Part shown: positions 1-64,000 of the stretch, piece after piece
Numbering within the stretch: position 1 is the stretch's first letter
Layout of the letters: each line of letters starts with the position of its first letter
Source: Mytilus galloprovincialis
Lineage: Eukaryota > Mollusca > Bivalvia > Mytilida > Mytilidae
DNA: 64,000 nucleotides
Direction: 5' to 3'
NCBI RefSeq assembly: GCF_965363235.1
Contig: NC_134839.1
Coordinates: 92,895,743 to 92,959,742 of the forward strand
The notes under the pieces: generated by a model
The model's input: the letters and a program-made list of their open reading frames with translations, nothing else
Databases searched by the model: none
Told to the model about the DNA's origin: nothing
Made by a program: the position numbers and the translations under genes

Positions 1-1883
1 CATTTTTACTATTTACAGTTTATCTTTATCAATATAGTTTTCATGAAAATAGGTAAAATTTATTTAAGGGCAATAACTCATATAAGTAGTAATCAGACAG
101 TTTTTTACATAAAAGGACAGCAATCTTGGTTGAAAGGAGGGTAATCTGACAGACATGCTTTTAAAAATTTAGATACCCAAAAGATGATTGTTGTAAGGTT
201 TGATTAAATTTTGCACATTAGTTTCAGAGGATAAGATTTTGCAGTCCTAGATCCATGCACAAGAAAGTGAAAATTTCATATTTCTCTCAATTATAAAATG
301 GTTAAGTAGTGCTATAAATCTGTCAGTCATACTGATAAGGCGACTGATAATATTACTTAACTAACAGATGTTTTAAACACAAAATTGTAAAATTTAAAAA
401 GATTTAGGAAACTGCACAGGCACATTTGGGATTGACCCTCCCCCCCTTTTTTTTAATTCGAAATTAAAAAAAAAAAAAATGGAAATATTTTTTGATGTAT
501 CCTGACTTTCAAGATTTATTTAAAAACTACTTATTTTTATATATGTTTTTTTTTTTAATTATTGTATTCTTGCAATTTATTGAAGAAAAAAAAATTGTAA
601 AAAAATCAAAATCACATATATATTGAAAAAAAGATACTTTTCTTGATTGGTATTGTGTATTTCATTTTTATCCCTTCTTGCAACAATTGTCACCTAAAAA
701 TTGAGAGAGAACCCATGTGGTATCTGTGATCTAACATAATATAATTGATGTGACAGTTTAATTTGAAAATATGGTGTTTTCTAAGTTAACTTTTTACTCT
801 TGGGCTTAGATCATAGACTGTTTGGTAAAAGTTAACGATGATAGATGCCAAATTATATGAAAAGCTCACTTGACCCTTTGGCCCCAATTTAGCTGAAAAT
901 TGTTCAAGTTCCATTTCTCTTGCAAAAATGGTCAAATCAAAATGACTAGTGTGGTAAATAGAATATGATGATAAATGATCCTACCATTTATGAAATCTAT
1001 CCGGCAAATGCTTTATTGAGCATTTTTTTCTTTTTCAAATATCAGTTAAAAAGTAATCTGAATTTCAATAAACAAAGAAATAAAACTAATCTCAAAATTT
1101 AGATATCTCATTACATTCAACAAGACACAATTCAATTTTAAATATCAAGATTGCTTATTGCAATAAATATATCACTCCTAAAATAACACATCTGTTCATA
1201 TATAATGGCATGTAAAGTTAAAAAATAATAATAAAATAATAAACAATTGCCAAATCAAGGTTACATTTCAACTTTGAGTATTTATGAAAAAAAAACAAAA
1301 AAACAGAACTGCCCTCTATTGATAACACCAACAAACAAATCAAAGAGCTGAAGAGCTCTGAGGGAAAAGACGGCCATTGTTTCAATTTTTAGGGGGGTAT
1401 CTTTTGATAGTCTACATACAAAGAATGAACAAAAGAACAGCTAGAACATATAGAAAGGCTGACAATAATGAAACTAATTGTTGTTTATTGTTATTTCATT
1501 TCCTTAGTCAAGAATTCATCATAGAGACAATTTGGACCAATGAGATCTGCACCTTCTAAATCAAAACATTTGATTAAAGTTAGGAGTTACTTATCAAAAA
1601 TTCAATTGAATTTAACAACTACTACAATATATTTTAGAATTTTAATTATGTACAACTGAAGGGCAGGCTAAGACCTTTCTCATTTTTTTGTGACAGTATT
1701 CTCAAGAAAGTGAGGACTGAAAAATCTATTCAGTTTTAATTTTCCATTGATAAAGTTCCCAGTTACAACTCTCATCACAGGAATACATGTACTTATAAAA
1801 TCAAATATGATTCATATAAGCTGTGTGAAGTTTGTTTCCAGATCCCACATTTTGATATATCTGTAAAATTCATGAATAAATAG
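1..1883. other. AT-rich stretch, no gene seen
   Basis: I see homopolymer A/T runs and simple AT-rich sequence, with no open frame having recognisable protein content and no convincing splice-bounded exon. The short 60-residue frame at 1377-1559 has no family resemblance and is probably chance. Confidence 0.5.
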
Positions 1884-2440
1884 CTTTAAACTACAAAAAG
1901 CAATATTTAAAAAAAAAAAAAAAAGACAAAAAAAAAAATGACCACTACAATAATTATGTTGGTACGCAAAATTATTTTTTAATCGATGACTACTTATCAT
2001 ATATATACTTAATGTGACATTTTTAGTGTTTAGATACATTAACTTTAATTTTAGTGAGTAATTACTCATCAATTGAGGTGCTCCTTAATTGGAGAACGAT
2101 TCTAAAAACATAACTTTACAGAAAGAATGAAAACTGCAGTTGCTCTCCCCAATCTCAATAGGTATAAACTACAAAAAGCAACATTTTATTTTTTTAATTT
2201 TTTTTTTAACCATTTCAATAATTATGTTGGTACACAATTTTTTTTTTATATAGAAGACTACTTATCATATACTAACTGTCACATTTTAAGTGTTCAGAAA
2301 CATTTACTTTGATTTTAGTGTATAAGTATTCATCAATTGAGGTGCTCCTGAATTGGAGGAAGATTCTAAAAACAGAACTTTACAGAAACAATGAAAACTG
2401 ACGTTTCTCTCCCCAATCTCATGTATCCCCATTGACATTG
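1884..2440. repeat. Two-copy tandem duplication, about 265-278 bp per unit
   Basis: The block beginning 'AAACTACAAAAAGCAA' near 1888 recurs near 2166. It is followed in both copies by 'AATAATTATGTTGGTAC', 'GACTACTTATCATATA', 'CATCAATTGAGGTGCTCC' and 'AACTTTACAGAAA'. The second copy differs by poly-T length and scattered substitutions, so this is an old local duplication. Short open frames on both strands here are by-products. Confidence 0.8.
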
Positions 2441-4391
2441 TTTACCGCGAAAGTTGACCTACAAATTATCTGATTATAGCCTCAGATTAAAGCATTGCAT
2501 GTTGGTGTGTGAATCATCTACACCTCAGCAAACATCATTAGGTTTACATTTAACAAATACGGATTTTTAATTAGTAAACAAATACTGTGAATGATTTTTA
2601 TAATGAATAAAGGATATCCCTGTGTAGTGTGGCATTCCAACAATGACGTCACTAGGTTAGATATATTTAGAATATTTCGTAATACTGATTTTCCGGACTG
2701 TAAAAGAAACGTATATAGTGTACGGGAAAGCTCAATATACGATAATTTCACGAGAAACAGAAGGGAAATGTGTAAAAAATGTATTTAAAATCAATCTGTT
2801 CTCCTTGTAATCAATTTCAGTATGACATTTTGAGGGGTTTCCAAACTATCAAAACAAAATGATTGACGTGAGGGAATGATACTCTGGCCAACCCCATTAG
2901 GGAATTGACGGCTCGAAGCCGTCTTTCCCCAAAAAGAGTATGAAAAGATTTGTATGGGCAAAAATATCACATATATTGTTTAAATAATATATTAATTAAT
3001 ATGTATTGTCAATTCCCTTAAACTGTATAAACAAATATCTGAAATAAAAAAATCAGTTTGCCTTAAAAAATAAACATCAACAAAAAATCCTACCTAGTAT
3101 GTAACTATCTGGTGAATGGCTCCTGCGTGAAGACTGACAGGGTGATTCCTATATATCAAACAAAGTGCTTGTGTGCACACATGGACCAAGATTGCTTTCA
3201 TTTTGCAATTTTGTGATTTTTAAATAAAACATTGAATTGTAATTTGCTAGGCAAAACATTTGAGTTCATGATGAAGTTATTTTTATAACAGATTCATACA
3301 CCATGCATTACAGTACTAATCATGTAATTTATACAAAAAAAGATAAGGTAATTCAAATACAAACCAAAATGTAACTAACTTAATATTAAAGTATAATATA
3401 TCATCAATATATTGCATGAAATTGACTGGATAGGGTCTTAATAATCATCACTTCCCTGCACTATTTTGTTTGAACTATCAAAGGTAGTGATCAACCGTGG
3501 AAGAAAAAGATATCAAGTCATTACCATAGGGTTTTGATCACATTTCATGCAATCTTTACCCATTTAAAAAAAAACAGTTTGTTAACAGGGACATAACAAA
3601 GTGTCCATTTTCTTATTCAGACTTAAGGCAAAAGAAAACAGCAGATAAAATTTAGGGTACCTGTCCTGTTAAAAGCACAGAAGGCTCATATTTTACAACA
3701 AATATGAATTAACTATTGTTAAGCAGGGATAAACATGACTTAGTTCAAAGATGAAGAAAAAACAATTAAGATTTAAAGTAATTGTTTGATTTGTTTCCCA
3801 TATCTCATAAAACTTAGAAAATATTATAAGAAAACATTCATAATAAAATGTTAAACTTCAGCAAAATACAGCAAAATATTGAGGACTTATTATGTTTCAT
3901 TATTGAACAGTATACAAAATGAGGTTTAGTATACAACTTATTTTGGCAGGTATATTACGTACATCTATAAATTACTGTGGACTCATTATTTTTTGTTGGA
4001 TACCAATTTTCAGGGATTTCGTTAGTATAAATAAACCATGAAATTAAATTTTCAAATATTGACAACTTTTCTGTGAGTGTGTATGCAGGTTTGGCAAAAC
4101 CCATAATTAAATATCCAGGAACATGTAAATTTTCCTTAATCCACAAAAATAAATAAATCTACAGAAGTTAATTTATCATCATGTTTCAGAATGAGTGTCT
4201 GATATTGAGACACAAAAAAATTAGTTAAATTGGATATCAAACCAATTAAATACAATTCTGCAATTTTTAATAAACACCAGATAAAACTGTGATAAAAATA
4301 GATTATAAGCACCAAACTATATGAACAAATACACAACCTGTTGGTGACAGATATTGAACAAACAAACTAATTTTTAATTGTGCTGAAAAGC
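2441..4391. other. Non-coding stretch downstream of the minus-strand gene
   Basis: AT-rich DNA with no supported gene. A short perfect hairpin, GACGGCT-CGA-AGCCGTC, lies at 2907-2923. It sits in a phrase ('GACGTGAGGGAA' and 'GGAATTGACGGC') that has the look of a dispersed mussel repeat. Open frames at 2518-2788 and 3955-4336 show no family resemblance. Confidence 0.45.
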
Positions 4392-4397
4392 TTTATT
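4392..4397 (-). terminator. Poly(A) signal AATAAA of the glycosyltransferase-like gene
   Basis: On the minus strand the stop codon TAA is followed by TGTTT and then AATAAA, so a canonical poly(A) signal starts about six bases after the stop. I saw no other AATAAA on that strand in the next few hundred bases, implying an extremely short 3' UTR if this signal is used. Confidence 0.55.
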
Positions 4398-4402
4398 AAA
4401 CA

Positions 4403-5515
4403 TTATGTACATCCTAACTGGAACAGTGCCTTGAAAAGCTTTTTGATGTCATGTGGAAAGGAATGATGAAAACAATATGGTGGCACTAAAGACCTGTTTT
4501 TGACAAACAGCCGACCACAACTGTCAAGGCCAGTTGCTAAGTAACAACATTCTGTCCTACCCCATAATGCATACTGATATGAGGGCAGTGAATCTGCTAT
4601 TATGTCACGGTTGTAGGAGTAATGATTGTGTGAGAATCCTTCAAAGTTTGCACCATTGATTGTTTGATGTACTGCCAATATGGAATCTGTAGCATCTACT
4701 ACTGTGAAGTTCTTATAACGAGAGAATGCTACAATCCAGTTGTCATAACCAACACGTCCAATTACAAACTTGGGAAATTTCTTCCATGGAAACTTTCTAT
4801 CAACGATGAAATAATCCTGTGCATCTGCATTAAACTTTGTTCCCATTGTTACAGATTTTTTAATCAGACTTTTCCATGATTCATTTTTGCCACTGTCAAT
4901 GTCCAAGTTTGTTCGCTTCCCAACAATCAGTACAGGTTTACTTGCTAATCCTTCGTCCTGTACAAAACTGTTCACAAATCTGATTGTTTTCATCAAATTG
5001 ATTTCATACATTATATCAGCATTAGAAAACATAACATATGTTGTTGGGTACAAGGCTAAAACCATCAAGTACAATGTTTTTAAAACAGGCACTCCGCCGA
5101 TTGCTGAATCCATAACTGGTAGTACTACATAATTCAATGATTCACCCAGTTTACGTGCTCTACTACAGTTGGTAAAAAGAACAAAGTTTTTGACACCTTT
5201 TATAGCCTTCCAGTTCTTTAAAGCATTTTGATTTGCTATGAACTTTGATTCAATATAATCAAAAGAAGTGAAAATAGTAAGAGTGATAGTTTCAATGACT
5301 TCTTCTTCATGCACTATACAGTCCTTAGACAGTGTTCTCGTTGGTTTAGTTACCTGTGGTAAAGATGATAATAATGACAGTTTATTTACCTGTGGTACAG
5401 ATGATAATAATGACAGTTGGTTTGCATAACTGATGGAGAAAAGAAATAAAATTGTCAAAAACAAAACATTGAACAGCTTTCGATTAATTAGTGGTGTACA
5501 TGAACCAAACATCAT
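4403..5515 (-). CDS. Glycosyltransferase-like type II membrane protein, intronless
   Basis: A complete 370-residue open frame without introns. Residues about 12-31 (RKLFNVLFLTILFLFSISYA) form one hydrophobic segment, fitting a signal anchor or signal peptide and hence a Golgi or secreted protein. A 12-residue tandem duplication (LSLLSS-PQV) fills the stem at about 34-57. The body has a Rossmann-like start (TLTIFTSF, 78-85), an FSNADIMY segment (163-170) in the place of a DxD metal or nucleotide-sugar motif, DAQDYFIVDR (231-240) and GRVGYDNW (253-260). These resemble invertebrate nucleotide-diphospho-sugar transferase-like proteins. Possible N-glycosylation sites are NCS (116), NES (211) and NRS (340), and the C-terminal half is cysteine-rich. 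The start is MetMet at 5515. A possible acceptor (TTGTAG) lies just upstream on this strand, so a spliced 5' UTR exon is possible. Donor and acceptor sugars are unknown. That this is a real gene is fairly sure; the enzyme class is inferred. Confidence 0.7.
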   Translation of the reverse strand: MMFGSCTPLINRKLFNVLFLTILFLFSISYANQLSLLSSVPQVNKLSLLSSLPQVTKPTRTLSKDCIVHEEEVIETITLTIFTSFDYIESKFIANQNALKNWKAIKGVKNFVLFTNCSRARKLGESLNYVVLPVMDSAIGGVPVLKTLYLMVLALYPTTYVMFSNADIMYEINLMKTIRFVNSFVQDEGLASKPVLIVGKRTNLDIDSGKNESWKSLIKKSVTMGTKFNADAQDYFIVDRKFPWKKFPKFVIGRVGYDNWIVAFSRYKNFTVVDATDSILAVHQTINGANFEGFSHNHYSYNRDIIADSLPSYQYALWGRTECCYLATGLDSCGRLFVKNRSLVPPYCFHHSFPHDIKKLFKALFQLGCT

Positions 5516-5901
5516 TTCAGGTTTAGTAACAGTTCCTACAATTTCTTTAGATACTGAAACCAGTCTAATTTAAGTATGATAAAGTCAAGATTATGTAACA
5601 TGTCACTCTAACATGATATAAATCATTTCTGTATTAAAGACTCACTTAACAAAACAAGTTACATTTCAAAAAGTAAACCACCTTAAGGCCTTTACATCAA
5701 AATGTTTACAAAGAAAGGTTACAATATCTCTAAACAGTAGTAAAAATACTCATACATTGAAAACTAAGTTAAAACACACACACAAAATCAAATCAATCAA
5801 CTCATTATTATATATATATATATAAATTATAACATTTAAAAGTTACCAACTGACTAGATCTTGTTACATATAATAAATAAATTGTCAAGAAATTACCCTA
5901 A
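5516..5901. other. Upstream region of the minus-strand gene
   Basis: Should hold the 5' UTR and promoter of the glycosyltransferase-like gene. A minus-strand TTGTAG about 20 bases before the ATG may be a splice acceptor. A short (TA)n tract occurs near 5811-5825. No promoter motif is clear. Confidence 0.3.
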
Positions 5902-6138
5902 AAGGTATACATGGTCCAATAGGCAGACTTAAGACCCTAAAAGGTATGAATGGTCCAATAGGCCGACTTAAGGTATACATGGTCCAATAGGCAGACTTAA
6001 GACCCTAAAAGGTATGAATGGTCCAATAGGCCGACTTAAGGTATACATGGTCCAATAGGCAGACTTAAGACCCTAAAAGGTATGAATGGTCCAATAGGCC
6101 GACTTAAGGTATACATGGTCCAATAGGCAGACTTAAGA
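5902..6138. repeat. 68-bp minisatellite, about 3.5 copies
   Basis: Units begin 'GGTATACATGGTCCAATAGG' at 5904, 5972, 6040 and 6108, exactly 68 bp apart. Each unit is a 39-bp part plus a diverged 29-bp part (GGTATGAATGGTCCAATAGG), so it was built by duplicating a half-unit and then amplifying the pair. Copies are nearly identical, pointing to recent expansion. Confidence 0.95.
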
Positions 6139-6999
6139 CTTGACTAGTTCTTGTTAAGATATATCATTTTTTAAGCTGTAAATCTTCTTAAATGCAATAA
6201 ATTTTAAAAATTAACACTAAATTGAAAACAATGAATAATGCTTTATTGTAATTGACTTTTTATCAATAATGCTAACTATGATAATGGCTTTTAAGAATGT
6301 AATAATTTTTTGTAAATTTAATGCTGATAACGTTAATCTTTTGAGAAAAGAAAAAACACAACAAAACAATACAACACTCCTACAAACAAAGTACAACAAA
6401 AAAAATATGTACAATAAATCACAACTATTGAATATATATGTAATGCTAATTAATATAGCCTTAATGCTCTTGAACGAAATAAATAAATGACTGAAATTAA
6501 TAAAAAAAAAAAAAGTTAATTGACTAGATAAAGACCTCAATCAAAATACAATCAACAAGTAAAATATTCTACATACATTATAAAATCACATACAGTTCAC
6601 ATTTATTGTAATTGAGTATTAACAATTAATTCATAATAAAATATAAACATATATATATGTCTTACTCTGTAACCTAATCACAACCTTTAACCACTGTTGA
6701 AGTCAGTAGCACCAGAAACAGCAGGTATAAGTATCACTTCAATTAGTCAAAATGTCAAAGGCAAAACAATAAAATAGCACTTGAATATGTAATTGTTGAG
6801 TATTTGGCAATAATAATTATGTGCAGCACCAAGACTAGAAGTCACTATAACTGTTGATATTAACAATGGAAGAACTTCATAAATATGAAATCTTAATAAC
6901 ATAAATAACAATTAATATATGACCAGTGACATAAATTACATTGTATTATATAATATGACATTGTTATAAAATAAATATTACTTAAACATAAATAAACAA
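6139..6999. other. AT-rich, no gene
   Basis: Poly-A/T and AT-rich text. Overlapping open frames on opposite strands at 6217-6540 are low-complexity (Asn, Lys, Phe and Ile rich) with no family resemblance. Confidence 0.45.
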
Positions 7000-7149
7000 C
7001 AGTATTAACTGCATAGACCAGAGTATTAACTGCATAGACCAGAGTATTAACTACTGCATAGATCAGAGTATTAACTGCATAGATCAGAGTATTAACTGCA
7101 TAGATAAGAGTATTAACTGCATAGATCAGAGTATTAACTGCATAGACCA
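7000..7149. repeat. 21-bp minisatellite, about 7 copies
   Basis: Direct repeats of 'AGTATTAACTGCATAGAYCAG', with one unit lengthened by three bases ('AACTACTGC'). Because 21 is a multiple of three, the minus strand reads through as repeated IYAVNTL, creating a spurious 106-residue open frame. Confidence 0.95.
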
Positions 7150-7560
7150 CATAAAATAACAGCCTATATGAGTGGTAATAGTGAGTGAACTTAAAGAGTT
7201 CTGACAAAAACAAAGATATAATAAAGTATATGTATGTTGTTAATTAGTGTTGATAATTAACCAAATCACAAATATTAACATGACATTTTTAGTCGAACAA
7301 TAAACAACAAACACAGCACCTCAAATATCAAATATAAGTAATATGTTTAACCAAGAGAACACATAGGTATATTGGCTATCCCATTTTAGTAAGTGCAGGA
7401 AAACATATGTAATACTTTCTTCTTACTGAAAGATTAAATTCTTTTGTTGTAAAATGACATCCTTTTTTTCAAATCCTGAAAAAAAAAAATATATATATAT
7501 ATTCATGCTAGTCTATTATCTATAATGTGATGCAAGACAGTTGATTATCAGATGGTTATA
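7150..7560. other. AT-rich, no gene
   Basis: No coding or structural signal apart from a short (AT)n tract near 7489-7502. Confidence 0.4.
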
Positions 7561-7565
7561 AAAAC

Positions 7566-8646
7566 AAAAGGCTGTCACAACGACAGCAAACCGGATTTAT
7601 TAACATTTATTTGTGTCCTGGCAATATCACAAGAACCATTACTGGTGAATGGTGAAAGTGAAAATCGTCAATATCAAATTTGACCTCCATTTTGTAGTCT
7701 GAAAAGCTTAGATTGAATGGTTCATGAGTAAATGCAACAACGTGAATGGAAACGCCATTTTACGATCTTTCAAGAACCATAACTCCTTAACGGTAAAAGT
7801 CAAAATCGTCATTATTGAACTTGACCTCTATTTTGTCATCAGTAACAACATATAAAAATTTCAAAAGCATTGGTTGAATGGTTCATGAGAAACTGCACGG
7901 ACACGACTGGAAACACCATTTTTCAATCTTTCAAGAACCATAACTCCTGAACAGTAAAAGTCAAAATCGTCATTATTGAACTTTATCTCCATTTTGTCAT
8001 CAGTAACAATATATTAAAATTTGGGAAGCTTTGATAGAACAGTAAATGCACGGACACGACTGGAAACTCCATTTTTCAATCTTTCAAGAACCATAACTCC
8101 TGAACAGTAAAAGTCAAAATCGTCATTATTGAACTTGATCTCCATTTTGTCATCAGTAACAATATGTTAAAATTTTGGAAGCTTTGGTAGAACAGTTCAT
8201 GCGTAAATGGACGGACACGACTGGAAACTCCATTTTTCAATCTTTCAAGAACCATAACTCCTGAACGGTAAAAGTCAAAATCGTCATTATTGTTCTTGAC
8301 CTCCATTTTGTCATCGGTAACAACATATTAAAATTTGGGAAGCTTTGGTAGAATAGTTCATGGGTAAATGCAAGGACACGACTGGAAACTCCATTTTTCA
8401 ACCTTTCAAGAACCATAACTCCTGAACGGTAAAAGTCAAAATTGCCATTATTGAACTTGACCTTCATTTAGTTGTCAGTAACAACATATTAAAATTTTAA
8501 AAGCTTTGGTTGAACGGTTCATGAGTTAATGCACGGACAACATTTGATTGCCCCCCGCCTGCCCGACACCCCGGCCACCCTGCCGCCCGCCGTACATCCC
8601 CAAATCAATAACCGACATTTTTGTCACAAAAATCCGGTTAATAAAG
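7566..8646. mobile_element. Element with a core array of about 161-bp tandem repeats
   Basis: The phrase 'AAGAACCATAACTCCTGAAC' or close variants begins at 7631, 7772, 7933, 8086, 8247 and 8408. Spacings are 141, 161, 153, 161 and 161 bp. The array is bracketed by inverted ends: 'AAACCGGATTTATTAAC' near 7589 on the left and 'AAAATCCGGTTAATAAAG' near 8630 on the right. Inverted ends around a core of ~160-bp repeats recall bivalve pearl/HINE-type non-autonomous elements and ~160-bp satellites. I cannot confirm identity with a named family. Open frames here on both strands are repeat artefacts. Confidence 0.7.
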
Positions 8647-9640
8647 AATATGATACCAATGTTGGCAGTGGCATATTAAGGGGGAGTGGGAGGTGTTGTG
8701 GGTGTATGCCTATCTTTGATTGCAAAATAAATAAAAACAAATGTTATGTTTTCCATCATATATGTATGTTTTTAGTATGTCATAAAATCTGTTGACCTGC
8801 TTTCACTTGGCAATATATCTTCAATTATTGGAAATTATGTCCTTTCCCTTTAAAAAAATCTGGACTCACCCTTGGTTGATATAGTGTTATATACTACAGT
8901 AAAATCTGTTAAAGTCATGGGAAACTTCAAATTTAAAATTTGAATATGTTTTATATCCTTTAATGGCTAAGTTTTATTATAAAACAAGTGTATGTAAATT
9001 TTCTTGTGAAAGAAAATTCTTTATATATTATAAACAAAGTAATAAATATACTGCTATTTAATTATTGTCTTCCTATACTCTAATTCACAGATATTTTTCT
9101 TGTATGTAGTACCCTTAACTACCAGACCTCTTGTTAGAACTTCAACTATTGCAAAGCACAAGTGCAAGGGGAATCATAATTTCGATAACAATTTTTAAAA
9201 ATTACAAGAAACTCATTTCATATGACTTAAAAAGTGTATGGTAATTAGGAATCAGTGAAGATTTCAAATAAAATTTATTTTAAATGTAAATAATATTATA
9301 CGTTACTCATTATTAAGCTTTAAGATACATATTACACAAACATGACAAACGAAATATTAAACATAATTACACCTCATATAATAATGCCGGATTTTGATTG
9401 GTTGGTAGCCAGTATATTTTTCACATATTCTAACATTTTTTCCTCATTTCAAACGAATTTGCCTGTTTTTCAACACTGCCAGTGAAAATGCCTCAAATAC
9501 CATGGTATTTGCCATTTTGGATATTCCTTTTTTACCCTCGCGAGCATCTTTCCGCCAAAAGATTTCAAATATGACGTTACATAAACTGAAAGCCAGCCTA
9601 CATGTATTAGTTCATGTATAATTCCCGCGGTTCTATGATC
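8647..9640. other. AT-rich, no gene
   Basis: No supported gene. A GC-richer patch around 9370-9600 ('ATGCCGGATTTTGATTGG') looks like further dispersed repeat, but its limits cannot be drawn. Confidence 0.4.
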
Positions 9641-9900
9641 ATAGATATAGGAAGATGTGGTATGAGTGCCAATGAGACAACTCTCCATCCAAATGTACAA
9701 TAGATATAGGGAGATGTGGTATGAGTGCCAATGAGACAACTCTCCATCCAAATAACAATTTATAAAAGTTAACCATTATAGGTCAATGTACGGCCTTCAA
9801 CACGGAGCCTTGGCTCACACCGAACAAAAAGCTATAAAGGGCCCCGAAATTACTAGTGTAAAACCATTCAAACAGGAAAAACCAACAGTCTAATATCCAC
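9641..9900 (+). repeat. R1 dispersed mussel repeat with duplicated head
   Basis: Contains 'GATGTGGTATGAGTGCCAAT', then 'AACCATTATAGGTCAA', 'ACGGCCTTCAACACGGAGCC', 'GGGCCCCGAAATTACTAGTG' and 'AACCAACAGTCTAAT'. The same order of phrases recurs at 18335 and 19853 (plus) and 10840 and 58873 (minus). The first ~55 bases are tandemly duplicated here (heads near 9642 and 9698). The family is very common in mussel DNA and its class is unknown to me. The minus-strand frame through it is spurious. Confidence 0.85.
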
Positions 9901-10005
9901 CTATCCTAAAAATTATGCATTTACATGTTTATGAATTACAGCTTACAACTATTTATCTGCACATGTACAGAGAGTTTTAATCCAAATCTATTTGGTGTAA
10001 TTAAA

Positions 10006-10120
10006 CAGATATATCATGTTATGGAGGGGTATTTGCGAAAAAATACCAGTCTTGGGACAGAATTTCACAGTACCTTGACTGGTATTTTTCGCAAATACCC
10101 CTCCATAACATGATATATCT
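10006..10120. mobile_element. 115-bp foldback insertion
   Basis: Arms 10007-10050 and 10078-10120 are reverse complements over about 43 bases, with a single one-base length difference in an A run. They are separated by a 27-base loop. The hairpin is bracketed by the direct repeat ATTAAA (10000-10005 and 10121-10126), consistent with a 6-bp target duplication. It is non-coding; the small frame crossing it is chance. Confidence 0.75.
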
Positions 10121-10126
10121 ATTAAA

Positions 10127-10839
10127 AAACTATTAACATATGCATTTAATTGATGTTCATGCAATCGTTCAGGTCAATTTTCATTTCACATATATACACA
10201 GCTATTAAAACAAATTGCTTCTGATAATTTTCAAACAATTTTCATGAAATAAACACAGCTTACCTTGTGCAAGAATATTTTTGAACACCAACATGATTTT
10301 TTTATGATAGTTTATCTCTAAGTGATGACATGTAACAGCACTCTATTTATTCAGCAAACTGTCAAGCTAGATAACTGGAAGTAAAATACAAATGAACTGA
10401 ATTAAAACAGAATAATGTTAGAAAATGTAATCTTGTAAAAATATCAAGCATGCCTTGCTCACCTGAATTTCAACAGAGTTTTTAAAAAATGTAAAGATAT
10501 TAAAGTTGACTTTCATGGATGATTTAGTTCAACTTTAGCCTTTATCTATATTGACCAAGTGGAAATGAGAATGAAATGACCTTATGTCCAAAAATAAACC
10601 ATCCATGTATTATCAGTTGTTCAGATTACATAATTTTTATTTAACTTAACAATCAATTCATAAATATATGTAAACAAAATGTGACAAGATGACTTTGTAT
10701 AAACTTTTGATATTCAATGATCCATGTACAATCTTGGATGTGTATTGCAATTAAAAAAACTAAACATTGCAAAATTGTTAGCTAATGAAACCATCCTTTC
10801 TAAAATGTCTAAATTAAAAAGAGATATGAACCTGATGTT
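10127..10839. other. AT-rich, no gene
   Basis: No coding or repeat structure recognised. Confidence 0.4.
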
Positions 10840-11095
10840 TAGTGGTTGTCGTTTGTTCATGTGGTTCATAAGTGTTTCTGTGTCTCAGGTTTTTATATAG
10901 ATTAAACCCTTGTTTTTCCTGTTTGAGTGGTTTACACTAGTTAGTCATTTTGATGGCCCTTAGCTTGCAGTTTGGCATGAGCCAAGTCTCCATGTTAAGG
11001 TCATACTTTGACCTATAATGGTTTACTTTTACAAATTATGACTTGGATGGAGAGTGTTTCATTGGCACTCATACCACATCTTCTAATATCTATTT
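10840..11095 (-). repeat. R1 dispersed mussel repeat, minus orientation
   Basis: Reverse-complement copy of R1, running from 'GTGGTTCATAAGTG' to 'GGCACTCATACCACATCTTC'. It is moderately diverged ('GAGTGTTTCATTGG' where others have GAGTTGTCTCATTGG). Together with the copy at 19853 it shows that the full-length repeat is at least ~270 bp. Confidence 0.85.
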
Positions 11096-11237
11096 GCAAT
11101 AATACATAATTAATCAATCATTATACAAAGGTTAATTGTTTTGGGTTTCAAGAGGTTGACCTCAAACTTGGGCATCCAAAAAATATTTGAGCCAGCCAGA
11201 CAATTTCTTTGTCTTATTATGTGGTATGTACCATATA

Positions 11238-11880
11238 CCACTTAAAGGGGCACTAGCTACGATATATATATATAAAAAATCTAATATATTTATTTTTTTG
11301 GCTCAATTTCATTATTGAAATGGAAATCGTGAAATAATAATTTGCTTTTAGCAGCCAGTATGATTTAATTTCTTCAAAATAAGCTAAAAAATGTTGATTA
11401 TGAATTATTCACTTGCAAGTGAATAATTCGACCTCATTGAATCCGTATTCATGTGAACTTAAATTTAACCCCTTAGCTTGAGATGGATAACACATGAATT
11501 AAATGTGTAAAGTTATTTAAAGGAAAAGAATGTCAACATTGAAATTGAAACAAAGATAGATCATTTGATTGACTGATAGGATCAACCAAAAAACTTTCTT
11601 ATACAGGTAAAAACGATGATACACATTTATTTTTCATCTATTATATGAAATTAAATAGACCCAGAAAAATCCAACAGCATGAGTTTATTTAATCTATTTA
11701 TATCTATATTTATGTTTACATCGCTTATATGGTCATCTGATGGCTTTAGAGGTCAACTCTAAGGTTAATTAAATGGCCTCTAGACTAAAATACATATGAA
11801 ATTATTAAGCTACATATTTGCATGCTTGTGCCCTGTTAATTGTTATTTTAGACTTTTAAGTTTGGCTAAATGTTTTACAT
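11238..11880. repeat. Probable dispersed repeat containing a perfect 28-bp palindrome
   Basis: Begins 'AAAGGGGCACTAGCTACGA', a phrase familiar from mussel sequence. At 11402-11429 it holds a perfect palindrome with 14-base arms (GAATTATTCACTTG and its complement). Later phrases ('GGTCATCTGATGGCTTTAGA', 'GGCCTCTAGACTAAAATA') probably belong to the same unit, but the right boundary is a guess. Confidence 0.45.
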
Positions 11881-12688
11881 TATTATAAATCAAATATGAG
11901 AATTTGATTAAAATCGGTGTCAGAACATGTGTTTGACAGCTGGTTACCTTTTAATACCTGTATTTTTTTTAATTATTTTGTTAAATACTGTACATACATG
12001 ATGAAAAGGTGTTTTGTAAGATTTCCTCCAATTTGTACATCTGATTACTGAATAAATAAAACAAACCTGCACCAATAATCTTAGGGAGTCCATCAGGTTG
12101 CATTTGACTGATATTAAATCAAATTTTGCTAGCCAAGGTTACACTCTAGTTCCTGTTCACCCTCGGCAGATCAAGTACTAGTCAGTATTTCAGATCCATG
12201 TGGTAATTATCTTCATTGGTTGCACTTGTGACTGGCTGATTCCAATCAAAACTGCATTTAAGATCAAATGTAACTGCAGAAAAAGTAAATAGAAAACAGT
12301 TAACTTTTTTGACAGTTTTATTTAAATGCCCATTCCTATGTTGACAGAAACTGCCATGTTGTTAAAAAATCCATATTCCTGCAAATTTTATAGTCTGATT
12401 ACTTGAAACAGAATGATTATGAAAATATTGATGACTTTGTCCTCTTTCACAGTTTATATCTGATTCATATTAATCTATATTTTAAAAGAATCCATGACAA
12501 CTTGCCTCAACTTTCTACCAAATCTCCCCAATAATAAAACTTGCCCCACTTAATAAAAGGAGTTTAATCTCACTGTATGTAAAAATGTATAGACCCTACC
12601 AATGAAGAAGAGTTTAATCCCTCTGCATAATTTAGCACGATATGTATTCGTTTAAAAATATGTGAGGAAAGAAGACAGGTCTTTATCT
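11881..12688. other. AT-rich, no gene
   Basis: No coding signal. The last ~100 bases grade into decayed copies of the following 51-bp repeat. Confidence 0.4.
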
Positions 12689-13316
12689 GATGGATATGAC
12701 TCCTTCCTACCAGAGGGCAAGTTGGTAGGCCTAAAATCAGAGGCATTTGACTCCTTCCCACTAGAGGACAAGTTGGTAGGAAATTAAGGCCTTAAGTCAG
12801 AGGGATATAACTCCTTCCCACTAGAGGGCAAGTTGGTAGGCCTAATGTCAGAGGCCTTTGACTCCTTCCCACCAGAGGGCAAGTTGGTAGGCCTAAAGTC
12901 AGAGGGATTTAACTCCTTCCCACCAGAGGGCAAGTTTGTAGGCCTAAAGTCAGAGGGATATAACTCCTTCCCACTAGAGGGCAAGTTGGTAGGCCTAACG
13001 TCAGAGGCATTTGACTCCTTCCTACCAGAGGGCAAGTTGGTAGGCCTAAAGTCAGAGGGATTTAACTCCTTCCCACCAGACAGCAAGTTAGTAGGCCTAA
13101 AGTCAGAGGCATTTGACTCCTTCCTACCAGAGGGCAAGTTGGTAGGCCTTAAGTCAGAGGGATATGACTCCTTCCCACCAGAGGGCAAGTTGGTAGGCCG
13201 TAAGTCAGAGGGATATGACTCCTTCCCAAAAGAAGGCAAGTTGGTAGGCCTAAAGTCAGACAGTATGACTCCTTCTCACCAGACGGCAAGTTGGTAGGCC
13301 AAAGTCAGAGGGATTT
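12689..13316. repeat. 51-bp minisatellite, about 12 copies
   Basis: Unit 'GGCAAGTTGGTAGGCCTAAA' + 'GTCAGAGG' + an ATAT/CATTT variable spot + 'GACTCCTTCCCACCAGAG'. The markers 'CAAGTTGGTAGG' recur every 51 bp from about 12718 to 13289, with a 9-base insertion near 12780. Since 51 is divisible by three, both strands stay open over many units: plus 12833-13297 as LVGLKSEGFNSFPPEGK repeats, minus 12784-13239 as NLPSGGKESYPSDLRPT repeats. Decayed units continue to about 13480 and 13580. Coding use is doubtful because both strands are equally open. Confidence 0.9.
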
Positions 13317-13659
13317 GACTCTCTTTCATTAGAATGGGGCAAGTTGGCAGGTTTTATAAAATCATTGATTATTAACAGGATATACAACCCATTTTTATTA
13401 GTGATGGACAGGTCTATGATTCCTTTAAAATTCAAAAGTGGGCAAGTTGGCAAGCAGAAATTCAGTTACATTCAACTCCTTTTCATTAGTATGATTAGTA
13501 CGGTGATTTAAAAGAAAGTAAGGAGATGTTCTAGATTTGTTGGCAAGGTTGGTGAGTTGATAAAAAGTAGGCAAGTTGGTGTGTAGCTTTTTTACAGTGG
13601 ATCAAATTGTTTTGCTTTAACATCAAATACGGCAGCAGATATTTGGATTATTTAAAAAA

Positions 13660-14060
13660 AAAAATAGTGAATGTGTCCATGGGACACAGATGATGTCCCC
13701 ACTTGCATATAAAGTTTTAAAGGGACATGATTCTGGAACAGTAAGAGTGATGATACCCAAATTTGTACTTGATCCGAGTTTTTTGGTAAAAAGCATTGTG
13801 TATACGTTTCATAACATTTAGTTGAGGCAAACTTAAGTATTAATGAGAAAGGAAACCAAAAATCGAGCATTTTTTCCATTTATAAATGGACATACATGTA
13901 ACTCTAGAACAGTATAGGTGATACCCCCAAATTCACACTTGATCTGTGTTTTGTGGTAATAAGCATTGTGTATATTAGATCGATTGGTTTTCAATTTACA
14001 ATGGTGTACAGTAAAAATACCTCTCAAAAATGGTTTAAAAATTACCTGCAGCTTTATTTG
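13660..14060 (-). repeat. Dispersed mussel repeat (R2), minus orientation, two partial units
   Basis: Contains 'GTGTCCATGGGACACAGATG' and, twice (about 13740 and 13905), a block with 'TGATACCC', 'AAATT', 'CACTTGATC' and 'AAGCATTGTGTAT'. This is the reverse complement of the blocks at 45564-46300. Open frames here (13652-14141) are repeat shadows. Confidence 0.6.
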
Positions 14061-14264
14061 AGATAGCAATTCAACATGTACAGCTTTCTTTTTTTTCCCT
14101 CCTTTTTTTTTTTTATCTCTTTCTAATAAACCCAACATCAACTAATTCATACAGACTGAGACAAATTAGTATGTTGATGATGTATAATTGAGAGGGAATT
14201 CAACCTCACCTTAATAACTATCATATTGTAGCGATATAATCATTTTCTATCATTTTATTTTAGT

Positions 14265-14940
14265 TTACTACAAGAATAAGAATAAGAATATTTATTATTC
14301 CAATCAAGGGCCCTTGATGTGCAGCATAACATGTACACATAAAACAAAACATCATGATTTGTAACAGAAAAACATTTTTATAAACTAAAATGAAACATTA
14401 AAAGAAAAAGTTCAGACAGATGTTATTATCTTCATGCTATAAAAATCATATACATTTAATTCCAGGCAGGATCAGAACCATAAAATCATTACAATTATCA
14501 TTGTTATTACATACATTAATTAACGTTTCGTCTAACATCTAGACATGTAATAATATAGCCCTAAATATTTAAGTACAGACAAATTTTCATTAGTAAATAA
14601 CCAAACAAATTTTGCCTCATTTGAAAGATGTATAAAGTTAGGACAAATACAGTTTATCTCCTTGCAAAATATCTCCCTATCATTTTTGTATGCTGGACAA
14701 CTAGTTATGACAGTACCAAGAATGAAAGTATGTAGAAATTTTGTTCTTAAAAAACACATTTATCATTATTTGCTGCAATTGCAATGAAAAATAAGCTTTA
14801 AATTTTATCCAGATCTTTTTAAATAGCTGAAAATTGAAACAGGACAGACAAAATGATGTATGACTATCAATAAATGCTCTTGTATGACATGAGTAAGATT
14901 GCAACACTCAAAACAAGTTTGAATTATGGAGTATGGTGGC
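14265..14940 (-). pseudogene. Decayed 3' end of a non-LTR retrotransposon (LINE RT C-terminus)
   Basis: On the minus strand, frames broken by shifts read CFECCNL...H...FVCP and then CPAYKNDRE, CPNFIHLSNEAKFVWLFTNE and LKYLGLYYYM. This resembles the cysteine-containing C-terminal tail of mollusc LINE reverse transcriptases. The element then ends in AATAAT plus tandem TATTCT hexamers (forward 'AGAATAAGAATAAGAATA', 14273-14290), typical of a short-repeat LINE tail. No intact catalytic domain is present, so it is a dead 5'-truncated copy. The LINE clade is not determinable by eye. Confidence 0.55.
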
Positions 14941-15900
14941 GTAACTCTTACTGCTCTAGAGTTATGTCCAGTTATAACTGGAAAAATTGCTGATTTTTTT
15001 GTTTTTGTCCTTTAACTTAAGTTTGCCTCAACCAAATATTATGAAACTTTATATAAAATGTTGTTCATCTTCAGCCAGATTTAGAGTACACTTCTTACAA
15101 AGCCTTTGGTTAATTTATTATATTAATATTTGTTAACAGTTATATATAATTTTCACCTGTATTTACTGTTGTTTTTGAAATCATGTAAAATAAGGTTAAT
15201 ATCATAATTAATAGTATTAGATATACTATAATCATATTTAAGATAATAATATCAATAACGAAAAACTGCAAAATTTCCTAAAAATTACTAATTCAGGGGC
15301 AGCAACCTACCAACAGATTATCTGAAATGTTCAGGACAGATAATTCTAAACCAGACGAACCTTTTCAACTCCATGTCAAATTTGCTTTAAATGCTTTTGT
15401 TTCAGAGATATAAACCAAAAACTGTGTTTTACCTCTATGTTCTATTCTATATACCCATGTCCACCCATGTTGGTTGGCAGGCAGGGTGAACGGACACATT
15501 TTCAAAACTAAATACCCTAAAGATGATTGAGTTTGGTTAAATGTGTCTCAGTAGATTTAGAGGGGAACGTTTTTGTAAAAGATTACAAAAATTGATGAAA
15601 ATTGTAAAAAATTGACTATAAAGGGCTATAACTCCTTAAAGGGTCAATTTAACTCCTGACAAATTTGCTCTAAATGCTTTAGTTTTAGAAATGTAAGCAA
15701 AAACTGCATTTAAACTCTACGTTTTATTTATAGCCAGGTTGGTTTGCAGGCAGGGTCTTCAGGCATATTTTTAAAACTAGATACACTAATTTATGCTGAT
15801 GGTGGCCAAGTTTGGCCCATTAGTTTCAAAGGAGAAGATTTTTGTAAAAGTTAATAGACAACGACTGACGACAGATGCCAAGTGATGAGAAAACCTCACT
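14941..15900 (+). repeat. Dispersed mussel repeats (R2-like and an 'ACTCCTTAAAGGGTCAA' family)
   Basis: 14941-15110 has 'TGGCGTAACTCTTACTG', 'AACTTAAGTTTGCCTCAACC' and 'TATTATGAAACTTTATA', matching 45700-46320. 15300-15900 carries two related blocks: 'CAAATTTGCTTTAAATGCTT' at ~15378 and 'CAAATTTGCTCTAAATGCTT' at ~15658, each followed by 'GCAGGCAGGGT'. It is therefore internally duplicated with a period of about 280 bp. No coding content. Confidence 0.6.
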
Positions 15901-16025
15901 GTTAAAAATAAGGATAGGATTAAGAGTTTTGAGTTAACCAATAGGCAGGATCATGAGCAACTTTGCAAATAAAAATGGCAGGACCAAAAAGAGTGAAAAA
16001 TAAAAAGACAAGACAGAGATATAAC

Positions 16026-16151
16026 TAAAACAAGAATGTGTCCGTAGTACACAGATGCCCCACTCATACTATCATTTTCTATGTTAAGTGGTCTGTGAAA
16101 TTGGGATAAAATCTCTAATTTGGCATTTAATTTAGAAAGGTCATATCATAG
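16026..16151 (-). repeat. R4 dispersed mussel repeat, minus orientation, first part
   Basis: 'GAATGTGTCCGTAGTACACA', 'GATGCCCCACTC', 'ATCATTTTCTATGTTAAGTG' and 'GGTCATATCATAGGGAAC' are the reverse complement of the R4 copies at 41673, 46806 and 58045. The repeat stops abruptly at 'GGGAAC' and resumes at about 16889, so 16152-16888 is inserted material. Confidence 0.8.
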
Positions 16152-16430
16152 GGAACAAATCAAATCAAATCAAATCAAATCATTTTATTGGTGTAAAATC
16201 CAAATATTGGATTGTTACCAAGACAAACATGACAATCATTACAAACATATAATATCTAAATTTAAACAACATTCATATTCTTATAAGACTATATATTCAA
16301 ATGTTTTGGAGGAGGTGATACCTTTGCAAATTTGAAAGTACAAGTACAAACAATCATATTAATGCAATTGTTATAAAATATATCATTACAAGTACTATAA
16401 GAAAATATAAAAGTCACATAATTTTTTTAC
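16152..16430 (-). mobile_element. 3' end of a short-tailed retroelement (LINE or SINE), minus orientation
   Basis: Starts with five AAATC repeats followed by 'ATTTTATTGG'. Read on the minus strand this is ...CCAATAAAAT then (GATTT)n: a poly(A)-signal-like hexamer and a pentamer microsatellite tail, the standard 3' end of many mollusc non-LTR elements. It lands inside the R4 copy at 16026. No reverse-transcriptase frame is visible, so this is a 5'-truncated copy. The left limit of its body is uncertain. Confidence 0.55.
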
Positions 16431-16530
16431 ATCCACTAGATTTTCTTATCAGCTAGGCTGTTCCTTAATACATATAAGTCATTAACTCCCTTGACAATAA
16501 CATGCATACTAAGTTTCAAGTTGATTGGAC

Positions 16531-16888
16531 CTGAGACTACTATAACACAGATATTGGTCACTCTCGATTTCCCTATTAAACCGGCTACACTCAAAAAAGC
16601 TAGCTGCGTTAATTTAACATAGTTTCGTATTTTACCGTTAGCAGACGACATGTAATTGTTCAATTAAAAAGGAATAATACAAAGCAAAATATTATTTTCA
16701 ATGCTGTCATTATTATTCCTATTATTATATGAATATTATTATGATTATCCTACTTTAATGATTATTATATTATAATAGTTTATAATAATAAATGTATTTT
16801 AATAGTTTTTCATAATAAACATGTTTTAAAAGTTTTTAAAATAAGCTGAGACTACTATAACACAGAGATTGTGTTATAGTAGTCTCAG
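16531..16888. mobile_element. 358-bp inverted-repeat element with a hairpin right end
   Basis: The 18-mer CTGAGACTACTATAACAC begins the element at 16531 and recurs at 16846-16863. Its reverse complement follows at 16871-16888 after a 7-base loop. The two outer copies therefore act as perfect terminal inverted repeats. On both sides lies the direct repeat 'ACTAAGTTTCAAGTTGATTG' (16508 and 16891), about 23 bp in all. Inside are AT-rich text and 'TTAAACCGGCTACACTC'. No coding capacity. Confidence 0.6.
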
Positions 16889-17045
16889 GTACTAAGTTTC
16901 AAGTTGATTGGACTTAAAAAAAACTACCTTGACCAAAAACTTTAACCTTAAGTGGGACAGACGGACGAACGAACGGACGGACGAATGGACCCACAGACTA
17001 GAAAACATAATGCCCCTTTACTATCGTAGGTGGGGCATAAAAATG
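16889..17045 (-). repeat. R4 dispersed mussel repeat, minus orientation, second part
   Basis: Continues the R4 copy broken at 16151: 'TACTAAGTTTCAAGTTGATT', 'CTTGACCAAAAACTTTAACC', the GGACGAACGAACGGACGGAC simple repeat, and 'CTATCGTAGGTGGGGCATAA' at its end. Confidence 0.85.
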
Positions 17046-17624
17046 CAGGATGTGCCGAATTGTCTTTGGATCAGGTGCCGAATTGACAAGTTGCCTATCT
17101 GGTCAAACCAAGAATTGTAACTGCTAACTCTAAATTAGCACGACGTTAGTGGAAAAAAAATAACATTGATGTTCCCCACATGACGCATGTAAATTTCTTT
17201 ACCATATTATAAAAAAAATACAAGTTGACGACTGACGTGAGGGAAAATATGCCGGATGCACCAAGTATTAAAAAAAAACCCTGACCAAACACGGTCAAGA
17301 TTGACATGAATCCGAATTGTTACACAGAACGGCTATTTTTAGACATGACTTTTGTTATGGTTTGTGTAGACTTAAAATAGATCACAAATTATTCAGGAAC
17401 GGTTTAGATACAATATTTCACCACGGTTCGGGTTGAAAATTTATGTTACCAGCCGTTTAAACAAGATCAAGAATAAAATATTATCAGACTGTACAGACTC
17501 AGAGTGAGACAGTATAAAACCAAGGAATCCTGGAAACTCAGTGAATAGCTTTTTGTTGTATTTTTTTTACCAGGAATTTTTGAACTGTTGCATATTTGTG
17601 CACATAAAGTTTTACTGTCGAAGG
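17046..17624. other. Upstream region of the DUSP19-like gene
   Basis: Presumed promoter and 5' UTR of the phosphatase. The frame upstream of the chosen ATG stays open to 17541 (28 more residues, hydrophobic and unlike DUSP19), so it is taken as UTR. No TATA box or initiator can be named with confidence. Confidence 0.35.
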
Positions 17625-18933
17625 ATGGCAAACTCATTGCTTGATTCACTCAAGTCATTTGACAAAACAAAATTGAAACAAACAGACACTAAAATTACAA
17701 CCACTGAAGGACTACAGATAGTCGAGAAAAGGGATTCTCACGGACGGATAATACACGAGCTGGTTGGAGGGAGAACATACGGCTTTGTTGCATCAATAGT
17801 AGATGATTTACAAGTTGGAGAAGTTTTATCCGATCATTTAATTATTGGTAAGTTTTAATGCTTGTATCCATTTGTTTGTGTGTACTTTGTTGTTTATAGA
17901 TATAAAGTTATTTTCTTCATCATTTATTTTCTTCATCATTTCCACTGATCATTTCACTCTGTTCGTTCGTACTATGAAAAAAGATATTTTCTGATCTTAC
18001 TAAAATAAACAACAAACAAGAAAATGGGTTTTGTGGGCGTTACAAAGATTCAATAATTTTATAAAATTAACAAATGACTAACAAAAACAATAAAGATCAT
18101 CATACATATGTATCAATGTCAACATGTTTTATAATTACACAAGTATCAAGCGTACTAAGCTACTACTAAAAGGAGGGGGGAGGGAGGAAAAGCTAACGCA
18201 TTAATCAAACAGACCCATACAAATTCCTTATATACCCTCACCCGGAAACGCTCCTTCAAAAACATAACCCGGGAAAAAATACCAAGTAAGGAAAACCCCC
18301 TTTATGACATAACGGAACGCAAAGAAATAGATTGACGTGTGGTATGAGTGCCAATGAGACAACTCTCCATCCTAGTCACACTTTGTAAAAGTAAACCATT
18401 ATAGGTCAAATTACGGCCTTCAACACGGAGCATTGGCTCACAACGAACAGCCAGCTATTAAAGGACCCAACAAATAAAACATGTTCTTATATGACTTATT
18501 ATAGAACTATAGTAAACTTTTTTTTGTAGGATCACAGGATGTAGCCCATGACTTATCATTGTTGGAAAAGTTCAAAGTTACCCATATACTGAACCTAGCT
18601 TCTTATGTGCAAAATAAATACCCAGACAAAATCAAATATAAAACCATTAAAATTAATGATCTTCCAGAAGTGCAAATTCTTCCCTATTTTGATCAAGCAT
18701 TCGAGTTTATTGATGAAGGTGTGAGAGACGGATGTGTATTGGTTCATTGTAACGCTGGTGTTTCTAGGTGTTCCACGGTAATTATTGGCTATCTGATGAA
18801 AACCCATCACATGAGTTTAACTGAGGCTTACAATTTAGTAAAAGAAAAGAGACCTGCTATCCGTCCTAATGATGGATTCAGGGTTCAGTTGAAGACTTAT
18901 GAGGAGAAACTGAAGATGGATCGAAAGTCGTAA
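17625..18933 (+). CDS. DUSP19: Dual-specificity phosphatase, DUSP19-like; exons 17625-17847 and 18530-18933
   Basis: Two exons join across a GTAAGT donor (17848) and a pyrimidine-rich TTTTTTTTGTAG acceptor (ends 18529), splitting a Gly codon. The result is a 208-residue protein; human DUSP19 is about 217. Residues 1-60 are an N-terminal extension with the DUSP19-like THxG-free start LKSFDKTKLKQTDTKITTTEG. The catalytic domain runs from DLQVGEVLSDHLIIGSQDVA (61-80) through THILNLA (92-98), the general-acid loop INDLPE (Asp118) and the P-loop HCNAGVSRC (147-155; Cys148, Arg154) to AYNLVKEKRPAIRPNDGF (174-191). The family dephosphorylates phospho-Tyr and phospho-Ser/Thr, and DUSP19 acts in JNK-pathway complexes in the cytoplasm. 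As in other DUSP19s, the usual Ser/Thr after the P-loop Arg is missing (Cys155 here). The start at 17625 was chosen because homology begins there. All key residues are present and the gene looks intact. Confidence 0.93.
17848..18529 (+). other. Intron of the DUSP19-like gene, with an R1 repeat
   Basis: Single 682-base phase-1 intron with consensus GTAAGT...TTTTGTAG borders. At about 18335-18475 it contains a plus-oriented R1 copy ('GTGGTATGAGTGCCAATGAG', 'ACGGCCTTCAACACGGAGCA'). The rest is unique AT-rich DNA with a purine tract near 18173-18190. Confidence 0.85.
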
Positions 18934-19066
18934 TAGTATCTTTATCCATTGAATAAATGGAATACCAATAGGTCGGACGTTTCCATCCAATAAATGGAGT
19001 TCCAACAGCAGTGATATAGAAAATGCCAATTTATGATGAAAAAACTTATTTTGAAAATACATTTAT

Positions 19067-19072
19067 AATAAA
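19067..19072 (+). terminator. Poly(A) signal AATAAA, DUSP19-like gene
   Basis: AATAAA 134 bases after the stop codon. Two nearer AATAAA hexamers (18952-18957 and about 18989) could also be used. Confidence 0.5.
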
Positions 19073-19179
19073 ATGAATTAATCACTATTTACAATTCTAA
19101 ATTTTCTTTAATAATTCGTCCAAATCTTCCAAATATGAAAAATTAAGAGATTACCACCGTATGTGAATTGATTTCTAGG

Positions 19180-19690
19180 GAGACAACGATCAATCAGAGA
19201 CCGAAGGACAATGATGAAACAGCTATTGGTCGTCGTACGGCTTCAACAGTGAGTAACCACATACCTTAAAGTCAGGTATAAAACATTCCGACATGACAAA
19301 ATGGGAAACATTTGTAATGGTAAAACCAAATATGGCAGACAGCAACCAACGAACCACTGAACTAAGGAACATATGCACATAAAGATGTTGCGTTTTTATT
19401 AACCACACACGAACCCCTAACCTGGGACAACAACATAAGAACTGCAAACTATACTGAATGATCAGAGTGAAAGGGTATTTGCCTCATTAAATCGACAATA
19501 AGCACACAAAAAAAATGAAAATAAGAACATTTCAAAAAACACAAAGTGCAGATCTAAGAGCATTCACAGTTACTGAAACAATCCAACTTGAACCAATAAA
19601 TAAACCCCGTTTTCCGAGAATAAATTACCAATCAATACATATCCAACGGAAAAGTGCAAAGACTTCATAAGCAACTAGTCTTATAATATA
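19180..19690. repeat. Probable dispersed repeat
   Basis: 'GGGAGACAACGATCAATCAG', 'GTCGTCGTACGGCTTCAACA', 'CATGACAAAATGGG' and 'GAACCCCTAACCTGGGACAA' are phrases I associate with repeated mussel DNA. Nothing in it codes, and the limits are approximate. Confidence 0.4.
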
Positions 19691-19694
19691 AGAC

Positions 19695-19848
19695 TTCGTA
19701 GGTTCATATCGTTTGCATTCAACGTTTTTTTTTAAACGGAATATTTTTTTCAACTACTAGTATCATGAATGCTGAACCACCAACATTGATAGTCAAACAA
19801 TATCCGAGAAAAAACAACCGTTGAATGCAAATGATATGAACCTACGAA
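19695..19848. mobile_element. 154-bp MITE with 30-bp terminal inverted repeats
   Basis: The left end TTCGTAGGTTCATATCGTTT... (19695-19724) and right end (19819-19848) are reverse complements over 30 bases with one mismatch. Similarity continues inward through a T-rich stretch. Central sequence is unique. It abuts the R1 copy that starts at 19849. No clear target-site duplication. Confidence 0.75.
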
Positions 19849-20130
19849 TAGATATAGGAAGATGTGGTATGAGTGCCAATGAGACAGCTCTCCATCCAAG
19901 TCACAATTTATAAAAGTAAACCATTATAGGTAAAGGTACGGTCTTCAACATGGAACCTAGGCTCACACCAAACAGCAAGTTATAAAGGGCCCCAAAATTA
20001 CTAGTGTAAAACCCTTCAAACGGGAAAACCAACGGTCTAATCTATATAAAAATCGTGAAAAACTTATGAACCACATAAACAGACAACAACCGCTGAACAT
20101 CAAATTCCTGACTTGGGACACGTGCAAACA
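19849..20130 (+). repeat. R1 dispersed mussel repeat, near full length
   Basis: Runs from 'TAGATATAGGAAGATGTGG' through 'AACCATTATAGGTAAAGG' and 'CCAACGGTCTAATCTATAT' to 'TTATGAACCACATAAACAGA', the reverse complement of the copy at 10840-11095. Confidence 0.85.
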
Positions 20131-20547
20131 ATTGCAGTTACGAAGTCTATATAGGACTACATAAGCAACTAGTCTACTAGTTTAGTATGAGAACAGCATG
20201 ACCTGATGTTATTTTTTCAATTATTATAACCAAAATTATTGTTAGCCATGTATAAAACAATGATATTGAGATCTTGGACCAATTTTTTTTATTGATTTTC
20301 TTTTGAGTATACAGTGTAAGTACCCGGTATATAAAAGAATTGATAAGTCTATTGGATTTTACATAATTCACTTAGCACCATGACCAACAAATTAGGTGAT
20401 AATATCGTGTTTGTAATAATATTTCTGCATTCTGACTGCAGCCAAACTTTCAAGTTTGTGGTGACTAAACCCTGACCTTATAGTTTACCAGTTAATCATA
20501 GATAATGTTATTCAAATGTTAAACGTCACTTCAGACACGTTCATAGC
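20131..20547. other. AT-rich, no gene
   Basis: No gene or clear repeat. 'ATAAGCAACTAGTCT' occurs here (about 20161) and at about 19668, on either side of the MITE and R1 copy. The last five bases (ATAGC) are the target duplication of the next element. Confidence 0.4.
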
Positions 20548-21785
20548 CAGGGGCGTGTCCAGGATATTTGAAAGGGGGGGGGGCGTAGAATAAAATATTT
20601 GCGAGGCGAAAATTTTTTTGGACCTTTTTTGGCTTAAAAACATAAAATAATAGAGAATTGCACTAATGTAACGGTTCCTGACTTGGAGCATGTATATTTT
20701 ATAGTTAAAGTGTCAGGGTGTGACATTTTTTATGCCGAGTTTTCTTCATTAATTGTCTATGGTATATTAAAATGATTGGATGGATCTTAACAGCAGTAGA
20801 CCAATAACGAGAAATTCTAAACTCAAGGGTATAAGGAGTAACTTAAGGTTCATTATAACCTTTTGGCTAAAATGGCCGTATTTACACCCCAAATTTTACT
20901 CTGAGTACAGACTAACCTATACACCTGCAACAGTTTTAAGGGATGGCAGGAACTAGATATATAAATTTTAAATGCATTTTATGTTTCAGAAAATTATAAA
21001 CTTTTCTAGATTTTGCTATCCATTTTTTTCCGTTCCTGCAGAAGGTGCAAAAATTAACTAAGTAGTGAAAACGATTGAGAAGCTCCCCTCATATAATCAA
21101 TGTTGTGAGTAGTATTGATTTAAATGGACAATAGATGGACAATAGACACCTGTAAACAATAGGTGATTTAACAGGTTTAAACTGTGTAACTGAGTGGACC
21201 GTATCAAATGAAACTCGGGTGTTTGTTTATTTTGCTATCTTCTGCAGACTGGAAAAAAATGAACATCAAAATCCAGGTAAGTTTATAATTTTCTGAAACG
21301 TAGACTTCATATAACTTTTATATATCTAGTTCCTGCCATGCCTTAAAACTTTCCTGGATGTACCAGTTTGTCTGTACTCATAGTAATTTTGGAGGTGTAA
21401 ACACGGCCATATTTTTCAATTCCTTATGATGAACCTTAACATTTCAATACCTAGGCCAGGATTTTATGAACGATTTTAAGGTCTTTTGACGTTTTGTTTT
21501 TGACATCGACATCTTTGCGAATTCTTTATCACATCAACAACAATGGATACTAATCGCAGAGTCGAACACGCCGGACTCCGAGAAACGAAATTTTACGGTT
21601 GATGATGACCCATCAAATTGGGGAATCCGTATAAAAAGAAATCAGAGTATGTGTTTAATTAATGAATATGATAAATTGCCATCATTCAATACAATACTAG
21701 CAGATTATAACGTAATTTTTTTTTTTTTTTTTTTTTTTAAAGGGGGGGCGAACGCCCATTACGCCCTTACCTGGACCCGCCCCTG
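20548..21785. mobile_element. 1.24-kb hAT-like (5-bp TSD) non-autonomous element with internal foldback
   Basis: Ends are CAGGGGCGTGTCCAGG on the left and the complement of CAGGGGCGGGTCCAGG on the right, a 16-bp inverted repeat with one mismatch. The direct repeat ATAGC flanks them (20543-20547 and 21786-21790). CAGGGGCG-type ends with 5-bp duplications fit the hAT5 group. Inside are a further pair of ~215-bp inverted arms (20842-21058 and 21225-21440; shared phrases 'GGCAGGAACTAGATATATAA' and 'CAGAAAATTATAAACTT'), a G8 run near the left end and a T26 run near the right. No transposase frame. Confidence 0.8.
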
Positions 21786-21875
21786 ATAGCGAACGAGTTG
21801 GAAAATATTTATGAATGGACCTAAAGGAACACCAATACCCAAAAAAAGAAAATTATTAAAAGGAAAATCGTCTAT

Positions 21876-22866
21876 TTACCCTTATGAAATTTAATATGTT
21901 GCTGCAGCATTGCCGCAGCGTTGCGGCTTTAAAGCTGCAACCTAATCAGGTTGCCAGAGGATTGTTGTCGGAGTAGTGCCGGATGATGCTGCTAGCGGCA
22001 TTGTTCTGGCATCATTGCGACACTAATTCCTTTCAAAATTAATGAGCACCACAATATAGCCAGAAAATTTGATGATGTCATTTCCAGCGTTTTTAGCTAT
22101 TCCCTGTACTAGTGTGTTAGAAATCCACCATGTTGCTTGTGATTATAATTGTATTGAAGAATTTGGTGTTCTAGCTGGGTTTTTTTGGAAGATTTGAAGA
22201 CTTGTAAGTAAACTCATATCAAGTAATTGCATGTATAGAAAAGATCAATCTTGCATTGTGTATTTCAATAACATGGCCTCATCTGAGTTCACTATACATG
22301 TATCGGTGAAGTTTGTGTTGGTTTTTTTTTTGCAGCAGTTTAATTGCATACTTGTAGTTTGGTAAATAACACAATATTATTTGCTAAACTTAGGGCACAT
22401 TAAAAATTTTCATTTTTTTTTTTATGCAGATACCGCTGACATTTCTTTTATGTGCCTGTGCTTACAAATTTATAATGCATGAATGCATGTCATATATATG
22501 CATTGACAACTTGTTTTTGCCGGCAAAATACATTTTATACAAAACACGGCCTATTCGCATGTTTTGTCACTAAAATGATGCAAGAATATAGCCGTATTAG
22601 CGCCGCGACAGCGCCACAATCATAATGCCAGAAAACTAATTTGCATACGAATTACGCTTTAGCCGCATCAGTGCCGCAACATGATGCCAGAATATTGCCG
22701 CAACGGTGCCAGAATATAGCCGCAATTATGGTGCCAGAAAACTAATTTGCATACGATATATGCTATCGCTGCATCGAAGCCGCAACAGTTTGCAGCAACA
22801 AAGCCGCAGCATAGCCATACTGCTGCCGCAACTATGTGCCAGAGGGCTTATATTTCCATAAGGGTA
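21876..22866. mobile_element. About 1-kb element rich in GCCGCA and GCCAGA motifs
   Basis: Bounded by short inverted ends (TACCCTTATGAAAT at 21876 and ATTTCCATAAGGGTA ending 22866). Next inside are inverted GC-rich stretches built from GCTGC, GCCGCA and TGCCAGA words. 'GCCAGAAAACTAATTTGCAT' occurs twice (22627 and 22733), so a ~106-bp block is tandemly repeated near the right end. The centre (22050-22550) is ordinary AT-rich DNA. No coding capacity and no certain target-site duplication. Confidence 0.55.
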
Positions 22867-23259
22867 GTCGTAAACTTTGATATAGTTTCCAATTAGAAAC
22901 AGAACTTGAAAATGACAATTAAGCTGTCAATTGATCGTGAATAATTGAGGTCTTACCTTTCCGTATTGTAAAATATTTAAAAGCCTTATTAATCACAGGC
23001 ACTTGCCTTAGAATTTTTTCCCCTAAACACCTTCACTGGGGCAAAGCTGATGACCGTAACTGCATTCACGGTCATCCCAAGATGTCGGATGACAAATTAG
23101 GTCAGTTTCTGTATTGTCTGTTAAAGTGTTTCTATGTCATTTTCTTTACAAATCATACATTGAAACGACGTAAATTTATAAAAGAATCACTCGGAAATCA
23201 CAAGTTACTACCGAGAAATGTGCATGAAATGGGAAATTCGATTTGAAAAAAAATCGTTA

Positions 23260-23420
23260 CACTGGCGGATCTAGAAATTTTCATAAGTGGGGGCCCACTG
23301 ACTGCGCTAAGAGGGGGCCCGCTCCAGTCACGCTTCAGTGATTCCCTATATAAGCAACCAATTTTTTTCCCAAAAAGGGGGGGCCCGGGCCCCCTGGGCC
23401 CCCCTCTAAATCCGCCTCTG
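23260..23420. mobile_element. 161-bp hAT-like MITE nested in the left foldback arm
   Basis: Ends CACTGGCGGATCTAGA and the complement of CAGAGGCGGATTTAGAGG. The 5-bp direct repeat CGTTA lies on both sides (23255-23259 and 23421-23425). Internal phrases 'CCACTGACTGCG', 'GCTCCAGTCACGCTTCAGTG' and 'GGGCCCCCTGGGCCC' are shared with the copies at 32465, 32646 and 47244. The right foldback arm lacks it. Confidence 0.9.
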
Positions 23421-23819
23421 CGTTAAGATGACGTAAATCATAATCAAAATATTTTCAAGATGACCGTAACATATAACAAGGATGACCGTGATTGGTAAAA
23501 AGATGACCGTAACTTGTAAAGGATGACCGTAATTTGTAAAGGCTGACTGTAATTTATAATGGACGACCGTCAATTTTAAGAAATATCCGTACTTGTATTC
23601 AAAGCTTTTTGTTGAGTTTGTCGATCTCAATAGGGGCTCGGTAAGGGGATATTAATATGTTTCATAAATTTCTTTTTTTAAACTACTGGCTGTATTTTGG
23701 GTTTATGATAATGATAGTAAATTGCATGCCATATTTCTCGTAAACAATGAAACATTTATTGATAACGACATTAAAATTTTAATACAAATTGACAGCGATA
23801 CGACGAAAATTTGAAGAAA

Positions 23820-24130
23820 CATGAATGTGTCCCTAGTACACGGATGCCTCATCTACACTATCATTTTCTATGTTTAGTGGACCGTGAAAATGGGATAAAA
23901 CTGTAATTTGGCATTAGAATTAAAAAGATCATACCATAGGAAAAATGTGTACTAAGTTTCAAGTTAATTAAACCTGAAGCTGGACAAACGGACAAACGAA
24001 CAGACGAACGGACGAACGCACGCACAGACCAGAAAAAACATAATGTTTGTTATATTAAAATTTTGTCTTTGGCAATGAATTGCCAAAGACAAAATTTTAA
24101 TATAACATGTTCATAAATGGAGCATAAAAA
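23820..24130 (-). repeat. R4 dispersed mussel repeat, minus orientation, nested in the foldback element
   Basis: 'GTGTCCCTAGTACACGGATG', 'TGTGTACTAAGTTTCAAGTT' and the GGACAAACGAACAGACGAAC simple stretch are R4. It ends 'CATAAATGGAGCATAAAA', matching the start of the 58045 copy. It has no counterpart in the right half of the foldback element and is itself interrupted by a hairpin insertion. Confidence 0.85.
24048..24106. mobile_element. 59-bp perfect hairpin insertion inside R4
   Basis: Arms 24049-24076 and 24079-24106 are perfect 28-base reverse complements with a 2-base loop. ATGTT occurs immediately on both sides (24043-24047 and 24107-24111). Removing the hairpin and one ATGTT restores the R4 reading seen at 58045 ('CATAATG-TCATAAATGG'). 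This supports a true insertion with a 5-bp duplication. Confidence 0.85.
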
Positions 24131-27100
24131 CATTACTAATGCATATGAATATTCGGTAATCGAGCCCATGTGTATGGTTCCAGAGGAAGCAGATTAATAA
24201 AATCTTAATTTGTCTTGATATTATATGCAGGCGGAAACCCAGTTGAAATAGAACAAAAGAATCGTAGCTCTTTGTTAGAGAAGGCGATAAATGTTTACTG
24301 TAATGTTTACTATAGTATCAAAATTTTAAAAGTTATTAGAAACAAATAAAACGACAATTTTCTTCTCAATTACAAATGTTTAATTTTAAAAACACCATTT
24401 GCATAAGTTTTCAATTTATCTATTACATAGTCATGCAGAACAATAAGATATCAAGTCGATGACTTTGGTACTATAAGTTGGATGTAGAAAATGCATAACA
24501 CATCAATCTATTAGTTCAGAAATTTGCGTGTCTGCCCTTCCATTATGTGAATCAAGAAAAAATTCCCAAAAATACGTAACAATTGTATCGAAAAGAGAAA
24601 ATCGAGTGCACCTTTTTATGTTAGGGCGTGTTTGATGTGTATATGTTGTCTTTAAACTGTGACGTACAAAGCAAGAGTATTTAATATAGCATCTCGCTTC
24701 AGATTCTATAATTTTTATATATGAAAGCTACTGTACAGTTTGACTTTATAACGTAAAAAATTACAGTACGAAAAGATGAAATATATGGGTCAAGTGGACT
24801 ACCTATCTAGGCCGAGTTCACTTGAAACTCTCGAGTTAACTTTACTAAATCGAGTTTCAACAAAACGATTTAACTTGAACCACTCGAGTTAACCCCTCGT
24901 ACCCTTGTTCCAACCCTCACCGAGCCAGGGTAAAAATCGAGAAACTCTTGAATGACGTCAAACCAATGAGAATATTTTATTTTTTATGCTTGGTCAGGGC
25001 CTTACCCTAGAGTTACTTAATGAGTTGTTCCGAATATCAACCAGTCAGGAGTCTACTTCGTCAAAATTATCTCCCCATTACGCCATTTCATTTTCACAAT
25101 CGTAGAAATGGAAGCCATTGTAGGGATGACGCGCTACCAATATTGCTCTTGGAAACCGATAAATTTATCCACATTGCACCATTACGATCCTTATAAGTCA
25201 GTTGTATTTTAAAAGACAAATGTATCAACTAGCTAATGAGCATCAGTTAATAATCTTGTCTTCATTGATTCAACTTAAAACTATTGTCTGATCGGTTGTC
25301 AGGTAGAATTTTCGAAAATTCATAAACATTTAAAAAAAATTCTAATTAAATATTTCGTGGAAGGGCAGACTAGATTTTTTTAGCTTATGAAGACTATAAA
25401 CCCTAGTAATCACACACAAAAAATTAGAATTTTTCGAAGATATGCATTTTCATCATCCAACTTGAAAGACTGTCGTCAAGTACTTTCAGTAAAAAATAGC
25501 TATTCGAACACACCTTCTCTGTTTTTGTGACTCATTAGATAGGTATTTCACTTGACCCATATATTTCATCTTTTAGTACTGTGATTTTTTTGTGTTATAA
25601 AGTCAACCTATAGCTTTAATATGTAAAAATGATAGAATCTGAAGCGAGACGATGTATGAAATATTCTTATTTTGTACGATATCAAGACAAAATACTCAAC
25701 TCAAACGCGCCCTAACATAAAAAGGTGCACTCGATTTTCTCTTTTCGATACAATTGTTACCCATGTTTTGGATTTTTTTCTTCAGTCACATAATGGAAGG
25801 GCAGACACGAAAATTACTGAACTAATAGATTGATATGTTTTCCGTCCGTGGTAATTTTTTCATAAAAATCGGAGGTTATGCATTTTCTTTATCCAACTTG
25901 AAAGATACCCATGTCGTCGACTTGATATCTAATTGTTCTGCTTAACTATGTACTAGATAAATTGAAAACTTATGCAAATGGTGTTTTTAAAATAAAACAC
26001 CTCGTAATTGAGAAGAAAATTGCAATTTTGTTTGTTTCTATTTACTTTTTTAAATTTTGTCACTATAGTAAACAGTACAGTAAACATTTATCGCCTTCTC
26101 TACAAAGAGCTTCGATTCTTTTGTTCTATTTCAACCTGGTTTCCGACTGCAACTCTTGTGCGTTCACGTAAAAATCTATTACTGAACTCTGAAGTCGATT
26201 GTAGAGTTTCAAGTGAACTCGGCCCTATGAATCACAAAAACAGAGTAGGTGTATTCGAATAGCTATTTTTTTTTTTCTTCTAAAAGTACTTGACGACAGT
26301 CTTTTAATTTGGATGATGAAAATGCATATCTTCGAAAATAAATATGTTCGTGTGTGTGATAACTAGGGTTTATAATCTTCAACCACTGAAAATTTTTAGT
26401 CTGCCCTTCCACGAAATATTTAATCAGATTTTTTTTAAATGTTTAAGAATTTTCGAAAATTCCACCTGACATCCGATTAGACAATAGTTATTTTATTTGC
26501 ACGACAAAATGGAAGACGATATAATATCAATGGGTGTACATGCATTGGCATTTTTAAAAATGTGTATTTATTATACGTCATTAAAAGTCTGAATCCCAGA
26601 AATAAAAAAAAAAATCCTCTGTCTTGTAGTTGGAGTCTGTGCACCGCATTTTTTTCCCATCATACTGGTAAAGTGTCATTTTACCGCGCTTTTGTTGCAT
26701 GGTTTCCCTACTTGTTCATGTGCATGCTTTGTTGCAAATTCATTTTAAAAATTCAACCCTCTACTGTAAAAAAGATACATATGGTGAACTACGAATTTGA
26801 AGCACGTCTTAGTTGCTTCTTCTTCTTATAGGATAATACTCTCATATTAATACGTTTATACCAACACGATTAACTTCATTGGATACAAAAAGGTAGTTAT
26901 ATAAATACGGATATTTCTTAGAAATGACGATCAACTTTTAAAAGTTACGGTCATCATTTACAAATTACGGTCATCTTAAAACCAATTACGGTCACCCTTG
27001 TTATGAATCGCTGATTCTGTTACGGTCATCTCGATTGTGATTTACGGTCTTCTGAGCGATTTTTTCAAATCGAAATTCCTGTTTTATGCATATTTGTCGG

Positions 27101-27336
27101 TAGTAATTGGTGATTTCCGTGTTAATCTTTTATAAATTTACATCGTTGAAATGTATGATTTGTAAATAAATGATATAGAAACACTTTAACAGACAATACA
27201 GATACTGACCTAATTTTTCATCCGACATCTTGGGATGTCCGTGAATGCAGTTACGGTCATCAGCTTTGCCCCAGTGACCTTCATTTTATACAATGTTTAT
27301 ATTAAGGTATATATATGGAAGTGCCTGTGTTATTAA

Positions 27337-27571
27337 GGGACGACATCAAAAGTTCAATGAAGGATAAAAAACTTAATTCAAATAGTTTTTTCACTGACCC
27401 CCCTACCCCCCTATTAACTTAATTTGGGAAAAATTGATTGACCCATATGGATATATGTAAAAATCAATGTCGGATAACAAAATCTTGCAGCAGTTCACAC
27501 CACCCACCCCCACCCCCAAACTATTTGAATTAAGTTTTTTTTATCTTACATTGATCTTTTGATGTCGTCCC
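27337..27571. mobile_element. 235-bp PIF/Harbinger-like MITE, TSD TAA
   Basis: Both ends read GGGACGACATCAAAAG inward and continue as inverted repeats for about 50 bases ('AACTTAATTCAAATAGTTT' on each side). TAA lies at both boundaries (27334-27336 and 27572-27574). A 3-bp TAA/TTA duplication with G-rich ends fits Harbinger. The centre has C-rich runs and 'TTGATTGACCCATATGG'. Confidence 0.85.
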
Positions 27572-27574
27572 TAA

Positions 27575-28987
27575 TGTGACTGTTTTAAAGATAATAAACA
27601 TTTATAGTATGATTCAATGTTATCAATGTTGCCCTAGAAGGGGAGATGACTCAAAAACCTTACTTTCAAAAGGAATGTGTAGGGGAACATTACATATTTT
27701 GTTTTGTTTCAGGCAAACAAGTTCCGTGACCTCCATTATTTTATGAATACACATTTCAAAAATTAACTGTTATATTCAGTTTTATCAGACAAAGAGTTTG
27801 CAGCCGTATAATGGCAAGGGACGGTGCTATATGACATGGTGGGTGCATATTAAAATGTGTATCGGGACATTAATGATATGGTAAGATATTGTAAGAAGTT
27901 GCACATAACTGGTATATCATCCTCGTGCCTGGTGCAGAGGAGTCAGTACTATTTAAAGTGACACAACTGCAAGAGACACCAAGCTAATTGACATGCCAAA
28001 GTGTGACATATTACGAAAAAAATAAATATTACCAGTTTAATAAAAAAAATATATCACAAACAGAAAGGTAATAGAACTTATACGATGTGGTCCTGTACCC
28101 TACCATGCCTATCTCTTGTCTTGTGCAGAAAGCCTGATTTAAATATTTATCTTTCAAGTTATATTTTGTCTTATGATTAACTAACTCACAGACATCAGAT
28201 ATCAAGATTCTCTACATTAAGAAGCCATCTCACGTTTTTTTGGCTTTTTGGAATCAAATGCGTACAGTTTGGGCATAACGAGTTAATAGTGGGATTTAAA
28301 CAATTTCTCTTATCTTGAGATGATGTACACGAAAATAGAAAAAATGTTTTTCATCATCAACTTGATTTGAGGTGCACCTGAGACATATTCTGTCTCTTCG
28401 GGGAGTACCCTGATAGCGACCTTGTTCGATTCTCAGTCTGTGAGAAGAAATACGCACTCGAGTGAAATTCCTCCTCTGCTCAGGTGATTGTAATAAAGTA
28501 AAATATCTTTTCTATAAAGAATTATGAAAGGCTATAAAACATTTTTTCTTGAATTATAATACAAAATTAAATTGAATACAAGTCAACTGTCATTACTATA
28601 AAATACATTTTCGCTTTATTAAAATTTCATACCAGATCTAGGCATTATAAAATATCATATTTTAATTTGTGAAAGAAATACAAATTTTTCATTATCAGAT
28701 ATTAGTAAAAAAAAAATCATTAACAATACTAACATGGTTAAAAGTAACTGTATCTGAATATACAGGACAGTTTAAAAAATCTTCAACGTCATCAGTACAG
28801 TATAACATAAATCTATTTTCAATATCGATATTTGCAAAACGAACAGTTTCAATTCTAATGGGTGCTACAACACATCTCAACTTGGCTAAAAGTTAAAACA
28901 CTCCAGTATCTATCTGGTATATTAGAAATCAAATAATTTTCTACATCATATACATTTTTGAACATTCTATATGTGCGTCGTTTATTT
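27575..28987. other. Unassigned AT-rich DNA
   Basis: No supported gene. 'CTGGTGCAGAGGAGTCAGTA' and 'CACAACTGCAAGAGACACCA' (27935-27990) may be dispersed repeat. Open frames on both strands at 28669-28896 are mutual shadows without family resemblance. Confidence 0.35.
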
Positions 28988-29826
28988 TTATACGACCGCA
29001 AATTTTATTTTTGCGTCGTGTAATGGCATGATGTCGTCGTCGTCGTCCGAAAACGCATTTATTTCGGGACAATATAAACTAGTTTTAGTTAATGGATCTC
29101 TATAAATTTTTAACAGAAGGTTCAAAACCACTAAAGGAAGGTTGGGATTGATTTTGGAAGTTGTGGTCCGAACAGTTAAGGAATTAAGGGCCAAAAGGGC
29201 CGAATTAAACTTTGTTTGATTTCATCAAAAATTGAATTATAGGAGTTCCTTGATATGCCGAATCTAACCGTTTATTTAGAATCTTAATATTTGGTCCCGT
29301 TTTAAAATTGGTCTACATTAAGGTTCAAAGGGTCCAAAATTAAATTTAGTTTGATTTTAACAAAAAATGAATTCTTGGGGTTCTTTGATATGCTGAATCT
29401 TGACATTTTTCATGATTTTTTATTATGATCACAGTTTTCAAGTTAGTCAAACTCGAGGTAAAAAATTAAACTTTGATTGATTTCAACAAAAATTGAATAT
29501 AACCATATGTATTTAGATTTTGTTCTATATTTGGGCCCAGTTATCAAATTGATCAGCTTTATTAGATTTCTTCAAAAATTGAGTTCTTGGAGTTCTTTGA
29601 TGTGCTGAATCTCACCATGTATTTAGATTTTGGATATTGGACCAAAATAGGTAATGTCCTATTTAAAATTTAAAGTTTTTAAGTTCTTAGACCACATTCA
29701 TTCTGTGTCAGAAACCTATGTTTTGTCAACTATTTAATCAAAATCCAAATTTAGAGCTGTATCAAGCTTGAATATTGTGTCCATACTTGCCCCAATGTTC
29801 AGGGTTCAACTTCTGCGGTCGTATAA
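28988..29826. repeat. TATACGACCGCA inverted-end mussel repeat
   Basis: 13-bp perfect inverted ends (TTATACGACCGCA and its complement at 29814-29826), with a GTCGTCGTCGTCG run just inside. The interior has about four diverged copies of 'TTGATTTCAACAAAAATTGA' followed by 'GAGTTCTTTGATATGCTGAA' (near 29216, 29352, 29478, 29562). This is a family I recognise as abundant in bivalves; its class is unclear. A decayed relative is at 31061-31350. Confidence 0.75.
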
Positions 29827-29939
29827 AGCTGCGCCCTGCGGAGCACCTGGTTATCATTTGACATACTTGTCATTTATACTTTCTACCTTAAACTATTTAT
29901 CCAATCCTAAGCTTTTTTGCAGCCAATGAATGCTACATA

Positions 29940-31060
29940 TGTTGATTGTTTACGATTTTTCCTAGTTTCTTTAATAGTATAGACACTGTACTATATAGTC
30001 GTGAGTTCAATACTCAGGCAACAGTACAGTTTGTAGGAAACTGGTGCCAAAGTTATACCACGAAACGACAAGGAATCATTCGGATCTGATGTTGATGAGT
30101 ATGTTGAGCTTTTCGGAATAGGTTTTATAATCCCCAGGTGATTTACCAATTTGGAACATTTCAAAACAAAAACAAACTTTTTTAAAAACAGACAAATTAA
30201 GAAGGGATATAGTTACGATAGTGTTGTCAAGTCATTACAGATTGCATATTTTGGCTTTCATATTGATTCACTCACCAGCCCAGTAGTCAGCACTTCGGTG
30301 TTGACATGAACATCAATTTTATGGTCATTTTTATAAATTTCCTATTACAAAACTTGAACACATTAATGGAACTTTACCAGAATATTTTAGAATTTTTCGA
30401 AATACTTTTGGATTTCTTTTTATCCCAAGAATATATTACCTTAGCCGTATTTGGCACAACTTTTTGGAATTTTGGGTCCTCAATGATCTTCAGCTTTGTA
30501 CTTGTTTGGCTTTATAACTTTTTCGATCTGAGCGTCACTGATGAGTCCTATGTAGACGAAACGCGCGTCTGGCGTACTGAATTATAATCCTTGTACCTTT
30601 GATAACTATAGGGTCTTTGCATCGGAATTAAACACATTTATTTTAAAACCAGTTGTTAGCATGACACGGGTTATGTTCTTCTCATATATTCTATGGTGGT
30701 ATAATACTAAACCCCTAACCGGAGGGATTGTGCCTGATATTCCTATGATGAAGACATAATCTTTCAATCAGTTTAATTGAGGTCTGGAGCTGGTATATCA
30801 GTTACTGCTAGTAGTCTGTTGTTATTTATGTATTATTGTCATTTTTTTCATTTTCTTTTGTTTCATATTCTGACACCGGACTCGGACTTCTCTTGAACTG
30901 AATTTTATCGTGCGTATTGTTGTGAGTTTCGTTTCTATATTGGCTAGAGGTATAGGGGAGGGTTGAGATCTCATAAAACATGTTTAACCGGGGCCCGCCG
31001 CATTTTTGCGCCTGTACCAAGTCAGGAGCCTCTGGCCTTTGTTAGTCTTGTATGCTTTTT
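29940..31060 (+). repeat. Long dispersed mussel repeat with DETRVWRTEL reading
   Basis: Contains a 93-residue open frame (30306-30587) ending FFDLSVTDESYVDETRVWRT plus EL, a reading I know from many mussel loci as repeat-derived. It is followed by 'GACACGGGTTATGTTCTTCT', 'AATCTTTCAATCAGTTTAAT', 'GACTCGGACTTCTCTTGAAC' and 'GCCTCTGGCCTTTGTTAGTC'. The consistent order suggests one long unit, perhaps the 3' part of a retroelement. The left boundary is uncertain. I do not treat the frame as a gene. Confidence 0.65.
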
Positions 31061-31350
31061 AATTTTAGTTTCTTGTGGCCTAAACAGTTAAGGAATTGGG
31101 GTCAAAATGAGGGGAAACAAGGAATTTCTGGTTTCCCGACAATAACTAATATAGAATAAGTTTATGTATCTCTATGAAATTATAACACAAGGTTCCATGT
31201 GTTTTAATTGTTTATTTTGGTTCCCTTATCAAATTGGTGCACACTGGAACAGTGTTCCTGGATCACACGAAGGTCCAAAGTGTTCAAAATTTAACTTTTT
31301 TTTTTATTTCAACAAAGAATGAATTCTTTGATTTGCCAAATGGACCAGTC
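31061..31350 (+). repeat. Decayed relative of the TATACGACCGCA repeat interior
   Basis: 'CCTAAACAGTTAAGGAATTG', 'TCCCTTATCAAATTGGTGCA' and 'ATTTCAACAAAGAATGAATT' parallel phrases within 28988-29826. Confidence 0.5.
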
Positions 31351-32464
31351 GTGGAAGTGGAACGATTCTGTGCTGTTTTAAGTGAGACTCTGTGACAATC
31401 TAGTATGCTAGCTTTGTTTATTTACGTTCTTCAGTGTCATGTTGTCTATCCATACCAGTGCTAAAATAGTATCCACAGACACTCATAGATACGGTAGCCA
31501 CATGTTGAGATGGAACCTACTGCTTACCTTTCCGGAGCACATCTGTTCACCCTTGGGATTTTTTTAGGAGTCTCTTTTATCAACATTATGCAAGCTATGA
31601 AAACGGAATAATGCCTTAACCAAATATTATTTCAGTTTAATAAAGAGCAGTTAGAAATTGATCTAGATTAAAGCAATAAAAAAATAATACGCTGAATCAA
31701 ATGACCGAAACCTGGTTGCGTGAGCAAAACGTCTCGAACGTGATCTGTGGATAATTTATTTGTCTTTTCGTCGTTTTTTCGTTTATATCTATGACGTTGT
31801 CAAATTTTTGGCAATTTTTTTTTACTTTTAAGATCTTTGAGTTATCTCTTTTTACACAGCTAACTACTCACTCTTCACTTAAAATATGTTTGTAAGTAAT
31901 TTTTCCCGCGGATTGGACTAAATAGTGATAAGGGTGTATAGTTCAACCAGGACAAAAACAGTTACTTTATGTTAGACAACTAACTTACTAACTTTTTGTT
32001 AGGGTATTAAAGTAAGGTGTTTTTAAATTAAAGATAATCAACAATGAGCTGAGAGAGGAAATCTTTTTAGAAAGCGAACATTTGAAAATGATCCTGAAAG
32101 CATATATTAACCAATTTATAGAAAATAAATCAAATTCATAAATTTGTTTGTTCAAAGTGTTTTAAATAAACGATGATTTAAAAATTTCTCTTTATAAAGT
32201 TGTATGCATGCATTGTTCAAACAGGGCCCCAGTTTTCTTAGCTTCAACTGATTTGTGACGTCATGAAAAAAAATGTGGAGCATAAAAGTGAAGGAAGTTT
32301 ATCTGTTGCTAGTTTGACCTGAGAGTTTGACTATCCATATGGTCTCAAGATGAGGGTCATGTCCGCCCCAGTAAATGCTATATATCTAGGGGAAGAGTTG
32401 AAAACTATGAATTTTAGATTTTGCCCCAAAGAACGGGTAATATGTCATGATAGGCATGATACTA
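31351..32464. other. Unassigned DNA, no gene seen
   Basis: Nothing recognised apart from AT-rich sequence; no exon candidate I would defend. Confidence 0.4.
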
Positions 32465-32476
32465 ATGAAATTATAA

Positions 32477-32508
<32 letters not shown>

Positions 32509-32639
32509 GGGAGGGCACTGACTGCCTTGGCCTTTGGGGGGTCCTCTCCAGTCATGCTTCAGTGATTCCTAAATAAACAACCAAATTTTTCCAAGAAAAG
32601 AGTAGCCCTGGCCTCCAAAAAAAATCCTTAAATCCGCTG
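32465..32639. mobile_element. Left-truncated hAT-like MITE with a 31-G run
   Basis: Shares 'GGCACTGACTGCC', 'CTCCAGTCATGCTTCAGTGA' and 'AACAACCAAATTTTTCC' with the MITE at 23260, and ends in a partial terminal repeat (AAATCCGCTG). The left terminal repeat is missing; similarity starts at 'GAAATTATAAGG'. The G tract spans 32477-32507. Confidence 0.75.
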
Positions 32640-32645
32640 GGTGAT

Positions 32646-32812
32646 CAGTGGCGGCTCAAGAACTTTTCCTAAAAGGGGGGGGGGGGGGGCGCTGACTGAC
32701 CTAGGGGACTGCTCCAGTCATGCTTCAGTGATCCCCTATATAATCAACCAAATGTTTCCAACAAAAGGGGCGTGGCTGGCCCCCAGTGCCCCACCCCCTG
32801 GATCCCCCTATG
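32646..32812. mobile_element. 167-bp hAT-like MITE, adjacent second copy
   Basis: Begins CAGTGGCGGCTCAAGAA and ends with an eroded complement (GGATCCCCCTATG). Flanks GTGAT and GTGAC differ by one base from a perfect 5-bp duplication. It carries the family core 'GCTCCAGTCATGCTTCAGTG' and a G15 run near 32676-32690. Confidence 0.8.
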
Positions 32813-32960
32813 GTGACTAAAGGGGCTTTAAAACTTTGTGAGAATTAAATAGGGGTGAATCATGTCTTTTCATGATTTTTTTTTATATAAATATAAGAGC
32901 ACTGATGTATTTCAGAGTGCAAATATAATACTTGTCTAGGATTTGACTTGGTATTGTACT

Positions 32961-33039
32961 TAGTCCCAGATTACTCTGACGTCCAACGGCTGTTTTGTCT
33001 GGCAAGACAGCCGTTGGACGTCAGAGTAATCTCGGACTA
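32961..33039. mobile_element. 79-bp hairpin MITE with 9-bp target duplication
   Basis: Arms 32961-32993 and 33007-33039 pair over 33 bases with one mismatch around a 13-base loop; they include ACTCTGACGTCCAACGGCTG. TATTGTACT occurs exactly on both sides (32952-32960 and 33040-33048). A 9-bp duplication is characteristic of Mutator-like elements. No coding content. Confidence 0.85.
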
Positions 33040-33048
33040 TATTGTACT

Positions 33049-36000
33049 AAGCATTTCGTATAAAAATTCTTGAAAAAAATATTTAAAAAATTCAAAGCAA
33101 CCATTTTTTGTGGGAGAAGGGTAGGGGGGATGAAAAACATCCTCCATAGCATCATGGATCATTTAGCTTGTAACAAAATTGCAAGTGTTGGGATATTTTC
33201 TATACTTTGCTTTTACTTACAAAACTTTGTGGAATAAAATTCTAATCTGTGTAGTGTAATGAATTTAACAATATTTCAAAGAAGGTATTTTTAAAATCTT
33301 AAGATAAATTGTGAGGTGATATTTTCATTAGAAGTTGCTTTCCTGAAATTCTATTCCCCTCCCTTTCACACAAGACACAAGAAAACCTCATCCAAACTTT
33401 AACCATTATGTGTTTAATACCACTGTTAATTTTAATCTTTCATATTAGGGACAATTTGTTGGCAATGGTCTCAAGTCGAGAACTGTGTGAAATAGACTTG
33501 CTACCCTTTCTATTATTTCTTTCTTACTAATTTATATGTTTACTGATAAGTGCCAGCCTACTGATTGCCCTTGGAGAAAGGTTCTCCTGCAGATGTCTGT
33601 ATAATTGTAATCTCCTAGTTATAGCAGTAAAATTATTAAAGGGGCAAAATTGAAAAAAGAGGAAAAAACATAATTAGGAAGGGACATGTAGCAAGTCTAT
33701 GTGTGAAATTACTGTGGTCAATTTCGCTTAAGTTTTTCTGTTGTTAAGTAGTGAGTCAAACATTGAGCCATGTCCAGTGACTCATAAATCCCATATCACT
33801 GACCATTAATGATCAATATCTGGTAATCTGATATTAATGGACACTATCTATTCTATTGATATAGTCAAGGTGTTAGTTTATTATGTATGTTTATATCTTT
33901 AATCATACAGTCCTTAATATAAAATACACTATTTTTATCTGCTGATTTCACCAACACTAACACTTTCTTTTGAAATCAATATTTTATGAATGTTTGGGAT
34001 TTCCTTGAAAGCTCAATTTCTTTTATTGTCAGAATATAATTTTTTAGACAATGTTCTCTCAAGACAATTCAAGATATGAACCTATTTGCCCAACATGCAG
34101 ATATATATTTAATTTTCAACCTTTTTTCACTGACTATAAATTTTATACAATAATTAATTATGTTGTAATTTGTCGATAGGAACATGATGTATTTCAATCA
34201 ATTTTTCTATTGGTTAAGGCACACTTATCCAGTTAAACATGTTATTTTCTGCTACTTTACATTGAGCAGGAAATGATTATAGGTTAAGTGGGTGATTATT
34301 GCTCTTGACCAGCTGTTTTTGTTTGATCAGTTTAATAATCTTCTGGCTTACAAAGGCGGGACAAGGAGGGGAAGCACACATTATATTGAGTTACTTCTCT
34401 TTGAATTTGTTTATATTATTTCTTACCACAAAAATTGGCATGGTACAGCTCCACTCTGATATAAATCTAAACTTAACCAGAATTAGCTTACAAAAAGTCA
34501 ACATTTGAAGGTAAAAAAAGAAGCCTATGAAATAATGGGGGTAGGGTGTTTCATATTCATGACCACAAATGAGGGTGAGGCATGGTTACATTAATTCCAA
34601 GTAAAACATTTGATAAAGAAATGCATATATTATATATAAAATCACATAAAAATCATTTTTCAGTTTCTTAACTATTAAATCCACAAAATAATATTGAAAG
34701 TAATATGCGAATTCACTAGAAATTATAAAAAAGTAAAAAACAATTCCTAGGAATTATGTTGTATTATTATATATATTACATGTAAAACTTTTAAATGTTG
34801 CTTTGTATATTATCAAATGATTTGTAATGTGGAAAACTAATGAATTATTAGTCATCTTTAATCATTGTGTTAATATATAGTGAATCTGAAATTGAGAATC
34901 ACAAAAAGAAATGCAGGGTCAATTTTCTTTATAGTAGTATGTTACATAATGTATGATGTTTAAATTGAAGTTGTCAGAAATATTTACCAAACATACATGG
35001 TTCACTCATTTTAGACCTGAATTCCATTAGAGTTGTAGACTTTATCATGTGTTTATATCACTGTTATCTATTGTTAGCCTTTAGGGAGAGAGTGTTAATC
35101 TTATGTTTACTTTATATTGTCAGTCTGGTAGGTCAAGTGTACCAAGTTTGACTGATATGATTAAAAAAAAACAGGTTTTTCAATTTAATAAAGTAATAAA
35201 ATACCATTTTTATACATAAGGAATTTGTGAAAGGTTTGTCCTTTCTAACTGTCATTTTGGTTGTTAATCATTGATTTCTGAAGAATGGCATAATGTTAGA
35301 TCATTTGAGAGAAGATTATCAGAAAAATCAGGAGGGAAACAATTTTCTAGGGAGAGACTTGTTATGTATAACTATTTGTGTTACTTGGAGTTATCTTTAA
35401 TTTCTGGATTGACCCTCTTCAAATTTATTTGAAGGGTACCCATTGGTATCAATACCATGTATCTGAACATGCATGAAATATTTGCCACTGTACATTAGGC
35501 AACCAACAAACAATCAATCATCAAAACCATCATCCATGTATAATGAATAAAAACAAAGATAACAGTTTAAGTTTCAACAAAATCTGGGGAACTAACTTAA
35601 TTTGGTTTTTTTTTTTACGTTGGTCCAACCCAATATCCTGCATCAGTATCATCTCAGTAGACTTGCACATCAATTTAAAGTTAATTATTCATGTGATGGA
35701 TATTTGACCATGCATGAAATCTAATCAATGCAATCAACTAGCCTTTGTTTATAATGGTCATTGTGTATATAAACATGTAAAGTTATGCACATAAGATTGT
35801 GTGAAATAATATTTACCCTGGAGCTATTGAGATAAGATGTTTAGATAATCACTTCACCTGTTAGGGTCAGTGATAATATTTGACTCAGGTCACTGATGAA
35901 GCCATAAATCAAACAATATTGAAGCCATATGTGTGAATCTCTTACCATAAAACAAATCTGGTCTGCTATTAGGAATATTTATTAATTTTGTTAACTGGAA

Positions 36001-36128
36001 TTTAATACAGGAGTATTTAGTAAGTATGTTTTTTAATGTCAGTATTATCATGATTATTACATTCATAACTGAGAAATAAAAAATGATGAAACACATTCAT
36101 CAATTATAACGTATATACATGTATCAGA
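33049..36128. other. Long AT-rich stretch, possibly intronic or intergenic
   Basis: No coding exon, tandem array or inverted-repeat element that I can support. A 14-bp palindrome AATTCCTAGGAATT lies near 34741. It could lie within a long 5' intron of the MRL gene, which is inference only. Confidence 0.35.
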
Positions 36129-36135
36129 AAGTGTT

Positions 36136-36733
36136 CGGGCGCACTACGTTTGCGCGCATTTGGGGATTAAAATATTTTACGTTTGCGCACAGCTTTTGAT
36201 TACATTTGCGCGCATTCATTTTACAGGTAATCTCAGGTAAAAATAATTATTCATATATATTAAATTATAAATGACTTTACTTTATTGGTATTTTCATAAT
36301 AGCTAGATATGACTATCAATTATTAATTTTGAAAATAGTTCAAAATTCAAATTATATATTGTTCATATTGAATTCTAAAATCAATTTAAAACCCCGTTAT
36401 ATCTTAAGTTCAAGTTATGATAAATGGGCTATGTCACAGATTTTTTAAACTTTTGTCTACACCTTTGACTTTTTGAATTGTATCTGAAAATCGAAGAAAA
36501 TATGCGGCTTTATCACCTTTTTTCCCTGCCTAAGAAGAGACTTAGACTAACGGAAGAGGTACTGATTATTGTAAATAATTGAACAAATTGATAAATAAAT
36601 AAGTATTATGACCTGTATTTTACCTGAGTTTACCTGTCAAAAAAATGCGCGCAAATGTAAGCAAAAGCTGCGCGCAAACGTAATGATTTTTGCGCGCAAA
36701 TGTAATGGTGATGCGCGCAAACGTAATGCACCG
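36136..36733. mobile_element. 598-bp element with GCGCGCA-array arms
   Basis: Arms 36136-36243 and 36618-36733 are inverted and consist of repeated ATTACRTTTGCGCGCA words: about four in the left arm, five in the right. Each arm then ends in ACAGGTAA-CTCAGGTAAA. AAGTGTT lies on both sides (36129-36135 and 36734-36740). Such CpG-dense subterminal motif arrays usually mark transposase-binding sites. The centre is AT-rich, with no transposase. The open frame at 36608-36808 merely translates the right arm. Confidence 0.8.
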
Positions 36734-36740
36734 AAGTGTT

Positions 36741-37619
36741 CAATAGCCAATTTATCTATCAATAAAAAACATGAATACCATCAAGAGCAACCCCCTTGCA
36801 ACAAATGACTAAAAAAAATTAGAATGCATACATTTTAGTTTGAAATTGTTTAAAAAATATTTTAACTTTGCAAAACTTTTGAAAATATATTATTAAGACT
36901 ATTTAATAAAACACTTGATTTAACCTGGGAGCAGTTTAATACACGTATATATGATCCTGATTTAACCAGAGACTTTTCTTTACTTCCGAAAGTCCTTGTT
37001 TTAACAATGGTATGAATGAATAAACAAATAAAAATTCTCCGGAATTGTCTTAAAATTTGAAAGACTATATAAATTTCTTGTCACATTTTTAATACAATAT
37101 ACCTTTGCACTATATTCTATATACAGTACAAAAAAGTGGATGTTTCTCTTTCTTTTTAGGAAAAGTAAATGTACAGCAAAGTGATATGATTGCCAATATT
37201 TTGGTGTTATTTGTTTGGAAACTTTCCATATTTGTTTATGATCAATTAAAATTTGTCAAGAATTAATGAAGTTAAAGATTGATTATACCTTATTTATTAT
37301 GATAAACATTTGAGTGGGGAAAATCTTTAACAAAGACGTTATAAGTAAATATTTAAATATATGTTGAAAAGATTAGTAAAAGAAAAGTGTTAGCATTTAC
37401 AAATTGACAAATTACATTTAAAAGTACAGCTTATATGTACACATAAAGAAAAAGGAACCGCAAAAATTGATTTTATTCAGATAAATGATCACAATTTTAC
37501 CAAGTATAAATTTATCAGTGTCTGATCTTTTGATCAGGAAAATTTAACTCTTTGGCTTAAATTTTCAATGTTTTTACTTTGATGTTCGACGTTAATTAAC
37601 CAATTTGGACTGATACAAA
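36741..37619. other. AT-rich, no gene
   Basis: Nothing recognised. Confidence 0.4.
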
Positions 37620-38720
37620 CCAGGATCCTCTCCTCATAAACTGGATCCACCACATACACCAAACCACTGCCATCCAAAGCAATAACTCACCAAACACCAA
37701 ATCACTCTCCACAAGCAATTAGTACCACCATACTTCAAACCACTACCGTCCAAAGCAATACCCACAACATACACAAAACCAGTACCATCGAAAGCAATAC
37801 CTACCACATTAAGCAAAACTCTGTCACCACATACACCAAAAATCAGCCATCCAAAGCAATAGCCACGATATGCATCAAAACTCTGCCATCAAAAGCAATA
37901 CCTACCACATTATGACATACAGCAAAACTCTGCCACCATATACACCAAAAACATGAAAAATCAGCCATCATAGGCATACCCCCCACATACACCAAAACTG
38001 TGCCATCCAAAACAATACCCACCACATACACCAAAACTCTGCCATCCAAAGCAATACCCACCACATACACTAAAACTCTGCTATTCAAAGCAATACCCAC
38101 CACATACACCAAAACTCTGCCATCCAAAGCAATATTCACCACATACATGTATGTACACCAAACTGCAACCATCATAAGCAATAACAACCACCTCCACCTA
38201 ATGAAAAGCACCATAAGCAATACCAACCACTTACAACAAACCACTGACAGTCAAAGCAATATTCACCATATACATTTGTACACCAAACCACAACCATCAT
38301 AAGTAATTCCAACCAAATACACCAAACCACTACGGGGCACTACCATTAAAAAGCAATAGTAACCACATACACCCATCCACTGTCATCTAAAGCAATACCA
38401 TCACATACACCAAACCACTACCATCATAAGCAATAACAACCACATACACCAAATCACTACCATTAAAAAGCAATAGTAACCACATACACCCATCCACTGT
38501 CATCTAAAGCAATACCATCACATACACCAAACCACTACCATTCAAAGCAATAACAACCACATACACCAAACCACTACCATTAAAAAGCAATAGTAACCAC
38601 ATACACCCATCCACTGTCATCTAAAGCAATACCATCACATACACCAAACCACAACCATTCAAAGCAATATTCACTGCATACAACAAACCACAACCATCTT
38701 AAGCAATACCCACCATAAAC
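37620..38720. repeat. 39-bp minisatellite with 117-bp higher-order units
   Basis: Basic unit 'CCATCCAAAGCAATACCCAC' + 'CACATACACCAAAACTCTG' (39 bp, reading PSKAIPTTYTKTL on plus). From about 38341 the array changes to a trimer: 'TACCATTAAAAAGCAATAG' recurs at 38341, 38458 and 38575, exactly 117 bp apart. Both strands are open because of the 39-bp period, so the 100- and 133-residue frames here are not evidence of a gene. Confidence 0.9.
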
Positions 38721-39180
38721 ATCAAACCCCTATTCCATGCAAAACACCTTCCACCACATAATAGAATCATAATGTCCATAATGAAAATTTGAAATCTACA
38801 CTGAGCACATACAATAAACCAATTTTATCTTAATCAAAACAAAAAAATATACAAATTAAATCATTACCATCTTGAACAAAACAAATATACACATTAAACC
38901 TTTACTACATCATACATGTATCTAAAAAAAAACAAAGATATACACATTCAACCATTACCATCTAAAGCTCACCATCTACACCAATTTATAACTTTTTGAA
39001 GCAAAACACCACTTTTGCAAATTAGTGACCATCTGAAGCAAAGTTCACCAATTTGGTCAATTAGTGACCATCTGAAGCATAGATCATCACTTCAGCCAAT
39101 TATTGACCATCTGAAGTAAAGCACACAACATATGCCAACCAACCAAAGGAAAATGATCATATAAGCGAAGCTGATATAGC
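38721..39180. repeat. Decayed continuation of the minisatellite
   Basis: 'AGTGACCATCTGAAGCAAAG' recurs with ~40-bp spacing between 39025 and 39120, and CACATACA/ACCATC words continue before it. This looks like the older edge of the same array. Confidence 0.6.
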
Positions 39181-39416
39181 AACGTTTTTTTTCTACCATT
39201 ACTGAGAAGCTATGAGACGGGGGTACTGCCTTGGTTCATTATAGCTAACTCACATATTTATAAAGGTACTCCATTATATAATAATAACTGTTTATTAAAC
39301 ATACAAATTATTTCATATAAGACAGATTCACAATAATATTAAATTCCAGCAATAGATAGTAAAACCAAGGCAGTACCCCCGTCTCATAGCTTTTTAATAA
39401 TGGTAGAAAAACCGTT
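39181..39416. mobile_element. 236-bp MITE with ~55-bp inverted ends
   Basis: 'AGCTATGAGACGGGGGTACT' and 'GCCTTGGTT' in the left arm (39181-39236) are matched exactly in reverse complement in the right arm (39363-39416). Outer parts (TTTTTCTACCATTA) match with small differences. The central ~125 bp is AT-rich. No convincing target-site duplication. Confidence 0.85.
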
Positions 39417-41672
39417 CCTACACTGACAACCAACACCAAAAGTTAATAATGTCTCTGCTACATCAGACCCCTATGATATAATGCCATACCTATAGAACAT
39501 CTTTTGCTTATCTTCTTCACCAGGCTCAAGGAAAAAAGACTCATAATCAATCTGCTGAACTATTTATCTGTCACCTGATACTTAATTGTTATATGTCATG
39601 TCCCTATAGGTAAGGCTTCCCAAACTCCCCAAATGCCAGGATAACTTGAAGTGCTATTTTAATAAGTTCCTGCTAGCCATTTATTGTAACCTTGTGTTGC
39701 CAACTTTCTCCAGTTGTTATCAGTCATTCCTTACACTCAACAACTTTATATTACTGCAACAGATGGAAGTAAAAAAATATTTGTTATGTGACACATACAT
39801 GGCTACTCTGTTTGTTCATTTTATTCTTAAGTGAGATTAATTGCCACATTCTCTCCTTTTTTCTCTGTGTTTGTTTATTATCATAACCATTCTTGAATCT
39901 GTATTTGCATCAAATAATTTTTTTCTTCTGTTAGGGAAAATAGGTTTCTATCTGTAAACATCCAATTAAAATGACCAAGCCAAATTAAAGCTTAAAATAT
40001 GTATGAGAATTTGTTCTATTTGAATTTCACATAAATGTTATTTAATTAAAGATCAATGCTAAATATTTGAAGTGTTATCTGTATTATAAAGGGTATTTTA
40101 AACTGTCTCTTTATAGGGAATAATGTTGACATAACAGTTAAGGCGACAAGATAAAAGTCACAGGTAATTCCAGGTAAATATATTTTTGATTCTTACTACT
40201 TTAGTTTATGTTTTCTTGATTATAAGCTTTTGTTGGAATATCTCTTTCTTTTTTTTAACAGAAACTGATTGTATAGATATATGGAATGAATGACTGAATC
40301 AATATTCTGTTATTATTCATCTCTCTTCGTCCTTAGAAACAGAGACATATAATGTATTATATGTCTCTGTTAGAAACAAGTCCTTAGAATATAAAAAAAA
40401 CTACTTATACATGTATGCACCTGCAATTCTTATTTCACTTAGTATATTTAATGATTTATGTAAATGAATATTCTGAGTAAAGCCATATATCATAAAAACA
40501 GCAAAGCTATCATTGCAGGACTTCATTTGTTTTTCAGAAATTCATTGTTTGAGTGTACTGGCTGAACAGCACATAAACAATACAAAAAAAGCATAACCAC
40601 AGTAAAATATCTGTACTTTACCTCTTTCCCAAACATTTGCCAAAGAGATACATTTATGAGGGTCTTTAAATTTAAGAGAAAATTTGAATATTACAAAAGA
40701 TATTTAGTCGGTGTAAGCATTTAGTCTTACTGTTAGGTATTTCAGTTTAAATGCATATTCATCAAGATAATTGTTAATGTTTTAAAAAAAAAAATGGCAA
40801 AAATCGTTTGGTTTTGTCAAATCTCTTGAGTAGGAAACATGCAATTATGAAAAAGTATTCATATAGTAAGAAAGGTCTTGTTATTGCGGGCAAACGCTGG
40901 CTTACTTATTGAGTGGGTTCTTGCATGTTCTTAAATCTAGTGTATATATAAAAACATCTATTTATTCCAGAATTTCAAGGCCAGTTAAAGCCCTTTTGCT
41001 AAAGAATACCAGTGTTATACTTTCTTCATAAATAAACATTCATTAAATATGCCTGTATAGTTATTAATCTGTGCATAGAACAGCTGTCTTGATATTAATC
41101 GATTGTAATAATTCTTATAGATATAATATCATTAATCAAGATAAATGAAAAGTCACTCAATATTATTGAGGTTTATGAACACTTTAATATAGGTAGACAG
41201 TTGAGGACCTATATTTAACATTATTATGATAAGCTAAGGTTCCGTAACAGTACAACACAGTAATATCAGTACCCTGATCTCCAAGTAATTAGCTAAACTA
41301 CTTTGTGATAAAATCTGGTGATGGTATTGTCTGATCAATTCATCACAAATGGATTTGACTGGCATTTACATAATTTGTATTGAACATTTTGATGAACAAT
41401 GACTGTTCAAAGTGGTATGAAAATGATATGCTTGAATGGCTGAATTAGTTGTAATGTTTAAATAGAAAGATGGGTTAAAAAAGGAAAAGAAAGAAACAAG
41501 GTAAATAAATGTTTGAGTAAAATATCTTGTAAACATTTGTAACGTGAATTTTTTACGCACATGGTCAGTTTCTACAAAAAAAGGTCGGACAAATTTGATA
41601 TTATGGGGTTATTTCCAGTAAAATCATTGGAGGATTTTTTCATTTTAAACTCAAGTACATAAAAACCATTTT
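39417..41672. other. AT-rich stretch with one micro-insertion
   Basis: No supported gene. It contains the 30-bp hairpin insertion at 40340-40369. Short open frames at 39646-39834 and 41366-41560 lack family resemblance. Confidence 0.4.
40340..40369. mobile_element. 30-bp palindromic insertion, CAGAGACATA ends
   Basis: CAGAGACATATAA and its complement surround a 4-base centre. TTAGAAA is repeated directly on both sides (40333-40339 and 40370-40376). Same terminal sequence as the insertion at 44864-44908. Confidence 0.7.
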
Positions 41673-42165
41673 TATGCCCCACCTACGATAGTAGAGGGGC
41701 ATTATGTTTTCTGGTCTGTGCGTCCGTTCGTTCGTTCGTCCGTCCGTCTGTTCGTTCGTTCGTTCGTCTGTTCGTTCGTCCGTCTGTCCCGCTTCAGGTT
41801 AAAGTTTTTGGTCAAGGTAGTTTTTGATGAAGTTGAAGTCCAATCAACTTGAAACTTAGTACACATGTTCCTTATGATATGATCTTTCTAATTTTAAAGC
41901 CAAATTAAACTTTTGACCCCAATTTCACGGTCCACTGAACATAGAAAATGAAAGTGCATGTTTCAGGTTAAAGTTTTTGGTCAAGGTAGTTTTTGATGAA
42001 GTTGAAGTCCAATCAACTTGAAACTTAGTACAAATGTTCCCTATGATATTATCTTTCTAATTTTAATGCCTAATTATATTTTTTATCCAATTTCACAGTC
42101 CATTGAACATGGAAAATGATAGTGGGAGTGGGGCATCCGTGTACTTTGGACACATTCTTGTTCTA
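41673..42165 (+). repeat. R4 dispersed mussel repeat, plus, internally duplicated
   Basis: Starts 'TATGCCCCACCTACGATAGT', then a CGTTCGTTCGTC simple stretch. It then has two copies of the block 'CAGGTTAAAGTTTTTGGTCA'...'CTAATTTTAA' (about 41796 and 41964, ~168 bp apart). Ends 'GTGGGGCATCCGTGTAC'...'CACATTCTTGTT'. Confidence 0.9.
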
Positions 42166-42224
42166 CTTTATTTGATTTCAAATTGAGAGTTGTCTTATTG
42201 GCAGCCGTACCACATCTTATAATT

Positions 42225-42945
42225 ATATATTATGGCAAGCCGTTTTACTATTTATTCGAATTTCAAGATATCTCCTATAATATATAAGATATCTTATATA
42301 ATATAAGATATCTTATATAATTTCATTTTTATAAGATATCTCGTATATTATATAAGATATCTTTTAATGTTATATGAGATATCTTTAATGTTATATAAGA
42401 TATCTTTAATGTTATATAAGATATCTCATAAAGTTTATATGATATCTTATATACTTTATAAGATATCTTCTAAAGTTTATAAGATATCTTATAAAGTATA
42501 TGAGATATCTTATAAACAATTTATATATAAGATATCTTATATAATTTATAAGATATCTTATATAGTTTATAAGATATCTTGTATAGTTTATAAGATATCT
42601 CATATAGTTTATAAGATATCTTATATAGTTTATGAGATATCTTATAAGGTCAATTATATAAGATATCTGATAAACTATATACGATATCTTATATAGTTTA
42701 TGAGATATCTTATAAAGACAATTATATAAGATATCTGATAAATTATATGAGATATCTTATAAACTATATGAGATATCTTATAAACTATATGAGATATCTT
42801 ATAAACTATATAAGATATCTTATAAACTATATAAGATATCTTATAAACTATATAAGATATCTTATAAACTATACAAGATGTCTTATAAAGTTTATGAGAT
42901 ATCTTGAAGTAAGAATAAATAGCAAAACAGCTTGCCATAATATAT
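42225..42945. mobile_element. 721-bp giant hairpin: inverted ends around a 21-bp palindromic satellite
   Basis: Outer inverted ends of about 45 bp (ATATATTATGGCAAGC ... CTATTTATTC ... TTCAAGATATCT, with a few mismatches) enclose ~30 units of 21 bp. Each unit centres on the palindrome AAGATATCTT. In the left part the spacer reads ATATAGTTTAT; from about 42740 it reads ATAAACTATAT, its reverse complement. The whole element can therefore fold on itself. The 63-109 residue YKISYIV-type frames on both strands are products of the 21-bp period. It abuts a fragment of R1 at 42180-42220. Confidence 0.85.
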
Positions 42946-45563
42946 GCTCTTTTTAATGCTAAAATCATATTAAATTAAGCAGAAAAATTGGTACAGATCA
43001 TATTTTATCTTAACAAAGAAATCACACTTGTATGAGCACTTTGAAATTTTTAATTGATGCTTTTTAGAATTTGTACAAAGTTATAGATCTGAACACCTCG
43101 AGAGATTCTCACTGAATAAATATTTAACTTCTCCATACTTCCCCACACCCGTTGTTATTCTGATGACTTTTTTTTACATTAGTTGAATCATTGAGCACTA
43201 TACTTTAGTTTATTTAGATTTAACACTGTTAGTTTATTTAAATGCTGGATTGGTTGTTGAATCAATTTTTACAGGTTAAATGATTATAGATTTAACTATT
43301 GTAGGTACAGCACCTAATTTACTGCCTTTTCTTATCTGGACAAATAACAAGTAACACAGTGGTTAATTACCTGTGCAGGTGAATCAAGGTAACTTCGTTT
43401 TGATGATATCATTTCCTAGGATTATACTTTGTGTCATAAGAACAGATGTGACATTTCTTCGTTTATTTCACATTGTTGGCAGAATTGTTATTTGATTAAT
43501 GTATTATGGACTACACTTTGGATTATACCCAGTTATGTTACAACAGACATATTTGCTTCATTGGATAGTTTCTGCTGATGTAATTGGAAATAAATTTGCA
43601 TATTTGTGATCCAAGTTCTATAAGTATGCGAGAAGGAAGGTAGGTCAATATATGTTTATGTTTATAATTATTGATGGCAAATATAGAGTTTCAAATTCAA
43701 ATGTGATATAAATTGAAACTGTACATGTTTTTGAAAACTCTTACAAGAGTGGTGACTTCATAATGATGCTTGATGTGTCATACAGGCTTATTGATCTTTT
43801 AAATATTGGAAGTCACATATAAACTGTTTAAATCGTATCTGCTTAATTTTGCAGGAATGCAAGCTACATGTAGGTACCTCAATGCTTAGTTTTTTTCAAA
43901 TTCAAAATATTGTCATTAAAGATGGGAAAAATACCCGTGTTTTTCTAATTTGCAGGATTATCTTCTCCTGAAATAAGAAATGTAGCACTCATTCTCTCTT
44001 TCGTAATATTTTTGTTGTGTCTAGAAACGTGGATCTGCTGTAATGAAATTCACAGAAGCGAAACATTTGATCCTACATTCTGTTGTCCTCTGCCTTGTCA
44101 ACTGTGGTTAAATTTGTTCAGACATTCATAAATCAAACCTTCATGGAATGTTATGTTATGAAATTGTAGCTTTTCGTGATCAAAAGACTGTATCCAGAGC
44201 AGAACTTTTACTGATAAATTGTTTTTTCTTTTCTTGATACAGTCAATAGAAAATTTTTTCAGACAGGAATATTTTATTAAACTTTCGAGAATTTTTTAAA
44301 GATACTTATCACTGAAGCTAGAAATGGAGCAAAATTTGTGAATAATAGGGTTATTATCATACACCGACAGAAAGATCCCTATTTCGACAACAGTAATTTT
44401 ATGGCCGATATTCTTCCAAGTGAGATAGAAGTTTCACAATAAACCTCTTTAGGGTTGGTTCTTAATATACCACTATTAAAGCTGTTAAGGAAAAATTACT
44501 TTATGGCATTCGATACTATGTTCTTTATCTCACTATACTCAGTGTTTTCCACTAGAGGGGTCATGTGTGGTGGTGCCAAAGCTGTAAATTTAGACGCTTG
44601 TCCTGAAAATTTGAAATTCCCATTGAGTCTATAGAAGCCCCAATCCTTTTAAATTCATGACCGCTTTCTGTCAAATCTCTTTTCCTTCAAACAATTTCTA
44701 GGGAAAACACTTTTTTGCCTTATGAGATCTTTCTGAGTTTATTAGAATTCTTTTGATATTTTGGTTAAAATTAGATTGATATGTTCATAAAGTGCCTGTT
44801 ACAGTTTTATCATTCTTACAACAAAAAATTGTCCAATACTATCATCATGATCATAGTCATAACCAGAGACATAAACACATATTTATAGTACTGCATGGTA
44901 TGTCTCTGTCATAACACTGTCAAAAAATCAATTACACAAAGAATGTTAAAGGATTGCAATATGCACTTGGTATATACTTGTGTTTTAAATAGTGGTTCGT
45001 TGCAGGTAATCTCATTGAACTAAGTATACAGATAACAGTTCAGATTTAAACTTATAAAAATGAATGGGTGTCTCTACCCAGTTATAAACTGAATCATAAC
45101 ATGGTTGATGAATAGGAGAAAAAGACATTATTTGACATGCCATATCCATTGTTATTGTTTGATAGAAAATAAATCTGTGTAGGACATTTTTAAAACAGTT
45201 GACATTCCTGTGGTTTTATCAGTCTGGAGATATGAATATGATACATTTATTTCATTATAGGACTCTGTAGTACAATGTAATCCACCATTATAAAGGTCTA
45301 CTCAACCTTAAATGTAAAATGGAAATTAATACTTTGATTATTTAGCTGCTGTATACAAACAAATTATTACTATCTTTGATACCTTAAAGGTGAACACATG
45401 TTGACCCTAGTTTGGGAAGTATGTCCCTTTATTATACCTAGTGCCACCAAGCTGAGAAGGATTTAATGTTGTTGATCAGCCATCTGTTGTCCATCTGTAC
45501 AAATTCAAGTTGTAAGTCCATGCATGCATTCATCATCACTTTTTTGCCTGCATAGTGTAATTT
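42946..45563. other. Unassigned AT-rich DNA
   Basis: No exon or repeat that I can support, apart from the micro-insertion at 44864-44908. Could be intronic to the MRL gene (inference). Confidence 0.35.
44864..44908. mobile_element. 45-bp insertion with CAGAGACATA inverted ends
   Basis: CAGAGACATA (44864-44873) and TATGTCTCTG (44899-44908) are perfect complements. TCATAAC flanks both sides (44857-44863 and 44909-44915), or GTCATAAC (8 bp) if the final G is counted as flank. The CAGAG end and 7-8 bp duplication suggest hAT mobilisation. Confidence 0.75.
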
Positions 45564-46310
45564 TTATGCCCCTGTTGTAGCGGAGGGGGCATAAAGTTTA
45601 ACCCATGTCCGTCTATCTGTAAGTACATCCATACGTTCCAAAATTGGTTTCCGTTTTCTAAATTTAGTTTGCCTCAACCAAATGTTTTGAAACTTATATA
45701 CGATGCTAAGTTCCACAAAAAATAAAATCAAGTTTGAATTTTGGTGGCGTCACTTTTACCGTTCTAGAATCTAGAGTTATGCATCTTTACAAATGAAAAA
45801 ATTATTCTGAAACATTAGTTTCTCAACCAAATGATATGAACTTATGCATCATGCTTATACATGTATTGCCACAAAACACAGATTAAGTTTTGGGTAGCAT
45901 CTTTACCATTTTTAAGTTATGCCTTTTTATAAATAGAAAAATTGCTTAATCATTTAATCTATAGTGTCCAATCTCAAACTTTAGTTTGCCTGAACAAAAT
46001 TAAATGTTATGAAACTTATACACAATACATTTTTTAATGATCTGCCGTAAGGGAGGGGGTATTAAGTTTTACCCTTGTCAGTCTGTCTGTCTGTCTGTAC
46101 GTACACATGCCCAAAGTTTGATCCAACCTCTAACAAAAAGTTTGCCTCAACTTAAATGTTTAGAATCATATGCAAAATGCTTGTTACCACATAACACAGA
46201 TCAAGTTTTAATTTTGGTGGTGTCACTTAATCCGTTCTAAAGTTATGCCCCTTTACAAATGGAAAAATTGCTGAATCTTTTGTTTCTGTTCTCTTACTTA
46301 AGTGAATTGC
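45564..46310 (+). repeat. R2 dispersed mussel repeat, plus, two tandem-like units
   Basis: 'TTTTTATGCCCCTGTTGTAG' then 'CGGAGGGGGCATAAAGTTT' opens the first unit. A second opening ('CCGTAAGGGAGGGGGTATTA') is at 46044. Both are followed by GTCTGTCTGTC or similar and by repeats of 'TTTGCCTCAACCAAATG' and 'AAGTTATGC'. The frame 46037-46240 is repeat translation. Confidence 0.75.
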
Positions 46311-46805
46311 ATTACATTGTGTTTAAGCTGGTCTGGTTTATGTACATCTTTTTTGTTGCTGCTATTATAAAATCAAGCTGGTGTCTAAATCAAATAGATT
46401 GTGAACTTAGCATCAGTTTTAAAGTCTAGATTTTTAATTGATACTTGGATTTTATACCATATGAGATATACAAATAAAGTATTGTATTGATTCAGTGTAA
46501 ATTAAATTTACTTAAAATGATGTCATAGTAGGACAACAGATATATGTGAGGATAGATCAAATATGTTTTATTCATCAATATAGCATTCTATAAAAGACAT
46601 GCACTATTATGTTTGAGATCTTTTACAGGTCAAAATGTCATGAGAATGTATGTCTGTGTTAGATGTATGTACAATGGCTCCAAGGAACTTACATACTTTT
46701 AAAAGTACATATATCATGTATATATATTGTCATAAAACTTGTTTATCAAAGGTGCTCCCTGTTTGTTGGTATTTTCTGCTAGTAGCTAGTTTCCCAGAAC
46801 TGTTG
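46311..46805. other. AT-rich, no gene
   Basis: Nothing recognised; a 14-bp palindrome TACTTTTAAAAGTA lies at about 46689-46702. Confidence 0.4.
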
Positions 46806-47085
46806 CCCACGCCTAAGCTACGATAGTAGAGGGGCGTTATGTTTCTGGTCTGTGGGTCCGTCCCTTTATTTGTCCGTTTGTCCCTCTGTGCCGCTTCAGG
46901 TTAAAGTTTTTGGTAAAGTTAGTTTTTGATGAAGTTGAACTCCAATCAACTTGAAACTTAGTACAAATGTTCCCTATGATATGATCTTTCTAATTTTAAT
47001 GCCAAATTCCAATTTCACTGTCTAATGAACGTAGAAAATAATAGTGCTGAGTGGGGCATCCATGTACTATGGACCTATTCTTGTT
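46806..47085 (+). repeat. R4 dispersed mussel repeat, plus
   Basis: 'CTACGATAGTAGAGGGGCGT', 'CAGGTTAAAGTTTTTGGTAA', 'CAATCAACTTGAAACTTAGT' and 'GTGGGGCATCCATGTACTAT' in the canonical order. A single, non-duplicated internal block, unlike the copy at 41673. Confidence 0.9.
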
Positions 47086-47243
47086 ATGTATCAAATAAGT
47101 TACTGTTGTTTATTAACAACTGGTACTACATTTATCATAGCGTTATACCATCTTTAGCACAACATGTGTACATGATTGGTTACCATTGTTTCAATAGGTG
47201 TCATGTCATATTGTTATAGCATATGAAATTTTTTTACCATGAC

Positions 47244-47383
47244 CAGTGGCGTATCCAGAATTTTTCTTAAGTGGGGGTTCACTGACTGCCTGCTCCAGTC
47301 ATGCTCCAGTGATTCCTATATAATCAACCAAATTTTTCTCATGAAGGGAGCCAGGGCCCTCTGCCCCCCAAAATCTGCATTTG
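47244..47383. mobile_element. 140-bp hAT-like MITE
   Basis: CAGTGGCGTATCCAGAATTT at the left and an eroded AAATCTGCATTTG at the right, with ATGAC duplicated exactly (47239-47243 and 47384-47388). Core 'TGCTCCAGTGATTCCTATAT' is the same family as at 23260 and 32646. Its right end and TSD are copied again 41 bp downstream (near 47412). Confidence 0.85.
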
Positions 47384-47429
47384 ATGACTGGTAACCCCTG
47401 CCCCCACTCCTAAATCTCCATTTGATGAC

Positions 47430-50400
47430 TGGTTACCATGTATTGTTTCATCTCTTAATTGGTAATTAGTGCTTGCTGTGCTGCAGTTATTCTGAACGCT
47501 GTATGTTGTCCTTTTTACACCCGTTCTCATTACAGACTCGTATTGAACTCCATCAAGTAAATATACATTAAATCACTTCCACAGCTCTTGTTGAAATAGA
47601 AAAGTCAAGGAGAAATAGTTTATTTTAGAGCACTACTTTGAAAATACTGCCTGTTTAATGGTTGTATGTTTACTAAGATGTAATTTACATCTGTACCAAC
47701 TTAAGAAATAATTCTATAAAATAAGAAGCTTTAGATTGGTACAGGGTAACACATTGTGCTACAGCAGATCAAAATTGATTAAAATCGACACCAGATGGTG
47801 TTACTACAGTTCTACTATAAAACACTAAAGTTTGGCATGGTTTTTTGCTCATAAAAAGGATAACAATCAGCAGTAGAACTTAATAACTAGAATATATGTC
47901 ATAGTAGCAAGGATGAAATGAATTTCAGTGTAACAATCATTTTTTAATGTCAACAAAATGTAAGAAAGAAATTCAATTCAGGAATACATGGGTAAAAGGG
48001 TTTGATTATCATTGATTTCATAATGTCATACTGTTTTCCTCCAACCTTATCCACATGAAAATTAAAGTTGGTCTCTATTAATTTGTTGAGCTTCCCTAAA
48101 AGTCTAGTGAGAGTAAGTTTGATAGATATATTGACTTGGCTAATAAACGGCAAGGTGGAATGTGGGTTTTAAATAATATAGAATGGCATAAGCTCATGTC
48201 TTTGAAAATTAGATTTTAAAGAAAGCAGTGCTACTAATAGACAATTCTTATTACAGATAAGGTTCTGGTTGACAAAATTTTAAGACATGTACCATATATG
48301 GTCAGATCAGATGTCTGTCATCTTGGAATGTGAACTAATGATTGGTCTTGATCTTTACCTAGAAAATAGAGGAACTATTTTCCTCATGATTTGATAGGAT
48401 TAATTTTGGTTGACATGTTCATGCCATGAACATTCAGAGGAAAGGTTACATTACAGATGATGAGAGGTTTCAGAAAAATGGCGACATGTTTCACTTTCAA
48501 CTCGGAGTTTTTAATATAAAAGTTGTTAAAAGAGTAGAAGAATCAGAGATTACTGTGTTGAGAACATACTTTCTTTATAAATAATGTCAGACTATATTTT
48601 TTTTTACTGAAAACTAAAATTTAAAGACATTATTTAAAGAGTATATATAAGATGGGTGTCATCCTATCTTAAATACCCCCAAAATAGAGCACTCTATCAT
48701 GACTCCTGAAGAATTAATCATTTGGATAAGGATATTAGTCCCCAATGCCCACAAAAATAAAGGCATACTCCCTACTTCATGAAAAAGTTCCTTCCACCCC
48801 ACATTAAATGTTTGGATGCTTAAAATCTGATTTAAAAAAAAAATGTTTCTGATGAAAATTTCATGTTGACAAATTTTATTTGAGTCTCAATCTGATTCAT
48901 TTTTACAGAATACAGAATACCCCCTTAAAGTTTAATGGATGGCCCCATTGAACTGGGTATCAGGACATGACTTTCCAGTGGATAAATGTTTCACTACTGA
49001 AAGTCTAAAGCAGAAACAGATTCCATTATCAATATATCTAAATCTGTTACACCAGTAAGCTGTAACAAGTTTTGTCCTGCTAAGGTGACTAAAATGCACA
49101 GATGATATCAGTTACTGTATACAGTTATGTGACTAATACAGACATATGGACAATCCTCCAGCAATTATAATTAAACAATTCTAATACAAATAGGGTCATG
49201 AATGAGTAGAAAACTTTGGCTTTGGAAGTGGTGTGGGGAAGTGGTGATACAAAAATGACAAAAAAAAATATCTGGATACTTTTGATGTGGTTGGTAATGC
49301 AAGAACTTATTTTATATCTGATCAATTTCACATTTTAATGATTTTTAAAATACTAAAGCAGGACAATTTTTTTTTAAACAGTGAAATATGCTAATTGTCA
49401 ATTCAACAATATGAGGGTGTGGCTTTACCAGAGAGGTTATTTGTAATTTTAGGCCATGGAAGGGCTTGTTAACATTATGCTATACCAGAGGGTGAGGATA
49501 ATTGTGATATATTACACTTCCACATGGATAGACTGGCTGTGCAATATTTATATACTGGTAGATTTTGATCACCTTCTTAAAAGTATGCATCATAAAATAT
49601 TGATAATAAAAGAAAAATTGATTATGAATATCACAAGAAAAAAATCCATTTATCTTGTATCAATATGTGTTAATAATCCCAACAAAAAACTGTAAGATGA
49701 TGATTAGAGACTTATTATTTCTGTGTGTAATACTTCTGTAATCCTCTAAGGATGGCTATGATAGATTGTTATGTTACCATCATAAACTTCTGAGTATATC
49801 AAGAATTCTCTGATATATGAATTATGGATTTTCAATAATACAGAAGAATAACCAAAGGTAATTGTTACAGTTTGTGTGTATGTCTTTGGTTTAGTGATTT
49901 TAAAGTGAAAAAGGGCAATGAGTTAAGATTTGCTTTTAAGAATGAAAGGTCCCAGACCTAGGTGGCTATGAATTTTAAAGTGATAAAGGACCAACTGCAA
50001 GAATTCAAAGGACCTGTAAGCATCAATGTAAAGAATAAAAGTTTGCAGGTCTTTTGTTACTTAAACATCAATAGTTCTCCCCAATTTCTGAACTCTGACC
50101 CACACTCATGTATACATCTGAAAGCAATAAGAAATGCACATGAACAGCAGATCCTCAATAAGCCAATTTTACTGATAGGTCATTTGTATTAGAATATGCC
50201 AAAAGGACTAAAAATGGTGTGGAGAAGTTGACAGACTTGTGCCTATGTTACCTAAAGAGTTAACCACAGGTTTTATTGTTCATTGTATGCCTAATGTAGT
50301 CAGCCTTATATCCAGTGTTCCAAGTCAGAAATCTTGTCATATAGTGTCCCGTGTTGTTATTTAGAGACTTTTTGAAATTGATGTTGATGCAGCAGAAACT

Positions 50401-53400
50401 TTTATAATCTTTGTTAAATTAAATCACTTTTTTTATGTGTAGGAAACTTCCAGATTGATAAACTGCACATTCATTTGTACTTTTTTTTTTGAAAAAATGT
50501 AAGTTAATTTTATAACAAATATTGGTATTTTGGTTTTATTTTAATTATTAAATACAACTTTCCACTACTTCCTTTCTTTTCATCAAAAATCAATTATTTA
50601 GGTACAAGTAATTTGGAAGCACAGTAGAATGTCAAATCTGGCAATAAAACTCAACAGCAAAATTTTGTGGAAACAAAATTAGGCTGCCATTTAGCAGTAG
50701 GTGTAGGCATTCCTTTTATTTTTTTGCTAAATGTAAAGAATTTGCAAATTAGTTAAAACATTTCTTTTTTATATGGAAAGTTGTAAGCAGGGAAAATCAA
50801 ATAGACATTTTTTTTTAAATATTAATTTATAACAGTAAATATATATATATGGTTAATGTAAGTAGAGATACTTGAATGTTCAATTTGATTTGGGCTAAGT
50901 CTTTTTTTTAAGGGGAGGGGAACAATTTTGAGAAGATATAAACTTTCATTCTTGTGTTGGTAAATTGCCTAATACATTGACCTTTTGGAATTCTAATGGT
51001 ATATGTATTATGACAGGTCTGATATATATTTTAGGAAATTGATTTAGACACAACATGTCTGTTTTGTTGATTAAGTAAATAGCAGTAGAATATAAAATAA
51101 GAGTTTGAAAATGTGTAGACAAAAAAGAAGGAAAGTATCTTGACTGGTAAACATCTTTCAGCTTTTGATCAATTTAATGTTTTAAAAACCTGGAAATCCA
51201 TCAGTCAAATCTTATTTAATATGTAGAATCTGATCACAATTTTCTATGTTAGAATTTGAATAAAACATGTAACCTTAGGCAATTTCTACAGAATCTGGCT
51301 AATGTCAAGGGGAGAAATATGTCTTCCCATAATCATATTTCTGTTAATGTTTCATAATATCTTTTTGAGAACCACTGAATAGAATGAAACCAAATTTGGC
51401 TGAAATGTTTAACTGAAAAAAAGTAGAAAAAAATTCAGTCATGAACTTAAATGGGAACATAAACGAAGTGATGTTTCTTTGGCTCTATGCAAAAATGAAT
51501 ATGCTCAGTCTTTATGATAAACTTTTAATCTCAGGGATCAGTGCTCAACTCTTGAAAAATTTTAGTTAATTGTTTTGGTCTGTAGAAATGATTTTAACAA
51601 GCACAAAAGTAATTTTACAAGCCTTGACTGCTGGGCTTAAGGTTAAGTGATAAGACTTGGTCCAACCCTGAAGTTAATTCACTCTTCAGCTATGGAAGAG
51701 TATCTTTGTCATGTGATGATTTTAGAATCCTTGTAGCTTCTTGTTTAAAGTAACATCAATTGATTTGAAAAAATACAGTTGATTTATGAATACACAAATG
51801 ATTATTTGGCAGCAGTTCAGAGAAGACTTTGACAGAAGCTACAATAAGAAAACATATTTTTTGATCTGTAATATTCAGCTAAATATATATATACTTACAT
51901 TCTAGAGGAATGTTTCTACTACTATTGTATATTAATAAAAGTAGTAGTAATTTACCTGATAGTTGGCAAACAATAGAAAACAAGAATGTAATATGCTGGT
52001 ACATATAACAAGTATAAGACAGGTGACAACTGACAAGGTTGTTGTCAGGATTTCTAGTCTCACCAAGTTGTTGTCAGAAGGAATACAGTGTGAAATAAAA
52101 TGACATTTAGTTTACCATTTTTATTTATTTTTGCCTTATTATCTTGAAAACTATAATAGAAAGAGAGATCAAAACTTCAAAATGCAAAAATGATCAGCAA
52201 GACAAGTTCTACAAATGAGTCAACATAGTCAAAATTGTCAGTTAACTCCTTAATGGAGTTATTGCCCTTTGATGACAATTTTTACCAATATTTTGCGATG
52301 GCCTTACAACTTAAAAATTGTGATAGATAGATAGAAACTTAAATAAATAAAAATGATCAACAAAACAAGATCTTGATCATGTTGATTAAGACAAAATACA
52401 GGAAATCATCTGAAGACTCCGTTTTGAAACTATTGCCCTTTGATGACAAATTTTACCATTATGGAGCCTTTAGTTTAGTCATAAGACCTATGTTGATACT
52501 TGTTGACTTATATTAAACTTTATGTCAAAGTTCAGATTTCAGATGCTAGTTGTCTTATGGTCATTGAAATTGGTGAAAAAAATGTTTCTAGATGGTATAA
52601 AAGTCATTTAAGTGTTTAAACAAAATCCAAAATTTGGTCTGTATTTTATTCGGCATTGAAAAACATACTTTTTTGTAGTTTTGTATTCAAAGACATCTTT
52701 AGATGTGACCTAAAAGCAAAATAAGGATGCATAATATATGTATTTTACTAACCTCCCAGTTTCATATTATAAAAAAAAACTATCTGGGTTTTGGGTGAAG
52801 TTACAATCATATTTGCTCGAATAGAAGTGTTATATATATATCCTTCCTGAATCTAATACTTCAATTGAACGCTCAAGATTCAATGCTTAAAGTCCATCGT
52901 TCTATAATTATTTCATTTAATAATTACAAGTTATTTGATGAAGAATTTCAGGCTGTCTGAGTGCCAGAGGATTGGAATTTATATTAAAATATTCTTTTAA
53001 TAACACCTGTTAACTTCTGACGTATTTTAGTGTATTTCAATTTATCTGTAAGGTGCAGGAAAGATATTTCTTTTCTCTCGAGGTTATATGAACATGTATA
53101 TTTCAGTTATTAATGATAAAGTTCAGGAGATAGGGTCACCACATACGGTAGATTTGATTGCCATCTTTTGGCTTAAGAGGGCTTTGTACTTGTAGTAGGG
53201 ATTTGAATGTTTATTATGAGATCTTTTGATTTTCCACTCAAAAATCTATTGTTTTTGTTTTATCCTGAAGTTGTGGGTACAAGTTTCTGTAGACACCTGA
53301 AGAAGGTGTTAATGGCCTTCCAGGAGGTCTAACATACACCCCCTATAGACACAAAAGTGGTCATAATAGTTTTCTTTGTAAAAGAATAGAAGCATATAAA

Positions 53401-55030
53401 GCAGTGTTTTCTTAACCTCAGAGATAAACCTATCTTTGAGCAGCTGAATGGTGTCTATGGTAAAGTTGTAATTTGATATAATTTGGAATCCTAGATGTCA
53501 AACATGATGGATAGTTACAGTTGTTGATAAATAGCTTGTCAAATGTATAGCATACATATGTAAAGATAAAAACATACAGAATTCAGTTGGATTCATTTGG
53601 TTTCCATCAGCAATCTTTTTATTTATTTAGAAAACTGCTAGATTTTTCTTGCATGTAAATGTAGATGACATAGAGTCAAATTATTCTTTAAAATTGGAAC
53701 CAGATATGAATAGTATTGCATATGCTATTTCAACAGTGACTTCAACTCAGACAAATTGGAATAAAAGAATGCTTTTGCCTTTCTTTGATGAAGTAAATAA
53801 ATTTAATTAGGATGAACTGTCCTGAAGTACACAAATGTTTAGTGGTGACAGAGTTACCTCGCATAGAAGACAGATGTTGTAAAACAAGAACCAAGTAGGA
53901 TTTGATTAGAAACAGATGACAAAGTATGCAATGACAGACACAGCAGTCAGTCAGCTTGACCTCAAGTTACCTTGAACTTGTGTATCCTACATGTGTACAT
54001 GTGTGGATTAGTCAATGGGAGTCTGAATACTTTATTGTAAATTTAATTGATCACTGTAGGTTGCTGTAGGAGAAAATCCATAATGTTCTAATCAGGGAAA
54101 TATATATATATTGCACATAATAAGGTAAGAAATTAACATAGAAATTGATTCTTAATCAATTGCAAAATATTAAAATTGTCCTCCTACACCTGTTTAAATT
54201 AGGAAACATTGTGACATGGTAGGAGAATAATTTCCATAAATAAATCTCATTTGTGGAGGTAAAAAGTATGAAATTGGAGGTAATTGATGTAAATGGTATT
54301 TGATTCTTTGCATACAGATGGTGTCAATAAAGATTTAAATGGACTGCTATTGATGACTGAAATAGTGAATTGTAAATAGTTCTTCTGTAAAGGATTATAA
54401 ATTATACCACAGGTTTGTGAATTTACAGTACATTTTAGACTGAAAGAAATGGAATTTAATGTGATGAGATTAATTATTTCCCATCCTGATCAGGACATAA
54501 TTTCCTTTTAAGCTGACTCTTTCAGTTAAAGGGGAATATTATATTTTATTCACTAATTTTAATGTATTTCAAACAGTTTGAAATGAAAAAGTGACTGCTG
54601 TGATATATGTCTGATAGACACCAATCTGGTGAACACATGTTTTATATTTATACATCATATTAACGTTTTTAAATCTGTTAAAATTATACAGGAGTTTAAT
54701 TCAAGTTTTTGTTTTGGCTGCATGCATTAAGTCAATACAGACAGACACTAGCATGATTTTATTGGACTTCTTGCATAATGTATTTACAAGAAAATCTATA
54801 ATTCTCTGCATATAAGTTGGATAGTACTAAACTTATAAAAGGTAGGAATGTTCATATTTACTTAAATTGGTTGTGAATTTTAATGAAATGGTTGTGGAAA
54901 TGACAAAAAAAAAAAAAACCATCAGTATTAGAAGAGAATGTTGGGCTAAACATATCTGCTATAAACAGTGGAAATTTCTACAGTAATTTAGTCAAAGTGA
55001 TGAGACATTATGGTTCCTAGTCTAAAAGCT
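47430..55030. other. 7.6-kb AT-rich stretch without a supported gene
   Basis: I see no exon with recognisable protein content. 52190-52500 holds two partial copies of a dispersed phrase ('TTGCCCTTTGATGACAATTT' and 'TTGCCCTTTGATGACAAATT', ~173 bp apart). The 76-residue frame at 49962-50192 and the 79-residue frame at 49456-49695 have no family resemblance. Possibly intron of the MRL gene. Confidence 0.4.
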
Positions 55031-55039
55031 ATTCTTTTA

Positions 55040-55240
55040 GAATCAGAGAGGTGAGAGTTTGTCTGATATTTATGATATTTTTCTCTATTCATTAAGAATA
55101 AGAAAAATCCAGTGCCAGATTCAGGGGGGAGGGTCCAGGGGTTGCTATCCATTAAGAATCAGAGAAGTCAGAGTTTGTCTGATATTTATGATATTTTTCT
55201 CTATTCATTAAGAATAAGAGAAATCCAGTGACAGATTCAA

Positions 55241-55278
<38 letters not shown>

Positions 55279-55345
55279 CCAGGGGTTGCTATTCATTAAG
55301 AATTAGAGAGATCATAGTTTGTCTGATATTTATGATATTTTTATG
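55040..55345. repeat. Three tandem copies of a ~118-bp unit with a 37-G tract
   Basis: 'GTTTGTCTGATATTTATGAT' recurs near 55057, 55173 and 55318. Each intervening unit contains 'AATCCAGTG-CAGATTCA', a G run and 'TCCAGGGGTTGCTAT'. The G run is GGGGGGAGGG in the first unit but 37 Gs (55241-55277) in the second. The G-rich part resembles a decayed hAT-like MITE end. Confidence 0.85.
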
Positions 55346-56633
55346 ACGCGCTACTTGTTTGTGTAGATACATGTAGAATGAACTCAGGAAGTCATGTTTT
55401 ACCCTCTCTTTTAAAATTGATGAAAAACAGGAAATAAATAGGAACTTAATGGATGATTGCAAGTATATTATATTGCGATTGCAAGTATATTGATGAATCT
55501 ATATTTGCATACTATATAAATGGATCTGTTTACAATGTAAGTTTGAAAAAGTACTTTTTATAGACAATAATACAGAAACAATACCTTAAAAATAAGCAAA
55601 GAAGTCAATTTATAGACACCAACATTTAATGGCTTGAACTTGGTTGTAGAATCTATGTCTTTTTGTCAACAGTGTTTTGAAATATCATCTCTAAAAGATA
55701 TAAAACTCAGATTTGTCATGAGTGGATTTGTTCTTTTTAGAAAAGAATAAGTTAACTTGAAAAAACATCATGTTTGATTTGACATGACATAAAATATCAA
55801 AGTACCAAGGCGCAGAAGCATATATTGGTTATGTCTACACAGAAATGCTTGTGTAATGTGTGTAACAGTTGTATAATTCACTAACCATATGTTTATCATA
55901 TAACCTAACTGTATGATTAATTTATTTTACTCAAGGGAATTCTCAAACTAGAGTTCTGGAATAATCTTGCCTTCTTTTCCTAGTCAATCAGAAAGTATTT
56001 ATTAAATAGAGACTTTATTGTAAAGTAGGTATAGCAATCAAATTGATTGAATAAGAGTATTAAAATCCATTATGTATATAAGAACTTTCCAGTAGTAGGA
56101 TATCAATACAAGGATGTAGTTTGGAACACAAGCACTTCAAACCTGGTGTTGTTTATCATTATACATGGTGTGTCCTGTCAGATTGTTTACAAAATACATG
56201 TACTTGTCTGTCAGTCAATGAAAGGTTCCCACCAAATCTTTATAATATATATAGACATGATTTAAATAAGTAGCACCTGTCTAGAAATTGTTTTAAAGAT
56301 AGCACAGGAAATTGTGAAATATTACTTTTATTGAGCTCCTAGTATGATACAACACAGAATGAGGTACTTACAGGGAAACTGTGGATGTTGAGGTTAAGCT
56401 GTTAATGATGTTTAAAACCCACAACTTTATTCATAATTTAAAAGAGGTATTCAAGTTTAAATAATCTTAAGTTAGCTCTGAAGTCATACAACTTTATATC
56501 CGGAAGTCATTGAAGTACTAAACACTCAAAATTGGTATAATCGTGTATAAAGGTGCTAACTTGACTTGTAGAGTAGGACTAATACTATCATTGTCCAAAC
56601 ATATAACTTGCACCAAAAAATTTGTTCACCAAT
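55346..56633. other. AT-rich, no gene
   Basis: Nothing recognised; the 72-residue frame at 56047-56265 shows no family resemblance. Confidence 0.4.
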
Positions 56634-57456
56634 GTCCTTAGACTGGGTAGGAATGTTTAGACTGAACAGTGCACAATGACTTCTTGGATCATGTTATCCT
56701 TAGACTTGGTAGGAATGTTTAGACTGAACAGTGCACAATGACTTCTTGGATCATGTTATCCTTAGACTTGGTAGGAATGATTAGATTGAACAGTGCACAA
56801 TGACTTCTTGGATCATGTTATCCTTAGACTTGGTAGGAATGTTTAGACTGAACTGAGTGCACAATGACTTCTTGGATCATGTTATCCTTAGACTGGGTAG
56901 GAATGTTTAGACTGAACAGTGCACAATGACTTCTTGGATCATGTTATCCTTAGACTGGGTAGGAATGTTTAGACTGAACAGTGCACAATGTCTTCATGGA
57001 TCATGTTATCCTTAGACTGGGTAGGAATGTTTAGACTGAACAGTGCACAATGACTTCTTGGATCATGTTATCCTTAGACTTGGTAGGAATGATTAGATTG
57101 AACAGTGCACAATGACTTCTTGGATCATGTTATCCTTAGACTTGGTAGGAATGTTTAGACTGAACTGAGTGCACAATGACTTCTTGGATCATGTTATCCT
57201 TAGACTTGGTAGGAATGTTTAGACTGAACTGAGTGCACAATGACTTCTTGGATCATGTTATCCTTAGACTGGGTAGGAATGTTTAGACTGAACTGAGTGC
57301 ACAATGACTTCTTGGATCATGTTATCCTTAGACTGGGTAGGAATGTTTAGACTGAACAGTGCACAATGTCTTCATGGATCATGTTATCCTTAGACTGGGT
57401 AGGGATGTTTAGACTGAACTGAGTGCACAATGACTTCTTGGATCATGTTATCCTGC
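56634..57456. repeat. 62/64-bp minisatellite, 13 copies
   Basis: Units marked by 'GACTKGGTAGGAATGTTTAG' start at 56641, 56703, 56765, 56827, 56891, 56953, 57015, 57077, 57139, 57203, 57267, 57331 and 57393. The 64-bp form has AACTGAGTGCAC for AACAGTGCAC. Variants such as 'GATTAGATTG' (units 3 and 8) and 'TGTCTTCATGG' (units 6 and 12) recur in blocks, showing segmental amplification of several units at a time. Confidence 0.95.
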
Positions 57457-58044
57457 TGTAGGTCAAAGAGAGATAATTCTAACATAAGCCATTATTTTTC
57501 ACTCTAGGTAATGATGATAAACCCCAATTAACACCATGTGTAGTAATATATTCTGTAATGAAGACAAATTAAAGTTGTGCCACTTTATGAGTTCTTCTTA
57601 TGATAACATAGGTGTAATTATTTTTTTAGATAAATTCTTCAGTGGGAAATTGTGTTACTAATTAAATACTGAATATAAACCTGAGCATCGTGACCATTGA
57701 TCCTAGAAGTTAATATCACAAGCATGCACACACTGTTGAATCAAAACATTTCTATAGACTGTGCATTCTTGCTATCGGACTTAGAACTTATTCTCCTAAA
57801 TTTACAAGTGCTCAAACAACAGATAATTGGATTTTTTTTAAATAGTTGAAAGAAAATTTCTTTCTTTAAGTTCATTTAACGAAAAACAAACAGAGCCTCC
57901 ACATCCACCTGAGAGACATATGAAACTTTTCTGATTGTTTTAAACAATTGAAACAACTGACATTCAATATGACAAATAGATAATTAATGTTCATAACTTA
58001 ACCAAGTTTTGATCATTTGGAAATTTGAAAGTATTCTTTTTTTT
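57457..58044. other. AT-rich, no gene
   Basis: Nothing recognised. Confidence 0.4.
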
Positions 58045-58282
58045 GTGCCCCATTTATGAGCATTATGTTTTCTGGTCTGTGCATCCATCTGTACGTTTGT
58101 TCGTCCATCCATCCGTCTGGTTAAAGTTTTTGGTTTCAGTTAGTTTTTGATGAATTAAAGGTCCAATCAACTTCCCTATGATATGATCTTTCCAATTTTA
58201 ATGTCAAATTAGAGATTTGACCTAATTTTCATGGTCAACTGAACATAGAAAATATCTGTGTACTTGGCACACATTCTTGTTT
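58045..58282 (+). repeat. R4 dispersed mussel repeat, plus, diverged
   Basis: 'GTGCCCCATTTATGAGCATT', 'GGTTAAAGTTTTTGGTTTCA' and 'CTATGATATGATCTTTCCAA', ending 'CACACATTCTTGTTT'. Its 'CATTTATGAG' start matches the copy at 23820-24130, so the two form a subfamily distinct from the CTACGATAG form. Confidence 0.85.
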
Positions 58283-58872
58283 AACATGTTTAAGGCAACA
58301 ATGACTGTGTAAAGTTCTTTTAATTAAAAAGAATGATGTTACTTTGGGGATTATCTGGCAACTTTTAAATACAGTAGTTGTTGTGAACTTTATTTGACAT
58401 ATAAATGAAATGTGTAGAAAAATATCTGGGTTTATTTATTGATTGATGATTGCTTAACATTTAATCAGCTAAAAAAAAGTATCAGGAAACAAATATTTTG
58501 GAGAATTGCCACTAGCTGAATCCATCACAGCATGATAGTTGCTTGTTACAAACTTTTGGAGTCTTTGATAAGCCAATATATACCAACAGGGATGGAGATA
58601 GTTAATAAATTGACTCCTTTTCAATATTTGTGTAAAAATGATCAATTGAAAACTGATTATAACTAAAAACTTTAATATGAGGTACTTTTAAAGTGATGAT
58701 AATTTGTATCAGTCTTTTTTAATTGAACCCAGACATGTAAGGAAGAATCCGGATCTTTCTGAGAAAATCATTTCTTGGAAAATATTGGTACTGTTACAAG
58801 CATATTGATATCAATATTGCTTCGAATCTGGAGAGAAATTTTTCTGCGAAGAAAAAACGTATAGATATTGTC

Positions 58873-59016
58873 TTCGGGGCCTTTTATAGCTGACTATGCG
58901 GTATGGGCTTTGCTCATTGTTGCAGGCCGTACGGTGAACTATAGTTGTTAATGTCTGTGTCATTTTGGTTTTGTGGACAGTTTGTGTCTCATTGGCAATC
59001 ATACGACATCTTCTTT
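58873..59016 (-). repeat. R1 dispersed mussel repeat, minus, strongly diverged
   Basis: 'CAGGCCGTACGGTGAACTAT', 'GTGTCTCATTGGCAATCATA' and 'CGACATCTTC' follow the R1 order with many substitutions. It lies only ~300 bp before the MRL exon. Confidence 0.7.
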
Positions 59017-59319
59017 TTTATGCTAACAAAAATAGGTGCCACTTTATTAATAACTCTTGTAAGCCTCTAAATTATTGTTTGATCGTTCGAGTTTTTATTA
59101 TTCTTTGAATTAGCTGGCTGAATATTGAACAGTTATCAAAACACTTAGAATCACAAAAATGTCTGGACATTTTTACACTGAGATCTCAGAAGAATGCAAT
59201 ACTTCAACCCAACAAATCCATAAAAATTAGTACCATACAAACAAGTAGGAATTTTCAGTAATCAAAATATGTTTCTACAATCATTTCTGATCTAATACAG
59301 AGTATATATTTATTGTAGA

Positions 59320-59442
59320 ATGGAAGATGAGGATTATTGTTACCGACCAGAAAGTGAAATAGAGGCTGATAGTGACCATGAAGATCAAGATGCTGAGAGT
59401 GAACTGGGACAGTGGTTAGGACAATTAGAAACTCTAAAAATG
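59320..59442 (+). CDS. N-terminal coding exon of an MRL-family adaptor (RAPH1/lamellipodin, RIAM, Mig-10)
   Basis: A 41-codon exon, phase 0 at its 3' end. The upstream TTTATTGTAG acceptor leaves one untranslated base before ATG, and the donor is ATG|GTAAGT at 59443. The peptide is strongly acidic and contains EADSDHEDQDAESELGQWLG (15-34) then QLETLKM. This parallels the N-terminus of human lamellipodin as I recall it (EEDSDKEDQD...GAWLGELDKL). In this family the segment is the short amphipathic talin-binding helix. MRL proteins carry it ahead of Ras-association and PH domains and link small GTPases to Ena/VASP, talin and actin at the membrane. The start position fits the family. The preceding exon should be 5' UTR; later exons (RA-PH and proline-rich) are not in the window. 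The main uncertainty is the shortness of the match. Confidence 0.7.
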
Positions 59443-62400
59443 GTAAGTGGCACAAACATGTTTGCACCTCCAAAGAACACTCTAAAATATACAATGATAG
59501 TTTTCTTAAACCAATAACTTTGAAAATAATTTTTGAAAAAGAAATTTTAAGTAGATAACAAACTGAAGATATAATTTTTATGGAGTATTTTTTTGGTTGT
59601 TTTTATGATTTAACAGTTATTTTCTTTCCCTTTATTGCCTGATGATTGTTGAAATCAATTATGGTTCAACTGTTGAGAAAACAAGATTGTTAGATTTTAT
59701 TACCTGTTTTAAGTATTTACAATTGCAAAATAAAGTTGATTTATATCGACAGTCTGTAAAATATGGATTGTAAACACAAGACTATGGTAAAACCCAACAC
59801 TGAATAGTACTGAGTGATTTATAGGGCTTAACATTGCTTAAATGTACAACAAATGTTTTAAGCCTTAAAGTTTGGGAATTTTTAACTTATTTTAGAAAGT
59901 CTATTTTAACTATCTCTCAATTTCATCATAATTATGTATACACATATCAGGTGTGCCTCTTTTTAAGTTGTCTTTTTGTAATGTTTTTGTAACACATAAA
60001 ATAGATTGTGTGTTTACTATAAATCTTGATGAATCAGCACTCTTCAGTAGCTTTGGGATTAACATATAGCTGATATATCAAGCTTGTAGAATGTATAATG
60101 TTCTTTGTCTACTGGTAGTTACTGTTGCTTACTTTTTATCTTTTGGGAACTGGAATTTTTAATCTAAAGATTCTAAAGAATAAATGAATCAGGTTGCCAG
60201 AAGTTATATAATAAATTGGATGAATTGAATTATACCCAGATATAAAGATCAACAACAGGAATTGGATCCTTGATGACTCATTCATCGATAAGTTCTATCC
60301 AAACAGGAGAAAAATTACAGTTTGTATTGGGAGAATAATTTGCTGGGCAACTCATTTTGCAAATCATTATGCTACATTGATCTATTTATATTGTATGTTT
60401 GAAGTATTGGTAATATCAGTTATATTAATATGAACTATGACAACAAATGCTTATTAGTATTGATAGCAATGTAAAAACAAATGTTGCATGCTATATAACA
60501 GTTTTGAAATTGGAGGCAATGTGATAATTATCAACAAATTAGTGTCCAAAAGTAACAAAAAAGAAAAATCAGTACTTGCTATGAAAAAAGCACTTAACTG
60601 GTTCACCAAAATATTTAGTTACAACTCTTTCTGCATCCTTTCTAGTTAAGTTCTGATGTACAGGATCCTAAGGGATGGGTGATTCTTTCGAGGTGAAATT
60701 ATGATTTTTTTTTAGTTTTTTCAATATTTCATTGATTGCCGTTGTAACTTTTTCCTACATGACCATTGTGACAGAAGCTTCAAAAACCTAGGGCTGGTAA
60801 CTATTATAATAAATAATTGTTGCAAAATATGTAAAAATTGATGTTTGTCTTGGCAACAAAATACTTCAGAATTGCTTTTGATTCTGACTCTGGCAATGCT
60901 TTATACTTTATATTCTTTTATACTCCATTCCAGATCAACTGTCTTTTTTTTTAATTAGATGTATCTCCAAATATTTTAGAACCACACAGATCCAAATGAC
61001 AAAATATGTTATTGACCTAAAAATTTCTCCATTCAATATTTTCAAATAAATTTACAAAATACTCATGCCAGCAGTAATTTTGTGAAGGGCTTTTGATGCA
61101 TATGTTTAATAAGAAATCCTGGCAGTGCTGTTTATTTTTTGCCAATTTTTGTCATAACTTTGCATTCACAATTAAAATACTCTGTTTTCACTTCCTAACC
61201 TTGTTTATAATAATACAGGAGATTTCAGTGTGATCATTCATTATCTACCCTGGCTGATGAAGGTATTTTACTCTTCACTTCAGATAATCTTGGTTAAGTA
61301 TTTGATGATAATGTCATTAGGATGAAAAATACTTTTCTGTTTGAAAGCTCCAGGAAGTTTGATGGCAGATTTGGTTAAAATTCATTCAGGAACAAAAAAT
61401 GAATAATCAATAAAACCCAGTGCAGGCTAGAGAATGATGAAAATTGGATAATTTGACATGTTATTGGCACTTCTAAAGCAGAGGAAAGGATTTGTTTGGT
61501 TACTGTTTATAACTATTACAGATCAAACAAATTGAAAATTGTCTTCATTTGGGAAGAAAGATATTAGTGTAACAATTTCTGTCAATTCATTAGAAATGAA
61601 ATAATGAACATAAACACTCTTTCTCTCCACTATCATGACTTATCAATACATTATAAGTTGTCATAACAAACCCTGTGGGTAGTGGGTGAACAAGTGAAGT
61701 AGGAACTACCATTGAAGTATTATATTGACGGTCAATATTATACTTCCATGGAACTACTAACCCTATCTCTATGGGAATGCTTCAGGTAATCTCTGGTTTG
61801 AAGTGAGGTACTTCTTGCCTCAATAAGTATTTATGGAACTATTGTTTGTGTGTTATACTTTTATCTATTTTACTTTATCTTCTTTATCAGATAGAGGAAG
61901 ACAATATTGTTTTTGAGCATTTTTGAGAGTTTATTCAGAGCTGTTTAAAAAAAAAAGTTGCTTTAAAAGATGCTTTTGTAGCCTTATCTATCCAATGTTG
62001 ACTTTATAATTAGAAATTTTATAGAATTTTCAGTGTCTTTTGCAAAAGACAAGCCCCACAATAAATGAAAATACCTTTATTGCCCCCTTAAATTTCCACA
62101 GAATGCTGTAATGTCTAATGACTGAAGATTGAATTTCAAACTCCTAAATATAAATAACTAGGAGATAAGAACTATTGCTGAGAAGGGTTCTCACCAGGAC
62201 AGGAACATGTTGTGGGGTTAAATTCCCAATTCTTCCCCAGTGACAGAAGAAATGATACATTGAAAATCTCAAAATAGAATAAGAAATTAAGTTCCATGAA
62301 AAAAAATTAAAAAAATGTCACATTGACCTGTAAATGTTGAAATCTTTTGCCACAACATTCCCTATAGTGAGTGGTAAAATTCAAACTGTATGAATTCAAA

Positions 62401-64000
62401 CATTCAAACTTCTGTTAACCTTCAGTGATAATTCATGTCACCTTGAGCAAGCAAACTGTTTTGTCTGAAGGAAATTTATTGAACAAAAATATTCCATTAA
62501 GATGCATGTACTAAGGCATGTACTAAGTTCACAGTTTGAAGTATGTATTGCTTTCTTGTTTTTATAAGAAATTTTGAGTATCATTTTCCTCCAGTTTTTG
62601 GTTAAATTAAAAGTGACTTGCATCTGGAATTTATCAGCATAGCTGGATAATCATAGCTTGGCATCCTGATATCAATCAGATCTACTCATAATTTAATTTT
62701 GGAGATATAAAATGAAGGACAGTTTTGAATCTGAGTTACATTTTGAAGTTTATGTGAAGGTTACATCAGAAAGTGCTGATTACAATGACTTTACTTACAG
62801 ACATTCATTTAACATTGAACATTTCTTTACCAGCACAATTTATTTTCTTGTGTAAATACAGAATTGACAACATTTTCATTTCCATGTAGCTATTTAGATT
62901 GGATATTGATTGGTTCAGTTGCTTCCTTGCCAAAATTTATGGATCGAATTGAAGTTTCATGTAACCTTGTGCCTGGGAATGTAGAGTTGGACTTGTCTGT
63001 TCAAAATATTTGTTCTTTTTATCCTTAAAGGATCAATTATTACAATTATTATAATTTGTTATTGGCACTGCCACTGATATATTAGTATATATAATCCTAG
63101 AAAGAGAGTTTTGTTATCAGCAGTTTCAGTAAATACTTTACAGATATAACACCAAGGCCATATCTTATGCTATGCCTTAATCTTCAGCATCAGTTTCATT
63201 TCCAAAGATAATGTCTTTATTTTCCACTATGCCATTTTAATCACCATCAGTAGCAGTCATGATAAGGAAATTTGATTCCTTGAGAATTTAGCCTGTCACA
63301 TTTTATAATTTTCATGTAATATTTTTATGAATGGAGGGAAATTATCCAGATATTGGCAATGTCCACAATAAAGGTAAGCTTAACTGTTGAATAAAATCAA
63401 TAATATCCTTTCATGCTGCTTTCTAGCTAACAAAGAAACTGTTACATTTCTCTCCATTGTGCATTCTTTGATGCTCCATATTGAATCGATTTAATAGAAC
63501 TCAAAAAATCGGAAACTTGCATGTCGAAATAAATGGACTGATTTTGTGTCTTTGATAAAGGAATGGTTATACCTACCAGTCACGTTCAGCCAAAAAATTA
63601 CAATTTTCTTTGTTTCATGTTAGAGTTATCTCCCTTCTATAACCCAAAACTCTTTATGTTATGTGCTAAAATTATTGAAAACTAAGAATATTATACTTGT
63701 TAAAGAATTGAATTTGAATTGCTCAGACCTACAGTACATGAGGTTACTTAAAATTGATATGTTATAGACATTGTTTGTGATTAGATAATTGTCAGACAAA
63801 TATTGTCTAAATTCCTGCAACTGAAAATAGTGTGTATAGTGTGAGAAGTAAATGTAAGCCTACAAAGAGGCAAAAGCTATTTACAGTTCACACTGACATG
63901 ACTCAAGTGGTGTAGTTCTTTACAGATAAAGAACAAATTTTTCACAGTTTTTGTAAGTTTGGGTCAGCAGGTGAAAGTTTATCAAATTGGTCAGGAAGGT
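59443..64000 (+). other. Start of a long intron downstream of the MRL exon
   Basis: I looked for the expected next MRL coding segment (a Phe-Ser-Tyr / Leu-Asn-Glu-type stretch and an Asp-Leu-Asp-Ala-Leu core between splice sites) and found none. The intron appears to run to the window edge. It is AT-rich and free of R1/R4 copies. It contains the palindromic insertion at 61710-61749. Confidence 0.5.
61710..61749. mobile_element. 40-bp palindromic insertion with 8-bp target duplication
   Basis: CATTGAAGTATTATATTGAC is followed after one G by GTCAATATTATACTTCCAT, a near-perfect reverse complement. GGAACTAC lies directly on each side (61702-61709 and 61750-61757). An 8-bp duplication fits hAT or a similar transposase. 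Confidence 0.75.

Follow-up and report, generated by a model that had tools for sequence, protein, structure and literature searches.

A foldback-like structure in the genome of Mytilus galloprovincialis as a nest of non-autonomous DNA transposons

Results

Layout of the locus

The window, the whole stretch of 64,000 nucleotides of Mytilus galloprovincialis DNA that was analyzed (G000:C2:92895743-92959742), carries a series of inverted repeats enclosed within one another. The features referred to below are as follows, with TSD standing for target-site duplication and TIR for terminal inverted repeat.

22994..27329, no strand: small host repeat, present as 22994-23033 and 27282-27329 (88 bp without its insert), tips CACAGGCACTT/AAGTGCCTGTG
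23034..27276, no strand: outer non-autonomous TIR transposon, tips CACTGGGG/CCCCAGTG, TSD ACCTT at 23029-23033 / 27277-27281
23034..23747, + strand: left TIR and subterminal part with ~20-bp GATGACCGTAA repeats, interrupted by 23260-23425
23260..23420, + strand: 161-bp insert, CACTGGCGGAT...CCGCCTCTG, TSD CGTTA at 23255-23259 / 23421-23425
23748..24047, + strand: repeat ending in a microsatellite-like stretch, whole or partial in 17 of 19 outer copies
24048..24107, no strand: near-perfect 60-bp palindrome, 29-bp arms and 2-bp loop, TGTT before and after
24228..24809, - strand: first part (A) of the old copy of element E, tip CAGGCGGAAACC at 24228, preceded by TATG, the fossil TSD of the family
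24810..26224, no strand: insertion I, ~300 bp without E (24810-25041 and 26154-26224), exact 22-bp TIR GGCCGAGTTCACTTGAAACTCT, TSD CTA at 24807-24809 / 26225-26227
25042..26149, + strand: young copy of E, 1108 bp, CAGTCAGG...CCGACTG, TSD CAAC at 25038-25041 / 26150-26153, empty site in the sister copy L059
26227..26489, - strand: second part (C') of old E; the final ~237 bp (X) and the next ~135-145 bp are lost here and kept in other copies
26885..27276, - strand: right TIR and subterminal ~20-bp repeats
27337..27571, no strand: 235-bp inverted-repeat MITE, GGGACGACATC...GATGTCGTCCC, TSD TAA at 27334-27336 / 27572-27574, inside the right TSD of the host repeat

Self-BLASTN paired the two outer TIRs at 23033-23251 / 27060-27277 (91%, E-value 4e-83) and again at 23473-23559 / 26918-27004 (83%, E-value 4e-19). 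Inside them, 24226-24809 paired with 25536-26151 (81% over 627 aligned columns, E-value 7e-175) and 25279-25535 with 26227-26489 (86%, E-value 1e-83), and a short inverted pair was present at 24810-24842 / 26192-26224. The three nested inverted-repeat pairs described by an earlier, sequence-only reading therefore exist close to where it placed them, far beyond chance (E-value 4e-83 or below for each of the three main pairs). Tandem arrays elsewhere in the window, at 56635-57454, 7700-8539, 12692-13321 and 37825-38726, have periods of ~62, 161, 51 and 39-78 bp.

The outer element and its family

The genome (1.385 Gb) was searched with 22984-23500, giving 67 matching pieces in the best 40 of 4,351 candidates. 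At the 39 listed places besides the window, matches start at query base 25 (one place) or 41-51 (the rest), so that the limits of 22984 and 27336 first proposed for the structure were too wide. Homology among the copies stops at 23034 and 27276, which are the ends of the outer element itself, and the tips at 22994 and 27329 were accordingly rejected as ends of the outer family. Hits fall on contigs C1 to C14, a number that fits n = 14 in Mytilus. Both tips were found in 19 of the 20 regions of 7-8.7 kb fetched for outer family copies, 1.85-7.4 kb apart, and a single tip in the remaining one. Genome-wide, the exact 30-base outer tip occurs 748 times (375 forward and 373 reverse), against none in either direction for the reversed-pattern control. 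The first 100 of these listed tips include 39 neighboring inward-facing pairs within 20 kb of each other (median 3,141 bp) and five neighbors in other orientations; some pairs among the listed tips lie 5.6-13.7 kb apart, for example on C1 near 37.48, 64.26 and 73.91 Mb. One inward-facing pair, at G000:C1:16872621-16872903, lies only 283 bp apart and may represent a strongly shortened derivative of the family.

A TSD was found in 17 of 20 outer copies (the 19 two-tip copies and the window), nine of 5 bp and eight of 6 bp, with none in the other three. Among 380 mismatched flank pairs used as a control, none matched at 5 bp and two matched at 6 bp. The sequence-only reading had named shared tips with a flanking duplication of fixed length as the proof of a mobile family: the duplication is there, but in two lengths. 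Such a mixture (nine versus eight of 17; L039-L058 and the window) is, in our view, unusual for one family. With its inverted tips, TSDs and many dispersed copies, the outer unit has the properties of a TIR DNA transposon. The family is mobile, its long TIRs are foldback-like, and the copies read contain no transposase.

The same earlier reading had looked to an autonomous relative, with a transposase between the same arms, for classification. None was found among the 21 outer copies read, and this holds for a hAT transposase as well. A coding capacity of these copies was rejected: the longest frames in the 21 copies were of 100-148 aa, with no open reading frame above 148 aa, and several of them run along the 20-bp repeats. 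No frame above 121 aa lies inside the element in the two longest copies read, L048 (6.7 kb) and L049 (7.4 kb). A Pfam scan of four open reading frames gave no match; two of these are wholly inside outer copies (window 26481-26828 and L049 7573-7935), one runs across the window's left end of the element and one lies outside L049's copy.

The host repeat and smaller layers

The 11-bp pairing of the tips at 22994 and 27329 lies outside the outer element. Judged from the window alone, it may tentatively be assigned to an 88-bp inverted repeat that the outer element entered. The TSD of this host repeat, TTATTAAT, stands at 22986-22993 and at 27330-27336, continued at 27575 after the interrupting repeat, and the 8-bp duplication is perfect once the 235-bp TAA-flanked MITE is removed from the right copy. 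PIF/Harbinger MITEs have a 3-bp TWA TSD, and TAA stands on both sides of this MITE, read in one copy only; by its TSD and tip we take it to be Harbinger-like.

At the site of the 161-bp insert, outer-family matches break near query base 276 and resume near 438 at adjoining bases, and the insert is missing from the five copies examined at the site (L040, L041, L042, L046 and L058). It belongs to a repeat that starts with CACTGGCGGAT and has a C-rich core, with relatives in the window at 32537-32616, 32646-32792 and 47244-47369 (72-80%). The repeat at 23748-24047, presumably pearl/Helentron-like, has relatives of its 23817-23969 part in the window at 16028-16155, 41842-42162, 46944-47085 and 58172-58253. 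The 60-bp palindrome is missing from the eight outer copies examined at its site and from L059, and had no match in the other fetched loci except those overlapping the same place. Neither a second copy of the 88-bp host repeat nor another copy of the palindrome or of the 27337-27571 MITE was seen in the fetched DNA and the window.

Element E, in young and old copies

The second and third inverted-repeat pairs are one pair, formed by a 1.1-kb repeat, E, that is present twice, once in each orientation. What had been read as a related third pair is the rest of the second, cut off from it by insertion I: the pair appears as two because I, with its TSD CTA, sits in old E and young E in turn sits inside I.

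That E is an element in its own right could be seen from its free copies. When the genome was searched with 24800-25290 (best 40 of 2,105 candidates scored, window included), the 39 other listed places matched only from ~25032-25042 rightward, at 97-99%. All seven free E loci that were compared in detail have a ~1.1-kb unit ending near 26150, with no other outer sequence alongside. E has the inverted tips (CAGTC) and constant TSD of a TIR transposon, the 4-bp duplication being read in 20 of 30 loci, window included (three partial and seven without, the latter seven among 27 full-length loci).

In the outer copies, the homologue of the arms delimited by the sequence-only reading runs through A, C' and X reversed, which is E in reverse, with inserts or gaps of their own in some copies. 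Old E is kept beyond a remnant in 18 of the 19 two-tip outer copies, and in 12 copies both of its ends are readable, with CATA on both sides in nine and a one-base difference in three. Because of this near-general presence and the CATA duplications, it is most likely that E entered an ancestor of the outer elements, which from then on were copied with E inside them. The converse, that the E-like part was native to the outer family and gave birth to free E, accounts for the 18 of 19 outer copies that carry E and for the fact that no outer copy free of old E, and hence no pre-insertion state, was seen among those read. It is nevertheless highly unlikely, given both E tips with CATA on both sides in nine of the 12 readable outer copies and the 4-bp TSDs that free E also has.

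The E alignment comprised five old E from outer elements, A and C' of the window joined, 26 free E and the window's 25042-26149. The five old E were those of the 21 outer regions (L039-L058 and L059) with one match over 900 bases, a limit passed by 26 of 29 free E loci. Mean differences were 2.4% within young E, 6.7% within old E and 11% between them. The tree separated an old clade of six tips (support 1.0), including A and C' of the window, from a young clade of 27 tips (0.93), including the window's uninterrupted E.

Insertion I

A search with the left part of I (best 40 of 138 first-look candidates scored) gave 42 pieces at 88-100%. A 3-bp TSD was found in five of ten independent loci, with none in four and one locus truncated, and CTA stands on both sides in the window. 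The exact 22-bp TIR and these TSDs give moderate support to I being a TIR transposon (MITE). The target of I in old E is the place that reads ATTAGATAGG in uninterrupted young E. The three junctions near 24808, 25536 and 26222, which had been taken as marks of repeated inversion or template switching, meet at the same short sequence because two of them are the ends of I and the third is the intact I target in young E.

A sister copy without young E

A further outer copy, L059 (G000:C3:39613400-39617400), measures 2,722 bp; its TSD is ATAAG, and its flanks are unrelated to those of the window. Of 20 outer copies it is the one most similar to the window, at 95.2% over 2,070 aligned bases (92.9% for the runner-up), and a tree built from 14 right halves places the two as sisters (0.9). 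I stands at the same base in L059 as in the window. Young E, the 161-bp insert and the palindrome are all missing from L059, as are parts of A and of 23748-24047, and X is kept. L059 reads CGAATATCAACTCTTGTGCG, the exact empty site of the window's CGAATATCAAC-E-CAACTCTTGTGCG, with one CAAC. Since L059 shares I at the same base and is without young E, old E and I were already part of the outer element when it moved, and young E came later.

Discussion

The whole structure is almost certainly a nest of non-autonomous DNA transposons built by ordered insertions. The insertion boundaries and their TSDs were read directly from the DNA, as were the position of I shared with L059 and the empty sites of the 161-bp insert and young E. 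According to the order that these suggest, E would first have inserted into an ancestor of the outer family with the TSD CATA (TATG on the + strand of the window) and then been carried as a passenger. Insertion I then entered old E in one outer lineage, with the TSD CTA, and the composite transposed as a unit; at least two copies are left, the window's and L059 on contig C3, which differ in flanks and TSDs. In the window copy, young E later inserted into I, opposite to old E, with the TSD CAAC; this copy also gained the 161-bp insert and the 60-bp palindrome and lost ~380 bp. The inner inverted repeats are these opposed E copies, divided by I into two apparent pairs. Each element presumably moved by cut-and-paste, with a transposase supplied from an unseen autonomous relative; both the transposases and this chemistry are assumed here.

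No inversion or template switch is needed. The sequence-only reading had explained the structure as one foldback element that repeated inversion, or template switching in a hairpin, had rearranged. This interpretation drew on the inverted-repeat pairs and the coinciding junction sequences, and tandem subterminal repeats are indeed found in the long TIRs of the outer family. However, the two inner arms fall into different clades of an independent repeat, ~11% apart, which means that one did not arise here as a copy of the other. TSDs mark the inner junctions as insertion boundaries, and other copies show the empty sites of the 161-bp insert and, exactly, of young E; position 25536, the supposed junction, lies in the middle of an E that is not interrupted there. 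For the inner pairs, hairpin rearrangement is refuted by the empty site in L059 together with the separation of the E copies into two clades, and it is very improbable for the structure as a whole. A local palindromic duplication that is not mobile has nothing in its favor beyond the inverted repeats themselves and may be dismissed, given that the outer element, E and I are dispersed in the genome with TSDs of their own and that relatives of the 161-bp insert and of the 23748-24047 repeat occur at other places in the window.

The nest of insertions may be compared with known systems through its outer family. The hAT5 and hAT6 groups of hAT have 5-bp and 6-bp TSDs, respectively, in the consulted part of PMC12730594, and hAT is among the richest superfamilies in bivalves, as stated in the part of PMC10294476 consulted. 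The outer family, with terminal inverted repeats and a TSD of 5 or 6 bp, resembles these groups in TSD length and is a candidate member of them, with no transposase in the copies that were read; unlike them, it gives both lengths about equally within one family (nine and eight of 17). Foldback elements, Tetris and Tm1 among them, have mostly been placed in Mutator, with TSDs of 8-10 bp for Tetris (PMC4079207, in part), and Tm1 has a 9-bp TSD, one Tm1 copy also holding a nested inverted-repeat element (PMC3169594, in part). In its architecture, with tandem repeats in long TIRs that enclose a variable non-coding middle, the outer family is like the Tetris and Tm1 foldbacks; in contrast to the 8-10 bp of Mutator-type foldbacks, its TSDs are of 5-6 bp, which argues against Mutator. 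According to the same consulted part of PMC12730594, elements of the CMCT clade, to which Transib belongs, mostly end in CA..TG and have TSDs of 2-5 bp. The outer family shares CAC...GTG ends with this clade and, in part of its copies, a 5-bp TSD. Transib itself has the tip motif CACWRTG and a 5-bp TSD, and it was rejected for the outer family, whose tip CACTGGG misfits this motif and whose TSDs are of 6 bp in eight of 17 copies. No title or abstract start in the search listings pointed to the outer family, and the consulted parts of PMC3517528 and PMC6004678 contain nothing on 5-bp TSDs. Bivalve MITEs make up a considerable proportion of their host genomes and were left unclassified in the consulted part of PMC10294476; the elements of the window are likewise small non-autonomous DNA elements, so that, with MITEs this abundant in bivalve genomes, a nest of such elements is unsurprising.

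It is conceivable, and in our judgment rather unlikely, that an undescribed transposase lineage moves the outer family, producing 5- and 6-bp TSDs about equally, with foldback TIRs independent of Mutator, and that it has repeatedly spread passengers (old E, then I). The window structure itself consists of real repeats and a mobile outer family, but it is an ordinary nest of insertions. Our results illustrate that related repeats nested in opposite orientation can mimic foldback rearrangement. The order of events was obtained with observed empty sites, and a composite of three element families was found to have moved as one unit. For repeat annotation, the analysis keeps apart at least three families (the outer element, E and I) that might otherwise be joined in a single false element.
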